NCBI GenBank assembly: GCA_903928965.1
Contig: CAIYSZ010000031.1
Location: 1 to 64,000, forward strand
DNA: 64,000 nt
Direction of reading: 5' to 3'
Source: an uncultured Pseudomonadota bacterium
Lineage (GTDB): Bacteria; Pseudomonadota; Gammaproteobacteria; Methylococcales; Methylomonadaceae
The position numbers and the translations under genes are program-made. This document shows, piece by piece, positions 1 to 64,000 of this stretch. The notes under the pieces were generated by a model. It was not told the origin of the DNA. It searched no databases and worked only from the letters and a program-made list of their open reading frames with translations. The stretch's first letter is position 1. Each line of letters opens with the position of its first letter.

Positions 1-80
1 AAGAAGGTTGCCTAAGTTTATGACTTGAAAGTCCATCGCTAATCTGTTTCACTCTCTAGTGACCAAACAAGGGGGTGAAC

Positions 81-215
81 ATGGAATTAAGCGATGGACT
101 GAGAGCGATTTTAAAAGACCATGTGTCTTGGAGCAAGCGCTGATTAGATTGTTTTATTGGCTTGTTACTGGGTATCAGCGCCGCGCATAAAAGGTCATTC
201 GTGCTAGAATATACA
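81..215 (+). pseudogene. Vestigial IS4-like transposase N-terminal fragment
   Basis: Reading from atggaattaagcgatggactg gives MELSDGLRAILKDHVSWSK; after a frame disruption it continues RLDCFIGLLLGIS, resembling the N-terminus of IS4-type transposases. No long ORF. Confidence 0.4.
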
Positions 216-365
216 AAGTTAGAACTATTTTATAATATTTAACATAGGGTTGCGATATTGAAAACTCTTGGTCGCAACGAATTTATGCGGCTTGCAGGGC
301 GGATAAAATCAACAGCCTGTTAAGCATATGTCCGACACCCAATTCCCAATTGGTCGAATGGATGC

Positions 366-1217
366 TTATGATTCCATGCCTGAGTTTTTTAATAAATCAT
401 TTAAGCGTTTCACTTCAGCTAAGGCGGTTTCCTTGGCTTGGCGTTCCGCAGTTTCCCTAGTTATTGCGGTAAGTTTGGCTTCGCGCTCTGCTTCTAGTTC
501 CTCTCGCAAGGCTTCTTGTTCGCTAGCAATGGTTAGTTGTTCTCGCAGGTAGTTTTGCCGGGCTTGGTAGCGGTGGTAGTCGCGTTCTTTGTCTGAAAAC
601 TGGCTCAATGTTGTCATGGCTTGAAGCATCTCCTGGGTTTGCATCCAGTGGGGCAGGGCGGTGTCGTTAAGTTGTTCGCCGTCCTTGAAAAATTTTAACC
701 AGCGTTGTTGCTCGTTTTCGACCTGCGCCGCCTGGAATTTGTTCAATTCCAGCGTCCAAATGCCGCCGTGTTCGATTAGAGGCTTACATTGTGTATTGCG
801 GAATTTATACGCGTGATGGTATTCCACATCGTCCTTGAATAGGTTTTCGGCCAGCAACCAGATTGAGTAGGTAGGTTGCAGGCGATGAAACGAAGCGCCG
901 TTTTGCAGTTGTTGCGTATAAATGTCGGCCCAATTATAAAGCATGCGCGCGGGTAACGCTGTATAGTTTACCAGTTGTATTTCCAGTTGGTAAAGATTGC
1001 CGTTCTGATCGCGGGCCTTGACGTCGACGATGCTGAGTTTATCGTTTAGCCATTCCTTGTCGTTGTAAGGATTCATTAGTTCAACAGTTGCCAAGGGCGC
1101 GGCTAATTCGCTTTGTAACATGGCATTAATGAAGTGAATGAGCAGGTTGCGATTATTTTCCGCGCCGAGCAGGGCTTTGAATACGCAATCTACTTGTGGG
1201 TTGATGCGATGTTTCAT
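366..1217 (-). CDS. Rpn family recombination-promoting nuclease / PD-(D/E)XK nuclease family transposase
   Basis: 283 aa ORF; N-term MKHRINPQVDCVFKALLGAENNRNLLIHFINAML and VDVKARDQNGNLYQLEIQL are typical of the PDDEXK_2 family. Confidence 0.85.
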   Translation of the reverse strand: MKHRINPQVDCVFKALLGAENNRNLLIHFINAMLQSELAAPLATVELMNPYNDKEWLNDKLSIVDVKARDQNGNLYQLEIQLVNYTALPARMLYNWADIYTQQLQNGASFHRLQPTYSIWLLAENLFKDDVEYHHAYKFRNTQCKPLIEHGGIWTLELNKFQAAQVENEQQRWLKFFKDGEQLNDTALPHWMQTQEMLQAMTTLSQFSDKERDYHRYQARQNYLREQLTIASEQEALREELEAEREAKLTAITRETAERQAKETALAEVKRLNDLLKNSGMES

Positions 1218-1269
1218 GTCAGGATTGTTAAGACAGGATTTGGTTGAATTTATTGTAACCGATGCGTTG

Positions 1270-1438
1270 AGCCGGCGTCCAGCCGTCCCACCTACCCCGA
1301 AGACATTTTCCGTGTTTTAATAACCTCAATCTGCTCGGGCGAGAAGGGCATCAACTCATCAATCCGGCTATTGGTCCAGGTGGGCAGTTTTTCCAAGGTA
1401 TCCCTGAGCCATGCGCTAGGGTCCAGGCCATTAAGCTA
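1270..1438 (-). mobile_element. IS66 3'-end remnant (end of tnpC plus right terminal repeat)
   Basis: About 165 bp nearly identical to the reverse complement of 61765-61929 (cctaccccgaagacattttccgtgttttaat...gtccaggccattaagct). Confidence 0.9.
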
Positions 1439-1726
1439 TGAATCGGTGATAGTTTTATGGCACGAATATATTGCGGCAGAGATGGGCAAAAGCTCGATAC
1501 CGGCAGGCGTTAAAGCGTCATGCATCCATTCCGCTGGATCACAGGGCAGAGTCAATCTGCCGCGTTGATTCGACAGCGCAATTTCGTAACAGGAAACGGG
1601 TGAAACAGCTACACGATCTGCTGACTTGATAACATCCAGCCATAGACTGCGAAATCGCTCGAATTCTTTTGTTATCCACCAAAACCATATGTGGGTGTCC
1701 AGCACAACTATTTCAGGCATTCCCAA
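1436..1726 (-). pseudogene. PIN-domain (VapC-like) toxin, C-terminally truncated by the IS66 remnant
   Basis: MPEIVVLDTHIWFWWITKE...CYEIALSNQRGRLTL...ISAAIYSCHKTITDS is PIN type; homology stops exactly where IS66 sequence starts. Confidence 0.8.
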
Positions 1727-1926
1727 TCCTCTTGATCAACAACCGGACTAACAATATCACCCAGGGTCTTGCCTTTACCGGCAATGGACGGCGGCAGTTG
1801 ACGCTTGATTTTCGGCCCGGTTTCTTCCAGGATGGTGACAATAATCCGGGCGTTATTAATATTGGGCTGATCGGTCAGCCACTTGACTTGACCATGATCC
1901 AAAGTCGCTTCGAAACTTTTTAACAT
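1708..1926 (-). CDS. Antitoxin partner of the truncated PIN toxin
   Basis: 72 aa ORF overlapping the PIN ORF start by 19 nt; small acidic/basic protein in TA arrangement. Confidence 0.6.
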   Translation of the reverse strand: MLKSFEATLDHGQVKWLTDQPNINNARIIVTILEETGPKIKRQLPPSIAGKGKTLGDIVSPVVDQEDWECLK

Positions 1927-1943
1927 AGTGTCCTCATTCGGTT

Positions 1944-4075
1944 TCAGGTGTTAGATAGCAATTCGTCTAGCATAGTATCGAATTGTGCTTCAACCTTCGC
2001 TGCAAAATCCATTTCGATTTGATAAACCTCGGTAAATTCGGCAAATGCCCACCGGCCATAGGTTTTTAAATTATTGACGCCCGGTATCCAATAGGTTTGC
2101 ATGGTATTTTTCTTGTCCTTGGCGTCCTCGCGGCGATAACCTTTTATTTCCACGATTAGATTGAGTAAATCATCGTCGCCGCGGCCGTCGTCGATCCGGA
2201 CAATAAAGTCCGGCAAATATTTACGGGTTTCAGAACCATAACGGTAAGGCACTTCCAAACCCAAGCTATGGTTTTTAACGTATGACTTTACCAGTGGATG
2301 ATTTTCCGCCACTCGGCAAAATTCGGCTTCCCAATCGCTATCCAGTATCACCCAGTTGATATGGCTACGATGGGCGGCGGTTTCCCAACGCTCAGTCTTG
2401 GACGTATTGAAACTGACGTGAGCAGTGCTGCCGCTGGGATTGTAGGGGTCGAGTACCGCTTTGATAGGACGACTGCCTACCCAGGACTGGGTAATTGCTG
2501 TGGTAATGCGTTCGCAAGCCATATCCGCCAGTTCCTGATACATCAATTGCGCCGGATAAGTGCCGCCTTTGCACACTAGGCAGCTATCCAACCATTGTTT
2601 GGTGATGCGTTTCAGTTGCCCGAACAAATGCATTTTGGCTTCATCGCCCGGATCGCGCCATTTGCTATATAGCAAGCGCTGGGTCAGATGAAACAACAGG
2701 CTGGATTGCCGCATATCGCCGGTGTGCACCAGATTCAAATCCACCGCTTCGCCGATGATACCGGCATTTTGCGTGACGGAGGGGCCAACCAGATCGGGGG
2801 TAAGCTCCAGAATGGAATCGGCGTTGAATTCAGCAGTCAAACGTTCTTCCGGTAGCTCTACCCGATAGCCTTGCACGCGGGGAAAACGAATTTCCAGGGC
2901 ATCGCGTTCCGGGCGCACGGCTTTGACGTGGATAGTTTGCCGGGGCAGTTGCGGCGGGCGGCGCTATCTCAGGTTTGGCGGTGAAGTCGAAGGGTATGCC
3001 CAGCACATCGGCGTATTCGACATTGAACAAACCTTCTTCGTTTAATTCATATGACTGGCGGCGTAAGGCGCGGCCTATGACTTGCTCGCACAGCAGTTGC
3101 GTGCCGAAAGCGCGCACACCTAAAACATGCGTCACGGTATTGGCGTCCCAGCCTTCCGTGAGCATGGATACCGAGACTACGCAACGAATCGATTCTCCTA
3201 GCCGGTCTTCCTTGCCGACGGTGTTCATCACTTCCCGCAGCAGTGCTTGATCGGTCAGGTTATCGGCTTGCCTTGCGTCGCCACTGCGTTCAATAATTTC
3301 CCGCCGGAAGCGCTCTATCTCATCGCCGGCCATTTTTCGGAAATGTTCGTCCAGGGCGTCGCCGGATTCGAGTTGTTCGCTATCAATTAATAAGGTGCGC
3401 GGCCTAGCAAGCTGATTGCCATAATCGTCGTAATTGCGGAATAAAGGCAGGCGGCCGTTTTCTAGCGAGCTGGAACCATCTTCGTTTTGGCGTTGAAACC
3501 CTGAGATATAGTCGTAAACCAGTTTGGAGGTGCTGGTGTTGTTACAGACCACGATAAAACATGGAGGCACTTTTATGCCGCTTTGTTGCCAAAGCTGATA
3601 GGTTTTTTCGTAATGTCCGTACAAAGCTTCCAGGGCGGTTTGCAATTCCACCGGTATACTTAATGGATCAAGCCTTGCTGACTGACCCCGCCCTTTTTTG
3701 GGCATTTTGTTGCCGATGCGCTCCCAAAGATTGCGGAACATTGGCATTTCGTTGCCGGGTATATTTTCGGCGACCGGAACGCGCGGCAGTTTAACGATGC
3801 CGCACTCTATGGCGTCCATCAACGAAAAGTCGCTCATGGCCCAGGGGAACAATGTGCCTTCGACGTAGCCCGAACCTCTTAGGAAAAATGGGGTGGCGGA
3901 TAAGTCAATGACGCGCCGCACGCCAATTTGACGGTTTATCGTCTCCAGGCCGCTAATCCATAACCGGGCTGCTTCATTGTTTTTTTCAGCTTCCTTTTTT
4001 TCATCGCCTTTCAGATCGTCATCGTGGTTGGGCTTTTCCCGGTAGCAATGGTGTGCTTCATCATCAATTTTACAA
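1944..4075 (-). pseudogene. Type III-like restriction endonuclease/helicase (Res-like DEAD/DEAH protein), frameshifted and 5' truncated
   Basis: ORFs 1944-2918 and 2830-3921 are parts of one protein. In-frame sequence upstream of 3921 encodes KIDDEAHHCYREKP (Walker B/DEAH) and then homology stops; C-terminal endonuclease-like part YLPDFIVRIDDG...LNLIVEIKGYRREDAKDKK. Confidence 0.8.
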
Positions 4076-4208
4076 AACTATAAACGCAATCTTTTGCTAT
4101 GTCAAAAAGTGTGACCTAGATAACTATTTTGCCGCAAGCGCCGCAAAGGTTGTTAGATCGGCTCAATTTGAACAGTGAATGAGGGATTCCCCGCCGGAAG
4201 CAAGCCGG

Positions 4209-5147
4209 TTAATAAAACGCCGAAATACCAGCCACGCCTTGCGCGCCGGCCCGCTGGGCGCGGGCAAGGTCGCCAAGGCCTAGTCCGCCCATTAAATAGG
4301 CGGGCAGCTTGGCCTGATCCAGCAGTTCGCCGCATAAGTCCCAGCCCAGCGCCGGCTGTCCGGGGTGGCTGGCGGTGGGCAGGGCTGGGGCCAAAACGGC
4401 GAAGTCGGCTCCTATTTGCGCGGCGCGGGCCAGTTCGCCGGCGTCATGGCAGGAGGCGGCCAACCAACGGAGGCCGGGCGGACGCCTGTCTGTCGCCTTT
4501 AGGGCGCGGCTGGTCAAATGCAGTCCGTCGGCCGCCGCTGGGTTGATGACTTCTACTAGGTCTGCGTTCAGCAAGGTTTGCATGCCGCGGCGGCGGCAGA
4601 AAGCCAGCGCCGCGGCGGCGGTTGCCGGCCGTAAGGGGGCAGGCAGCGTTTTCAAGCGGATTTGCACCAGCGTTACGCCAAGTTCGCGCATGCGTTCAAG
4701 GCGGAATTCGGCTTCGGCGGGGGTGGCGGCTTCCAGTACGGCGTAAAATTCCGGCAACTTTAAGGCGGTGACGATGGGTGCGTTGGCGCTGGGAAAGGCG
4801 TAATTTTGCAAATCGGCGACCGCGACCCAGCGCATGATTTGGCCTTCCCGGCCATGCGCCGCCCCGCTCCAGGCGGTAACCCGCCAGACGTCGAGCAGCA
4901 CGCGGCGTTCCGGGTAATCATGAGCGACGCGAATCATGGGTGAGGCGTCTAGCACGCAGACGCCAACTTCCTCGGCTAGTTCCCGCCGCAGCGCCTCATA
5001 GGCGGTTTCGCCGGATTCCAGCTTGCCGCCCGGAAATTCCCAAAAACCGCCTAAGTGCGTATTCTTGGGGCGTTGCGCGATCAAAACCCGGCCGTTTGCG
5101 TCCAGCGCCACGCCTACCGCTACATGTAAGCGGGAAGAAACGTTCAT
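4209..5147 (-). CDS. mutT: Nudix (MutT-like) hydrolase fused to thiamine-phosphate-synthase-like domain
   Basis: Nudix box GGKLESGETAYEALRRELAEEVGV; C-terminal ThiE-like (LTLVQIRLK..., ADGLHLTS..., GLGLGDLARAQRAGAQGVAGISAFY). Confidence 0.88.
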   Translation of the reverse strand: MNVSSRLHVAVGVALDANGRVLIAQRPKNTHLGGFWEFPGGKLESGETAYEALRRELAEEVGVCVLDASPMIRVAHDYPERRVLLDVWRVTAWSGAAHGREGQIMRWVAVADLQNYAFPSANAPIVTALKLPEFYAVLEAATPAEAEFRLERMRELGVTLVQIRLKTLPAPLRPATAAAALAFCRRRGMQTLLNADLVEVINPAAADGLHLTSRALKATDRRPPGLRWLAASCHDAGELARAAQIGADFAVLAPALPTASHPGQPALGWDLCGELLDQAKLPAYLMGGLGLGDLARAQRAGAQGVAGISAFY

Positions 5148-6365
5148 TCAGGTGCGGTATTCGGCGTTAATGCGCACATAGTCGTAGGAAAAATCGCAAG
5201 TCAGCACTTGCTCGGCCGCTATGCCGCGCCCCAAGCGCACGGTGATTGTGATGTCGTCTTGCCGCATCACGCGTTGGCCGTCTTGTTCAAGGTAAGCGGC
5301 GGCGCGGCCGCCATTTTCGACGATGCAGACCGTGCCCAAATAGATTTGCACTTTCTCTAAATCGAAATTTTCCAATCCCGCTCGGCCGACCGCCGCCAAG
5401 ATACGGCCCCAGTTGGCGTCGCTGGCGAAAAAAGCGGTTTTTACCAGCGGGGAGTGAGCGATGGTTTTAGCCACTTGCACGGCTTCGGCAGCGCTGGAGG
5501 CTTGTTCTACTTGGATGCGTATCAATTTGGTGGCGCCTTCGCCATCGCGCACGATCAATTCAGCCAATTGGCCGCACACCGTACGCAGAGCCTGGCGGAA
5601 TTTCAGGTATTCCGGACTTTCGGCGCTAATTTCCGGCGCGACGGAGCGGCCGCTGGCCAGTAGCACGCAGGCGTCGTTGGTGGAGGTGTCGCCGTCCACG
5701 GTGATGCGGTTAAAGGATTTCTCCACCGCGTCGTGCAGCGCTTGCTGCAGCAGGGATTGTTCAATGCGGGCGTCGGTGGCGATGAATACGAGTAAGGTCG
5801 CCATATCGGGGTGGATCATGCCCGCGCCTTTGGCGATGCCGGTAATAACCACCGGTTGGCCGCCGATTTCGATTTTTAAGGATGCGCCCTTAGGGAACGT
5901 ATCGGTGGTCATGATGGCCGTCGCTGCCTGCGGCCAATGGGTTTCGGCCAGATTGGCGACGGCCTTGGGCAGGGCGGCGGTTATTTTCGCCACCGGCAAA
6001 GGTTGGCCGATGACGCCCGTGGAAAACGGCAGCACTTGTTGCGCGATGCCTTCCACTTCGCCGGCCAGCGCGGCGCAACAGGCGAACGCGTCCTGCAAAC
6101 CTTGCTTGCCGGTGCCTGCATTGGCGTTGCCGGAGTTGATCAATAGCCAACGCGGTTCCATGCCTTCAAGGTGGGTCTTAGCCAGCTGCACTGGGGCCGC
6201 GCAAAATGCGTTTTGCGTAAATACCGCCGCGCAAGCGCCGTCCTCGGACAATTCAATGACCAAGAGATCGTCGCGCACGGTTTGTTTGACGCCCGCGTTG
6301 CAGGAGCCTAGTTTTATGCCGGTTACGGCATGCATTTCGGGAAAAAGATGTTCTCCAACTGCCAT
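5148..6365 (-). CDS. argJ: Bifunctional glutamate N-acetyltransferase/amino-acid acetyltransferase ArgJ
   Basis: Full-length 405 aa with ATIMTTDTFPKGA-type motif and KGAGMIHPDMATLLVF autoprocessing site. Confidence 0.95.
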   Translation of the reverse strand: MAVGEHLFPEMHAVTGIKLGSCNAGVKQTVRDDLLVIELSEDGACAAVFTQNAFCAAPVQLAKTHLEGMEPRWLLINSGNANAGTGKQGLQDAFACCAALAGEVEGIAQQVLPFSTGVIGQPLPVAKITAALPKAVANLAETHWPQAATAIMTTDTFPKGASLKIEIGGQPVVITGIAKGAGMIHPDMATLLVFIATDARIEQSLLQQALHDAVEKSFNRITVDGDTSTNDACVLLASGRSVAPEISAESPEYLKFRQALRTVCGQLAELIVRDGEGATKLIRIQVEQASSAAEAVQVAKTIAHSPLVKTAFFASDANWGRILAAVGRAGLENFDLEKVQIYLGTVCIVENGGRAAAYLEQDGQRVMRQDDITITVRLGRGIAAEQVLTCDFSYDYVRINAEYRT

Positions 6366-6429
6366 ATTGGTTCCGTGAAGTGTTCAATCTACCCTGTCAT
6401 TTTATGACAGTCCGGCGTAATTGACTACC

Positions 6430-6699
6430 TTAAGCATGGACTTGGATAACAATGACGTATTCGTCGCCCGTCTGCCGCGCATCCAGAACTTGATGACCGT
6501 TAATGCGGCACCAGGCCGGAATGTCATGCATCACGCCCGGATCGGTGCATTGCACGGTCAAGCGGTCTCCCGGACGCAGGGTCTTGATTTTGTCCTGGGT
6601 ACGGATCACCGGCAGCGGGCATAATAGCCGGCGCAGATTCAGCACGCTGTCGCCCTGGCTGTTCGGAATCGCTGTTTCATCGCTGATCATAGGAACCAC
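6430..6699 (-). CDS. TusA-family sulfurtransferase
   Basis: LNLRRLLCPLPVIRTQDKIKTLRPGDRL matches the TusA/SirA CPxP signature. Confidence 0.88.
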   Translation of the reverse strand: MVPMISDETAIPNSQGDSVLNLRRLLCPLPVIRTQDKIKTLRPGDRLTVQCTDPGVMHDIPAWCRINGHQVLDARQTGDEYVIVIQVHA

Positions 6700-7730
6700 T
6701 CCGCGGGAATTTGTTCCGGCGTCAGCGGTTTAACCGTTATATTGCGTTCCTCGCCCTGCCGCGAGCGGAGGGTGACCTCAACCGTCTCGGCTTCGCGGCC
6801 TTGACCGTAACGGGCCAAAATGGCGGCCGCCAGTTGCAAATCTTCTTCGGAGGTTTCGCCGTCAATCAACACCAAGGGGCCGCGGCAACTGGCGCAGTTC
6901 AGGCTGACGAATTCGCTCTTGTATCCGCTCATGAATCTGGATTCGCCGTCCTCGCGGGCGATAATCATTTTAAAATGCGGCCGCGGGCGCAGGTGACGTC
7001 CCACTTTTAGCAGCATAATGTCGTCCAGTTCGTAATCGCGCTTGCCGCGGAAGCGCCACAAATCGGTCAGTTTTTGCGAATAACTGGCGTCGGTCAGAAA
7101 GCAGCAACCGCCGGCCGGTTGCGCGTAATCGGTGAAGCCGTAGTTGGCGGCCAATTGCATTTGCGGTTTGCGCGAACGGCCGCTGAAATCGAATAATTTT
7201 TCCCGGCTAATCCAGCCCATGCGTTCAGGCAGCGTGGGCGGCAGGTTTTGCGCCGACAAGGGGCGCACCAGCAAATCATCCGCGCCGGATTCCGCGGCCA
7301 CGATGGGCATGAGTTGCTTGCGTTGCGACATGGGACGCTGGCCGACCACTTCGCCGGTGATGATAAAATCGAAACCGTTTTCCAGTATCCACTGCTTGGC
7401 CTTGTTGACCATGAAAATTTTACAATCCAGGCAGGGATTCAAATTGGCTCCGTATCCGTGTTTCGGATTTAAGAGAACTTGTTTGTATTCCTCAATGATG
7501 TCGATGATGTGCAATTTAACGCCAAGCTGTTCCGCAACCCATAAGGCGTTGTTGCGTTTGGGTTTGTCGCCGTCGCGTTTTCGTATGGCATGGGTATGGC
7601 CTTCCACGCAGAAACCGGTGAAGAAATTGATGCCTTCCACATGCACGCCTTGCTCCATGACCGCTTTAGCGGCCAGCATGGAGTCTAGGCCGCCGGAAAT
7701 CAGGGCGACCGCTTTTTTGGGTGGGTTCAT
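6687..7730 (-). CDS. PP-loop ATPase, tRNA thiouridylase (MnmA/ThiI)-like
   Basis: ALISGGLDSMLAAKAVMEQGV PP-loop; conserved NPCLDCKIFM; overlaps the TusA ORF. Start chosen at MNPPKKAV. Confidence 0.75.
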   Translation of the reverse strand: MNPPKKAVALISGGLDSMLAAKAVMEQGVHVEGINFFTGFCVEGHTHAIRKRDGDKPKRNNALWVAEQLGVKLHIIDIIEEYKQVLLNPKHGYGANLNPCLDCKIFMVNKAKQWILENGFDFIITGEVVGQRPMSQRKQLMPIVAAESGADDLLVRPLSAQNLPPTLPERMGWISREKLFDFSGRSRKPQMQLAANYGFTDYAQPAGGCCFLTDASYSQKLTDLWRFRGKRDYELDDIMLLKVGRHLRPRPHFKMIIAREDGESRFMSGYKSEFVSLNCASCRGPLVLIDGETSEEDLQLAAAILARYGQGREAETVEVTLRSRQGEERNITVKPLTPEQIPAEWFL

Positions 7731-7800
7731 CGGTTTAGTACCGCCTAAAAGCAAAACCGGCGATTATACCGTTGATTTGCAAGCAGGTATAGAGTAGGTC

Positions 7801-9162
7801 TTAAAACTCTTCGCCGGCATGGAAGTGGTCGAATTGGGTGCGGTAGTCTTGATGTTGATGGTTGAATTGATCGTTTAAAGCCTGCACCAAGTCTTGAGTC
7901 TGTTCGATCAAGGCGGTCAGCTTTTTGCGAGTTTTTTTGCTTTTGCCCACCGGGGTGGTGATAGGCAATAAGGTGCGCCAAAACCCTAGGCTTTTTTCAA
8001 ACAATCCGGCCAGATTTTCCGGCAGGTTTAATTGGTTTTGCCGTTTGATGAGCTGCTTGATGATTAGCTTGGCGTGAAACCGGCTTATCATGAGGTGCAC
8101 CGGGGTCAATAACAGCAGGGTGACGGCAACGGCCGCCGGTCCTATGATAGGGTCGAATAAAACATCCAGCACTCCGCTGGCGATTTCGGCGAACAGCAGC
8201 AGCATGATTAAAAAGCCTAAAATAATCAACATAGAAGCATTGCTGCGTTCTTTCCAGATGATCAAGGCTTCCTCAACTTCGGCAAACATGACGTCGTCTA
8301 CGTCGCGTATGCTTTGCTCCAAGGTGGACAGAATCCGGTAAGAGCGATTGTTGTGGATGTTGACCAAACGTTGCTCAATAGCGGCTAATCCGCCGCTATT
8401 GTGCGACAACACCACGAATTGTCCGGTGCGGATGCCGAATTCGGTTAGGCGGCGTTGCCAGGCGGCGGCGATGTCGTTGCTTTTTTGCGTGTCTAGGCTG
8501 ATCTCGGAGTGGTCGATAACGAATAAAAATTTGTTGGAGTCTTGCTGCGCGACGATGTCGGCGATAATCTCGGCGGTAAGATTGGCATCGGCTTCAAATA
8601 AATCGGTAAACACCAGCACCAGGTCGGAAATGCCGATGACGTATTTACGCAAGCGTGAGCTGGCTAGGGTTTCAGTCGCTTGGTTCAGCACCGGCGTGTC
8701 GATGACCAGTTTGTTTTTGATGGCGGCGCTGGGTACGGTGATGAGTTCGAGATAAGCGTTCAAACGCGCGCTTTCGCCGTTGGCAACCGAGTCCAGCACT
8801 CGGCCGATCCGGTAAAACGGCAAGCGGTGGTCGGCATCCAACGCCGCGCCAGGCAATACGGCGGCGGCGGCTTGCGGCGTATAATGCAGCACGGTGAATT
8901 TATGCCGGGCGCCAGGGATGTCCAGGCCAATATAGCGGTTGATGAATTCGGATTTGGCGGGCGAGTAGCCGCCGAGAGTGCTGACAATCGGCCACCATGA
9001 AGTTTTGCGCGCGGTGGTTTCCTCGTTGTCCAGCAAATCCAGGTCTTGCTCTAGCTGGTCCAATTCTTGAAAAACCTTGACGGCTTTTTGCAATACCGGG
9101 TCGGTTGCCGCGAATTGTTTTTCCAGATTGAGTAAGTGCTTGCTAACCGTTTTTTCCGCCAT
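7801..9162 (-). CDS. Dynamin-like GTPase-family membrane protein with degenerate nucleotide-binding motifs
   Basis: 453 aa; GGYSPAKSEFINRYIG in P-loop position, LVIDTPVLNQ in G3 position, two TM helices (SMLIILGFLIMLLLFAEIASGVL; AAVAVTLLLLTPVHLMI). Confidence 0.6.
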   Translation of the reverse strand: MAEKTVSKHLLNLEKQFAATDPVLQKAVKVFQELDQLEQDLDLLDNEETTARKTSWWPIVSTLGGYSPAKSEFINRYIGLDIPGARHKFTVLHYTPQAAAAVLPGAALDADHRLPFYRIGRVLDSVANGESARLNAYLELITVPSAAIKNKLVIDTPVLNQATETLASSRLRKYVIGISDLVLVFTDLFEADANLTAEIIADIVAQQDSNKFLFVIDHSEISLDTQKSNDIAAAWQRRLTEFGIRTGQFVVLSHNSGGLAAIEQRLVNIHNNRSYRILSTLEQSIRDVDDVMFAEVEEALIIWKERSNASMLIILGFLIMLLLFAEIASGVLDVLFDPIIGPAAVAVTLLLLTPVHLMISRFHAKLIIKQLIKRQNQLNLPENLAGLFEKSLGFWRTLLPITTPVGKSKKTRKKLTALIEQTQDLVQALNDQFNHQHQDYRTQFDHFHAGEEF

Positions 9163-9260
9163 GACAAAGTAGCCTTATATTCTATAAACGATGATTATCT
9201 GACTGTAGGAGTATACACCGTTGCTTGCACCGCGGAAAATTCTTAACGGCTTGTTATGTA

Positions 9261-10685
9261 TTAATCTTTTATATTCAATTCCTTAAGTTTTCTGGTCAGC
9301 GTGTTGCGGCCAAGACCCAGTAAAATCGCCGCTTCATGCTTGCGGCCGTGGGTATGTTCGAGCGCGGCTTCAATCATCAAGGCTTCCATGGCGGGTATCG
9401 CTTGCTTGGCGATATCCATTTTGCCGGCGGTCAGTTGTTGTTTGACCCACAGGTGAAACGCCGATTCCCAATCGCCGTTCAGCAGCGCGGCGTTCACGTC
9501 TTGGCTAGGATGGGTCAATTCCGGCGGCAGGTCCTCAATGTGAATTTCACGGCCGGAAGCCATTACCGTTAGCCAGCGACAGGTATTTTCCAGTTGACGC
9601 ACATTGCCCGGCCATTTCAGATGGCTCAGGAATTGCTCGGTCTCCGGTTTAAGCATCTTGATTTCGGTGTTTAATTCCTTGGCGCTTTGGAACAAAAAAT
9701 GCCGCATCAGCAAAGGAATATCCTGACGCCGGTCGCGCAGCGGCGGAATGTGGATGCGGATGACGTTGAGACGGTGAAATAAGTCCTCGCGGAAGCGGCC
9801 TTGCGCGACGAGGGTCTCCAGGTTTTGGTGAGTTGCGGCGATAATGCGCACGTTGACCTTGACCGAGGCGTGCGCGCCGACCGGGTAGAATTCGTTGTCA
9901 GCCAGTACGCGTAGCAAGCGGGTTTGCAGTTCCGCCGGCATGTCGCCTATTTCGTCGAGGAATAGGGTGCCGTTGTTAGCTTGTTCAAAGCGGCCAATGC
10001 GGCGAGTTTGGGCGCCGGTGAAAGCGCCTTTTTCATGGCCGAACAGTTCCGATTCCATCAAGTCCTTCGGAATAGCCGCCATATTCAAGGCGATGAACGG
10101 CTGGTCGGCGCGTGGACTGTGCCGGTGTAGCGCCTTGGCCACCAGTTCCTTGCCGGTGCCGGATTCACCGTTGATTAAAACCGTGATATGAGAGCGGGCC
10201 AGGCGTCCGATGGCGCGGAACACTTCCTGCATGGCTGGGGCTTCACCTATGATTTCAGTGTTTTCCTGCGGATCGTTCTCCATCTCGCTGGCCGGGCTGA
10301 GATGCTGCCTGCTATGCACGCAGGCGCGATGCACGGTTTCCACGACTTCATTAACGTCGAACGGTTTCGGCAAATATTCAAAAGCGCCGCCGTGAAACGC
10401 CGACACCGCGCTTTCCAAATCCGAATGCGCGGTCATGACGATGACAGGCAGTTCAGGGTAAAGGATTTGCAAGTTTTTCAACAGCTCCAGGCCGTCAATG
10501 CCCGGCATCCGAATGTCGGTGATCAACACTTGCGGTTGCAGGCTGGGCAATAGTTTCATGACTTCCTGGGCGCTGGCGAAACTTTGCGAAGGGATGTCGG
10601 CCTTTTGCAAAGCTTTTTCCAGTACCCAGCGGATTGATTTATCGTCATCGACTATCCATACTTTATCCGATTGTGGCATAGACAT
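9261..10685 (-). CDS. ntrC: Nitrogen regulation response regulator NtrC
   Basis: REC domain plus sigma54 AAA+ (GESGTGKELVAKALH, ELFGHEKGAFTGA) plus Fis-type HTH (AAILLGLGRNTLTRKLKEL). Confidence 0.97.
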   Translation of the reverse strand: MSMPQSDKVWIVDDDKSIRWVLEKALQKADIPSQSFASAQEVMKLLPSLQPQVLITDIRMPGIDGLELLKNLQILYPELPVIVMTAHSDLESAVSAFHGGAFEYLPKPFDVNEVVETVHRACVHSRQHLSPASEMENDPQENTEIIGEAPAMQEVFRAIGRLARSHITVLINGESGTGKELVAKALHRHSPRADQPFIALNMAAIPKDLMESELFGHEKGAFTGAQTRRIGRFEQANNGTLFLDEIGDMPAELQTRLLRVLADNEFYPVGAHASVKVNVRIIAATHQNLETLVAQGRFREDLFHRLNVIRIHIPPLRDRRQDIPLLMRHFLFQSAKELNTEIKMLKPETEQFLSHLKWPGNVRQLENTCRWLTVMASGREIHIEDLPPELTHPSQDVNAALLNGDWESAFHLWVKQQLTAGKMDIAKQAIPAMEALMIEAALEHTHGRKHEAAILLGLGRNTLTRKLKELNIKD

Positions 10686-11721
10686 TCTCCAACGGCAGGT
10701 AAATGGAAAACACGGTGCGGCCCGGCTCGCTTTCGCATTCGATCAGGCCGTTGTGTTGATTGATTAGGGATTGCGCGATGGACAAACCAAGGCCGGTGCC
10801 TTCGGCGCGGCCGGTGATCATGGGGTAAAAGATTTGATCCAAAAGTTCAGGTTTTATGCCCGGTCCGCTGTCGACGATTTCAATTTTTATGGTGAGCTTA
10901 TAGCGCTTGCGCCCGATGGTCATGTGGCGGCGGATGCGGGTTTTCAATAAAACTTCGCCTTCGGAATGGATGGCTTGCACCGCGTTGCGCACAATGTTCA
11001 GCAGCGCTTGAATCAATTGATTTTTGTCGGCGTAAAGTTCGGGAATGCTCGGATCGTAATCGGTAATCAGATGGATGTTTTTGTTAGCCTCCACCATGAC
11101 CAGTTGCCTGACCCGCTCCAACACCTCATGAATGTTCAACTGCATTTTCTGCGCTGGTTTGTTAGGGCCGAGCATTTTGTCCATTAGGTCTTGCAGCCGG
11201 TCGGATTCGGCGATAATGATTTGCGTGTATTCGCGCAGTTCCGGGTCTTGCAGCTCCTGGTCCAATAATTGCGCCGCGCCGCGCAAGCCGCCGAGCGGAT
11301 TCTTGATTTCATGCGCCAAGCCGCGCACCAGCAAGCGGCTGGTATTTTGTTGCGCCAGCAGTTGTTCTTCCTTGGTGATGCGTAAATGCCGGTCCACTTG
11401 CTGGAGTTCGATCAGCACTTCGTGCAACTGGCCTTCCTCAAACAGCGGAGTGGCGCAAAGATTGATGGTGATGGACTGGTTCAGGCGTTCCAGTATCAAT
11501 TCTCTATCTACCATAGGTTCGTTAGTCAGCATGCGTTGCCAGAGATCGTCCAGGCTCAGGTTCTGCGCGGCCCTGAGCAACTTGCGCGCGTTGGCGCCCA
11601 GCAAATGCTTTGCGCTGTCGGCAAACAGGATTTCCGCCGCCGGATTCACGTAAATCAATCGTGAATCCTTATTGAACAGCAGAATGGCTTCGTTAAGGTG
11701 ATCAAGTATTTTTTTATACAC
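10663..11721 (-). CDS. ntrB: Nitrogen regulation sensor histidine kinase NtrB
   Basis: PAS domain, H-box GLAHEIKNPLGGLRGAAQLL, GTGLGLSIAQSLINQHNG; overlaps ntrC. Confidence 0.96.
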   Translation of the reverse strand: MYKKILDHLNEAILLFNKDSRLIYVNPAAEILFADSAKHLLGANARKLLRAAQNLSLDDLWQRMLTNEPMVDRELILERLNQSITINLCATPLFEEGQLHEVLIELQQVDRHLRITKEEQLLAQQNTSRLLVRGLAHEIKNPLGGLRGAAQLLDQELQDPELREYTQIIIAESDRLQDLMDKMLGPNKPAQKMQLNIHEVLERVRQLVMVEANKNIHLITDYDPSIPELYADKNQLIQALLNIVRNAVQAIHSEGEVLLKTRIRRHMTIGRKRYKLTIKIEIVDSGPGIKPELLDQIFYPMITGRAEGTGLGLSIAQSLINQHNGLIECESEPGRTVFSIYLPLENVYATIG

Positions 11722-11825
11722 TGTGGCTGAGAGTGGATTAGCAACTGGTTCTAAATAAGCAATTTATAAGCCAGACTAAGAATTACGCGCGGTTAATCCG
11801 AAAAATTCAGCATAAGCGGGTGTTT

Positions 11826-11875
11826 CGCACCATTTAAGTGACCAACATTGGTGCAAATGGGTAATTATGGTGCAA
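11826..11875. promoter_or_regulatory. Candidate NtrC binding sites upstream of ntrBC
   Basis: gcaccatttaagtg-accaacattggtgca-aatgggtaattatggtgca: repeated GGTGCA/GCACC half sites similar to NtrC consensus TGCAC..N..GGTGCA. Confidence 0.5.
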
Positions 11876-12652
11876 TTAATGGTCTAGGTAGTCGACCAAT
11901 AGCGGTGCGTGATCACTAAAACGTTGCTCTTTATACACCGAGGCGCTTGCGGCAGCGACAGCGACATTGGGGCTGACGATTTGGTAGTCGATGCGCCAAC
12001 CCACATTTTTCGCCCAGGCTTGGCCGCGGTTACTCCACCAGGTATAGCCGGTTTCGCCGGCGTCCGGGTACAGGCGGCGGAAAACGTCTACCCACCCCAG
12101 TTCGTCGAACACGCGGCCCAGCCAGGCGCGCTCCTCGGGTAAAAATCCGGAGTTTTTTTGGTTGCCGCGCCAGTTTTTCAAGTCTATGTTTTGGTGGGCG
12201 ATATTCCAATCGCCGCAAATGACGACGCGGCGGCCGCTATGCGCTAACGCCTGAAGATGCGGAAAAAAACGCGCCATGACGCTGTATTTGACTTGCTGCC
12301 GCTCCTCGCTGCTGGAGCCGGAGGGCAGATACAAGGACACTATCGACAAATCGCCGATTTGAATTTCCAGATATCGGCCTTCGCTATCGATGTCCGGATA
12401 ACCGAGACCGGTGATTATGCGATCCGCCGCATGCCGGCTGTAGATGGCGACGCCGCTATAGCCTTTTTTTTCCGCGGGGTGAAAATAACCGTGCATGCCG
12501 TCCGGCCGCAGCATGAAATCCGCCAGGTCGCCGGCTTGGGCCTTGAGCTCCTGCAGGCAAATGAAATCCGCTTGCTGTAGCGGCAGCCAGTCGTAAAAAC
12601 CTTTGCCGGCGGCGGAACGCACGCCGTTCACATTAACGGTAATAATACGCAT
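11876..12652 (-). CDS. xth: Exodeoxyribonuclease III
   Basis: MRIITVNVNGVRSAAGKGFYDWL...CLQELKAQ...GDWNIAH...RIDYQI...SDHAPL. Confidence 0.95.
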   Translation of the reverse strand: MRIITVNVNGVRSAAGKGFYDWLPLQQADFICLQELKAQAGDLADFMLRPDGMHGYFHPAEKKGYSGVAIYSRHAADRIITGLGYPDIDSEGRYLEIQIGDLSIVSLYLPSGSSSEERQQVKYSVMARFFPHLQALAHSGRRVVICGDWNIAHQNIDLKNWRGNQKNSGFLPEERAWLGRVFDELGWVDVFRRLYPDAGETGYTWWSNRGQAWAKNVGWRIDYQIVSPNVAVAAASASVYKEQRFSDHAPLLVDYLDH

Positions 12653-12673
12653 TATCTGCTACCTTAGTCTAAA

Positions 12674-14179
12674 TTGCTCTGTCATGTACTAGGGGGTTGC
12701 TCTATGTTTAACCTTAATCTTAACCTTAATTTTAAGTTCCGGGTCGCCCGCCGTTGCCGCATGGGCTTATTATTGTGGTTATGCTGCTCTCTGACGTGCG
12801 CACGGGCGCAATCGGCGGATATGTTGGCGGCTGATGTGCTGGTAGTCGGGGCCGGTTTATCCGGTCTGACCGCCGCTTATTATCTACAAAAAGCCGGTAA
12901 AAGCGTACTTATGTTGGAAATGACCTCGCATATCGGCGGGCGCATCCGCACCGCGGCGTATCCCGGCGGCGAGCGGGCCGAGGTTGGATTGGAGGAATTT
13001 TGGTCCGATAATCCGGCCCTGTCTATATTCCGCGAGTTGGAAATACCGTTGGAAACGGCGTATGGGGGGTTTTCCAGTTTTTATTACCAAGGCGAATTGC
13101 ATGCCGCCACGCATCCGGACAATCAGGCATTTATCGCCAGTTTCGCCGACGCCGAGGAAATGCGGGCCTTTCTGCAATGGGATGCGCAAATGCAATCCTT
13201 GTTCAAGCAATTAGAGCAACATCCTTTGCCGGCGGAATTGTCGGCATTGCAGGACGTTTCGTTCGCCGATTGGCTGGCGCGGCGCGGCGGTTTGTCCGAA
13301 AAAATGCTGGCGTTCGTACGCATGCAAATCGAGCCGGAGGTTGGGGTGGATTGGCGCAATCTCAACGCGTTGGACGGCTTGGCCGAATGGCGCTTGTTGG
13401 CCGCGCCGGGGCAGCTCCCTTATCACGTGGCGGGCGGTAATCAAGCGGCGGCGGAAAAAATAGCCGAAGCGATAGGCAAGCATAATATTTTGCTGCAACA
13501 ACAGGTGGCCGAGGTCGACGCGGACGCGGACGGTGTTAGCGTGGCGGCTTTGGATTTGCGCGATTATCAATGGCGGCGCTATCGCGGCCAATACCTAGTA
13601 TTGACGATGCCATTATATAAGTTGAATGAAATTCAGTTTCGGCCGCCGTTGACCGAGGAACGGCGGCAGGCGGTGCAAACTCAAGCCGGAGGGGCGTATT
13701 TTACCGCGCATGTCGTAGTAAGCGCCGGCGCGCAACGCTTTTGGACGCGGCAGGGGCAAACCGTGTTGCCGATTTTAACCGACAGCGAACTAGGCGTCAT
13801 TTACGGCGGAACCGGCGGTAACGCGAACACCGCGGTGCTGAATTTATTGATCACCGGCGCTTACGCCGAGGCGTTCAACAATAGGCTGAACGCCTATGAT
13901 GAAATAAAAGGCATACTATTGGCGGCGTTTGAAAAACTGTGGCCGGGTTTCGGCGCGGAGGCGCGGGACATCTATTTCTACCGTTATCATCCGCGCGCCA
14001 TAGCAGTCTGGCCGCTAGGGCGCTCGCGTTTCGACGCCTTGAGCGAATCCTTGCGCCGGCCCCAAGGCCGAGTCTATTTCGCCGGCGATTTTACCGAGGA
14101 CAGCCATTCCAACGGCGCGGCGCGGGCCGGAATTAGAGTGGCGCGGGAAATCGCGCAAACTAAGCCTGGCAGTGATTGA
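12674..14179 (+). CDS. FAD-dependent amine oxidase
   Basis: Signal-like N-term; VLVVGAGLSGLTAAYYLQKAGKSVLMLEMTSHIGGRIRT; C-term GRVYFAGDFTEDSHSNGAARAGIR. Confidence 0.88.
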   Translation: MLCHVLGGCSMFNLNLNLNFKFRVARRCRMGLLLWLCCSLTCARAQSADMLAADVLVVGAGLSGLTAAYYLQKAGKSVLMLEMTSHIGGRIRTAAYPGGERAEVGLEEFWSDNPALSIFRELEIPLETAYGGFSSFYYQGELHAATHPDNQAFIASFADAEEMRAFLQWDAQMQSLFKQLEQHPLPAELSALQDVSFADWLARRGGLSEKMLAFVRMQIEPEVGVDWRNLNALDGLAEWRLLAAPGQLPYHVAGGNQAAAEKIAEAIGKHNILLQQQVAEVDADADGVSVAALDLRDYQWRRYRGQYLVLTMPLYKLNEIQFRPPLTEERRQAVQTQAGGAYFTAHVVVSAGAQRFWTRQGQTVLPILTDSELGVIYGGTGGNANTAVLNLLITGAYAEAFNNRLNAYDEIKGILLAAFEKLWPGFGAEARDIYFYRYHPRAIAVWPLGRSRFDALSESLRRPQGRVYFAGDFTEDSHSNGAARAGIRVAREIAQTKPGSD

Positions 14180-14342
14180 TAAGCTGTTAAGAATAAGTCT
14201 CTAGGTAGGGTGATGGGTAGCCTGTCATGGTAGCCGCTTATTTAACGTGACGGCGGTCGCGCAAATTAGCTTTCGCTCGCCGATTTTTACATTTCGGCCA
14301 TGGGTTAGGTTAAAATAAGTCAAGTGATTGTTTTGGTTTATT

Positions 14343-16169
14343 ATAGGGATTAATATGCATTTCAAAAAACATATGAAAGGTTTGGCGGCGGCGGCTTTGC
14401 TGGGCGGGGCGGAGAACGCCGCCGCAAGCGTGGATCATGTTTTGCTGATCTCGATTGACGGCTTGCATCAAAGCGATTTGACATGGATTCAAGCAAACCA
14501 ATATCAGTCCACTTTACCGAATTTAAATTTCTTGATTAATAATGGCGCTATTTACAGCAATGCCACCGTTCCAGCGCCTTCCGGCCCTTATACCGGGTTG
14601 CTGAGCTTGAGCACCGGCGGCAAGCCGCATACTACCGGGGTTTATTCCTTCAATGGCTATAGCCGCGCCTTGTCGCCGTCCGGCGCTTGTTCCGCGACCG
14701 GAACCACCGCCGATTTCAGCTCGGACGCGGATAACACATCCAACGGCCAGCTGCTTTTGGACTCCGGCGCCGGCCTTAATATTTATCCGGTGACCCCATT
14801 CGAGCCGACCAACGTGAGCGCCGTGCCGGCAGGGATTTTAGGCTTGGCCTTGCCCGGAGTCGCCTCAAACGCTGGCGGCGTGCAAGCGCTTTTGAATTCG
14901 GCCTCGTTGCCGGCCGATCCCGGCAAAAACTGCGCGGTTGTCTATCCGCATGAATTTTTACAAGTGAATACCGTATTCGAGGTGGTGAGCAATCATCTGG
15001 GCCAAGCTTATGCTACCGCTTGGGCGGACGATCATCCCGGCTACGAGATTTTGAACGGTCAATCCGGAAGCGGGGTGTACGATTTGTTCGCACCGGAAAT
15101 CAACAGCTTGGTTAGCATTAATGGAACGGCGGATTGGACGCGGCAGAGCATTACCGCCCAACAATTCGATAGTTTCAAGCTCAAGGCGGTGTTGAATTGG
15201 ATTAAGGGGCAGGACCGTAAAGGCAATGCAATCACTTCCGGAAAGGCGCCGGCTTTATACGGTATGAGTTTTCATGCCGCCGCTGCCGCGCAGAGTTTAA
15301 ATTTTAGCTGCTATGACATTAATCAAACCGCGTGTCAATCGGGCTCGGGGTATGAAGGCGGCTACGACATCTCCGTTACCGGAAAGCGTAAGAAACAGCT
15401 CACCACGGTATTGCCGGGCAGTTTATTGGCCGAGGCGCTATCCTATATAGACCAAAGTATAGGTCTGATTGTCCAGGAAATTCAGGCCAGCGGCGCTTCG
15501 ACCGCGATTATTCTGACCTCAAGATACGGGCAATCGCCGCTTAACCGATCCAATCTCACCTTGATTAATTACGATACCTTGATCAGCGGCTTAAATGCGG
15601 CATGGAATGTGCAGAATCCTCCCTTGGTGGCTCATGGGAATAAAGGCAATGGTTTAATGCTGTGGTTGAATTACCGTAATGCGTCGGCCTTGAGTTTCGT
15701 GAAAAATTATTTAAATAGTTATACTTCTAAACATGGCGGTCTAGGCACTGATGCAAGCGGCGTCAAAACGGTCAAAGGCTTTACCCAATCGGGTTTGAAA
15801 ACCGTTTTAACCGGCGGCGCGGTCACTAGGTATTTGCAGGCGAGCGGCAAGGACGCCCGCGTTCCCGACGTGCTGGGTTTGCCGCAGGAAGGCGTGATCT
15901 TTGTCGGCGCCGCGGATTTTAACCAGGCCCAATTGACCACTATCGCCGCCGCTGGCGGCAATTCCGCCGAGGATGTTAATGTGCCGTTGATCGTGACCGC
16001 GGTGAATGCGCCGCAGGTCCTTAACACCGGTGTTATCGAAACTGCCGTTAGCGCCACGCAAGTAGCGCCGACGATTTTGGAACTATTGGGTATCGCCACC
16101 ACGAAAGCCAATGGCTTAACGGCAGTGCGCGCGGAAAAAACCGCCGTGCTACCGATGCTGATTAAGTAA
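14343..16169 (+). CDS. Alkaline phosphatase / type I phosphodiesterase family secreted protein
   Basis: DHVLLISIDGLHQSDLTWI...LPNLNFLINNGAIYSNATVPAPSGPYTGLLSLSTGGKPHTTGVYSF; coordinates from M at IGINMHFKKH. Confidence 0.8.
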   Translation: MGINMHFKKHMKGLAAAALLGGAENAAASVDHVLLISIDGLHQSDLTWIQANQYQSTLPNLNFLINNGAIYSNATVPAPSGPYTGLLSLSTGGKPHTTGVYSFNGYSRALSPSGACSATGTTADFSSDADNTSNGQLLLDSGAGLNIYPVTPFEPTNVSAVPAGILGLALPGVASNAGGVQALLNSASLPADPGKNCAVVYPHEFLQVNTVFEVVSNHLGQAYATAWADDHPGYEILNGQSGSGVYDLFAPEINSLVSINGTADWTRQSITAQQFDSFKLKAVLNWIKGQDRKGNAITSGKAPALYGMSFHAAAAAQSLNFSCYDINQTACQSGSGYEGGYDISVTGKRKKQLTTVLPGSLLAEALSYIDQSIGLIVQEIQASGASTAIILTSRYGQSPLNRSNLTLINYDTLISGLNAAWNVQNPPLVAHGNKGNGLMLWLNYRNASALSFVKNYLNSYTSKHGGLGTDASGVKTVKGFTQSGLKTVLTGGAVTRYLQASGKDARVPDVLGLPQEGVIFVGAADFNQAQLTTIAAAGGNSAEDVNVPLIVTAVNAPQVLNTGVIETAVSATQVAPTILELLGIATTKANGLTAVRAEKTAVLPMLIK

Positions 16170-16270
16170 CTGCTTTCAACGCCTAGGTCTGATCCTCGAT
16201 TTTTAAATTTAAAAACCAATCAGTTGTAGGCGGGTGCATATGATTAAGCGATGTTGCCTAGTTTTCCGGA

Positions 16271-17998
16271 CTAGGAAAATGCTCCCGCCGTAATATCCGC
16301 CAGAATCTCTCCCGCCGCGCGCGCGCCTTCCTCCGCGCCACCTTCCATGTAGCCTTGAAAATTGATGGAGCAATGCTCTCCGGCAAAGTGTATATTGCCT
16401 TGCCTGACGCCTTCGTAACCACTAAACAAGGTGTATTGACCCACTTTCCAACAAGAGTAGCTGCCGAGCAAATTGGGATCGTCCTTGGGCGAATGCAGCG
16501 CGGACAAGCCGTTATATTCCTGGCTTAGGCCTGGAAATACCGGTTCGATTTGCCTTAAAAACCGGGCGGAGTATCTGCGTACGGCCTTGGATGTAGTGGA
16601 GAAGGAGTCGTCGCCTTGGTCGGGTTTTATGAATGCGCCCATGGAGCCTAGATAATCCACCATTACGCCGGTTTCGCCGGGTTGGGCGCGGGTCTGATCC
16701 CATCCGTTTTGATAACCGGTGTCGGCAAATGAATTGCCGTTGGAGAGCCCCCATGGACCATTTTGATTCCACAGCCTATGCTCGAATTGCAACATGATCT
16801 TGGCATTGACGCCGTAACCCAAGTCTTGAATCGCGGTTTTCTTTAACGCGTCGAAACCGGCCTTGCTGTAATCCACATTACGCAAGGTACTAAATGGGAG
16901 AGTCAAAATCACGCTATCAAAGCTTATCTGTTTGTAGCTGACCGCGCCGTTGGCCTTGCCGACGCTGAAGGTGAGCAGGATTTGCTTGTTCGGCTGTCTG
17001 GCAATGGCGACTAATTTATGATTCAGATGAATGGTGTTGGGCGGCAGCGAATGCGCGATGGCTTGCACCAATTGCTGGTTGCCGCCGCGAATATGATAAC
17101 GCTCGTTAGAGTAGCCGAATAAAGTCAAATCATTGGTCGGGCCAGGCAGTAGATAAACCAGATTCAAGCTGCTTTGCTGGCTGGTCGGCAGGCCGAACTC
17201 GATATCATAGGCCACGTCCAATAATTTACCAAATGGCGAACCGTGGCCGCCGGGGACAAACTTGGTAATCCAGTCGTGGATACTGATGGAGTCTAAATAT
17301 TGACCGGTCTCGGTATAGGAATTGTAAAGCGTGGGAAACGGGGCAGCGTTGTTTTGCGCTTGCAGGATTTCCAGTACCGGTTGAAAGTCCTGGTCCGCCT
17401 GCGCGGCGGAATAATACTTGCCGCCGAAATAATAGGTTTCGGTCGAGCCTATTGGTTCCGCGGCATGCAAATCATCCAGAGCCAAGCCGAAGCGTTGCGC
17501 CAATCCTTGAATAGTCACATGGCCGGAATCAATCAATTCTCCGCACCATTCCGACACTTGATCGTTTTTCCAATAATCAGTCAGGGATTGAATGCGTCCG
17601 CCGAAATGATCGTCGGATTCGTATAAGGTCGCGGCCACGCCGGCGTCACGCAAGGTCAGCGCCGCGTTGAGCCCCGCGACGCCGGCGCCGACTATGGCGA
17701 TTTTCGGCTGCCGGCCGCCGGCGAACAAGGGTTTTGCCGAGGGCGCTAACGATGCGGCGGCGGCAAAAGCCGCCATTTTCAAAAAGTCGCGCCGTTGCAG
17801 ATGCGCTTGTCGTTCGCGTATGGTTTCAATGCTGACGCCTTGTTGCAACGCGGCTTGATGTTCGCTGGCCAAACGGCGCAACATTCTCATGAGTGGGGTG
17901 CGGCTCATGGCCATGCTCCTGAATGAGTGATGAGTTAAGTAGTGTTTTTTGCTATCGATATATTTTTTATATTTATAAATGTAGAGGTTGAAAACCAT
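16271..17998 (-). CDS. Tat-exported flavin monoamine oxidase
   Basis: Tat motif RRDFLKMAAFAAAASLAPSAKPLFA; IAIVGAGVAGLNAALTLRDAGV...GGRIQSL; C-term IHFAGEHCSINFQGYMEGGAEEG. True start probably internal (MAMSRTPLM). Confidence 0.88.
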   Translation of the reverse strand: MVFNLYIYKYKKYIDSKKHYLTHHSFRSMAMSRTPLMRMLRRLASEHQAALQQGVSIETIRERQAHLQRRDFLKMAAFAAAASLAPSAKPLFAGGRQPKIAIVGAGVAGLNAALTLRDAGVAATLYESDDHFGGRIQSLTDYWKNDQVSEWCGELIDSGHVTIQGLAQRFGLALDDLHAAEPIGSTETYYFGGKYYSAAQADQDFQPVLEILQAQNNAAPFPTLYNSYTETGQYLDSISIHDWITKFVPGGHGSPFGKLLDVAYDIEFGLPTSQQSSLNLVYLLPGPTNDLTLFGYSNERYHIRGGNQQLVQAIAHSLPPNTIHLNHKLVAIARQPNKQILLTFSVGKANGAVSYKQISFDSVILTLPFSTLRNVDYSKAGFDALKKTAIQDLGYGVNAKIMLQFEHRLWNQNGPWGLSNGNSFADTGYQNGWDQTRAQPGETGVMVDYLGSMGAFIKPDQGDDSFSTTSKAVRRYSARFLRQIEPVFPGLSQEYNGLSALHSPKDDPNLLGSYSCWKVGQYTLFSGYEGVRQGNIHFAGEHCSINFQGYMEGGAEEGARAAGEILADITAGAFS

Positions 17999-18035
17999 AA
18001 ATACAATTGGTTATTAGTAATAACCCTCATTTTCA

Positions 18036-18051
18036 TGTTAGTAAGACAACA
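18036..18051 (+). promoter_or_regulatory. NifA upstream activator sequence TGT-N10-ACA
   Basis: tgt tagtaagaca aca, about 97 bp upstream of the -24 element of nifH. Confidence 0.85.
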
Positions 18052-18126
18052 TCCAATCTGACAATGTGGCGAACACGACTAGGCGCGAATAAAAAATACC
18101 GGAGCTTATATGTTTATATTCAATAG

Positions 18127-19083
<957 letters not shown>

Positions 19084-19201
19084 AAAAATTCCGCGCGTGG
19101 TCAGGGCGGGCTCAAGCTTGCTCAGACCGCGCCGGTTCGATTCAATCATTCCACATCAGGCTTAGTTGGGGGATTGCCCACGGCCTCAGGAGGATAACAT
19201 C

Positions 19202-20683
19202 ATGGCTGCATTGACCAGAGAAGAGACCGAAGCGCTGATTCAAGAAGTGCTCGAAATCTATCCCGAAAAAGCACAGAAAGACCGCGCCAAGCACTTGGCG
19301 ATTAACGACCAAAGCTTGGAAAAAGCGAATAAATGCATTACCTCCAATCGCAAGTCATTGCCAGGCGTAATGACCATCCGCGGTTGCGCCTACGCAGGTT
19401 CCAAGGGCGTAGTGTGGGGTCCGATCAAGGATATGATCCATATTTCCCACGGTCCTGTCGGTTGCGGACAATATTCCCGCGCTGGCCGCCGTAACTATTA
19501 TGTAGGCACCACTGGCGTCAATACTTTCGGCACCATGAACTTTACCTCGGATTTTACCGAGAAAGACATCGTGTTCGGTGGCGACAAAAAATTGGCCAAA
19601 TTAATCGACGAAATCGAAGTGCTGTTTCCGTTGAATAAAGGCATTTCCATTCAATCCGAATGTCCAATCGGTTTGATCGGCGACGATATTGAAGCGGTAT
19701 CCAAGGTAAAAACCAAAGAGCATGGCAAAACCATCGTGCCGGTGCGTTGCGAAGGTTTCCGCGGTGTGTCCCAATCTTTGGGCCATCACATCGCCAACGA
19801 CGCGATCCGCGATTGGGTATTGGAAAAACGCGACGGCGACGATAGCTTTCAAACCACTCCTTACGACGTGGCCGTGATCGGCGACTATAACATCGGCGGC
19901 GATGCCTGGGCTTCCCGCACCTTGTTGGAGGAAATGGGCTTGCGCGTGGTAGCGCAGTGGTCCGGCGACGGCACTATCGCTGAAATCGAAAACACGCCGA
20001 AAGTGAAACTGAATTTGATTCACTGCTACCGCTCCATGAATTACATCGCGCGGCATATGGAAGAAAAGTACAGCATCCCCTGGATCGAGTACAACTTCTT
20101 CGGCCCTACCAAAATCGCGGAATCCTTGCGCCGCATTGCTTCTTATTTCGACGACAACATTAAGGAAGGCGCGGAGCGGGTTATCAAACGCTACGAAGCT
20201 GAATTTACCGCGGTCATCGAAAAATACAAACCGCGCCTGCAAGGCAAAAAAGTCATGCTTTACATCGGCGGTTTGCGTCCGCGTCACGTGATCGGCGCAT
20301 ACGAAGATTTGGGCATGGAAGTAGTCGGCACCGGTTACGAGTTCGCGCATAACGACGATTACGACCGCACTATCAAGGAAATGGGCAACGCTACCTTGTT
20401 GTACGATGACGTGACCGGTTACGAGTTCGAGGAATTCGTCAAAAAAATCAAACCGGATTTGATTGGTTCCGGCGTTAAGGAAAAATACATTTTCCAAAAA
20501 ATGGGCGTCCCGTTCCGGCAAATGCACTCATGGGATTATTCAGGCCCGTATCACGGTTACGATGGCTTCGCCATTTTCGCCCGCGACATGGATATGACCC
20601 TGAACAACCCATGCTGGAAAAACATCCGCGCGCCTTGGAAAACCCAAGACGCGGGCGATGAAGCGGTAAAAGCCGTGGCCTAA
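19202..20683 (+). CDS. nifD: Nitrogenase molybdenum-iron protein alpha chain NifD
   Basis: [37 protein letters not shown]; FeMo-co His in [19 protein letters not shown] caggaggat before MAALTREE. Confidence 0.99.
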
Positions 20684-20809
20684 GCCTCGTTTCTAGCATA
20701 AAGCGCCGCCGAGTTTACAGAGCGCGGCGGCGCGACAGCCAAAAAATATTTGCAATTACTTTCCCTAGGGCGTATGTCCACAGATTGGTGGCGCGCCAGG
20801 AGATGAATC

Positions 20810-22381
20810 ATGAGCCAACAAGTCGATAATATCCAACCCAGTTACCCCCTGTTTCGTACCGATGAATACAAGGCCAATTTGACCAACAAGCAGGAGATGT
20901 ATGAAGAACGCCATCCGAAGGATAAAATCCAGGAGGTGTTCGATTGGACCACAACCAAAGAATATCAAGACCTTAACTTTAAGCGCGAAGCCTTGACCGT
21001 AGACCCGGCCAAAGCCTGTCAACCGCTTGGCGCTGTATTATGCGCGCTAGGGTTTGAGAAAACCATGCCTTATGTGCACGGCTCGCAAGGTTGCGTGGCC
21101 TACTTCCGCAGCTATTTTAACCGCCATTTTAAAGAACCTATTTCTTGCGTGTCCGACTCCATGACCGAAGACGCGGCGGTGTTCGGCGGCCAAAAAAATA
21201 TGTTCGCCGGCCTGGAAAACGCCAAGGCCTTGTATAAACCCGACATGATTGCGGTGTCTACCACTTGCATGGCCGAGGTTATCGGCGACGATTTGAACGC
21301 GTTCATCAATAACGCGAAAAAAGAAGGTTATATAGACCAAGATTATCCGGTGCCGTTTGCGCATACGCCCAGCTTCGTCGGCAGCCATACTACCGGCTGG
21401 GACAATATGTTTGAAGGCATTATTCGCTATTTCACTCTGAATTACATGGAAGGCAAGGAGGTTGGTTCCAACGGCAAAATCAATTTCGTACCCGGTTTTG
21501 AAACTTATTTAGGCAATTTCCGCGTCATTCATCGTATGATGAAGGAAATGGGCGTAGACTATACTTTATTGAGTGATCCGACTGAAGTTTTAGACACGCC
21601 GGCTGATGGCGAATTCAGAATGTACGCCGGCGGCACCACCATGAGCGAAGTCAAAGACGCGCCGAATGCACTGGACACCATTTTGCTGCAACCGTGGCAA
21701 TTGGAGAAAACCAAGAAATATGTGCAAAACACCTGGAAACACGATGCGCCGAAATTGGAAATTCCCATGGGTTTGGAGTGGACGGATAAATTCTTGATGA
21801 AAATTTCCGAAATCTCCGGCAAGCCGATTCCGCACTCCTTGGAAGTCGAGCGCGGCCGCTTGGTGGATATGATGACCGATTCACACGCTTGGCTGCACGG
21901 CAAAAAAATCGCTCTTTACGGCGATGCCGATTTCGTGCTGGGAATGACTAAATTTCTATTGGAATTAGGCGTGGAGGTGACTGATGTATTGGTTAACCAC
22001 GGTAACAAACGCCTTAAAAAAGCTTTTGAAGAATTGTTTAAAACCTCGCCTTACGGCGCCAGTGCTTCCATACATGTCGGTTGCGATTTATGGCACTTCC
22101 GTTCCTTGATGTTTACTAATAAACCGGATTTCATGATCGGCAACTCCTATGGCAAATATATCCAACGGGATACTCGGCATAAGGGTGAAGAGTTTGAAGT
22201 GCCTTTGATTCGCATCGGCTTCCCGATTTTCGACCGCCATCATTTGCACCGGATGACCACCTTGGGTTACGAAGGCGGCATTTACATCTTGACTACCCTG
22301 GTCAATGCGGTGTTGGAGCAGTTGGATAAGGAAACCATAGGCATGGGCACCACCGACTACAACTTCGATTTGATTCGTTAA
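20810..22381 (+). CDS. nifK: Nitrogenase molybdenum-iron protein beta chain NifK
   Basis: CQPLGAVLCALGFEKTMPYVHGSQGCVAYFRSYFNRHFKEP. Confidence 0.99.
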   Translation: MSQQVDNIQPSYPLFRTDEYKANLTNKQEMYEERHPKDKIQEVFDWTTTKEYQDLNFKREALTVDPAKACQPLGAVLCALGFEKTMPYVHGSQGCVAYFRSYFNRHFKEPISCVSDSMTEDAAVFGGQKNMFAGLENAKALYKPDMIAVSTTCMAEVIGDDLNAFINNAKKEGYIDQDYPVPFAHTPSFVGSHTTGWDNMFEGIIRYFTLNYMEGKEVGSNGKINFVPGFETYLGNFRVIHRMMKEMGVDYTLLSDPTEVLDTPADGEFRMYAGGTTMSEVKDAPNALDTILLQPWQLEKTKKYVQNTWKHDAPKLEIPMGLEWTDKFLMKISEISGKPIPHSLEVERGRLVDMMTDSHAWLHGKKIALYGDADFVLGMTKFLLELGVEVTDVLVNHGNKRLKKAFEELFKTSPYGASASIHVGCDLWHFRSLMFTNKPDFMIGNSYGKYIQRDTRHKGEEFEVPLIRIGFPIFDRHHLHRMTTLGYEGGIYILTTLVNAVLEQLDKETIGMGTTDYNFDLIR

Positions 22382-22401
22382 ATTGTTAGTTTAAACTTAA
22401 C

Positions 22402-22436
22402 GGGCGAACGCATGGCGTTCGCCCTGACTTTTTTTA
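22402..22436 (+). terminator. Strong hairpin plus T-run between nifK and nifT
   Basis: gggcgaacgc-atg-gcgttcgccc (perfect 10-bp stem) then tgacttttttt. Confidence 0.85.
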
Positions 22437-22448
22437 TCGGAGCCATAT

Positions 22449-22670
22449 ATGCCTAGCGTGATGCTAAGAAAAAGGGAAGACGGCAAGCTGCTGTTCTATG
22501 TACCTAAAAAGGACTTGGAAGAAACGATTGAGTCCATTGAATTCGATAGTCCGGATAAATGGGGCGGCGAGGTGGTTCTGGGTGACGGTTCACGTTATTT
22601 TTTTGAGGTGTTGGATACTCCGCCGCCGATTCCGATTACCTTGCAAGCGAAAAGAGTTTCTGGAGAATAA
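22449..22670 (+). CDS. nifT: NifT/FixU family protein
   Basis: MPSVMLRKREDGKLLFYVPKKDLEETIESIEFDSPDKWGGEVVLGDGSRYFFE. Confidence 0.93.
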   Translation: MPSVMLRKREDGKLLFYVPKKDLEETIESIEFDSPDKWGGEVVLGDGSRYFFEVLDTPPPIPITLQAKRVSGE

Positions 22671-22672
22671 AG

Positions 22673-22873
22673 ATGGCGTTATACATTGTGGCCGAGGAAT
22701 GCATTTCCTGCGGCGATTGCAAACCGGTTTGTCCGACCGATTCCATTAAGGAGGGCCCAGTGGTTTTTGAGATCAATAAAAAAACCTGCACCGAATGTAA
22801 TGGCGATTACGACCAACCACAATGCGTTAAAGTTTGCCCGATTGATAATTGCATTTTGCCCTTGGTAGCGTAA
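22673..22873 (+). CDS. 4Fe-4S ferredoxin (FdxN-like), nif-associated
   Basis: ECISCGDCKPVCPTDSI and CTECNGDYDQPQCVKVCPIDNC. Confidence 0.93.
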   Translation: MALYIVAEECISCGDCKPVCPTDSIKEGPVVFEINKKTCTECNGDYDQPQCVKVCPIDNCILPLVA

Positions 22874-22901
22874 TATGGGGCGTACTATTTAAGGTATCTG
22901 C

Positions 22902-23171
22902 ATGACGATTACTCCTGACTTATTGCAAACCATGGCCGCTAAGATAGCGTCACAGCCATTGAGTGAAAGCGTGGTGGCCGCGATGCGGCAGGATTACCCC
23001 GGTATTCATTTCACTTATTGCCTGGAAGATGATATACCCAACCATGAACCTTTACTCAGTTTTGATCATTTCAATCTGTACTTAGTGGACGGCCGCCAAC
23101 ATTGTTTATGCTTGACGCATAATTACGACAACGCTACCGGTATTGTCATCGCCGAAGTCATACCCGACTAG
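22902..23171 (+). CDS. nif-associated hypothetical protein (DUF6129-like)
   Basis: 89 aa ORF between the ferredoxin and LRV protein genes; family recalled from similar nif clusters. Confidence 0.6.
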   Translation: MTITPDLLQTMAAKIASQPLSESVVAAMRQDYPGIHFTYCLEDDIPNHEPLLSFDHFNLYLVDGRQHCLCLTHNYDNATGIVIAEVIPD

Positions 23172-23179
23172 GCGGTAAC

Positions 23180-23932
23180 ATGTCGGAGGTCGCCGAAGTA
23201 TCCCTGCCGATGGCGGAATGCAGCGTATGCGCTTTTCGCGGAAAGACGCTGCTTATGGGCCGTTGCATGCCTGGAGATACCTGCGTCGCCGTTAAAAGCG
23301 GACGGCAGATAGATCGTTTTTTCCGCGTCAACCCTAATTACGCCGAAGCCTTTCTGCATGACCCATTTTGGGAGCGTCGCGCCATCGCCGTGCGTTACGC
23401 GCCGTTAAAAGCCATTGCTTGCTTGCTCGCCGACCCGGATGAGGTGGTACGCCGCGCGGTGGCGTTTCGCTTGCCGCCCGCTCAATTATCGCCGTTGCTC
23501 AGCGATCCGGACCGCGAGGTGCGGGTTACCGTGGCGCAGCGTATCGACTTGGCGCAATTAGAACGCTTGGCCAATGACGCCGACTATTTAGTGCGTTTGA
23601 CGGTGGCGGAGCGTTTACCGCCGGGCCGTTTGTTCCGCTTTATCAAAGATCCCGACAGCCAAGTGCGTAAATGCGCCGCCAAGCGGTTGCCGGAGGTAAG
23701 CCTAGGTTTAATGTTGCATGACGCCGCCGCGGAAGTGCGCCGCATAGTGGCGGAGCGCCTGCCGCCGGAAGACGCGGTCAGCCTGCTGCATGACCAGGAC
23801 TGGGTGGTGCGTTACACAGCCGCTTTAAAGGTGGAAGCCGACCAATTGCCACTCTTGCTGAACGACCCTGAGCCCGATGTGCGGGAAGCGGCGCGCTTAC
23901 GTTTGCAACAGTTAAATTCCCCGGAAAGTTAA
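23180..23932 (+). CDS. 4Fe-4S leucine-rich-repeat-variant (LRV) protein
   Basis: N-terminal C-x2-C-x10-C-x5-C (ECSVCAFRGKTLLMGRCMPGDTC) followed by tandem repeats (LLSDPDREVRVTVAQRIDLAQLERLANDADYLVRLTVAERLPPGRL...). Confidence 0.85.
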   Translation: MSEVAEVSLPMAECSVCAFRGKTLLMGRCMPGDTCVAVKSGRQIDRFFRVNPNYAEAFLHDPFWERRAIAVRYAPLKAIACLLADPDEVVRRAVAFRLPPAQLSPLLSDPDREVRVTVAQRIDLAQLERLANDADYLVRLTVAERLPPGRLFRFIKDPDSQVRKCAAKRLPEVSLGLMLHDAAAEVRRIVAERLPPEDAVSLLHDQDWVVRYTAALKVEADQLPLLLNDPEPDVREAARLRLQQLNSPES

Positions 23933-23933
23933 T

Positions 23934-24896
23934 ATGACAGAACCAAAATTAATCCCCGCCGGCCAGATTCTTACCGAATGCTGTAAAAAAACCATTCCCG
24001 GCCAAAACGATGATATGTTGTTGCATAAGTTGCAAGCCTTAATTCCGGATTATCCGGTGTTTTTGGCGCACGCCAGCGAGGAATGGTATAAATTGGGCGG
24101 GGTGGTGGACAACGCCGGCCGCCGCATCGCCGGCGATTTGACGGAATGGGTGGAACGCAGTTTTATTGAATGCGGCCAAAATCTGCAAACCTTGATTGAA
24201 TACGCGTTGGAGCAGCAATATATCGCCACCCGCGTTACCGGCAGGACCTTGAGTTTTGTGGTGCAAACCGGGCCGCAAGCGGAAGATTTCATCTTGATCG
24301 AGATTGATAAAATCCATGAAGTAACCGACCGCATGTTGGTGGACAGAGAGCATCCGCCAGAAGATTTGGAGGAGTTTATTGACCCGATGCAGCCGTTTTG
24401 CATAGAAAGCGCCGGCCTAGGGCATTCTAAATATATTTATAAACGCAAAACCGATGTCGGTCTGTTCATGCAAGCGGTCAACGAACATTATCCGACCGAG
24501 CACCCGGCGCAACGTTTCATGGATGATTGGAACCGTAGCAGCGCCGGGCAGGAGCACCGAATGTCGCGGGATTGGATTATACGGCCTTACCGGCACATCG
24601 GCCGCTTCGGCGAGCAAATCGTGAATGTGGAGATCATCGACGTGCATCAAGGCAAACTGCCGCACTTGGAGGATTTCGCGGGCAAAAAAGGCCCGGCCTT
24701 GAGTAGTATTCTGACCCGGTTTGACAGGCAAGCCGGTTATCCGTTCGCCTGGTTTTTTTATATGCTGAAAGGACAATCGGTGTCAACGCATAGCGCCGAA
24801 TCGGTATACCTGGATTTGTCCAACGATTTTGCTTACTTGCCGAAACGGGACGAGGCGGTGCTTAGGGATTGGATTGCCCAGCCCTATAACGTTTAA
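23934..24896 (+). CDS. Uncharacterised nif-cluster protein, 320 aa
   Basis: Intact ORF 2 nt after the LRV gene; no motif I recognise. Confidence 0.75.
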   Translation: MTEPKLIPAGQILTECCKKTIPGQNDDMLLHKLQALIPDYPVFLAHASEEWYKLGGVVDNAGRRIAGDLTEWVERSFIECGQNLQTLIEYALEQQYIATRVTGRTLSFVVQTGPQAEDFILIEIDKIHEVTDRMLVDREHPPEDLEEFIDPMQPFCIESAGLGHSKYIYKRKTDVGLFMQAVNEHYPTEHPAQRFMDDWNRSSAGQEHRMSRDWIIRPYRHIGRFGEQIVNVEIIDVHQGKLPHLEDFAGKKGPALSSILTRFDRQAGYPFAWFFYMLKGQSVSTHSAESVYLDLSNDFAYLPKRDEAVLRDWIAQPYNV

Positions 24897-24953
24897 TTTT
24901 AAAGCGGGGAGGGGTTTCCCTTGTTGTATTATGTGACTTATGTTCCGTGGATC

Positions 24954-25042
24954 AGTACTTAAGCATATAAATCAGGCATACAGCATGATAAGTTATTGAC
25001 TTTTAGATACGCGATTACCAGAAGATTTATGCATAAGTACTT
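24954..25042. repeat. 89-bp element with about 19-bp terminal inverted repeats (MITE-like)
   Basis: agtacttaagcatataaatc ... gatttatgcataagtactt. Confidence 0.55.
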
Positions 25043-25064
25043 AAGCCGTAAGTGTTTCCTGGGA

Positions 25065-25385
25065 TTAGGCTTCCAATCCGCTGTCAAAGGCGGACAGGTC
25101 GGATTCGTCGCCATAGATTAGGGACAGTTTGGCCGGGTCCGGCGCGTCGGTTTGATGCGCGGAATACGCGTCCAAGATGGGCAAAATATAGCGAACCGAT
25201 TTCGGGGAAGCGTAAACGAAATAATAAGTTTCGTCTTCGTTCCAGCATCCGAACATGGCCATGCCCAGGGGGCCGTTTTTAGCTACATACGCGGAACGGA
25301 ACGCGCCAAACAAGACGCCGACTTCGCCGGATTCATATTCGTTGCGTGATAGCGTGATGCGGCGCCAACCTGTTGATTTTGACAT
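25065..25385 (-). CDS. Hypothetical protein
   Basis: 106 aa intact ORF. Confidence 0.55.
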   Translation of the reverse strand: MSKSTGWRRITLSRNEYESGEVGVLFGAFRSAYVAKNGPLGMAMFGCWNEDETYYFVYASPKSVRYILPILDAYSAHQTDAPDPAKLSLIYGDESDLSAFDSGLEA

Positions 25386-25538
25386 ATTTACCTGCCATCT
25401 CTAGGATTTATAATGTTGCGGAAGCCGTTTGCGACGCTTGCCGCCTGTCTGGGTTTTGACCATGACCGCATTATAAGCTTGTTGCCTGTAAATAGTTCTA
25501 AATTAAAGGGGCTAGGCATGGGCATTCCGCCGCGCTAC

Positions 25539-26552
25539 TCAATTGCCCGTAAACGCCGCCAACTCAGCCAATACCCGTTTCGCCGCGCCGGATGCAATGG
25601 CTTGCAACGCTCGGTTCATCCCCGCCGCTAAATTGTCCGCCAAGCCGGCGGCGTAAATAGCGGCGCCGGCATTCAAGGCAACAATGTCGCGCGCCGGGCC
25701 GGGTTGGTTGTCCAACACTTGCCGCACGATGCCTAAGCTGGCGCTTGCGTCGGTGATGGCTAGATCCGCTAGATTGCCGCGCTGGAAACCGAATTGTTCC
25801 GGGGTAATTTGATAGCGGCTGATGTTGCCGTTTTTTAATTCCGCCACATCGGTAGGGGCGGCGATGCTGATTTCATCCAAGCCGTCTTGGGCGTGCACCA
25901 CCAATACGTGTTCACTGCCCAATTGCAACAAAACTTGAGCCACCGGCTCCAGCCATTCCGCGGCGAACACGCCGATCAATTGTTTTTTCGCCCGCGCCGG
26001 GTTGGATAATGGGCCAATCAGATTGAACAAGGTTCTGACGCCCATTTCCTTGCGCGCCTTAACCGTGTGTTTGACGGCGGTGTGATGGTTGGCGGCGAAT
26101 AGAAAGCCGACGCCGATGCGTTCTATACAGGCCGCCACTTGCTCCGGGCCGAGATGCAGATTGACGCCGGCGGCCTCCAGCACGTCGGCGCTGCCGCTAC
26201 GGCTGGAGACCGAGCGGTTGCCGTGCTTGGCCACTTGGCAGCCGGCGGCGGCGGCAACGAACGCGGCGGCGGTGGAGATGTTGAAAGTATTAGCCCCGTC
26301 GCCGCCGGTGCCGCAGGTGTCGATCAAATGCGGGCCGCTGATATCTACCGGCTGCGCCAACTCACGCATGACTTGCACGGCGGCGGCGATTTCTTCTACG
26401 GTTTCGCCTTTTAGGCGCAAGGCGATCAACACGGCGGCCAGTTGCGCGTCGGTCAGTTCGCCGTGCATGATGGCCAGCATCAGGGCGCGCATTTCGGAAG
26501 CAGCGAGGTGTTGTTTTTGCAATAATTTTTGCAAAGTTTGTTGAATTTGCAT
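25539..26552 (-). CDS. trpD: Anthranilate phosphoribosyltransferase
   Basis: [27 protein letters not shown] and [20 protein letters not shown]. Confidence 0.97.
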
Positions 26553-26852
26553 GGCGGGCGGATGGACTTGATCTTGGGCAAATTGATTATGATACCAAAC
26601 CAGCGGGGTAAAACCAGGTTGGTTTGAGTTTTTAGTGGCGGCGCGGGTGATGACTCTCTAAGCCTCCCACACCCCCGTCAACCGCCCCCGGTCGCCAAGG
26701 CCTCGGGTGGTCGGCTTGGCAAGGTTTGCCGCGGTTTGGCTTGGCCGCCCGAAATCTGCGTAGCCAACGTAGCTCCGATTAGCGCTTGCGTCGGTAATCG
26801 GAGTTTATGAAGCCTATAAAAGTGTTTGCCTTTTATTGTAAGGGTAATCCCC

Positions 26853-27647
26853 TTACCCAACCCGGTCAAAAATGGATATTGCAATCTCCACCGCGATCAG
26901 CCCGATGATGATTAATTCCAAGATCGAGGAGTGCTGATGTTTTTGTTCGTCGGCCAATACCTCCAGCAATTCGTGAATGGTCTCCAGCTTTTTCGATAAT
27001 ACATCCGTGCGTTGGCGGATTTCCAGATAATTGGCGGCCATGGAGTATATGGCTTGGTATTCCGGATGCTCCCAGAAGAACTCCGGGGTGTCCAACAGGT
27101 CGTAATTCAGGATGATATCGCTTTTGGTCAGGAACAACTGGCCGCGAATTTTGGCCATGGCGTTGCGGTTGAGTTTGATTTTGCCCTCCCGCGCCAGCGA
27201 TTCCGGCAAATGGCTGGTGGCGTGGATGGTGTCGATGGCGTTGCCCTCGAACGCAGCCAGCTTGATCGATTGCCCCATGGCGTGCGACAAGGCCAGCAGT
27301 ACCCGGATGTCGCTGGAGCGCAGTTCGATGTGATCGTGCTGAAACCGGTCTTGCTCGCAGTCCAACGCATAACTAAAGTTGTCTTCTTGCGGATTGGCTT
27401 CCGGCTTGATGGCGTATTCCAGTAATAAGCTCTGCAAGGCGCGGCGTTCGTCCAGGCCGACGTGCCAATGCACCACCACGCCGTAGGGGAATACGATGGA
27501 GCAGCCGTCCTTGTAATCCACGATCAGGGCGTTTCTGAATAATTGCGCGCGGGCGGTGCTCAAGATGTGCTCGCGCAGCTCCGGAAAGCGGAAAGACTGG
27601 GCCAGGCAAACGGTCAGGCAATGGTGGATCGTGCGATTTTGCGTCAT
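26853..27647 (-). CDS. RMD1/DUF155 family protein
   Basis: N-term CLTVCLAQSFRFPELREHI, central conserved block and C-terminal TM (LELIIIGLIAVEIAISIF). Confidence 0.75.
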   Translation of the reverse strand: MTQNRTIHHCLTVCLAQSFRFPELREHILSTARAQLFRNALIVDYKDGCSIVFPYGVVVHWHVGLDERRALQSLLLEYAIKPEANPQEDNFSYALDCEQDRFQHDHIELRSSDIRVLLALSHAMGQSIKLAAFEGNAIDTIHATSHLPESLAREGKIKLNRNAMAKIRGQLFLTKSDIILNYDLLDTPEFFWEHPEYQAIYSMAANYLEIRQRTDVLSKKLETIHELLEVLADEQKHQHSSILELIIIGLIAVEIAISIFDRVG

Positions 27648-27767
27648 AAAAATTCAGCTCCAGAAATCCAATGCTTCACTTTGGCGACATCGTTGCGGCA
27701 AAACGGTTAAAATATTCTCTTGATTCCATATTTGTCAACCATAGATTTATCAACCATTGCTTGCGCC

Positions 27768-28856
27768 ATGTCTCACTATAATACCGACGACTTAAGAATT
27801 TGCGAAACCAAGGAAGTGGCGCCGCCGATTCACGTGCATAATGAAATACCGCTGAGCGACGCCGCGGCGGCCACTATTTTAGAAACCCGCGCCGCCATTC
27901 ACAACATCTTAACCGGCGACGATGACCGTTTGTTGGTAGTGATCGGCCCGTGCTCGATCCACGACCCGGTCGCCGCCCTGGATTACGCCGCGCGCCTCAA
28001 ACACGTTCGTGATCGCTTAGAACAGGAATTATTGATTGTCATGCGCGTGTATTTTGAAAAACCGCGTACCCGCGTCGGTTGGAAAGGGTTGATCAACGAC
28101 CCTGACTTGAACGACAGCTTCGACATCAATAAAGGCTTGCGCTTAGCTAGAAAATTGCTAAGCGACGTCAACGATCTAGGCGTGCCGGCCGCTACTGAAT
28201 ACCTGGATTTGATTACGCCGCAATACGTGTCCGATCTGATTTCCTGGGGCGCTATCGGCGCCAGAACCACGGAAAGTCAGGTGCATCGTGAATTGGCTTC
28301 CGGTTTGTCATGCCCGGTAGGTTTCAAAAACGCCACCGACGGCGGCGTTAAAATCGCCATCGATGCGATTAACGCGGCGATGAGTCCGCACCATTTTCTG
28401 TCGTTGACCAAGCAAGGGCATTCGGCGATCTTCTCTACCCGCGGCAACGAAGATGCGCATATTATCTTAAGAGGCGGCAATAATGGCACCAATTATGACA
28501 GAGAAAGTGTGGAAAAGGTGGCGCAAGATTTAATCCAAGCCGAATTGCGCCCGAATATAATGATCGACTTCAGCCACGCCAATTGCTGCAAGAATTTTCT
28601 GCGGCAAATTGAGGTTGGCCGCGACGTGGCCGAGCAAATCAAGGCCGGCGACCGGCGGATTATCGGCATCATGGCGGAAAGCCATTTGGTGGCGGGCCGG
28701 CAAGATGTGAAGAACGGTCACGCGGAAGTTTACGGCCAAAGCATTACCGACCCGTGCCTGGGTTGGGAAGATACTGAAAAATTAATGGATGAACTGGCTA
28801 CGGCGGTAAAACAACGTCGCGCCGTGCTTCAACCGGCGCAGGTGGAAACAGCATGA
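27768..28856 (+). CDS. 3-deoxy-7-phosphoheptulonate synthase (class I DAHP synthase)
   Basis: [43 protein letters not shown]-like [29 protein letters not shown]; start at MSHYNTDDL. Confidence 0.96.
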
Positions 28857-29830
28857 AAATTTTGGTAAACGGCTTCAGCCGCGAGTATCCGCCCACCGCC
28901 ACCGTCAACGACGTGGTGGCTGATTTGGGTTTGACCGGCAAGCGGATTGCGGTGGAGCTTAACTTAGAAATCGTCCCTAATACTCAATACGACGAGCAAA
29001 CCTTGGCTGACGGGGACCGCCTGGAAATCGTGCAAGCCATCGGCGGCGGCGAGGAAGACAGTTTCACGCTGGCCGGCAGGCAATACCGTTCGCGGTTGCT
29101 GGTCGGCACCGGCAAGTATAAAGACTTGGAGGAAACCCGGCAGGCCATCGCCGCTAGCGGCGCGGAGATTGTCACCGTGGCTATCCGCCGCACCAATATC
29201 GGCCAAAATCCGAACGAACCCAATTTGCTGGACGTCATTTCGCCGGAGCATTACACTATTTTGCCCAATACCGCCGGCTGTTATACCGCCGAGGAAGCTG
29301 TGCGCACCTGCCGCCTGGCGCGTGAATTGCTGGGCGGGCATAAATTAGTCAAGCTGGAAGTGTTGGCCGACCAATTAACTTTGTTCCCTGATGTACAACA
29401 AACCTTCGCCGCGGCCGAATTATTGGTCAAGGAAGGCTTTGACGTGATGGTGTATACCAACGATGACCCGATAGCCGCCAAGCGTTTGGAAGACATAGGC
29501 TGCATCGCGGTGATGCCCTTGGCGGCCCCTATCGGCTCAGGCCTGGGGATTCGCAACCCGTATAACATTTTAACGATTGTGGAAAACGCCAAAGTGCCGA
29601 TTCTGGTCGACGCCGGCGTAGGCACCGCCTCGGATGCCGCCATCGCCATGGAGTTGGGTTGCGACGGCGTGTTGATGAACACCGCCATCGCCGCCGCCAA
29701 GCATCCTGTGTTAATGGCGTCGGCCATGCGCAAGGCGATTGAGGCCGGCCGCGAGGCGTTCTTGGCCGGGCGCATGCCGCGCAAGCGTTTTGCTTCCGCT
29801 TCCTCGCCGATAGACGGTTTGTTTTTATAA
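28853..29830 (+). CDS. thiG: ThiS-ThiG fusion (sulfur carrier protein plus thiazole synthase)
   Basis: N-terminal ThiS-like ([22 protein letters not shown]...VQAIGGGEE) fused to ThiG ([21 protein letters not shown]...[20 protein letters not shown]). Confidence 0.93.
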
Positions 29831-29841
29831 ACCGCGATTCG

Positions 29842-30531
29842 ATGCCTAACCCGCTGCACGTCGACCCCAGCCGCATTCGCAGCTTTATCCGCCGCCAAAG
29901 CCGGGCCACCGCCGGGCAGCGGCAGGCGATGGATTTATATTGGAACCGCTATTGCCTAGCCGTTGCGCAGCCGTTTGACGCGGCGAGCGCCTTCGGCCGC
30001 TCCGCGCCGTTGGTGCTGGAAATCGGCTTCGGCAACGGGGCTAGTCTGGCCGACATGGCGCAAGCTAATCCTGGTGTTAATTACCTGGGGGTGGAGGTGC
30101 ATGGTCCGGGAGTGGGGCATTTGATTATGCTGTTATCGGAACGCGGCATCGAAAATGTCAGAATTTATCATCACGACGCCATCGAGATTTTGGAGCGCAA
30201 AATTCCCGATGCCAGCCTCAGCGGTGTGCATTTGTTTTTTCCCGATCCGTGGCAAAAACGCAAGCATCATAAACGCCGTATCGTGCGCCCTAGTTTTATA
30301 GAATTGTTGCAAAAAAAACTGGCGGCCGGCGGGTATTTTCACGCCGCCACCGATTGGCGCGATTATGCTCGGGAAATGCTGGGCTTGTTGTCGGCTTCCG
30401 GCCTGCGCAATTTAAGTCCCAACGGCGATTATTGCCCGCGCCCGGATTATCGGTCCTTAACCAAGTTCGAGCAACGCGGCCTCCGGCTAGGGCACGGGGT
30501 TTGGGATTTGATTTTTCAACAGCCTGAGTAA
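29842..30531 (+). CDS. trmB: tRNA (guanine-N7)-methyltransferase
   Basis: VLEIGFGNGASLADMA and GVHLFFPDPWQKRKHHKRRIV. Confidence 0.95.
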   Translation: MPNPLHVDPSRIRSFIRRQSRATAGQRQAMDLYWNRYCLAVAQPFDAASAFGRSAPLVLEIGFGNGASLADMAQANPGVNYLGVEVHGPGVGHLIMLLSERGIENVRIYHHDAIEILERKIPDASLSGVHLFFPDPWQKRKHHKRRIVRPSFIELLQKKLAAGGYFHAATDWRDYAREMLGLLSASGLRNLSPNGDYCPRPDYRSLTKFEQRGLRLGHGVWDLIFQQPE

Positions 30532-30538
30532 TTCCGCC

Positions 30539-32017
30539 ATGGGCGTACTCGGCAAACTGGCCTCGCAAACCGTTATTTACGGTCTCAGCAGCATACTTGG
30601 CCGGTTTTTGAATTATTTGCTGGTTCCGCTGTACACCTATACCTTCAGCGCCGCCGAATACGGCGTGGTGTCCGAATTTTACGCCTACGCCGGTTTTTTT
30701 TCGGTGGTGTTGGCGCTTGGCCTTGAGACCGGTTATTTTCGTTTCCGCCGAGAACCGGGCTATGATCCGGCGCAAGTATATTCCGCGGCTCTAAGCGTGG
30801 CGCTGGCATTGAATCTACTGGTGTTCGCGGCCGCATGGCTGGGGCGGCAAGCCGTGGCCGATTGGCTGCGCTATGCCGATCATCCGGAATATGTGGTCAT
30901 TTTCGCCGGTTTGTTGTGCATGGACGCGGTTTGCGCCATTCCTTTCGCCAAATTGCGCGCTGAAAACCGCGCTTGGCGTTTTGCCGGGGTCAAATTCGCG
31001 GAAATTTTGCTGACCATTGCCTTGAATCTATTTTTCATTCTGGGTTGGCGCGAATTGGAGGTTTACACGCCGCCGGAATGGCCTCCGCTGTTGCATTATC
31101 AAGCGCAATTTGGCGTGGCGTATATTTTTTTGGCTAATTTATTGGCGAGCGCCGCCAAGTTTTTCTGGTTGGCGCCGGAACTAAGCGGTCTACGCCTGCC
31201 CGCGCTCCCCCTATTGCCGCCGCTGTTGAAATATTCCTTGCCCATGGTGATTACCGGCCTGGCCGGCGCAGTGAATGAAACCTTGTCTCGGGCGATTCTT
31301 AAAATCCTGCTGCCGTACGATACCGCTACGAATCTTAAAATGTTGGGTATCTTCGGCGCTTGTTATAAGTTGTCGGTGTTGATGACCTTGTTCGTGCAAG
31401 CTTTTCGCTATGCCGCCGAACCGTTTTTCTTTTCCCTGGCCGGCCGCGGCGACGCCAAGCGAAACTATGCCTTGGTGATGCAATATTTCGTTTTGGTCGG
31501 CATGGGTATTTTTTTGTTTGTAAGCTTATTTATCGATTTTTTTCAATATTTCATCGGTCCGGAATTCCGCGCCGGCCTGGGCGTGACGCCGATTTTATTA
31601 TTGGCGAACTTGTGCTTAGGCATGTATGTCAATTTATCGGTTTGGTATAAATTAAGCGACCGCACCGGTCTTGGCGCTTTGACGGCCGTGCTCGGCGCCG
31701 GGCTGACCATAGGTTTGAACATTTGGTGGATTCCGCGTTGGGGCTACGTGGGCTCGGCTTGGGCTACCCTGCTTTGTTATGCTTTCATGGTATGCTTATC
31801 TTGGTTGTTCAGCCGCTTTTATTACCCGGTGAATTATCCTTTGGGCAAAATTGCATATTATTGGTTGCTAGGCCTAGGGCTTTACTGGGCGGATGATTAT
31901 TTAATCAGGCAATACGGTTGGCAGGTCTGGAGCGCGGGCGGTTTATGCTTGGCCGTCTATTGCCTGGCCGCCTTGAGTCTTGACATTCCAAAATTCTTGA
32001 AATCACGCCGCCTATGA
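30539..32017 (+). CDS. Polysaccharide biosynthesis / flippase-type membrane protein
   Basis: Multi-TM ORF beginning LASQTVIYGLSSILGRFLNYLLVPLYTYTFSAAEYG. Confidence 0.85.
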   Translation: MGVLGKLASQTVIYGLSSILGRFLNYLLVPLYTYTFSAAEYGVVSEFYAYAGFFSVVLALGLETGYFRFRREPGYDPAQVYSAALSVALALNLLVFAAAWLGRQAVADWLRYADHPEYVVIFAGLLCMDAVCAIPFAKLRAENRAWRFAGVKFAEILLTIALNLFFILGWRELEVYTPPEWPPLLHYQAQFGVAYIFLANLLASAAKFFWLAPELSGLRLPALPLLPPLLKYSLPMVITGLAGAVNETLSRAILKILLPYDTATNLKMLGIFGACYKLSVLMTLFVQAFRYAAEPFFFSLAGRGDAKRNYALVMQYFVLVGMGIFLFVSLFIDFFQYFIGPEFRAGLGVTPILLLANLCLGMYVNLSVWYKLSDRTGLGALTAVLGAGLTIGLNIWWIPRWGYVGSAWATLLCYAFMVCLSWLFSRFYYPVNYPLGKIAYYWLLGLGLYWADDYLIRQYGWQVWSAGGLCLAVYCLAALSLDIPKFLKSRRL

Positions 32018-32604
32018 ATAAGTCAGTTTTGCTGTTGGGCTTGTTGCTAGGGTTGATTGGGTGCGCCGAAACGCCGCCCAGACAACAGGATAATTTATGC
32101 GGCATCTTTAACGAAAAAGACGATTGGTACGATGATACCTTGCGCGCGGCGCGGCGTTGGGGCGCGCCGATTGCCGTGCAATTGGCGTTTATTCAGCAAG
32201 AATCCTCGTTTGTCGCCGACGCCCGCCCGCCGCGCCTGTATTTATTGGGGTTTATTCCCTGGTTTAGGGATAGCAGCTCTTACGGTTACGCCCAAGCTCA
32301 GGATGATACCTGGTCGGACTACCAGGACGCTAGCGGCAATAGCTTCGCAGACCGTGACGACTTTGCCGATAGCTGCGATTTCATCTCCTGGTATTGCCGC
32401 AATAGCCACCAGAAGTTAGGCATACCGTTCAACGACGTTAAAAATCTGTATCTAAGTTATCACGAAGGCTGGAGCGGTTATCAGCGTAAAACTTATCTCC
32501 AAAAGCCGGAGTTGCTGCAAATCGCCGACAAGGTGAGGCAGCGGGCGTTAAAATACGATGCGCAGTTGTCGGCTTGCCGGGCGGAGTTGGAGACGAATCG
32601 TTAG
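32014..32604 (+). CDS. Lipoprotein with transglycosylase SLT-like domain
   Basis: Lipobox LLLGLLLGLIGCAE; AIQQESSFVADARPPR...SYGYAQAQDDTW. Confidence 0.8.
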   Translation: MNKSVLLLGLLLGLIGCAETPPRQQDNLCGIFNEKDDWYDDTLRAARRWGAPIAVQLAFIQQESSFVADARPPRLYLLGFIPWFRDSSSYGYAQAQDDTWSDYQDASGNSFADRDDFADSCDFISWYCRNSHQKLGIPFNDVKNLYLSYHEGWSGYQRKTYLQKPELLQIADKVRQRALKYDAQLSACRAELETNR

Positions 32605-32622
32605 GGGTAGCTGCGCCGCTTA

Positions 32623-33156
32623 TCACTCATCCCGCAAACTTTGCAGTTTTTCCGCTACCCGCCGCGCGTCCAGGGCCGGATCAACGTCGTCGAAAATGGC
32701 GCGGATGGTTAAGTCAGGGTCTAATATAAAGGTGTACCGCTTGGCCATATTCAACAACGGTATTTTCACGCCGTAGGCGGCGCTAACTTTGGCGTCGGCG
32801 TCGGAAAGCAGCTTGAAATTCAGGTGGTGTTTTTGCTGGAAATCGCGGAGGTCCGCAACCGAGTCGGCGCTAATGCCGTAAACTTCGGCTCCTTGTTGTT
32901 TTATCGCTTGCAAGCCGTCGCGGTAGGCGCAGGCTTGGGTGGTGCAGCCCGGTGTGCCTGCCTTGGGGTAGAAATACAGTACCGTCCAGCCCATGCCCTG
33001 GCGGAAAGAAAGATCGAAATTCTCACCGGCTTGATCAATCAAGCTGAATAGCGGGGCAGGTTGTCCGGCTGTAGGAATTTCCGTGGCAGCGGCGTGTCCG
33101 GCTGTGGCTAGACAAAGTAAAAACAATAGCTTATGCATTAAATAGAATCGTTTCAT
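32623..33156 (-). CDS. Exported Bcp-type peroxiredoxin
   Basis: VLYFYPKAGTPGCTTQACAYRDG with signal peptide. Confidence 0.9.
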   Translation of the reverse strand: MKRFYLMHKLLFLLCLATAGHAAATEIPTAGQPAPLFSLIDQAGENFDLSFRQGMGWTVLYFYPKAGTPGCTTQACAYRDGLQAIKQQGAEVYGISADSVADLRDFQQKHHLNFKLLSDADAKVSAAYGVKIPLLNMAKRYTFILDPDLTIRAIFDDVDPALDARRVAEKLQSLRDE

Positions 33157-33363
33157 GGCTAGGCCTCGCGGGTTTGGGATTTGAGGTGGTTACGATTCAA
33201 AGTATATAGTATCTAAATATAATGATGTAACTTCATTTAAACCATAACAGTTGCATGGTAATTAGAAAAATTCTTATTATCATAACCTGGTTGTGCTATG
33301 ATATTTCGGCTTATTATTTTTTCATAATCAGCCTGGAACCAACTGCACATAACGGAGCAATAA

Positions 33364-33741
33364 ATGAGTTTTACCAAGAAAATAATTACTGCAATTTTTT
33401 TAATGATTAGCCTGTTCGCCAGCCCAGCTTTTGCCGCGAAGGAAGATCATAATGCCGGGGTAAGAAAAGCTGGCGAGGAAACCATCGCAAAAGTTGAAGA
33501 AGCTTTGAAACTTGCCGAAAGCAAGGGAGACAAACAAGAAATTTTGAAGTTGTTTGGAGATATTCGCCAATCTCAAAAAGAATTCAGATACGAGCAAACC
33601 GAGCGTTTACGCCAAAAAGCCGGCGATAAATTGAGAATCGCTCGCGAAGAAGTTGAAGCCGGTAAAGATGGCATTGAAGCTATTAAAGCAACTTTAGCTA
33701 TTTACAAAGAAATGTGGACCATTTATTTGGCTGCTCATTAA
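33364..33741 (+). CDS. Small exported helical protein
   Basis: Signal peptide MSFTKKIITAIFLMISLFASPAFA; charged helical mature part. Confidence 0.7.
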   Translation: MSFTKKIITAIFLMISLFASPAFAAKEDHNAGVRKAGEETIAKVEEALKLAESKGDKQEILKLFGDIRQSQKEFRYEQTERLRQKAGDKLRIAREEVEAGKDGIEAIKATLAIYKEMWTIYLAAH

Positions 33742-33884
33742 TACATAGCTTGCTTGTTAAGCCTGTTGCCGTGTAAGAGTTCACTTCCCCCCTAGTAAAA
33801 GGGGAGAAAAGGCGGATTTATTTAATAAAATCTCCTCTACCCCCTCTTTTTCAAAGAGGAGAACTGAATGTTTACATAGCAGTA

Positions 33885-33915
33885 ACCAACGGACCTTCTG
33901 TCCGTTGGTTTTTTG
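33885..33915 (+). terminator. Rho-independent terminator
   Basis: accaacgga-ccttctg-tccgttggttttttg. Confidence 0.85.
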
Positions 33916-34010
33916 ATTTAGCAGCTAAGCTTGTTACTAGGCAATCTGTTTAAAGCCGGTCGGGATGAACGGCTTAAAAAGATTTTCCCGCCAGATAGTT
34001 TAATAAGCTT

Positions 34011-34113
34011 AAGGAGCCTCTGATTAATTCGTGGCTTCAAAATTCAGTGCTATTGAAATCAATGGCTTGAGGCCAAGGGTTGTTTGAAAAACTGATTTAA
34101 TCAGAGGTTGCTT
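34011..34113. repeat. 103-bp MITE-like element with about 20-bp inverted ends
   Basis: aaggagcctctgattaattc ... gatttaatcagaggttgctt (17/20 complementary); no ORF. Confidence 0.65.
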
Positions 34114-34272
34114 AATTTAAGTCACTGATTGTAAATATAATGTTTTTGGTTTGTGGCAAATCGCCTGTTTTTTTGTTCAATACGGGAAAAATTGAGCGAT
34201 TTAACAATGTTTAATTAAAATTGTCGAGGCGTCGGCGCGGCGATGGCATGGCGGACAAGCTTTGCAGATGTA

Positions 34273-34288
34273 TGGCATGACCATTGCA
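34273..34288 (+). promoter_or_regulatory. Candidate sigma54 promoter (orphan)
   Basis: TGGCATGACCATTGCA, same length and spacing as the nifH promoter (TGGCAYG-N4-TTGCA). Confidence 0.6.
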
Positions 34289-34365
34289 TAATAGTAAGTG
34301 GTGTCACGGATGTTAAGTTCCTTCCCCCCGCACGAACATGGATAACTATAGACGCCAGGGATAAG

Positions 34366-34396
34366 CCAGATAAAAACAGCTTGGGTTTTTATCTGG
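34366..34396 (+). other. Perfect 12-bp stem-loop in intergenic region
   Basis: ccagataaaaac-agcttgg-gtttttatctgg. Confidence 0.75.
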
Positions 34397-34529
34397 CCAA
34401 GGATGATCTCAAAAACTTCACGAAATAAATCGTCACGTCAACCGTCTGCACGCGCTAAAATTCCCCAATCGGCGCGTTGCGCCTTAAGTCTCGTTTCAAC
34501 CCCCTTTTTTCACGCAATTCTCACGCAAT

Positions 34530-36425
34530 ATGCTGAATTTCAAGAACCTTGCTATTCGCCGAGGCGCGCGCCTGTTGTTCAGCGGCGCGAATTTTATTAT
34601 TCATAAAGGCCAGAAAGCCGGCGTTACCGGGGCCAACGGCGTCGGCAAATCCAGCTTGTTCGCCTTGTTGCGCGGCGAATTGCACGCCGATGCCGGCGAT
34701 TTCAGCATGCCGCCGAATTTGGAAATCGCCCATGTAGCGCAGGAAACCCCGCCTTTGGCTTGCAGCGCCTTGGATTACGTACTGGACGGCGACCGTGAAT
34801 TGCGCCGTTTGCAGCAACAATTACAAGAGGCCGAGCAGGGCCAAGATGGTCTGCTCCAGGCGGAATTACACGATAAATTGGCGGTGATTGAGGGATACAC
34901 TGCACCGGCGCGCGCTTCACGATTGCTGAACGGCCTTGGGTTTAGTCCGCAACAAGAAAGCCAAGCGGTTAGCTCGTTTTCCGGCGGTTGGCGTATGCGG
35001 TTGAATTTGGCGCAAGCCTTGATGTGTCGCTCGGATTTATTGTTGTTGGACGAACCGACTAATCACTTGGATTTGGATGCGGTGATTTGGCTACAGGATT
35101 GGTTGTGCAAGTATGCCGGCACTTTGCTATTGATTTCGCACGACCGCGATTTTCTGGATGCCATCGCTACGCATATCGTGCATATCGAGCAAAATCAGGT
35201 CAATATTTACACCGGTAATTACACCGCTTTCGAGCGCATGCGTGCGGAAAAGTTGGCGCAACAGCAGTCGGCTTTTGATAAACAACAACGGGAAATAGCG
35301 CATATTCAGAGCTTTATTGATCGATTCAAGGCCAAGGCCACCAAGGCTAAGCAAGCGCAAAGCCGGATCAAAACCTTGGAGCGCATGGAAGTTATCGCCC
35401 AAGCGCATGTGGATTCACCGTTTGATTTTAGTTTTCCGCCGCCGCGAAAAATGCCTAATCCGCTGTTACAACTGGAGGCGGCCGATATCGGCTACGGCGA
35501 GCGGGTAGTGTTGAGCCGTGTCAATTTAACGATCGCGCCAGGAGACCGGATTGGTTTATTAGGACCTAATGGCGCAGGCAAATCCAGTTTGATCAAGGTG
35601 CTGGCCGGGGAAATGCCGGCTTTGCGCGGCCAGTTGCTGTTGGGTGAAGCCTTGGAGATAGGTTATTTCGCGCAACATCAATTGGAACAGTTGCGGGTGG
35701 ATGAAACACCTCTGTGGCATTTACAGCAAATCGACAAACAAGCCACGGAGAAGGATTTACGCAATTTCCTGGGCGGTTTCGATTTTTGCGGCGACAAGGT
35801 TAACGAAGCGGTAGGGCCGTTTTCCGGCGGCGAAAAAGCCCGTTTGGTGTTGGCGTTGTTGGTTTACCAAAATCCCAATCTGTTATTATTGGACGAGCCG
35901 ACCAACCATTTGGACCTGGAAATGCGGCACGCCTTAAGTTTGGCTTTACAAGAATACGCCGGCGCGTTGGTGGTGGTGTCGCATGACAGGCATTTGCTGC
36001 GCTCGGTGACTGACCGCTTGCTGCTGGCCGCTGACGGCCGCTTACAAGAGTTCGATGGCGACTTGGAGGATTATCGGGCTTGGTTGGCGGCGCAAAAAGC
36101 CAACGCGGAAAATCCGTCCGGCGTGGATGCCCCGGCGGAGGCTCAGGCATTGTCGCGCAAGGATCAGCGCAAACAGGAAGCGGACAGGCGCAACCGTTTA
36201 AAGCCCATGCTGGACGCGGTGAAAAAAGCGGAAGCTGCGTTAGAGGAATGCAACCGCCAGCGGCAAGAATTGGAAAACCGGTTGGCGGACGCGGAGCTTT
36301 ACACTGAGGCGAATCGCGAACGTTTAAAGCAATTGCTGTATCAAAAAAGCCTTATCGACCAAGCTATGGCGCAAGCGGAAGTGGATTGGCTGGCGGCCGA
36401 GGAAAATCTTCAAAACGCGGAGTAA
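34530..36425 (+). CDS. ABC-F family ATPase (YheS/Uup-like)
   Basis: Two ABC domains (GANGVGKSSLFALLRGEL; GPNGAGKSSLIKVLAGEM) with LLLDEPTNHLDL twice. Confidence 0.95.
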   Translation: MLNFKNLAIRRGARLLFSGANFIIHKGQKAGVTGANGVGKSSLFALLRGELHADAGDFSMPPNLEIAHVAQETPPLACSALDYVLDGDRELRRLQQQLQEAEQGQDGLLQAELHDKLAVIEGYTAPARASRLLNGLGFSPQQESQAVSSFSGGWRMRLNLAQALMCRSDLLLLDEPTNHLDLDAVIWLQDWLCKYAGTLLLISHDRDFLDAIATHIVHIEQNQVNIYTGNYTAFERMRAEKLAQQQSAFDKQQREIAHIQSFIDRFKAKATKAKQAQSRIKTLERMEVIAQAHVDSPFDFSFPPPRKMPNPLLQLEAADIGYGERVVLSRVNLTIAPGDRIGLLGPNGAGKSSLIKVLAGEMPALRGQLLLGEALEIGYFAQHQLEQLRVDETPLWHLQQIDKQATEKDLRNFLGGFDFCGDKVNEAVGPFSGGEKARLVLALLVYQNPNLLLLDEPTNHLDLEMRHALSLALQEYAGALVVVSHDRHLLRSVTDRLLLAADGRLQEFDGDLEDYRAWLAAQKANAENPSGVDAPAEAQALSRKDQRKQEADRRNRLKPMLDAVKKAEAALEECNRQRQELENRLADAELYTEANRERLKQLLYQKSLIDQAMAQAEVDWLAAEENLQNAE

Positions 36426-36427
36426 GC

Positions 36428-36937
36428 ATGCATCCATTGATTCAACTGTTCCTAGATATCACTTTGCTGCGCAAGGGGCCGCAAGATACGCCGGCTTCGC
36501 CTTGGTTGTTGCGGGTGTTGGCAGGTTTGTATCTGGGCGTCAATTTTTTGATTCTGGCATTGAATCAATATGACGGGGCCGCGTTGCCGCAAGTCGCGGT
36601 CGATTTTTTGTTGTTGCTGGGGTTTACTTGGCCGCTGTTGTATTTTTCCGGAAAGAAGGCGCGTTTTATGCAAACCTTGATCGCGTTAACCGGCACGGAT
36701 ATTATCATTAGCGCTTTGTTACTGCCGTTCGCCGCGTCCCGTGAGTTATTGCCGCCGGAATTAATTTTTTTTGCTATGCTGGTATTAATGGGCTGGCATT
36801 GGATTGTTTACGGTCATATTTATCGCCATGCCTTGGATAGGCCGATCTTTTTCGGTTTGGGCCTGTCCTTGCTTTATGTGCTAATTTCGTCGCAAATTCT
36901 GGAATTGCTGTTTCCGGTGCTTACCTCACATTCATAA
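36428..36937 (+). CDS. Hypothetical integral membrane protein
   Basis: Four-helix hydrophobic ORF; start at MHPLIQLFL. Confidence 0.65.
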   Translation: MHPLIQLFLDITLLRKGPQDTPASPWLLRVLAGLYLGVNFLILALNQYDGAALPQVAVDFLLLLGFTWPLLYFSGKKARFMQTLIALTGTDIIISALLLPFAASRELLPPELIFFAMLVLMGWHWIVYGHIYRHALDRPIFFGLGLSLLYVLISSQILELLFPVLTSHS

Positions 36938-36947
36938 GGAGATTGTT

Positions 36948-37385
36948 ATGTCACTGTATAAAAATATTTTGCTCTCGGTGGATTTTTCCGGCCATAGCGA
37001 AAACGTCGCGCTTGCCGCCAAGACTTTGGCGGAGCAAAACCAAGCTAATCTGCATATAGTGCATGTGGTGGATAATTTGCCGTTCAATACCGATCCTTAC
37101 GGCCCGATACAATTTGACATTGATTTCACTCAAGAATTGTTGGATGCGGGTAAGACCCATTTGGCCAAGTACGCTGCGGAACTGGGCATCCCGCAAGAGC
37201 GGCAATGGTTGGAAATGGGAAGTCCAAAGCATGAAGTCGTGCGCGTGGCCGAGGAAAACAATATCGATTTAATCGTGCTCGGTTCTCACGGCCGCCATGG
37301 ATTGGGTTTGCTGTTGGGTTCAACGGCTAACGGGGTGCTGCATCACGCTAAATGCGACGTACTGGCTGTGCGATTGAAGGAATAG
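36948..37385 (+). CDS. Universal stress protein
   Basis: MSLYKNILLSVDFSGHSE...LIVLGSHGRHGLGLLLGSTANGVLHHAKCDVLAVR. Confidence 0.93.
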   Translation: MSLYKNILLSVDFSGHSENVALAAKTLAEQNQANLHIVHVVDNLPFNTDPYGPIQFDIDFTQELLDAGKTHLAKYAAELGIPQERQWLEMGSPKHEVVRVAEENNIDLIVLGSHGRHGLGLLLGSTANGVLHHAKCDVLAVRLKE

Positions 37386-37459
37386 GCCTAGCGGCTTAAC
37401 GCCGGCTTGGTATAATGGCTGTGTACCAAACCCGGCAAATAATAATAATAGGATGAAAC

Positions 37460-37873
37460 ATGCTAGGCCATATCGAAAGTTATGATGCGGAAACTCAAAC
37501 CGGCGTCGTTAAACATCAAGATCAATTTTTTGAATTTCACATCGACCAATGGAGCGATGAAACGCCTCCCCAGGCCGGCGACGATGTGGATTTTGATCAC
37601 GACGAAGGCAGGGTTACCGAGATTGGTCCCGTAGGCGAGTATTTGGCTCGCGCCTTGCCGGTCAAAAGCCGGATGCTGGCGGCTTTTTTGGGGGTGGTGT
37701 TCGGCGCCGCCGGCCTGCACCGTTTTTATTTGGGTTATTACGCCATCGGTGCGCTGCAAATCATCGTCACTTTTTTAACCGGCGGCTTCGGCGTGATGTG
37801 GGGATTTTTTGAAGGCGTGCTGCTTTTCGCCGGCCATATCAACAAGGACGCCAAGGGCCGGCCGTTGAAATAG
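37460..37873 (+). CDS. TM2 domain protein with N-terminal cold-shock-like region
   Basis: SRMLAAFLGVVFGAAGLHRFYLGYYAIGALQIIVTFLTGGFG. Confidence 0.85.
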   Translation: MLGHIESYDAETQTGVVKHQDQFFEFHIDQWSDETPPQAGDDVDFDHDEGRVTEIGPVGEYLARALPVKSRMLAAFLGVVFGAAGLHRFYLGYYAIGALQIIVTFLTGGFGVMWGFFEGVLLFAGHINKDAKGRPLK

Positions 37874-37898
37874 GGCCGGCCCGCCGAGGCGGCCGGAT

Positions 37899-39374
<1,476 letters not shown>

Positions 39375-39440
39375 CTAATGGCTGATCGAAGTAAGCCCTA
39401 CATTGTACCGCTTATTCAACAGGGCGAAAATGTGAAAAAG

Positions 39441-39926
39441 CTAAATTTTGCTTCGTGTTGCGTATTCAGCGGCGTCGCGGGCGGCGCATATGTCCAAATA
39501 TTCCTCGGAATTGGGTTTGTGTAAAAACAATCCCAAAAGTGTTAGCGCATCATAAATATATAAAGTGCGCAATTCGTCACCCAATACAAACAGTCCCCAT
39601 CCCAGCAAACCGACGGTTTGCATCAATGACGATGTGATGAGTACGGTTTGCAAATAACGCGCCGCCGCGGGTTTGGGGCCGGGCATGGTTTGATTCAGGC
39701 GTAGCAGGATGTGTCTTAGCAATTTGACCAAGGGGAAAAATATTATCACCATTGCGTAGAGCACGCTTCTGAGCAGCATTCTGTCCGCTTCGGGCCAGTG
39801 CACGCGCCAGGTTTCCGGCCAAAATTGGCAAGCGATATTGTAGGCGACGGTCAGCAGCAAGAAATTGAGGCTAATCACCCAATGGATGCGCAATTCGGAG
39901 CGCCAAAAAGGTCTAACAGCGTGCAT
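39441..39926 (-). CDS. Hypothetical membrane protein
   Basis: 161 aa hydrophobic ORF. Confidence 0.55.
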   Translation of the reverse strand: MHAVRPFWRSELRIHWVISLNFLLLTVAYNIACQFWPETWRVHWPEADRMLLRSVLYAMVIIFFPLVKLLRHILLRLNQTMPGPKPAAARYLQTVLITSSLMQTVGLLGWGLFVLGDELRTLYIYDALTLLGLFLHKPNSEEYLDICAARDAAEYATRSKI

Positions 39927-40550
39927 TTAATCCGCCTGTGCGAAATGTTTGCGAAAGTTACGCAAGATTATCAAAAATGCCACAAAGTCGTAAAGTGTAT
40001 GAATTATCATAGGTATCAGCAAATTGCGTTCGCCCTGGCAGTCCAGGCTCCAGCCAAGGTATAAACCGGTCAATATCGCGAACAGGGCGTAGAGCGGGGT
40101 CACGGCGTGCACCAGACCAAAAACCAGATTGCTGATTATCAAAGCCGCGCTAAGGTTGATTAATTTTTCCAGCCAGGGTTGTAACAGGCCGCGAAATAAT
40201 AATTCCTCCGAAAATCCGGCGACCAGGGCTAAAATCAGCAAATGCAGCCAATGCAGTTGAATAAGGCTTTGGCCTAACGAGCCTTCTATCATGTTTTTGA
40301 TTTGCTTGACCGCCGGAATAGGCAGGTATTGCATGCCCATGAAGATCAGCAGCAGGGGCAACGTGCCGGCGACGCCTAATAGCGCGGCCGTTTCGGTAAA
40401 GCGTAGATCGGCGTAGGGTTGGATGTCCAACAACCAGCCCAGCAATAGCGCCGCCACCGCCAACATGCTTTCAAACCAGCATGCCATGGTGAAAAATTTT
40501 TCGGAATTCAAATCGGTTTTTTCCTTACGCTCAAATGCCAGCCCCAGCAA
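39927..40550 (-). CDS. CPBP family intramembrane protease
   Basis: FSEELLFRGLLQPWLEKL ... SNLVFGLVHAVTPLYALFAILTGLYLG. Confidence 0.85.
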   Translation of the reverse strand: MLGLAFERKEKTDLNSEKFFTMACWFESMLAVAALLLGWLLDIQPYADLRFTETAALLGVAGTLPLLLIFMGMQYLPIPAVKQIKNMIEGSLGQSLIQLHWLHLLILALVAGFSEELLFRGLLQPWLEKLINLSAALIISNLVFGLVHAVTPLYALFAILTGLYLGWSLDCQGERNLLIPMIIHTLYDFVAFLIILRNFRKHFAQAD

Positions 40551-40922
40551 ATTCTATCTAAAAACAGTTAAAATTGGCAGTGATTGCAAACTAACAGCCA
40601 AAATATGCAAACCTTCATCCATAAAAGCCTCAAAAAACCGGAGTATACTTGTATGTGATGAAACGCGACGATATTTCGGCCTTGGCGTTCGTCAAGGATT
40701 TTAGTTTGCCGCCGGAGCGCATGCCGTCCGGCGTCGGCGCGGGAAACGTCATGCAAAGTTTGCAAAAAAAGGCTATTACATGCAACTTCCGCCAACCGTA
40801 ATGTCAATGGAATAAGCCGAAACCCTGCTCAAGCATTGAAAGCGCGCGCTATGGCCGTAATCCATGCTAACATGCTCGTCTTGAGCTAAATCAGTCTAAT
40901 ACATCTCTATCGGATACAACAC

Positions 40923-41942
40923 ATGTCAGATAATTCATTCGAATTTGAAGAACCCAAATCAAGGAAGAAGGCGTGGATATTTAAAGTTAGCGCGTTAATC
41001 ATTTTAATCGTTGAGCTCGCGCTCGGTGAATGGTGGAGCCGAGAACCCGAGCAATTCAATGTGTTGGATGAAGCCATTGAGCGTATGAACGTCACGCATA
41101 CCGATCAAATGCCGATAGGCTATGTCTATGCCAATACGCTGGCGCATATCGCCGACGTTATTTTGTTCAAGCCCGGCGGCTATTTGTCCAACGACGTAGC
41201 CCCGCCCGGCCTGTTGTGCGATAACATTCAAAGTTGGGAATACGGCGCATTGGTCATGCTGCGCGACGGCACCACCGCCTTGCGTAACCATTTTGCCCGC
41301 GACCAATCGCAATCCGCCGAAGACCCTGATTTAGCCCGCGCGGAGCCCAGTTTTTATTATGAACCCAACTCCTGGGCCTTGCCGTCCACCGAATCCGAGT
41401 ATATTAAAGGCATAGAGTCCTTGCATGGCTACATGGGGCGCTTGCAAAACCCCACCGCTACTTCCAAGGCGGCGCAATTTCACTCGCGCGCCGATAATCT
41501 TTGGCAGTACACGGAGGTGGTGATCAAACGCTTGGGCGGCCTGTCCACCCGCTTGGCCGCCAGTACCGATAAGTTCGCCGGCGCGGCGCACGGCGACCCG
41601 TCGAACCCCATCGATATCAATATGCCGACCATAGGCAAGACCCCGTGGCTGGAGATCGATAACGTGTTTTACGAAGCGCGCGGTTCCTGCTGGGCCTTAT
41701 TGCACATTTTGAAAGCGATTAAACACGATTTTGCCGATATCTTGTTGGACAAGCGGGCCATGAATACCTTGGACAACATGATTCAGGCCTTGGAGAACGC
41801 CTTGTCGCCGACTTTGAGTCCGGTGGTGCTAAACGGCGACGGGTTTGGCATTTTCGCCAACTATTCATTGGCCATGGCTAACTATATCGCCCGCGCCAAC
41901 GCCGCCGCGCTAGACCTGCGCGACGTGATGAACAGAGGTTAG
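40923..41942 (+). CDS. DUF2333 family protein
   Basis: Single TM plus conserved PPGLLCDNIQSWEYGALVMLRD. Confidence 0.75.
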   Translation: MSDNSFEFEEPKSRKKAWIFKVSALIILIVELALGEWWSREPEQFNVLDEAIERMNVTHTDQMPIGYVYANTLAHIADVILFKPGGYLSNDVAPPGLLCDNIQSWEYGALVMLRDGTTALRNHFARDQSQSAEDPDLARAEPSFYYEPNSWALPSTESEYIKGIESLHGYMGRLQNPTATSKAAQFHSRADNLWQYTEVVIKRLGGLSTRLAASTDKFAGAAHGDPSNPIDINMPTIGKTPWLEIDNVFYEARGSCWALLHILKAIKHDFADILLDKRAMNTLDNMIQALENALSPTLSPVVLNGDGFGIFANYSLAMANYIARANAAALDLRDVMNRG

Positions 41943-41946
41943 ACGC

Positions 41947-42255
41947 ATGAGCCAATCAGTCGAAACGCATTTGAAAAAAATTGAAACCTGGAAGCGCATC
42001 ATGTTCATGCTGCTGTTCATGCTGATCGATAGCCTGGTAAAAATGCTGCTTTGGCTGGTGGTGTTTACGCAAACCGGGTCGGTGTTGCTGACCGGCGCGG
42101 TGAATGCGAACATTCTGGAATTCGGCTACGGCCTGGCGACCTACCATTATCGCATCACCTTGTTTTTAACCTTTAATAGCGAACAATTGCCGTTCCCGTT
42201 TACCGAATGGCAACTTAACGCGGAGCCGAGCATCATAGAACATCCGGAGGATTGA
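41947..42255 (+). CDS. Small membrane protein (DUF4389-like)
   Basis: 4 nt downstream of the DUF2333 gene; hydrophobic N-terminal half. Confidence 0.6.
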   Translation: MSQSVETHLKKIETWKRIMFMLLFMLIDSLVKMLLWLVVFTQTGSVLLTGAVNANILEFGYGLATYHYRITLFLTFNSEQLPFPFTEWQLNAEPSIIEHPED

Positions 42256-42268
42256 TGCGGCGGCCTTA

Positions 42269-43042
42269 TCAATCCTCCAGCGTGGCGAAGCCGTGCAAGC
42301 CGCGTTTGGATGGGGCGGCCAGCCAATCCTGTAAATAAAGTAATTCCGGAGTTTGCCGCAAGCCGTCCAGGCTTTGCTTTTTTTTCAGCAAGCGCATGGC
42401 CGCCGATAAAATTTTCAGGCTGTCGCCGGTAATGCCGGCGCGGCGCAGGCCGACCAAATTCAAGCGGTAATGTCGCGCCGGGCGGCCGCCGATGAGCATG
42501 AACGGCAGTACATCCATATTCAGGCCGGTAGTGCCTTGCACAATGGCGTAGGCGCCGATGCGGCAAAATTGATGCGCCACGACCGCGCCGCCCATGAACA
42601 CATTGTGGCCGATTTCCACAAAACCGCCGATGGCGACGTTGTTGGCGAAAATGGTTTTGTCGCCAATCTTGCAGTCATGCGCTACATGGCTGTTGTTCAT
42701 GAAATAGCAATCCGAGCCGATGCGGGTGGACCCTTCGGCCACCGTGGCGCGGTGCGCGGTAAAACCCTCGCGGAATACGCTACGGTCGCCGATTTCCAAG
42801 CGGCTGGGGATTAGCGGATTGAAATGCAGGTCTTGCGGCAGGTCGCCCAGCACTGCATGCGGGTGCACAATATTGCCCTCGCCCATGCGCACGTGGCCGT
42901 GAATCACGGCGTGCGCGCCGATTTTACAGTTCGCGCCGATCACCGCGCCGGCCTCAATGACGGCGAATGGCCCAACGCTGACTTCCTCGCCCAATTCGGC
43001 GCTTGGGGCCACCAAGGCGCTGGGATGTATCAATGTGCTCAT
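42269..43042 (-). CDS. lpxA: UDP-N-acetylglucosamine acyltransferase
   Basis: Hexapeptide repeats; IHPSALVAPSAELGEEVSVGPFAVI. Confidence 0.93.
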   Translation of the reverse strand: MSTLIHPSALVAPSAELGEEVSVGPFAVIEAGAVIGANCKIGAHAVIHGHVRMGEGNIVHPHAVLGDLPQDLHFNPLIPSRLEIGDRSVFREGFTAHRATVAEGSTRIGSDCYFMNNSHVAHDCKIGDKTIFANNVAIGGFVEIGHNVFMGGAVVAHQFCRIGAYAIVQGTTGLNMDVLPFMLIGGRPARHYRLNLVGLRRAGITGDSLKILSAAMRLLKKKQSLDGLRQTPELLYLQDWLAAPSKRGLHGFATLED

Positions 43043-43043
43043 G

Positions 43044-43934
43044 TTAACCTCGCGGATGGAATTGTGTATGCAGTTGTTTTAACCGGTGCTGGGCGATATG
43101 CGTGTAAATTTGGGTGGTTGACAGGTCGGCGTGTCCCAACAGCAATTGCACCACCCGCAAGTCCGCGCCGTGATTCAGCAAATGCGTGGCGAACGCATGC
43201 CGCAAGGTATGCGGCGACAAACCTTCCGTGCGTAAACCGGCCAGCTTGGCGTAATTTTTAATGATATGCCAAAATGCTTGCCGCGTCATTTTATCGCCGC
43301 GTTGGGTGACAAATAAATAATCGCATTGCCGTCCGTGCAAGATATTGGGCCGCGCTTCGCGCGCATAGCGCTCCAGCCATTCCCTGGCTTCCTCGCCGAA
43401 TGGCGTCAAGCGCTCCTTGTCACCCTTGCCGATAATTCTCACGCAGCCTTGGCGCATGTGCAGTTGTTGCAGGCTTAATTCCACCAGTTCGGTTACCCTA
43501 AGGCCTGTGGCGTAAAGCAATTCCAGCATGGCGCGGTCGCGCAGGCCGAGCGAGTGCTCGGTATTCGGCGCTTGCAACAATAACTCTACGTCGGTTTCAG
43601 ACAGCACGCCGGGCAGGCGGCGCGCTAGTTTGGGAGCGTCGATCAGTGTGGCGGGGTCGGTTTCAATTTCGCGCCGTTGCGTCAAATCGGCGTAAAAACG
43701 GCGCAGACAAGACAGTAAGCGCGCGGAAGAGCGGGCGGCCAAGCCTTGTTGCTGCCGCAACAACATATAAGCGGAGATGTCGGCCGCGTTGGCCGCCGGC
43801 AGAGGTTTGTCTTGCAGCCAGGCGGCGAAAAATTTTAAATCGGCGCGATAGGCGGCCAGGGTATTATCGCTCAGGCCGTGTTCGAGCCACAGCCGTCCGA
43901 TGAAGGCTTCAATGATGTGGTCGGAGTTGGACAT
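43044..43934 (-). CDS. xerD: Site-specific tyrosine recombinase XerD
   Basis: LYATGLRVTELVEL, SPHTLRHAFATHLLNHGADLRVVQLLLGHADLSTTQIYTHI. Confidence 0.94.
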   Translation of the reverse strand: MSNSDHIIEAFIGRLWLEHGLSDNTLAAYRADLKFFAAWLQDKPLPAANAADISAYMLLRQQQGLAARSSARLLSCLRRFYADLTQRREIETDPATLIDAPKLARRLPGVLSETDVELLLQAPNTEHSLGLRDRAMLELLYATGLRVTELVELSLQQLHMRQGCVRIIGKGDKERLTPFGEEAREWLERYAREARPNILHGRQCDYLFVTQRGDKMTRQAFWHIIKNYAKLAGLRTEGLSPHTLRHAFATHLLNHGADLRVVQLLLGHADLSTTQIYTHIAQHRLKQLHTQFHPRG

Positions 43935-43950
43935 GTAGGTATCCGCTTAC

Positions 43951-43980
43951 AAAAAAGGCAGCTTGAAGCTGCCTTTTTTG
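43951..43980 (-). terminator. Terminator after rplS
   Basis: aaaaaaggcagcttgaagctgccttttttg, near-perfect palindrome. Confidence 0.85.
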
Positions 43981-43996
43981 CTACGCCAACCGCGGA

Positions 43997-44343
43997 TTAA
44001 GAAAGTTTTTCCTTAATGCGGGCCGCTTTACCGGTCAGATCGCGCAAGTAGTACAGTTTGGCGCGGCGGACGTCGCCGCGACGTTTGACTTCAATGCCGC
44101 CGACGCTTGGGCTATGGGTTTGGAAAACCCGTTCCACGCCGACGCCATGCGAGATTTTTCTTACGGTGAAAGCGGAGTTCAAGCCGCGGTTGCGTTTGGC
44201 GATGACCACGCCTTCAAAAGCCTGTAGTCGTTCCCGAGTACCCTCGACCACGCGCACTTGCACCACCACGGTGTCGCCCGGGCCGAATTCCGGCACGTCG
44301 GTCTTTAATTGGGCTTGTTCCAATTCTTTAATTATATTGCTCA

Positions 44344-44350
<7 letters not shown>
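43997..44350 (-). CDS. rplS: 50S ribosomal protein L19
   Basis: [48 protein letters not shown]. Confidence 0.98.
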
Positions 44351-45093
<743 letters not shown>

Positions 45094-45098
45094 GGCGT

Positions 45099-45611
45099 TT
45101 AGAAGTCCGGATCCCAATCCACGCGCATTAAGCGTGTGTTTAAATCGATGTCCATGACGGTTTGGCCGCGCAAAAACGGTATCAATCGTTCCTGCGTATC
45201 ATTCTTGACCACCAGCACGTCGTTGGCTCCGGTTTCCAGTAGATGATCAACCAAGCCGAGCTCTACGCCATCCAAGGTTTGCACCGTCAAACCCACTAAG
45301 TCCGTCCAATAATATTCACCGTCCTCGGTGGCGGGCAATAGCGCGCGGTCAATCAAAATGTCCGCGCCGATAAGCGCGGCGGCGGCATCGCGGTCCGCGA
45401 TGCCGGAAAGCTCGGCAATGACCGCATCACCATGCCGTTGGCCGTTAATCACCTTGATTTCGCTTAATTGGCCATTTTTCCGCAACAGCCAAGGCGAATA
45501 GCGCAGAATATTTTCTCGCGGCTGGGTGAATGAAAACACCTTGACCCAGCCTTTGACGCCGAATACGCCGTTAATTTTTCCAGCGTCCAGTAAATTGCCG
45601 ATTTGCGACAT
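45099..45611 (-). CDS. rimM: Ribosome maturation factor RimM
   Basis: [19 protein letters not shown]...[11 protein letters not shown]. Confidence 0.96.
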
Positions 45612-45660
45612 ACTACTTATTAAACCGCGGCGCTAGTGTTATTAAGCCGCGGAGCCGGAT

Positions 45661-45918
45661 TTAAACCACGGTTGCGGCTTTGGCGGCGTCCTTAATCAAT
45701 TTGGCTACCCGGTCGCTCGGTTGCGCGCCGTTTTTTTGCCAATATTGCACGCGCTCGCCGTCCAAAACCAGGCGTTGCTCACCGCCGCGCGCCAATGGGT
45801 TAAAGAAACCAACGCGCTCAATGTAACGGCCGTCGCGGCTGCTTCTGCTATCTGTGACCACCACGTGATAAAAAGGGCGGTTCTTCGCGCCGCCTCTGGA
45901 CAAACGAATGCTTACCAT
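45661..45918 (-). CDS. rpsP: 30S ribosomal protein S16
   Basis: [41 protein letters not shown]. Confidence 0.98.
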
Positions 45919-46023
45919 TTGAATACCTTAAAACAAAACATTGAGTACAAATCATTAGGTCGAAGTTTAGTCGAACTATATTACGCGATTTTCACAATAT
46001 GTAAAGCGCTAACTTAAAAAAAT

Positions 46024-47376
46024 TTAATGGCGTATGCCGCGCATTTGTCCGGACATGCCGCGTATCATGTTCGGAAGATTAGCCTTGCTAAACTTCCGCA
46101 TCATTTTTTCCATCATTTGATGCTGCTTCAATATCCGGTTCACCGCTTCCACGTTTTGGCCGCAACCTTTGGCTATGCGCTCCTTGCGGCTGCCTTTAAT
46201 CAATTCCGGGAAGCGGCGCTCTTGCTTGGTCATGGAGTTTATCACCGCGATTTGCCGCGCCAGGTCCTTGTCGTTGACTTTTTCCTTGACTTCCTTAGGA
46301 ATGCCCATGCCCGGCATTTTGTCCATCATGGCGCTTATGCCGCCCAGGTTTTGCATTTGCACCAATTGTTCGCGCAAGTCCTCCAGATCGAAACTCTTGC
46401 CTTTTTGCAGTTTCTTCGCCAGTTGCTCGGCTTTTTTCTTGTCGGTTTTTTGCTCGATATCCTCGATCAACGACAACATATCGCCCATGCCAAGGATGCG
46501 CGAGGCTACCCGATCCGGATGGAACGGTTCCAGGGCGTCGGATTTTTCGCCGACGCCGATAAATTTAATCGGTTTGCCGGTAATGTGACGTATGGACAAG
46601 GCCGCGCCGCCGCGGGCGTCGCCATCGGCCTTGGTTAGAATCACGCCGGTCAACGGCAAGGCGTCGTGAAACGCCTTCGCGGTGTTGGCGGCGTCCTGGC
46701 CGGTCATGCTATCGACTACGAACAAGGTTTCGATCGGTTTGATGGCGGCGTGCAATTCCTTGATCTCGGACATCATTTCATCGTCCACGTGCAGGCGGCC
46801 GGCGGTGTCGACGATTAATACGTCGATAAATTGGCGCTTAGCGGCGTCCAATACCCGGTGTACTATGTCGGCCGGCTTTTCGCTGATGTCGCTTTCAAAG
46901 AATTTCAAGCCGTTGTCGTCGGCCAGAGTTTGCAATTGCTTAATTGCCGCCGGACGGTATACGTCCACGCTGACCACGCCGACTTTTTTCTTTTTCTTTT
47001 CCTTTAAATGCCGGCCCAATTTGGCGACGGTGGTGGTTTTGCCCGCGCCTTGCAAGCCGGCCATCAGAATAACGGCTGGCGGTTGGGTGCGCAGATTCAG
47101 TTCTTCGTTGGCCGCGCCCATGACGTTGACCAGCTCGGTCTGCACAATTTTAATCAAGGCTTGGCCGGGCGACAGGCTGGCGCTGACTTCTTTTCCCAGT
47201 GCGCGGCCAGTCACTTGCTTAATGAATTCGGTTACCACCGGCAGGGCGACGTCGGCTTCCAACAACGCCAAGCGCACTTCGCGCAGGGTTTCTTGGATAT
47301 TGGCTTCGGTCAGCCGGCCTTGGCCTTTTAGTTTTTTTAGGGCGCCGCTAAGGCGGTCGGTCAAATTGTCGAACAT
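46024..47376 (-). CDS. ffh: Signal recognition particle protein Ffh
   Basis: GLQGAGKTTTVAKLGRHL...DTAGRLHVDDEMM, M-domain GMGIPKE. Confidence 0.98.
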   Translation of the reverse strand: MFDNLTDRLSGALKKLKGQGRLTEANIQETLREVRLALLEADVALPVVTEFIKQVTGRALGKEVSASLSPGQALIKIVQTELVNVMGAANEELNLRTQPPAVILMAGLQGAGKTTTVAKLGRHLKEKKKKKVGVVSVDVYRPAAIKQLQTLADDNGLKFFESDISEKPADIVHRVLDAAKRQFIDVLIVDTAGRLHVDDEMMSEIKELHAAIKPIETLFVVDSMTGQDAANTAKAFHDALPLTGVILTKADGDARGGAALSIRHITGKPIKFIGVGEKSDALEPFHPDRVASRILGMGDMLSLIEDIEQKTDKKKAEQLAKKLQKGKSFDLEDLREQLVQMQNLGGISAMMDKMPGMGIPKEVKEKVNDKDLARQIAVINSMTKQERRFPELIKGSRKERIAKGCGQNVEAVNRILKQHQMMEKMMRKFSKANLPNMIRGMSGQMRGIRH

Positions 47377-47481
47377 ATTTTTTTATTCTTACCCCGCGCC
47401 GGTAAACCAGTTAGATGAAATGGATTAAATAGTTTAACATAAGCCGTCAATTGAACACTTTAGTTTGTAAAAAATCGACGC

Positions 47482-48282
47482 ATGCAAGCAGCTATTTTGG
47501 GCGTTTTGGCGTCCGTATGTTATCTAGGCGCCGCGGCGCAAACGGCAAGGGAAATTTTGGCCGGTCCGCCGGCCCGTTATTTGACCTCATGCCTGGCATG
47601 GCTAGGTTTGGCGCTGCACGGCGCTTATTTGACGCTGATTTTTTTGCGCCTGGGCGATTTGAATTTTGGTTTTTTTAACGCCGCCGCCTTGGTCACCTGG
47701 GTCATTGTGTTGATCCTGCAATGCGCGGCGGTGGATAAGCCGGTGGAAAAGCTCGGCGCGGCGGTATTTCCGCTGGCGGCGCTAGCGCTGGCGATGGACA
47801 TAGGTTTTCCGGCGAGGCCGCATGTACTTTCCATGCATAACTGGCAAATGAATTTACATGTACTGAGCTCGATTATTGCGTTCAGCTTGCTGAATCTAGC
47901 CGCATTGCAGGCCATGTTGCTGATCATGCAGGACAAACAATTGCGCGGCCATAAGCCCAGGCGGTTGGCCTTGGCGCTGCCGCCCTTGCAGGCCATGGAG
48001 ACTTTGTTGTTTCAATTGATAGGCGTTGGATTGTTATTCTTGAGCGGGTCGCTCGTGAGCGGTTTTTTATTTATTGATGATTTATTCGCCCAGCATTTGG
48101 TGCATAAAACCGTATTGTCGATTACTGCCTGGCTGATTTTCGGCGGATTGTTGCTCGGTCGTTGGCGCTACGGGTGGCGCGGCGCGGCGGCGATTCGTTG
48201 GACCTTGCTTGGTTTCGCGGCGCTGGCGTTGGCCTATTTTGGCAGCAAGTTGGTGTTGGAATTAATCTTGAAACGGGTATAG
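47482..48282 (+). CDS. CcsA-type cytochrome c assembly membrane protein
   Basis: Multi-TM; conserved ITAWLIFGGLLLGRWRYGWRG. Confidence 0.85.
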   Translation: MQAAILGVLASVCYLGAAAQTAREILAGPPARYLTSCLAWLGLALHGAYLTLIFLRLGDLNFGFFNAAALVTWVIVLILQCAAVDKPVEKLGAAVFPLAALALAMDIGFPARPHVLSMHNWQMNLHVLSSIIAFSLLNLAALQAMLLIMQDKQLRGHKPRRLALALPPLQAMETLLFQLIGVGLLFLSGSLVSGFLFIDDLFAQHLVHKTVLSITAWLIFGGLLLGRWRYGWRGAAAIRWTLLGFAALALAYFGSKLVLELILKRV

Positions 48283-48341
48283 GGCCCCGTAGCGGCTCAA
48301 GCGAAAATCGCCGTTTTAGCCTAGCATAAGGTTTGAAATGA

Positions 48342-48417
48342 TGGCGTCCCCAGGGGGGTTCGAACCCCCGTTCCCGCCGTGAAAGGGCGGTGTCCTAGGC
48401 CGCTAGACGATGGGGAC
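48342..48417 (-). tRNA. tRNA-Glu (TTC)
   Basis: gtccccatcgtctagcggcctaggacaccgccctttcacggcgg...gggacgcca; cloverleaf with encoded CCA. Confidence 0.97.
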
Positions 48418-48504
48418 CAAGAACAGATTGCCGCGCTCTAAACGCCGCTTAATTTTATAACTTTAATGCTAAGCAAAATTTGCCGCAACGCGTGAATGCG
48501 ATAT

Positions 48505-48580
48505 TGGCGTCCCCAGGGGGGTTCGAACCCCCGTTCCCGCCGTGAAAGGGCGGTGTCCTAGGCCGCTAGACGATGGGGAC
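48505..48580 (-). tRNA. tRNA-Glu (TTC), identical second copy
   Basis: Sequence identical to the 48342 copy. Confidence 0.97.
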
Positions 48581-48603
48581 TAAGACGTTTACAACTGTAA
48601 CTT

Positions 48604-48679
<76 letters not shown>

Positions 48680-48796
48680 GTAGTTGAGTCTGCGTATTTT
48701 ACTTAAATTTTCAGATTTGTCTACCGTTTTCTAATTTTTTTAGCGTTTTTTATTTTGACCAAGGTTAGGCGGGCCTAGGCTTGGTTGTTGCGCCGC

Positions 48797-49519
48797 TTAA
48801 TTGGCAGGCGAACCGGAATAATCGTTGGCGTCGAACAAAGACATAAACCGGTAGCCGCGAGATCTTTGTTTTTTGTCGCATTCGGCCAAGGATTGCCGGG
48901 CGGCGTTATGCAGCTCCATGTCGGCCAAGGATTGGTTAGGCCGGACGGATGTTTGCAAGGCGCGGCGGAAATGCTCGGCCGCCTCGGAGGCGCGATCTTG
49001 CTCCAGTAAAAAATCCCCGTAAAAATAATTGGCATCCAAGCCGTTTGGGTTGATTTTTAAACTGGTTTTTAGCATATTCTCGGCCATGAGATTGTCGCCG
49101 AACGACACCGGCCAGGGGGGTACTTTGTAATACAGCACCCCTAGGGTTAAATAGGCTGAGCCGTCCAAGGCAAGGGGATTGAGCTGTATCGCCTGTTCTA
49201 ATAAATTCTTGGCCATGCTCAGCGTCGACAAGGCGTTAATCGATGATTGCACTCCAGCGTTAGTAATCATAATGGTGGCTTGCCAAATTTTCGGCTCGGC
49301 CGCTTGCGGGTAGCGTTCGGCCAAGGCTTCCGCTTTTTTCAGGAGTTCGGGCAATTTTTGTTGTTGCTGGGCTTCGTCGTTTTGATAATAAACCTGCGCC
49401 CACGCGCTTTCCAGGCCGGCTATGGCGTCGGTAAGTTCCGACGCGCGAAGCGGCGCGGTTATTAGTAGTAGCAAAAAAACAACAACAGTGGCTTGGCTCA
49501 TACAGCAACTATAGTGCAT
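48797..49519 (-). CDS. Exported TPR-like protein
   Basis: Signal-like N-term; repeats including KTSLKINPNGLDANYFYGDFLLEQDRASEAAEHFRRAL. Confidence 0.7.
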   Translation of the reverse strand: MHYSCCMSQATVVVFLLLLITAPLRASELTDAIAGLESAWAQVYYQNDEAQQQQKLPELLKKAEALAERYPQAAEPKIWQATIMITNAGVQSSINALSTLSMAKNLLEQAIQLNPLALDGSAYLTLGVLYYKVPPWPVSFGDNLMAENMLKTSLKINPNGLDANYFYGDFLLEQDRASEAAEHFRRALQTSVRPNQSLADMELHNAARQSLAECDKKQRSRGYRFMSLFDANDYSGSPAN

Positions 49520-49555
49520 TCGTTGCTTGAATGCAATAAGCCAATGAACAGTTTG

Positions 49556-50029
49556 TTATTTATGCCAATCTTTGTAAGGGTGTTGCGTCAGATTGTTGTT
49601 GTAATAGCGCAAATCCAATGTGACTTCCTGTCCCAGCCAAGCAGGTTTGGCGAACTCTTCGCCGACGGCGCTTAACTCGATTTCGGCTACGATCAGGCCG
49701 CTGTTGTCGCCTTGAAATTCGTCGATTTCCCATAGCCGACCGCCATAAGGAACAAAATGTCGGTATTTTTCAATTAACGGCTTACTGCATAGGGCGTCCA
49801 GCATGGTTTGAGCGTCGTCCAGCGGGATTTCGTATTCGAATTCCAGCCGCTGGGCGCCTATGACCGCGCTTTTTAGATTCAGCCAAGCTTGTTGGTCCGA
49901 AATGCGCACTCTAAGCGAGCTATTGGCGTTACCGCCTAGATAGCCTTGTTTATAGTAAACGCTATGTTCTACCAATGACCGCCAGTCGTCGTTGGCCAAT
50001 AAAAATTTATGTTCGATTTCCAGCGCCAT
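49556..50029 (-). CDS. CYTH domain protein
   Basis: MALEIEHKFLLANDDW ... YKQGYL ... RVRISD. Confidence 0.93.
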   Translation of the reverse strand: MALEIEHKFLLANDDWRSLVEHSVYYKQGYLGGNANSSLRVRISDQQAWLNLKSAVIGAQRLEFEYEIPLDDAQTMLDALCSKPLIEKYRHFVPYGGRLWEIDEFQGDNSGLIVAEIELSAVGEEFAKPAWLGQEVTLDLRYYNNNLTQHPYKDWHK

Positions 50030-50492
50030 GGTTTGTAATCCTAGAGTGGTAAGCGGCTAACAAAAAAGACTATGTTAATGAAATATAAAAGGTCTTGTGA
50101 ACACTCTGTATTTGTCAAGGGCGTCCATGACTATGCTTATAGCGAGTCGTTATTTTAGCCTGAAAGAAGGGCTTTTAAGTAAACGGATAAACGCCATGAT
50201 GAATACGCGCCGCATGCACAGAAGACACCGCTGCCTGGTTGACTCAATACGCCGAAAGAAGATTGCGCCTTACGCGCATGAAGCTTATATTTTTGTCTTT
50301 CTTAACTCATTGATATTTAATAAGTTTGTTGTGAGGTGCGGAAATTGTCAATCTAATAAAAAGAATGAGTTATTATGAAAGGCTAGCTGGCGCCTAGAGT
50401 CAAAAACAACAGCTATTGACGACAATAATCCTAATAAGAATGCGAACCATTTAACTTAATTTGTTAAGATTATAAATATTTAAGCAAATCAT

Positions 50493-52361
50493 ATGAAATA
50501 TAGAAAAGATATAGATGGTTTACGCGCGCTAGCGGTCATGTCGGTGATTATTTATCATTATAGTAATGGAAATATTTTACGGGGTGGTTATGTTGGCGTT
50601 GACGTTTTCTTTGTTATATCGGGTTTTCTAATCACCTCTATAATATACGGTGAGATGTCCGCTGGAACGTACTCCGTGATCGCTTTCTATTACCGGCGTG
50701 TCAAGCGTATTTTACCGGCATTGTTTTTTGTTTATGCATTTTGCATGATATCGGCATTTTTTATTCGATTTCCCTACGAAGCAGGAAATGTAGGCAAGAG
50801 TGTGATGTCTTCTGTTTTCTTCGTTTCAAATATTTACTTCTCCACATTCAGCGGATATTTCGACTTTAACTCCGCGTCAAATCCTTTATTGCATACATGG
50901 TCTCTTTCAGTGGAGGAGCAATATTATGTATTTTTTCCTTTATTAATTTTTGTTATTCGCTCGGCTGGGTTTGGCGTGCAAAGAATTGTCGTCATTTTAT
51001 TCGCCCTAGCCAGTTTGATCCTGTCGGAATATCAAGTCCGCCTTAACTCCACGGACGCATTTTATCTGGTGCAAAACCGGGCCTGGGAGCTTTTGCTGGG
51101 CGCTACTCTCGGCATGGGCGCTTGGCCAAAACTCAAGAAAGGCTTGATGGCCGAGTTATTGGCCATAATCGGGTTGTCGGCTATTTTGGCAAGTATATTC
51201 AGTTATACTAGCAATACATTGTTTCCAGGCATTTCCGCGGCATTGCCGTGCTTGGGCGCCGTGTTGATGATATACGCCGGCGCCGCCAAGGAAACTTTTG
51301 TATCGCGGCTGTTTTCCCTAGCTCCGCTCAGATTCATCGGCATCATTTCCTATTCCTTGTACTTATGGCATTGGCCGTTGTTTATTTTTGCCGGTGAATT
51401 ATTTGAGTTGCAGGGTTACGTTGAAAAATCAATGCTGCTTGCCGCCTGTTTCGCGATATCCCTATGCTCCTGGAAATTTATCGAGGAACCGTTCAGAAAA
51501 GCCCGCTACAGTATTAGGTCTACTTTTTCGGCCGCCTTAATCGCTATGTTTAGCGTGTCTTTGTTCGCGTTTAATCTAGATGATTTCAACCGTGCATATT
51601 ACAAATATCCACAACGGATAGATAGCGTGCTCAGTGCGTTGTACGCGGACTCGGACGATTACATGCGAGCAGGAAAATGCTTTTTAACCGTTACCTACAA
51701 TTCCTTGGCGCGTTTTAACCGGGAGGAGTGTCTGGCCGTTTCGGAAACCAAGCCCAATGTTTTGCTAATTGGCGACAGCCATGCCGCGCACTTGTGGGCG
51801 GCCTTAAGCTCGGTTTATCCCAACGCCAATTTTTTGCAAGCGACTGCGTCCGGCTGCCGGCCATTGCATAACCCGTCCGGTGAAAAACGTTGTGTTGATT
51901 TGATTAATTCAATATATAACGATTTCCTGCCTAGGCAACATCTAAACGCCGTTATTCTGGCTGGCCGCTGGAAACCCTACGAGGTGCAAAACGCAATAGA
52001 CACTGCCGCCTGGTTGACTCAATACGCCGATAGGGTACTGATTTTTGGCCCGATTAACGAATATTACAAACCCCTGCCTCGGCTACTGGCGGTAGCTTTG
52101 GCCGAAGGCAAGGACGTGAACGAATATTTGGAGCCGCATAAAGATTTGAGCCGAAAACAATTGGACGAGGTATTTACAAACGCCGCGTTACCTAATAATG
52201 TCTTTTATATTTCTACTTATAAATTAATGACCGAGCACAATCCATTGATATGGGCCGATGCGGAAGATGTCCCCATGCAATTCGATTACGGACATTTAAC
52301 GCCAAACGGCGCCAAAATCCTGGTGCGCGCCGCAAAGCTGGATTCGGTGTTGGTACGTTGA
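50493..52361 (+). CDS. Acyltransferase-3 / SGNH domain membrane acyltransferase
   Basis: MKYRKDIDGLRALAVMSVIIYHY...GGYVGVDVFFVISGFLI; C-terminal LLIGDSHAAHLW. Confidence 0.92.
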   Translation: MKYRKDIDGLRALAVMSVIIYHYSNGNILRGGYVGVDVFFVISGFLITSIIYGEMSAGTYSVIAFYYRRVKRILPALFFVYAFCMISAFFIRFPYEAGNVGKSVMSSVFFVSNIYFSTFSGYFDFNSASNPLLHTWSLSVEEQYYVFFPLLIFVIRSAGFGVQRIVVILFALASLILSEYQVRLNSTDAFYLVQNRAWELLLGATLGMGAWPKLKKGLMAELLAIIGLSAILASIFSYTSNTLFPGISAALPCLGAVLMIYAGAAKETFVSRLFSLAPLRFIGIISYSLYLWHWPLFIFAGELFELQGYVEKSMLLAACFAISLCSWKFIEEPFRKARYSIRSTFSAALIAMFSVSLFAFNLDDFNRAYYKYPQRIDSVLSALYADSDDYMRAGKCFLTVTYNSLARFNREECLAVSETKPNVLLIGDSHAAHLWAALSSVYPNANFLQATASGCRPLHNPSGEKRCVDLINSIYNDFLPRQHLNAVILAGRWKPYEVQNAIDTAAWLTQYADRVLIFGPINEYYKPLPRLLAVALAEGKDVNEYLEPHKDLSRKQLDEVFTNAALPNNVFYISTYKLMTEHNPLIWADAEDVPMQFDYGHLTPNGAKILVRAAKLDSVLVR

Positions 52362-52374
52362 TTACAGTAGAAAT

Positions 52375-54030
52375 TTAACCGTGGATTATGCCCTTGCGCT
52401 TCAATTCCGCGTAAATTTGATCCAAGTTTTGCGCATCGGCATTGAAGTGTAAATCGGCTTGCGGTTCAACTCCGTCGCGAATATTCGATTCCGTTTGTTG
52501 ATCGGTGGTGATGGCGAGCAAGCCGGCGGATTTGAGGGCGGCCAGCCAACCCGGTTCGGTTTGCTCCAATACCACGGCGGCGTGGCCGGTGTCGAACAAT
52601 TTGCGTTCCAAGCGGTAGGCAGCCGTCAACGCTTCCGCTCCACTGATGACAATGCAGGCGGGCGTTTGCCCGAAGCGGTCGGCGCGTTCCTTTGGGCTGA
52701 CCGGAGACCAGGTTTCACTGTCAACCTCGCCGATTATCATGCCGGCGCCGACGGTCACATTGCTCAAGCGGTCGATAACGATAAAAGCGCCGCCGGTTTT
52801 GTTGCGCTGGTAGGGTTCAAACACCACCGGCGCTTGCACCGCGACTTGGCAAACACCGATTTCGTTGAGTTTCAATTCGTCGGCGTCGTGATGTTTCAGG
52901 GAATTGACGTCAATACGGTAGTCTAAGGCGGCGATGGAACCTGAGACGCTGCGCGTGGCTAGTTTGATGAGGTATTGCTTGCCCGGCGTCATGGCTTGTT
53001 CTGTCATCCAGACCAGATTGGCGCGGAATTTGTCGCCGATACACGGAAGGTGTTGTTGTTGGCCGACAATGATGTCGCCGCGGCTGATGTCGATTTCGTC
53101 TTCCAGGGTAAAGGTAACCGCCATGCCGGCGAAGGCTTCCGCCAAATCGCCATCGAAAGTGACAATGCGATTGATGCGGCTGGTCTTGGCCGATGGCAAG
53201 ACAGTGATGGCGTCGCCTGGTTTAAACACGCCGGAGGCTATGGTGCCGCTAAAGCCGCGAAAATCCAGATTCGGCCGATTGACGTATTGCACCGGCAGCC
53301 GTGCGTCAATAAAATTATGGTCGCTGGCGATTTCGATGCTATTCAGCAGCTCCATCATGGTTTTGCCAGTGAACCACGGCATGTTGGGGCTGGGGTTGAC
53401 CACGTTGTCGCCGTCCAGCGCCGACATGGGGATGAAGTGAATATCCTGTAAATTCAGGTTACCGACAAAGTTTAAATAGTCGGATTTAATTTTTTCAAAG
53501 CTTTCTTGGGCGTAACCGACCAAGTCCATTTTGTTGATCGCCACGATGATGTGTTTAATGCCCAGCAACGAGGCGATAAAACTGTGCCGTTTGGTTTGGG
53601 TTTGTACGCCGTAGCGGGCGTCAATCAAAATCACCGCCAAGTCGCAGGTGGAAGCGCCGGTGGCCATGTTGCGGGTGTATTGCTCGTGACCCGGCGTGTC
53701 GGCGATGATGAATTTACGGGTGGAGGTGGAAAAATAACGGTAAGCCACGTCTATGGTAATGCCTTGTTCGCGTTCGGCCTGCAAGCCGTCCACCAACAGG
53801 GCCAAGTCTATATTGCCGGCGCCGGTGGTGCCTGATTTGACGCTATCCGCTTTTACCGCCGCTAGTTGGTCTTCATAAATCATTTTGGAGTCGTGCAACA
53901 GCCGGCCGATCAAAGTGGATTTGCCGTCGTCGACATTGCCGCAGGTTAAAAAGCGCAACAGTTCCTTACGCTCGTGTTGCGCCAGATAGGCGTTAATGTC
54001 GGTGCTGATGAGTTCGGATTGGTGGGACAT
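52375..54030 (-). CDS. cysN: Sulfate adenylyltransferase subunit 1
   Basis: [25 protein letters not shown] ... [12 protein letters not shown]; no APS kinase domain. Confidence 0.95.
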
Positions 54031-54135
54031 GGGATTCTCTAATATTTTTTATTAATATATTCAGGGCGTAGTACGCATGCAGGCAATTCACTCGCCACGA
54101 CAATTGATCATGAGCAAAAAACCTTAGAATTAACC

Positions 54136-55056
54136 TTAGAAATAACCTTCCCGCTTCTTCTGCTCCATGGAGCCGGCTTGGTCGTGGTCGATCAAGCGGC
54201 CTTGGCGCTCGGAAGTGGTGGTCAGGAGCATTTCTTGAATGATTTCCGGCAAGGTGGCGGCGGTGGATTCAACCGCGCCGGTCAACGGATAGCAGCCCAA
54301 GGTGCGGAAGCGGACCATTTTCATTTCCACTGTATCGTTCGGGCCGATGGGCATGCGATCGTCGTCCACCATAATCAACATGCCGTCGCGGTTGACCACC
54401 GGCCGCTCTTTAGCGAAATACAAGGGTACGATGGGAATATGTTCCAGGTGGATGTATTGCCACACGTCCAGTTCGGTCCAGTTAGACAACGGGAATACGC
54501 GGATGCTTTCACCTTTGTCGATTTTGCCGTTGTAGATATTCCACAGCTCGGGGCGCTGGTTTTTAGGGTCCCAGCGGTGGTTTTTGTCGCGGAAGGAATA
54601 GACCCGCTCCTTGGCGCGCGATTTTTCCTCGTCGCGCCGCGCGCCGCCGAAGGCCGCGTCGAACTGGTATTTGTTCAAGGCTTGCTTCAAGGCGTCGGTT
54701 TTCATCACGTCGGTGTGTTTTTTGCTGCCGTGGGTAAAAGGGCCGATGTTTTGCGCCACGCCGTCCAGATTGATATGCACCAAAAGCTCCCAATCCAATT
54801 CCTTGACCAGGGCGTCGCGGAACTCTATCATTTCACGAAACTTCCAGGTGGTGTCCACATGCAGCAACGGAAACGGCGGCTTGCCCGGAAAAAAAGCCTT
54901 ACGGGTTAAATGCAGCATTACCGCTGAATCCTTGCCGATGGAATAGAGCATGACCGGTCTTTCAAATTCCGCCGCTACTTCGCGTATGATATGGATGCTT
55001 TCTGCCTCAAGTTGTTTTAAGTGAGTTAATTTATATTCGGTCATGAAGGGGTCCAA
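54136..55056 (-). CDS. cysD: Sulfate adenylyltransferase subunit 2
   Basis: [41 protein letters not shown]. Confidence 0.97.
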
Positions 55057-55127
55057 GGTTCGGGCGGAACAAGCAAGAATAAACGTTCTATTTTAAAGGC
55101 AAACCGCCAAATGCGCTATGCAGAAAA

Positions 55128-55571
55128 GTGATGAAAGAATTCCATGGAGTCATAAGAGTCGCTCAACTTGACCGCAACAAACGGCCGCTGGCGCAACTTA
55201 AGCCAGCCGATTTGGCCGCTTGTCTAAGCGAAGACCTGCAAGCTTGCGTTTGCACTATTTACGGCGACGACGGCCAAAGTCAGCAAGCTGTATTGGCGAA
55301 ACTGTTTTTGCTGCCTGAGACCCTATATTACCATGCTCTGGAGCATCGTTTGGAACTGGCGGTGGCCGGCCCCATCCTGCGCAACGATTGCCCGCCATTG
55401 ACTTATCGCTTGCAAGGCAAGCATTTCGCCGTCACCGGCCGCTGCTCTATGATACCTAAAGTCTGCGGCGTGGACCTTTATTTGCAGGCCAGTTATACCG
55501 GGGAGCTTGGCGCGGTGGCCCGGCAGCGTTTTGCGTTTGATGTAAAAAAAATATTGCAAACGTATAAATAA
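55128..55571 (+). CDS. Hypothetical protein
   Basis: 147 aa intact ORF immediately upstream of ssrA. Confidence 0.55.
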   Translation: MMKEFHGVIRVAQLDRNKRPLAQLKPADLAACLSEDLQACVCTIYGDDGQSQQAVLAKLFLLPETLYYHALEHRLELAVAGPILRNDCPPLTYRLQGKHFAVTGRCSMIPKVCGVDLYLQASYTGELGAVARQRFAFDVKKILQTYK

Positions 55572-55595
55572 CTTCTGATATAATTGCAAATACTT

Positions 55596-55969
55596 GGGGG
55601 CGACCTGGCTTCGACGTGGGTAGCAAAACTTCAGGTGCATGCCGAGGACAGTACACCTCGTAAATCCTACTGAAACAAGTATTCGCAAACGACGAAAACT
55701 ACTCAGTGGCCTTAGCAGCTTAAAACCTGCACCACTTCTCTGACTATGTGTGCTTATGCGTGTAGGCTCTTCGGGGCAATCAGGGATCATCTACATAAGA
55801 TCGCGCCAAGGCTTCGTTCGTAGCTGGAAGCGTTAAATCCAATCGAAATCGCTGTTGAATCTCTTGGCCCGTCGGGCAGTCAACGGTTAAACCAAAAGCA
55901 CGGGATAAGCATGTAGAGCTTGCGGCGGAGTGCTTGCGGACGCGGGTTCGATTCCCGCCGCCTCCACCA
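55596..55969 (+). ncRNA. ssrA: tmRNA
   Basis: 5' ggggGCG...3' CGCctccACCA acceptor pairing; T arm gcgggttcgattcccgc; tag ORF gcaaacgacgaaaactactcagtggccttagcagcttaa = ANDENYSVALAA*. Confidence 0.97.
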
Positions 55970-57215
55970 AGAATGTCGAAGAAAAACAGCCACTTACGAG
56001 TGGCTGTTCCTTTTTTGGCACATCGTTGGCACATTTCTTAAAATTTGACTGTTGCTTTACTTCGATTACCGAACTTGGTTCGGCGGCTTTTCGATTCAAA
56101 ACAAACTCAAGTTTGGAAAGTTCGCGGCCTTTGTCTGCTTCCCTTATCCATCTAGCATAAGTATTCAAAAACATCTGTACGCTGTGTCCAAGTTGGTTTG
56201 CCGCCCAAGCCGGGTTGACACCACTCATCAACATTAGAGTAGCAAAAGTGTGCCTCGTTTGATAGCAGGCGCGATGCCGCATCCCTAAAGCTTTTAATAC
56301 CGGCGTCCAAACACGGCGCAAAGGTCTATCGTCAATAAATGGCTCGTTTGTATTTGGATTAAGGAAAATCAACTGCGTCGCAGTTTGTGATTGTTGTCGT
56401 GCCAAGGCCGCGAAAGCACGACTGTTCAACTCGACTTCGCGTTCAACATATGTTTTTGTGTGCTCATTGATTTCCTGCCGAACCTTGGCTCTGTGAATAT
56501 GAGCTATTCGACGCCGAAAATCTATATCTTCCCAACGGAGTTCGATTTGCTCGGATGTTCGGAGACCAGTGAAAAAAGCAAATTCAAAATAGTTGTTTAT
56601 CGAAGGTGGATAATGTTCGCCAATATAAGCCAGTACCAATTCTACTTCCTCCAATGTTAAAGGATCTGGCTTCTTCTTTTGGTGTTTTACATAAACTATT
56701 CGCGCTGCCGGGTTTGAGGGGATCAAGTCGTCTTCATAAGCAGCTTCAAAGATGCGCCTAAGTGGAATAATCGAATTGTTTCTGGTCTTACCAGTCTTAA
56801 ATTTTATGGAGCCTATCATAGCCATTAATTCCGTATAAGTAATACCGTTCATGGAACGATTAGCTAGTTTTGGTAGCCAATGGAAATTTAATGTTTTGCG
56901 ATAACCTTCAATAGTTGATTTTGCAAGGTGTGCTTGGCCGGTCAACCATAAATCCGACATTGCCCCGAATGTCAACGATTCTGAGATTTGAGTTTTTGTA
57001 ACCTTAATCGAATCCGGAAAATAGATGGCATAGTCAAAAAGTCCATGCCGGATTTTTTCACATATTTCTGCGCGTAACTTGGTCGCTGCTCGTTGGTTTG
57101 CATCGGATGGTGACAAATTGAGCGATTCGAAGCATCGTTCTCCATTATATTTGAACCAAATTCGTAACTTGCCGCCATGTACTTGTACACCGGTCAGTTT
57201 TTTCCGCTGAGACAT
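55887..57215 (-). CDS. int: Tyrosine integrase of an ssrA-integrated island
   Basis: EFAFFTGLRTSEQIELRWEDID; RHRACYQTRHTFATLMLMSGVNPAWAANQLGHSVQMFLNTYARWI. The ORF C-terminus runs antisense into tmRNA. Confidence 0.93.
   Translation of the reverse strand: MSQRKKLTGVQVHGGKLRIWFKYNGERCFESLNLSPSDANQRAATKLRAEICEKIRHGLFDYAIYFPDSIKVTKTQISESLTFGAMSDLWLTGQAHLAKSTIEGYRKTLNFHWLPKLANRSMNGITYTELMAMIGSIKFKTGKTRNNSIIPLRRIFEAAYEDDLIPSNPAARIVYVKHQKKKPDPLTLEEVELVLAYIGEHYPPSINNYFEFAFFTGLRTSEQIELRWEDIDFRRRIAHIHRAKVRQEINEHTKTYVEREVELNSRAFAALARQQSQTATQLIFLNPNTNEPFIDDRPLRRVWTPVLKALGMRHRACYQTRHTFATLMLMSGVNPAWAANQLGHSVQMFLNTYARWIREADKGRELSKLEFVLNRKAAEPSSVIEVKQQSNFKKCANDVPKKEQPLVSGCFSSTFLVEAAGIEPASASTPPQALHAYPVLLV
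55986..56016 (+). terminator. Terminator downstream of ssrA
   Basis: acagccacttacgagtggctgttcctttttt. Confidence 0.85.
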
Positions 57216-57511
57216 TTATTGATCTCCATTAGATTGAAAATAATGCTTGATTTTTTTGAGTCTGGTCGCTCATGTCGGTAATGTAAGCCTTCACGCCAAG
57301 TACCTCTGGATATACGATTTCGTATCGCACTCCGACTTAGCCCGCTGATTTCTGAAAGGCGATCAATATAGACCCAATCAAGAGATGATACAGATTCTGT
57401 ATTTTTTGCAATAGCATTCGTTCTGATACTTTCAAGCAGGTTTTTTGCAGCATTTAGTTGAATTAGTGCTGCTTGATATTGTGCTTCGGCAAATACAATT
57501 AGGTCACTCAT
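57194..57511 (-). CDS. Excisionase-like small HTH protein
   Basis: WVYIDRLSEISGLSRSAIRNRISRGTWREGLHYRHERPDSKKSSIIFNL (xis/AlpA-like), overlapping the integrase start. Confidence 0.7.
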   Translation of the reverse strand: MSDLIVFAEAQYQAALIQLNAAKNLLESIRTNAIAKNTESVSSLDWVYIDRLSEISGLSRSAIRNRISRGTWREGLHYRHERPDSKKSSIIFNLMEINKCLSGKN

Positions 57512-57521
57512 GTTTTTTTAG

Positions 57522-59438
57522 GTCGCGGTAGAGATGGCTGTTACCAGCCACCCCCCGCACAGATCCGTACGAGCGGAATTACCGCATACGGCTCCTGCCA
57601 AGAGTATTGGCCTGAAATCGCTCTTCCGGGTGCGGATGCAGCACTTTAAGTGGAGGCAGAAAGCTATCGGCTAGCTTACCAAAACGGCTCCATGGCATAC
57701 GGCTTCGCTGGCTCCTTCGCAATAATGCATGTCTCCACGATCTTCTGACTTCTGCAAGGAAGCCCTTAAGTCGTATGAGATTCCCTGGCACGGCATAATA
57801 ATTCAAGTAGCCCCTGACAACACTGGCAAGCCACTTTCCAATTACAGGAATTGGTTCGTGTCGCCTCCGATGCAATTCCGTACGAATTGCACTTAATGTG
57901 GCCCTCATTCTTTTCTTGATTGTCAGCCTTAACAGTTTAAATTCACCTTTCCGGTTTTTACTGCATATATGTGTAAAACCAAGAAAGTCAAAGGTCTCGG
58001 GATTGCTTTGACCTCTTTCCAAGCACTGTTTTTCTGCAAATCGTCCAAATCGAATAAGGCGTGTTTTGTCTGGATGAAGTTCCAATTTAAATTTTGCCAT
58101 TCTCTCCTTCAGGTAGTGTAGGAAAGCTTTGGCTTCATTTTCGTACTGAAACCCCCATACACCATCATCCGCATACCTAACAAATATCACATCCCCTGCA
58201 AGGTATTTGTTTCTCCAATTATGCACCCATAAATCCAGTACATAGTGCAGATAGATGTTGGCAAGCAAAGGCGAAATAACAGACCCTTGAGGTGTCCCCT
58301 TGGTTGACGTCATTTTAACACCCTCGCTATCAATGGCACCTGCCATTAGCCACTTTCTTATTAGCCTTATCATACGTTTGTCGGCAATACGATGTTCCAG
58401 AAAACGTATCATCCATTCATGGTCAATCTCATCGAAGAATGCCCTAATGTCTGCGTCCAGTATCCAGTTTATTTTCTTGCCGAAAATGCCTTCAGCCAAT
58501 GCGTCTAGCGCGTCGTGCTGACTTCTTCCTTGCCTGAATCCGTAGGAAAAACCCATAAAATCCGATTCATAAATACAGTTCAGAACTGTTGCAGTTGCCT
58601 GCTGTACCACTTTATCTTCAACGGATGCGATTCCGAGCGGCCTTTGTTTACCATCGGCTTTTGGTATATACACTCGTTTTGATGCGCTGGCGCGATAGCG
58701 CCCTGACTGTATTTCTTTATGCAGTTCTACGAGCTTTCCTTTCCCTATCAATGCTTCATATTCACGCCATGTGACTTTGTCAATTCCAGGGGCTGCGTTC
58801 TTTTTGAGTTCATAAAAACTCTCCCAGAGCAATTCCGGTGTAATATGATGCATCAGTGCATTAAATCGGCATTGTTTATCCCTTCTTGCAATTTCACGCA
58901 CACCGGCTAATCCGCGGGACGCTCTTTTATCACAACGCTGTGTTTGTGGAGCGGTGAGTTCACCAGTGTTCCTCTTGGCTATATCCCTTCCCTCCGTTGC
59001 TTCCGCAGTCATTTTCATTTCATTGTTCAGCAATTTCATAGGTACTATGGATATATCCGACTTCTCATTGACGTAAATGGATGGATTACGGTTTTACCTT
59101 CCCATCCCTGTCCACCGGCAGATCATGGTGGACATCAACGAGACCTCGCTGCTTCCGTATAGTAAATTTCCCAGCATGCACAGGGTCTACGACCGCGTGG
59201 GATCAGGGACATCGCTTGCGATAACGTTTTGCCCTGTATTGCCTTCCGCTTCGCTTAACAACGTCGGCATCCCAGAGTTCTGATTTCGCGGCTCAATGGC
59301 TGGCCTACTGTTTCCCCTGTCAACGCTTCGACAAATCCCTCGCGAAATTTGCCGCATGACTCGGGGTTAGGATGGTTCGCTAGACCTTTCCTATGCTGAA
59401 CTTTCATCAGCTATCTACTATCGGCTTTGCAGCCGCAC
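57522..59438 (-). mobile_element. Group II intron (complete)
   Basis: 5' end GTGCGGCTGCAAAGCCGATAG (minus strand at 59438); domain V-like gagccgtatgcggtaattccgctcgtacggatc; 3' end ...ctctaccgcgac at 57522. Confidence 0.88.
57579..59039 (-). CDS. ltrA: Group II intron reverse transcriptase/maturase
   Basis: RT motifs incl. VRYADDGVWGF, TKGTPQGSVISPLLANIYLHYVLD; maturase domain; no HNH endonuclease apparent. Confidence 0.95.
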   Translation of the reverse strand: MKLLNNEMKMTAEATEGRDIAKRNTGELTAPQTQRCDKRASRGLAGVREIARRDKQCRFNALMHHITPELLWESFYELKKNAAPGIDKVTWREYEALIGKGKLVELHKEIQSGRYRASASKRVYIPKADGKQRPLGIASVEDKVVQQATATVLNCIYESDFMGFSYGFRQGRSQHDALDALAEGIFGKKINWILDADIRAFFDEIDHEWMIRFLEHRIADKRMIRLIRKWLMAGAIDSEGVKMTSTKGTPQGSVISPLLANIYLHYVLDLWVHNWRNKYLAGDVIFVRYADDGVWGFQYENEAKAFLHYLKERMAKFKLELHPDKTRLIRFGRFAEKQCLERGQSNPETFDFLGFTHICSKNRKGEFKLLRLTIKKRMRATLSAIRTELHRRRHEPIPVIGKWLASVVRGYLNYYAVPGNLIRLKGFLAEVRRSWRHALLRRSQRSRMPWSRFGKLADSFLPPLKVLHPHPEERFQANTLGRSRMR

Positions 59439-59518
59439 TAAGCGTCCAACGCTCCCACCTACCCAACCGCCCCTAAAAAGTCCATCCTCTGCATTTTGTT
59501 AAATCATGAGGAAGCAGC

Positions 59519-59821
59519 ATGTCGCGATTACAATTCTGGGAAAGCCACATTGAAGCTTGGCAACACAGCGGTTTATCGCAAACCGCTTACTGCCGGGAGC
59601 AAGGTATTAACTATCATTCCTTTACGGTGCGTTTAAGCCAGTATCGCAAAAAGCGCTTGCCGGGTTTGCCGGCGTTGATTCCGGTTCAGGTGCGGCCAAA
59701 TACTCCGCCATCCGAGCCGGTGGGCAACATTCGCTTAACGCATGGCGCGTCTTTACACATTGACTTGCCGTCGAACACCTCGGCGGCCTGGCTGGCGGAG
59801 TTGTTAACATGCCTGGGCTAA
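59519..59821 (+). CDS. tnpA: IS66 accessory protein TnpA
   Basis: FWESHIEAWQHSGLSQTAYCREQGINYHSFTVRLSQYRK. Confidence 0.9.
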   Translation: MSRLQFWESHIEAWQHSGLSQTAYCREQGINYHSFTVRLSQYRKKRLPGLPALIPVQVRPNTPPSEPVGNIRLTHGASLHIDLPSNTSAAWLAELLTCLG

Positions 59822-60159
59822 TCGCCGCGCCGTCCGACATCTGGTTGGCGGTGGCGCCGATGGACATGCGGCGCGGGATCGATGGCTTGTCGTCATTTGT
59901 GCAGCATGCGCTCGGTCATCCACCCTGCGCGGGTTCTGCGTTTGTGTTCCGCAACCGGGCGGGCAACCGGTTGAAGTTGTTGCTGTGGGATGGCAACGGC
60001 GTCTGGCTGTGCCAACGCCGCTTGCACCGGGGCGGGTTTGTCTGGCCCAAAACTCATGACGCGTGTTGTTCTGTGAGTCAGGCGCAATGGGAATGGCTGG
60101 TGTCCGGGGTGGATTGGCAACGCTTATCGGCTGTGCCGAAGGCCGATTGGCGGGTCTGA
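59809..60159 (+). CDS. tnpB: IS66 accessory protein TnpB (Orf2)
   Basis: IWLAVAPMDMRRGIDGLSSFVQHALGHPPCAGSAFVFRNRAGNRLKLLLWDGNGVWLCQRRLHRGGFVWP. Confidence 0.95.
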   Translation: MPGLIAAPSDIWLAVAPMDMRRGIDGLSSFVQHALGHPPCAGSAFVFRNRAGNRLKLLLWDGNGVWLCQRRLHRGGFVWPKTHDACCSVSQAQWEWLVSGVDWQRLSAVPKADWRV

Positions 60160-60278
60160 TGTCAAGGTGGTTATCGAGGCCCGCTCAGGGTTATCAATCT
60201 TGAAAAATTGATTGATTTTAGTCATAAAATGTCTATATTATAATGACTTAAGCGGTGTTTTCGGGTATAATAAACCCC

Positions 60279-61908
60279 ATGAAAAACCTCTCTCATCTGG
60301 ACACTTTCGATCCCGCGACCGCCTCACAGGCGGAATTAGCCGCCGTCATTTTGGCGTTGCAAGAGCGGGTGCGTCAAGACAGCGTCCTGCTCAGGGAGCG
60401 TGAGGTCAAGATCGATAAACTGATCTTTGAACTGGCCTATTACAAGCGCTTGCGCTTTGCTTCTAAAAGCGAGGCGCTGCCCGGTCAGCTTGAGCTGTTT
60501 GAGGAGACGCTGGCGACTGACGTGGCGGCCATTGAGTCGGAGCTCGAACAGCTTCAGGTTGAAGCCGGCCCCGCCGCTAAACCCAAACGCCCGCGCGCGG
60601 GCCGGCAGGTCTTCCCGCCGCATCTGACGCGTATTGAGCATCGTCATGAACCGGCTTCTTGCGCGTGCGATCAATGCGGCCGGGAGATGGTCAACATCGG
60701 CGAGGACGTGGCCGAGCAACTGGATGTGGAGCCGGCCAAGTTCTTTGTGCACCGCCACATTCGCCCTCAATACGCTTGCCGGGCCTGCGAGACCGTCAAA
60801 GCGGAACCTGTGCCGCCCGCCATCATGGAGGGCGGCATGGCGGCGGTGGGTTTGCTGACTTGGATCATGGTCAGTAAGTACCTGGATCATTTGCCGCTGT
60901 ACCGCTTGACGCAAATCGCCGCCCGCGATCAGGTCATTCTGTCCCGCTCCACCTTGGCGGAGTGGGTAGGTCGCACTGGCGTGGCCCTGCAACCTTTGGC
61001 GGAGCGCCTGAGGTGGCATTTGCTGCAAGGCGATACCTTGCACGCCGACGAGACGCCGGTGGCGCAGCAGGACCCGGGCTCCGGTAAAACCAAGAAAGCT
61101 TATCTCTGGGCCTACCGCAGCAACGATCTGGCGGAGGGACCCGGAAAATCGGGCGCACAAGCCGCCGCGCATCCTGGTCTTTGACTATCAACCGGGGCGC
61201 GGCGGCGAGCATGCGCGTCAATTCCTAGGCGCCTGGAAGGGGCATTTGATGGTGGACGACTATGGCGGCTATAAGGCACTGTTCGTCCCCGACCGCAACG
61301 GCTTGGTCTGTATCGAGCTGGCCTGCCTTGCGCATGCGCGCCGTAAATTCCACGAGCTCTTTCAAGCCAATCAAAGCCCCATGGCCGCGGAAGCCTTGCG
61401 CCGCATGGCCGGGCTGTATGCCATTGAGGCGGAAGCCGAAGCCCAGGCGTTGGATGTCCATGCGCGTCGCGGCTTGAGAGCGGAAAAAAGTCTGCCGCGG
61501 CTCAATGCGTTGCACGATTGGCTGTTGAAAACCCGTACGCTAACCGCCGACAACAGCGCCGCCGCCAGGGCGCTGAACTATACCCTCAAACGGTGGCCGG
61601 CCCTGTGCCGATATGCGCATACGGGGCGCCTACCCATTGACAACAACCCGGTGGAAAACGGCATACGCCCTATCGCCCTGGGTAAGAAAAATTGGCTGTT
61701 CACGGGCTCGGAACGCGCCGGGAAAAGAGCCGCCGCCATTCAAAGCTTGTTGGCCACCGCCAAGCTTAATGGCCTGGACCCTAGCGCATGGCTCAGGGAT
61801 ACCTTGGAAAAACTGCCCACCTGGCCCAATAGCCGGATTGATGAGTTAATGCCCTTCTCGCCTGAGCAGATTGAGGGTATTAAAACACGGAAAATGTCTT
61901 CGGGGTAG
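60279..61908 (+). pseudogene. tnpC: IS66 transposase TnpC, frameshifted
   Basis: ORFs 60255-61184 and 61246-61908 are halves of one TnpC (…LHADETPVAQQDPGSGKTKKAYLWAYRS | FDYQPGRGGEHARQFLGAWKGHLMVDDYGGY…); reading frame changes at about 61135-61165. Confidence 0.9.
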
Positions 61909-61929
61909 GTGGGACGGTTGGACGCTTAC

Positions 61930-62062
61930 ATTAAAATGGGCGTGCCCTTGTTTCATATCAGCGCGGTGAGCGTTGTTGAAACGTCGCTGGTTATCGAATA
62001 CAAAAGAGGCGAGCAGGGTGCAAAAGAATTGTTTATTGTGACGAATACCTGCATAACTATGT
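61930..62062 (+). pseudogene. VapC/PIN toxin fragment
   Basis: MGVPLFHISAVSVVETSLVIEYKRGEQGAKELFIV resembles the central part of VapC (HISAVSVVETSLVIEARRGE). Confidence 0.6.
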
Positions 62063-62268
62063 GATAGTGCCATCCGCAACGAAAACGTGTTGCGCTTCGC
62101 GGTGGAGGAGTATGTCGGACGCTATCAACGCGCCGACAGCACCAACGAGGTGTCAGTGATTAAATGAAGGAGTCCCGGAGTATTTAGCTTCGGGACCGCC
62201 CTTGTCAATCTTGCTGATAAGCATGCAACGCTTAAATGCCCAAGTGCAAAATAATTTCTACGTTTCAG

Positions 62269-64000
62269 TTAAGGCAAGGTAGCGCTGGAAGAAAACGGAG
62301 GCGACACCTGCCCAACAATTTGCGTGACCACCATATCATGGTTACTGGGTGCGTTATAGACGCCTACTTCAGCATATTTTCCCGCGGCTAGGTTCGCCAC
62401 CTGGCCGAGCGGACCCGATAGTATATTGGTATTGCCTGATTTGATTTCTGTGCCGGTAGGCGTGCGATCCGCCCAGGCGCATTGGCCGGGTCCAGGCGGG
62501 ACTGAACCCGCTTTGGCATTTGCCCACTTGAACGTGGTCAGGTTATTGGTGGTTGTCAATGGGCCCTGGCAAAAAAGCGGGTAAGCTTGGACGCCTGATA
62601 GAGTATAAATCAGCGTATGTTGCGGCGTCCCTAGGCCGGTTGCCAAATCGTAACCCGTACCGGCGCAATATTTGTTTGCGTTGCTGCCGCTTAACCCATT
62701 GGGCGTGCAACCTGACACGACATCGTGAAAGTTTTTGGCATAGTTGGAGGTGCCTGCGAGAGCGTATAATTGCGGATTGATAAAGCCGGGGCTATTTACG
62801 CCGCCGCCCGCCGCCAATTGATTAACCAAGGCCATGTAGCCCGCCCATAACGGAGTGGCCAAACTGGTGCCGCCTACGGTAATAGGCCCTCCCTTATAAT
62901 AAATAATTATATCCTGAGCCTGGGCGCTCACATCCGGTACATTGCGGTTGGTTTTCGAGGCCCCATTGATGCCATTGAGTCCGGATTGAAACGACGGCAA
63001 GGAGACAGATGATTCAATGCCTCCGGAACTGGATGGCCAAGCGGTTTCAAGCGTGCCATAGGCAGCGCCATTACTACTCATATTGAGCACGCTGCCGCCA
63101 ACCAGCGTGATGCCGGGAAATTGCCGGCAATCCAAAGAGCCGCTGATATAGTTTGGCCATACCCCTTTCTGATAGGCACCGCCGTCACCGCTAGCCTGAA
63201 AGAAAGTCTGGCCTTGGATTTTCATTTGCAATATGAGATTGGTGTCGGTGGTTGAGCCATTGTACCAAAACCAAGAAGAAGTGAATTGTTTGACATCCGT
63301 GCGATCCGTCATGTTGGTCAGGATTGCGGTTCGGTTGCTACTACCGACAAAGGTGATGACCTGGGCGGCGGGAGCCACGGATAGCGATGCTTCAATATCC
63401 AGAGTACCCTCATCACCCGGCGTTAAAGCCGTACCCTGAGGCACCACTTGAACGCTAAGAAAACTTTGGTTGGTTTGCGAGGCATATCCATTGATATCGC
63501 TCTGGGCAAAACCATCAAGCATAAAAATACCGATCTTCTGACCTGATCCGGTCAACGTCATATTGGGTGCATAGGCATTGCGGAAATCCGCGCCCTGATA
63601 ATTGCCATTTTTCCCCGAGCCTCCCGCTCTAGTAGGCGGAATGAAATTTTCAAGACCGGAAATGTGTTCTACCGGCACACCAAGGTCAATGGAGGGGTCG
63701 GCATCCGGCGCGAAGAACTCGGTTCCGTCACTGCGCAAACGGTAATTCAGATGCAGATTAAGCGCTGATTCAATATCCGCCGCGGAACCTGTCACGGTAA
63801 CGACGAAACGATTTCGGTGAGCGGTTACGGTCAAGTTATTGGCTTTGGCCCAATCGACAACCGCTTGATAATCAGCGGGGTTGGCGCCGAACTGATCAGC
63901 AAATTCCTCCGCGGTCAAATAGTTACGATAAGAATCGCTATTGGGATCAGAGACGCTGGATGCTAAGTTGAGCAACAAATCCCTGTGCTGGACAGGCAGG
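62269..64000 (-). CDS. Sedolisin (S53) family protease, 5' end outside the window
   Basis: Pro-kumamolisin region YLTAEEFADQFGANPADYQAVVDWAKANNLTVTAHRNRFVVTVTGSAADIESAL; catalytic DEGTLDIEASL and GGTSLATPLWAGYMAL; frame open to window end. Confidence 0.92.
   Translation of the reverse strand, partial: LPVQHRDLLLNLASSVSDPNSDSYRNYLTAEEFADQFGANPADYQAVVDWAKANNLTVTAHRNRFVVTVTGSAADIESALNLHLNYRLRSDGTEFFAPDADPSIDLGVPVEHISGLENFIPPTRAGGSGKNGNYQGADFRNAYAPNMTLTGSGQKIGIFMLDGFAQSDINGYASQTNQSFLSVQVVPQGTALTPGDEGTLDIEASLSVAPAAQVITFVGSSNRTAILTNMTDRTDVKQFTSSWFWYNGSTTDTNLILQMKIQGQTFFQASGDGGAYQKGVWPNYISGSLDCRQFPGITLVGGSVLNMSSNGAAYGTLETAWPSSSGGIESSVSLPSFQSGLNGINGASKTNRNVPDVSAQAQDIIIYYKGGPITVGGTSLATPLWAGYMALVNQLAAGGGVNSPGFINPQLYALAGTSNYAKNFHDVVSGCTPNGLSGSNANKYCAGTGYDLATGLGTPQHTLIYTLSGVQAYPLFCQGPLTTTNNLTTFKWANAKAGSVPPGPGQCAWADRTPTGTEIKSGNTNILSGPLGQVANLAAGKYAEVGVYNAPSNHDMVVTQIVGQVSPPFSSSATLP

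Follow-up and report, generated by a model that had tools for sequence, protein, structure and literature searches.

An IS66 element interrupted by a group II intron

The window, a 64,000-nt contig stretch from an uncultured bacterium of the Methylomonadaceae, harbours an IS66 element whose left end is split by a group II intron lying on the minus strand (Table 1). We identified the element as IS66 by its tnpA, tnpB and tnpC genes and its GTAAGCG ends. The tnpC gene is frameshifted, with the parts matching the N- and C-terminal regions (NF033517/PF03050) in different frames. Near its start (1295-1480), the window holds a further IS66 tnpC fragment, which shares 81% amino acid identity with the C-terminal part.

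The IS66/intron insertion lies upstream of a DUF1233 excisionase gene (57194-57511), about 10 bp from the start codon. This gene comes after an integrase gene (55887-57215) that overlaps the 3' end of a tmRNA gene (55596-55969). The region 55596-57511 is likely a tmRNA-integrated island; a search of the window for a repeat of the tmRNA 3' end found none.

Table 1. Features of the intron, its target and the IS66 element, in window coordinates
Feature	Position	Strand	Evidence
Group II intron, GTGCGGCTGC...CTACCGCGAC	57522..59438	-	Sequence, alignment of relatives, Rfam D1 core
Domain I core, RF02005 group-II-D1D4-6	59183..59404	-	cmscan 188.7 bits (gathering 49)
RT/maturase, 486 aa, intact	57579..59039	-	TIGR04416, RVT_1
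Domain V hairpin	57562..57594	-	Position; folded jointly with domain VI, z=-4.8
Domain VI, presumed branch-point A unpaired ~8 nt from the 3' end	57522..57561	-	Fold
EBS1 TAAGCG, intron nt 182-187	59252..59257	-	Covariation with IBS1 across lineages
IBS1 CGCTTA, six nt closing the 5' exon (IS66 tip)	59439..59444	-	6/6 Watson-Crick pairs with EBS1
C opening the 3' exon, presumed IBS3 (final base of IS66)	57521	-	C in 45/47 sites; L198
IS66 element	59439..61929 (last left base at 57521, past the intron)	+	Pfam/NCBIfam TnpA, TnpB, TnpC; tips 22/24
IS66 right tip ...GGTTGGACGCTTAC, uninterrupted	61905..61929	+	Same end point in a second copy (G000, contig C102)
IS66 tnpA	59519..59821	+	NF047593
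IS66 tnpB	59809..60159	+	PF05717, NF033819
IS66 tnpC, frameshifted, two frames (60255-61184, 61246-61908)	60255..61908	+	NF033517/PF03050

Boundaries, ribozyme and maturase of the intron

The intron is 1,917 nt long. Its boundaries were set from the sequence and from alignment to relatives, and relatives aligned at both ends gave concordant positions. Base 57521 is the C of the 3' exon and base 59439 the final A of the 5' exon; the 5' exon reads ...GTTGGACGCTTA, and the 3' exon consists of C and then TAAAAAAACATG. A preliminary description of this DNA had placed the insertion between the last two bases of the IS66 tip, at 57521-59470. The placement holds, as judged from a second IS66 copy and from relatives (see below), and the coordinates had to be trimmed to 57522-59438.

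Mobile group II introns are recognised by a GUGYG start, domains V and VI and an AY end. The window intron starts with GTGCG (5' end GTGCGGCTGC) and ends with CGAC (3' end CTACCGCGAC). The match to the Rfam domain I core is highly significant (188.7 bits, E=5e-56), and the joint fold of domains V and VI is 4.8 standard deviations better than that of shuffled sequences (z=-4.8). The unpaired A in domain VI is presumably the branch point, as assigned from general knowledge of group II introns. The maturase ORF scored 356 bits against TIGR04416 (cut-off 300), extending 44 aa past the end of this match, and 137 bits against RVT_1, the only Pfam domain in the protein; an HNH endonuclease (D/En) domain was not found in the maturase. 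Ribozyme domains, an internal RT/maturase ORF and EBS1-IBS1 pairing (see below), all features of mobile group II introns, are present in the element.

The stop codon of the RT gene falls within domain V (57562-57594), the 5' strand of which encodes the conserved maturase C-terminus (SRMR and stop), with the catalytic AGC read as a Ser codon. In several relatives (L127-L132, L008, L003, L005, L006, L013, L122 and others) the RT frame is open nearly intron-wide, from intron nt 29-54 to about 1850. This extended frame is free of stops for about 430 nt across domains D1-D3, where the other frames have 4-10 stops each, and is annotated in relatives as ltrA of 598-607 aa. Judging from these reading frames, the relatives may translate the extension, which overlaps the ribozyme core. 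In the window intron, stop codons at nt 70, 250 and 343 shut the upstream extension of the RT frame.

The insertion point within the IS66 tip

The left tip of the IS66 element (minus-strand GTAGGTGGGAGCGTTGGACGCTTA) and its right tip (GTAGGTGGGACGGTTGGACGCTTA) are identical at 22 of 24 bases, in agreement with the terminal sequence described earlier as common to both ends. The right end (61905-61929) reads GTAGGTGGGACGGTTGGACGCTTAC. The genome contains another IS66 right end (L198, contig C102); its tip is identical, and its similarity to the window element stops exactly after GGACGCTTAC. The last base of IS66 is therefore C, and at the left end the intron separates it from the penultimate base (GGACGCTTA^C).

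IS66 elements duplicate 8 bp of their target. The window copy is without a matching duplication, its flanks (left TTTTTTTA, right ATTAAAAT) agreeing at 2 of 8 positions. Together with the broken tnpC, these flanking sequences indicate that the copy is probably old and that its left flank may have been rearranged. Loss of the target site duplication (TSD) in an old copy leaves its membership of the IS66 family standing.

Recurrence of the insertion at IS66 tips

With the RT and the intron as queries, relatives were gathered from named genomes, the family of the window, Pseudomonas genomes and plasmids. We mapped 78 distinct 5' exons and defined as core sites the 65 whose last six bases differ from CGCTTA at two positions at most; these sites are partly related by descent, and counts among them are not fully independent. 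IS66 transposase genes were present within 900 nt upstream at 38 of the 65 core sites (left ends, n = 21; right ends, n = 17). Most other core sites also end in the tip motif AGGTG..GGACGCTTA; a recognisable IS66 tip is absent from about seven (e.g. L163, L009, L015, L019). The first base of the 3' exon is C at 45 of 47 readable core sites. Among the sites mapped at both ends, 29/47 have IS66 genes to the 5' side and 2/47 to the 3' side (p=1.5e-9); in sister lineages, whose target sequences differ, they were found upstream at none of 13 sites. The IS66 subfamilies that carry insertions differ greatly in their tips, and both ends are used.

The order of events was read from TSDs by comparing the 8-base stretch preceding the far end of the IS with the one that follows the intron plus C. 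A perfect 8-bp duplication surrounds IS plus intron in L133, L122, L124, L126, L013, L012 and L014, and a 7/8 match does so in L008. As the duplication bridges IS plus intron in the seven perfect loci, IS66 inserted first and the intron later split off its last base. Both the recurrence at GGACGCTTA^C, to which the preliminary description had pointed, and its proposal of the IS66 terminal repeat as a recurrent retrohoming target are borne out by these data. According to the sequence comparison, IS66 tips are the landing site of the window intron's lineage in many Proteobacteria.

A chance match between an IS66 end and the short IBS1 (CGCTTA), with IS66 not special as a target, would be conceivable for a motif of just 6 nt and would accommodate the relatives that occupy CGCTTA outside any IS (L163, L009, L015, L019). 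We consider it very improbable in view of the IS66 genes upstream of 38/65 core sites, the tip motif at most of the others and the 0/13 association in sister lineages; moreover, EBS1 changes follow the tip variants CGGTTA and CGCATA. The same junction is seen at tens of sites in other genomes, so the window insertion is not a chance match, and this recurrence already largely refutes the idea.

Alternatively, a moving composite of IS66 and intron could have brought the intron to the locus, without homing to the tip, as several Pseudomonas putida records (L122, L011) with the same IS66 type and the same 45-nt 5' exon carry introns. This, too, is hardly probable, because independent insertions explain the differing tips of the IS66 subfamilies and the use of both ends, and because the tip in a composite is disconnected from its flank, making transposition by that end unlikely. 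We therefore retain homing to the IS66 tip as the preferred reading.

Target recognition by EBS1-IBS1 pairing

The EBS1-IBS1 pairing for which the preliminary description had suggested a prediction extends over all six positions in the window and is accompanied by covariation across lineages. EBS1 TAAGCG matches CGCTTA perfectly in 37 sites. Where the target is altered, EBS1 is often, not always, altered as well, giving the target/EBS1 combinations CGGTTA/TAACCG, CGCATA/TATGCG, TCCTTA/TAAGGA, ACGTTA/TAACGT and ATCTGT/ACAGAT. Pairing is seen at 90 of the 108 positions in 18 distinct combinations, compared with a mean of 69.6 and a maximum of 87 in 20,000 permutations of the EBS1/IBS1 pairing. 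A search for EBS2 by covariation across the relatives gave no convincing site.

Group IIC introns need a 5' hairpin and a short IBS1. An intron of this type inserting behind hairpins (terminators or attC-like structures), with the IS66 end merely supplying one, was considered since the left tip in the window can form AGCGT-TGG-ACGCT. Such a stem occurs in 2/65 core 5' exons, the same as in shuffled controls, and the IBS1 pairing comprises 6 bp, which makes this reading extremely improbable; IIC-like hairpin targeting is ruled out by the lack of a conserved hairpin in the 5' exons. IIC-attC introns resemble the IS66-tip lineage in homing to repeated sites of a recombination element, but both the 5' hairpin and the short IBS1 are absent at IS66-tip sites.

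In a sister lineage with EBS1 ACAGAT, three insertions (L137:3895, L137:5296, L148:4092) follow ...AAATAAATCTGT, which belongs to the repeat GGGGACAGATTTATTTT with several copies nearby. On this sequence pattern, the EBS1 of this lineage has apparently switched to another dispersed repeat. The sister introns L005:3287 and L006:3587 have EBS1 TAAGGAT and the target ATCCTTA^C, and are located downstream of a transposase-like gene and IS21-like istAB genes.

Orientation to the replication fork and proposed mobility

The orientation of 19 insertions was determined on 13 chromosomes, in which dnaA and, where possible, dif were located; the terminus was merely estimated in three of them. Seventeen of the 19 insertions (p=0.0007), and nine of the ten full copies (p=0.02), are co-directional with the replication fork. 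Insertions running with the fork place the intron RNA in the lagging-strand template, and the same preference has been reported for the endonuclease-less RmInt1 (PMC5894124). By its weakly positive GC skew on the plus strand of a draft contig, the window copy would be head-on to the fork and would belong to the minority.

With boundaries, recurrence, pairing covariation, TSDs of relatives and strand bias observed directly, the insertion is highly likely to have arisen by retrohoming of a mobile group II intron, one lacking an endonuclease, into the terminal inverted repeat at the left of IS66; the intron is presumably active at present. Its RNA would recognise the IS66 tip by pairing of EBS1 TAAGCG with CGCTTA, and the terminal C would very probably be paired as IBS3. 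EBS1 target and terminal C taken together, the whole essential target would fit inside IS66 and end at its last base. The intron RNA would then reverse-splice between the last two bases of IS66 and be copied into DNA by the intron's own RT. Given the missing endonuclease and the co-directional relatives, priming probably relies, like that of RmInt1, on nascent DNA of the lagging strand or on RNA primers. Since the IS66 ends are inverted repeats, each IS copy would offer one correctly oriented target.

The insertion spares the tnpA-tnpC reading frames. From its geometry, it would disconnect the IS66 end in the DNA, and with the tip detached from its flank, transposition via the occupied end should be blocked. 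Splicing mends RNA and not DNA, so that the intron should disable the end it occupies.

Relation to known introns

RmInt2 of Sinorhizobium targets both inverted repeats of ISRm17, a strategy already published (PMC5894124) and not mentioned in the preliminary description. RmInt2 resembles the IS66-tip lineage in being endonuclease-less, in using both inverted repeats of an IS and in having one lagging-strand target per copy; the corresponding figures for the IS66-tip lineage are 21 left and 17 right ends and 17/19 co-directional insertions. ISRm17 belongs to the ISNCY/ISDol1 family (PMC10194956), which rules it out as an IS66 element, whereas the host in the window is IS66. RmInt2 is a class D intron with 72% nucleotide identity to RmInt1, whereas the IEP of the window intron has 29% amino acid identity to RmInt1 (L175).

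RmInt1 was identified in L171/L175 by its published pairing of EBS1 UUUCGUC with IBS1 GAUGAGA (PMC4238363); L168/L170, from which this EBS1 is absent, are ruled out as RmInt1. Like the window intron, RmInt1 in ISRm2011-2 (IS630 family, S. meliloti) is endonuclease-less, mobile, IS-targeting and biased to the lagging strand, but it differs in IS family and target and has a distant IEP. The RmInt1-type sequences are set apart in the tree by a long, fully supported branch. With 29% identity to RmInt1 and a separate branch, membership of the window intron in class D is ruled out, and the IS66 lineage probably arrived at tip-homing independently; RmInt2/ISRm17 and IS66-tip homing look convergent.

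Bacterial class E introns have IIB-like RNA and no En domain, and one has been reported in S. meliloti (PMC3552965, PMC7923331). The window intron shares both properties, and its IEP is 52-53% identical to those of S. meliloti L168/L170. Assignment of the lineage to class E is our guess.

No description of an intron lineage targeting IS66 tips was found in the open-access literature searched. The IS66-tip lineage is well supported as a variant of the tip-homing strategy known from RmInt2/ISRm17.

Significance of IS66-tip targeting

An entire clade of endonuclease-less group II introns, spanning alpha-, beta- and gammaproteobacteria, is probably a dedicated parasite of IS66 tips that tracks them by compensatory EBS1 changes, acquired tip-homing separately from class D RmInt2 and inactivates the end it occupies; the EBS1 of sister lineages has probably switched to other dispersed repeats. 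One mobile element would thus be specialised on the ends of another. A target in a terminal repeat is multicopy, spreading, gene-free and always correctly oriented; the intron would spare all genes of the host element and gain a target that copies itself, and targeting the tip is likely to silence the transposon that hosts the intron. For the retargeting of endonuclease-less introns, the natural EBS1/IBS1 pairs already provide data. The same solution in two distant intron classes, RmInt2/ISRm17 and the IS66-tip lineage, points to a general rule.
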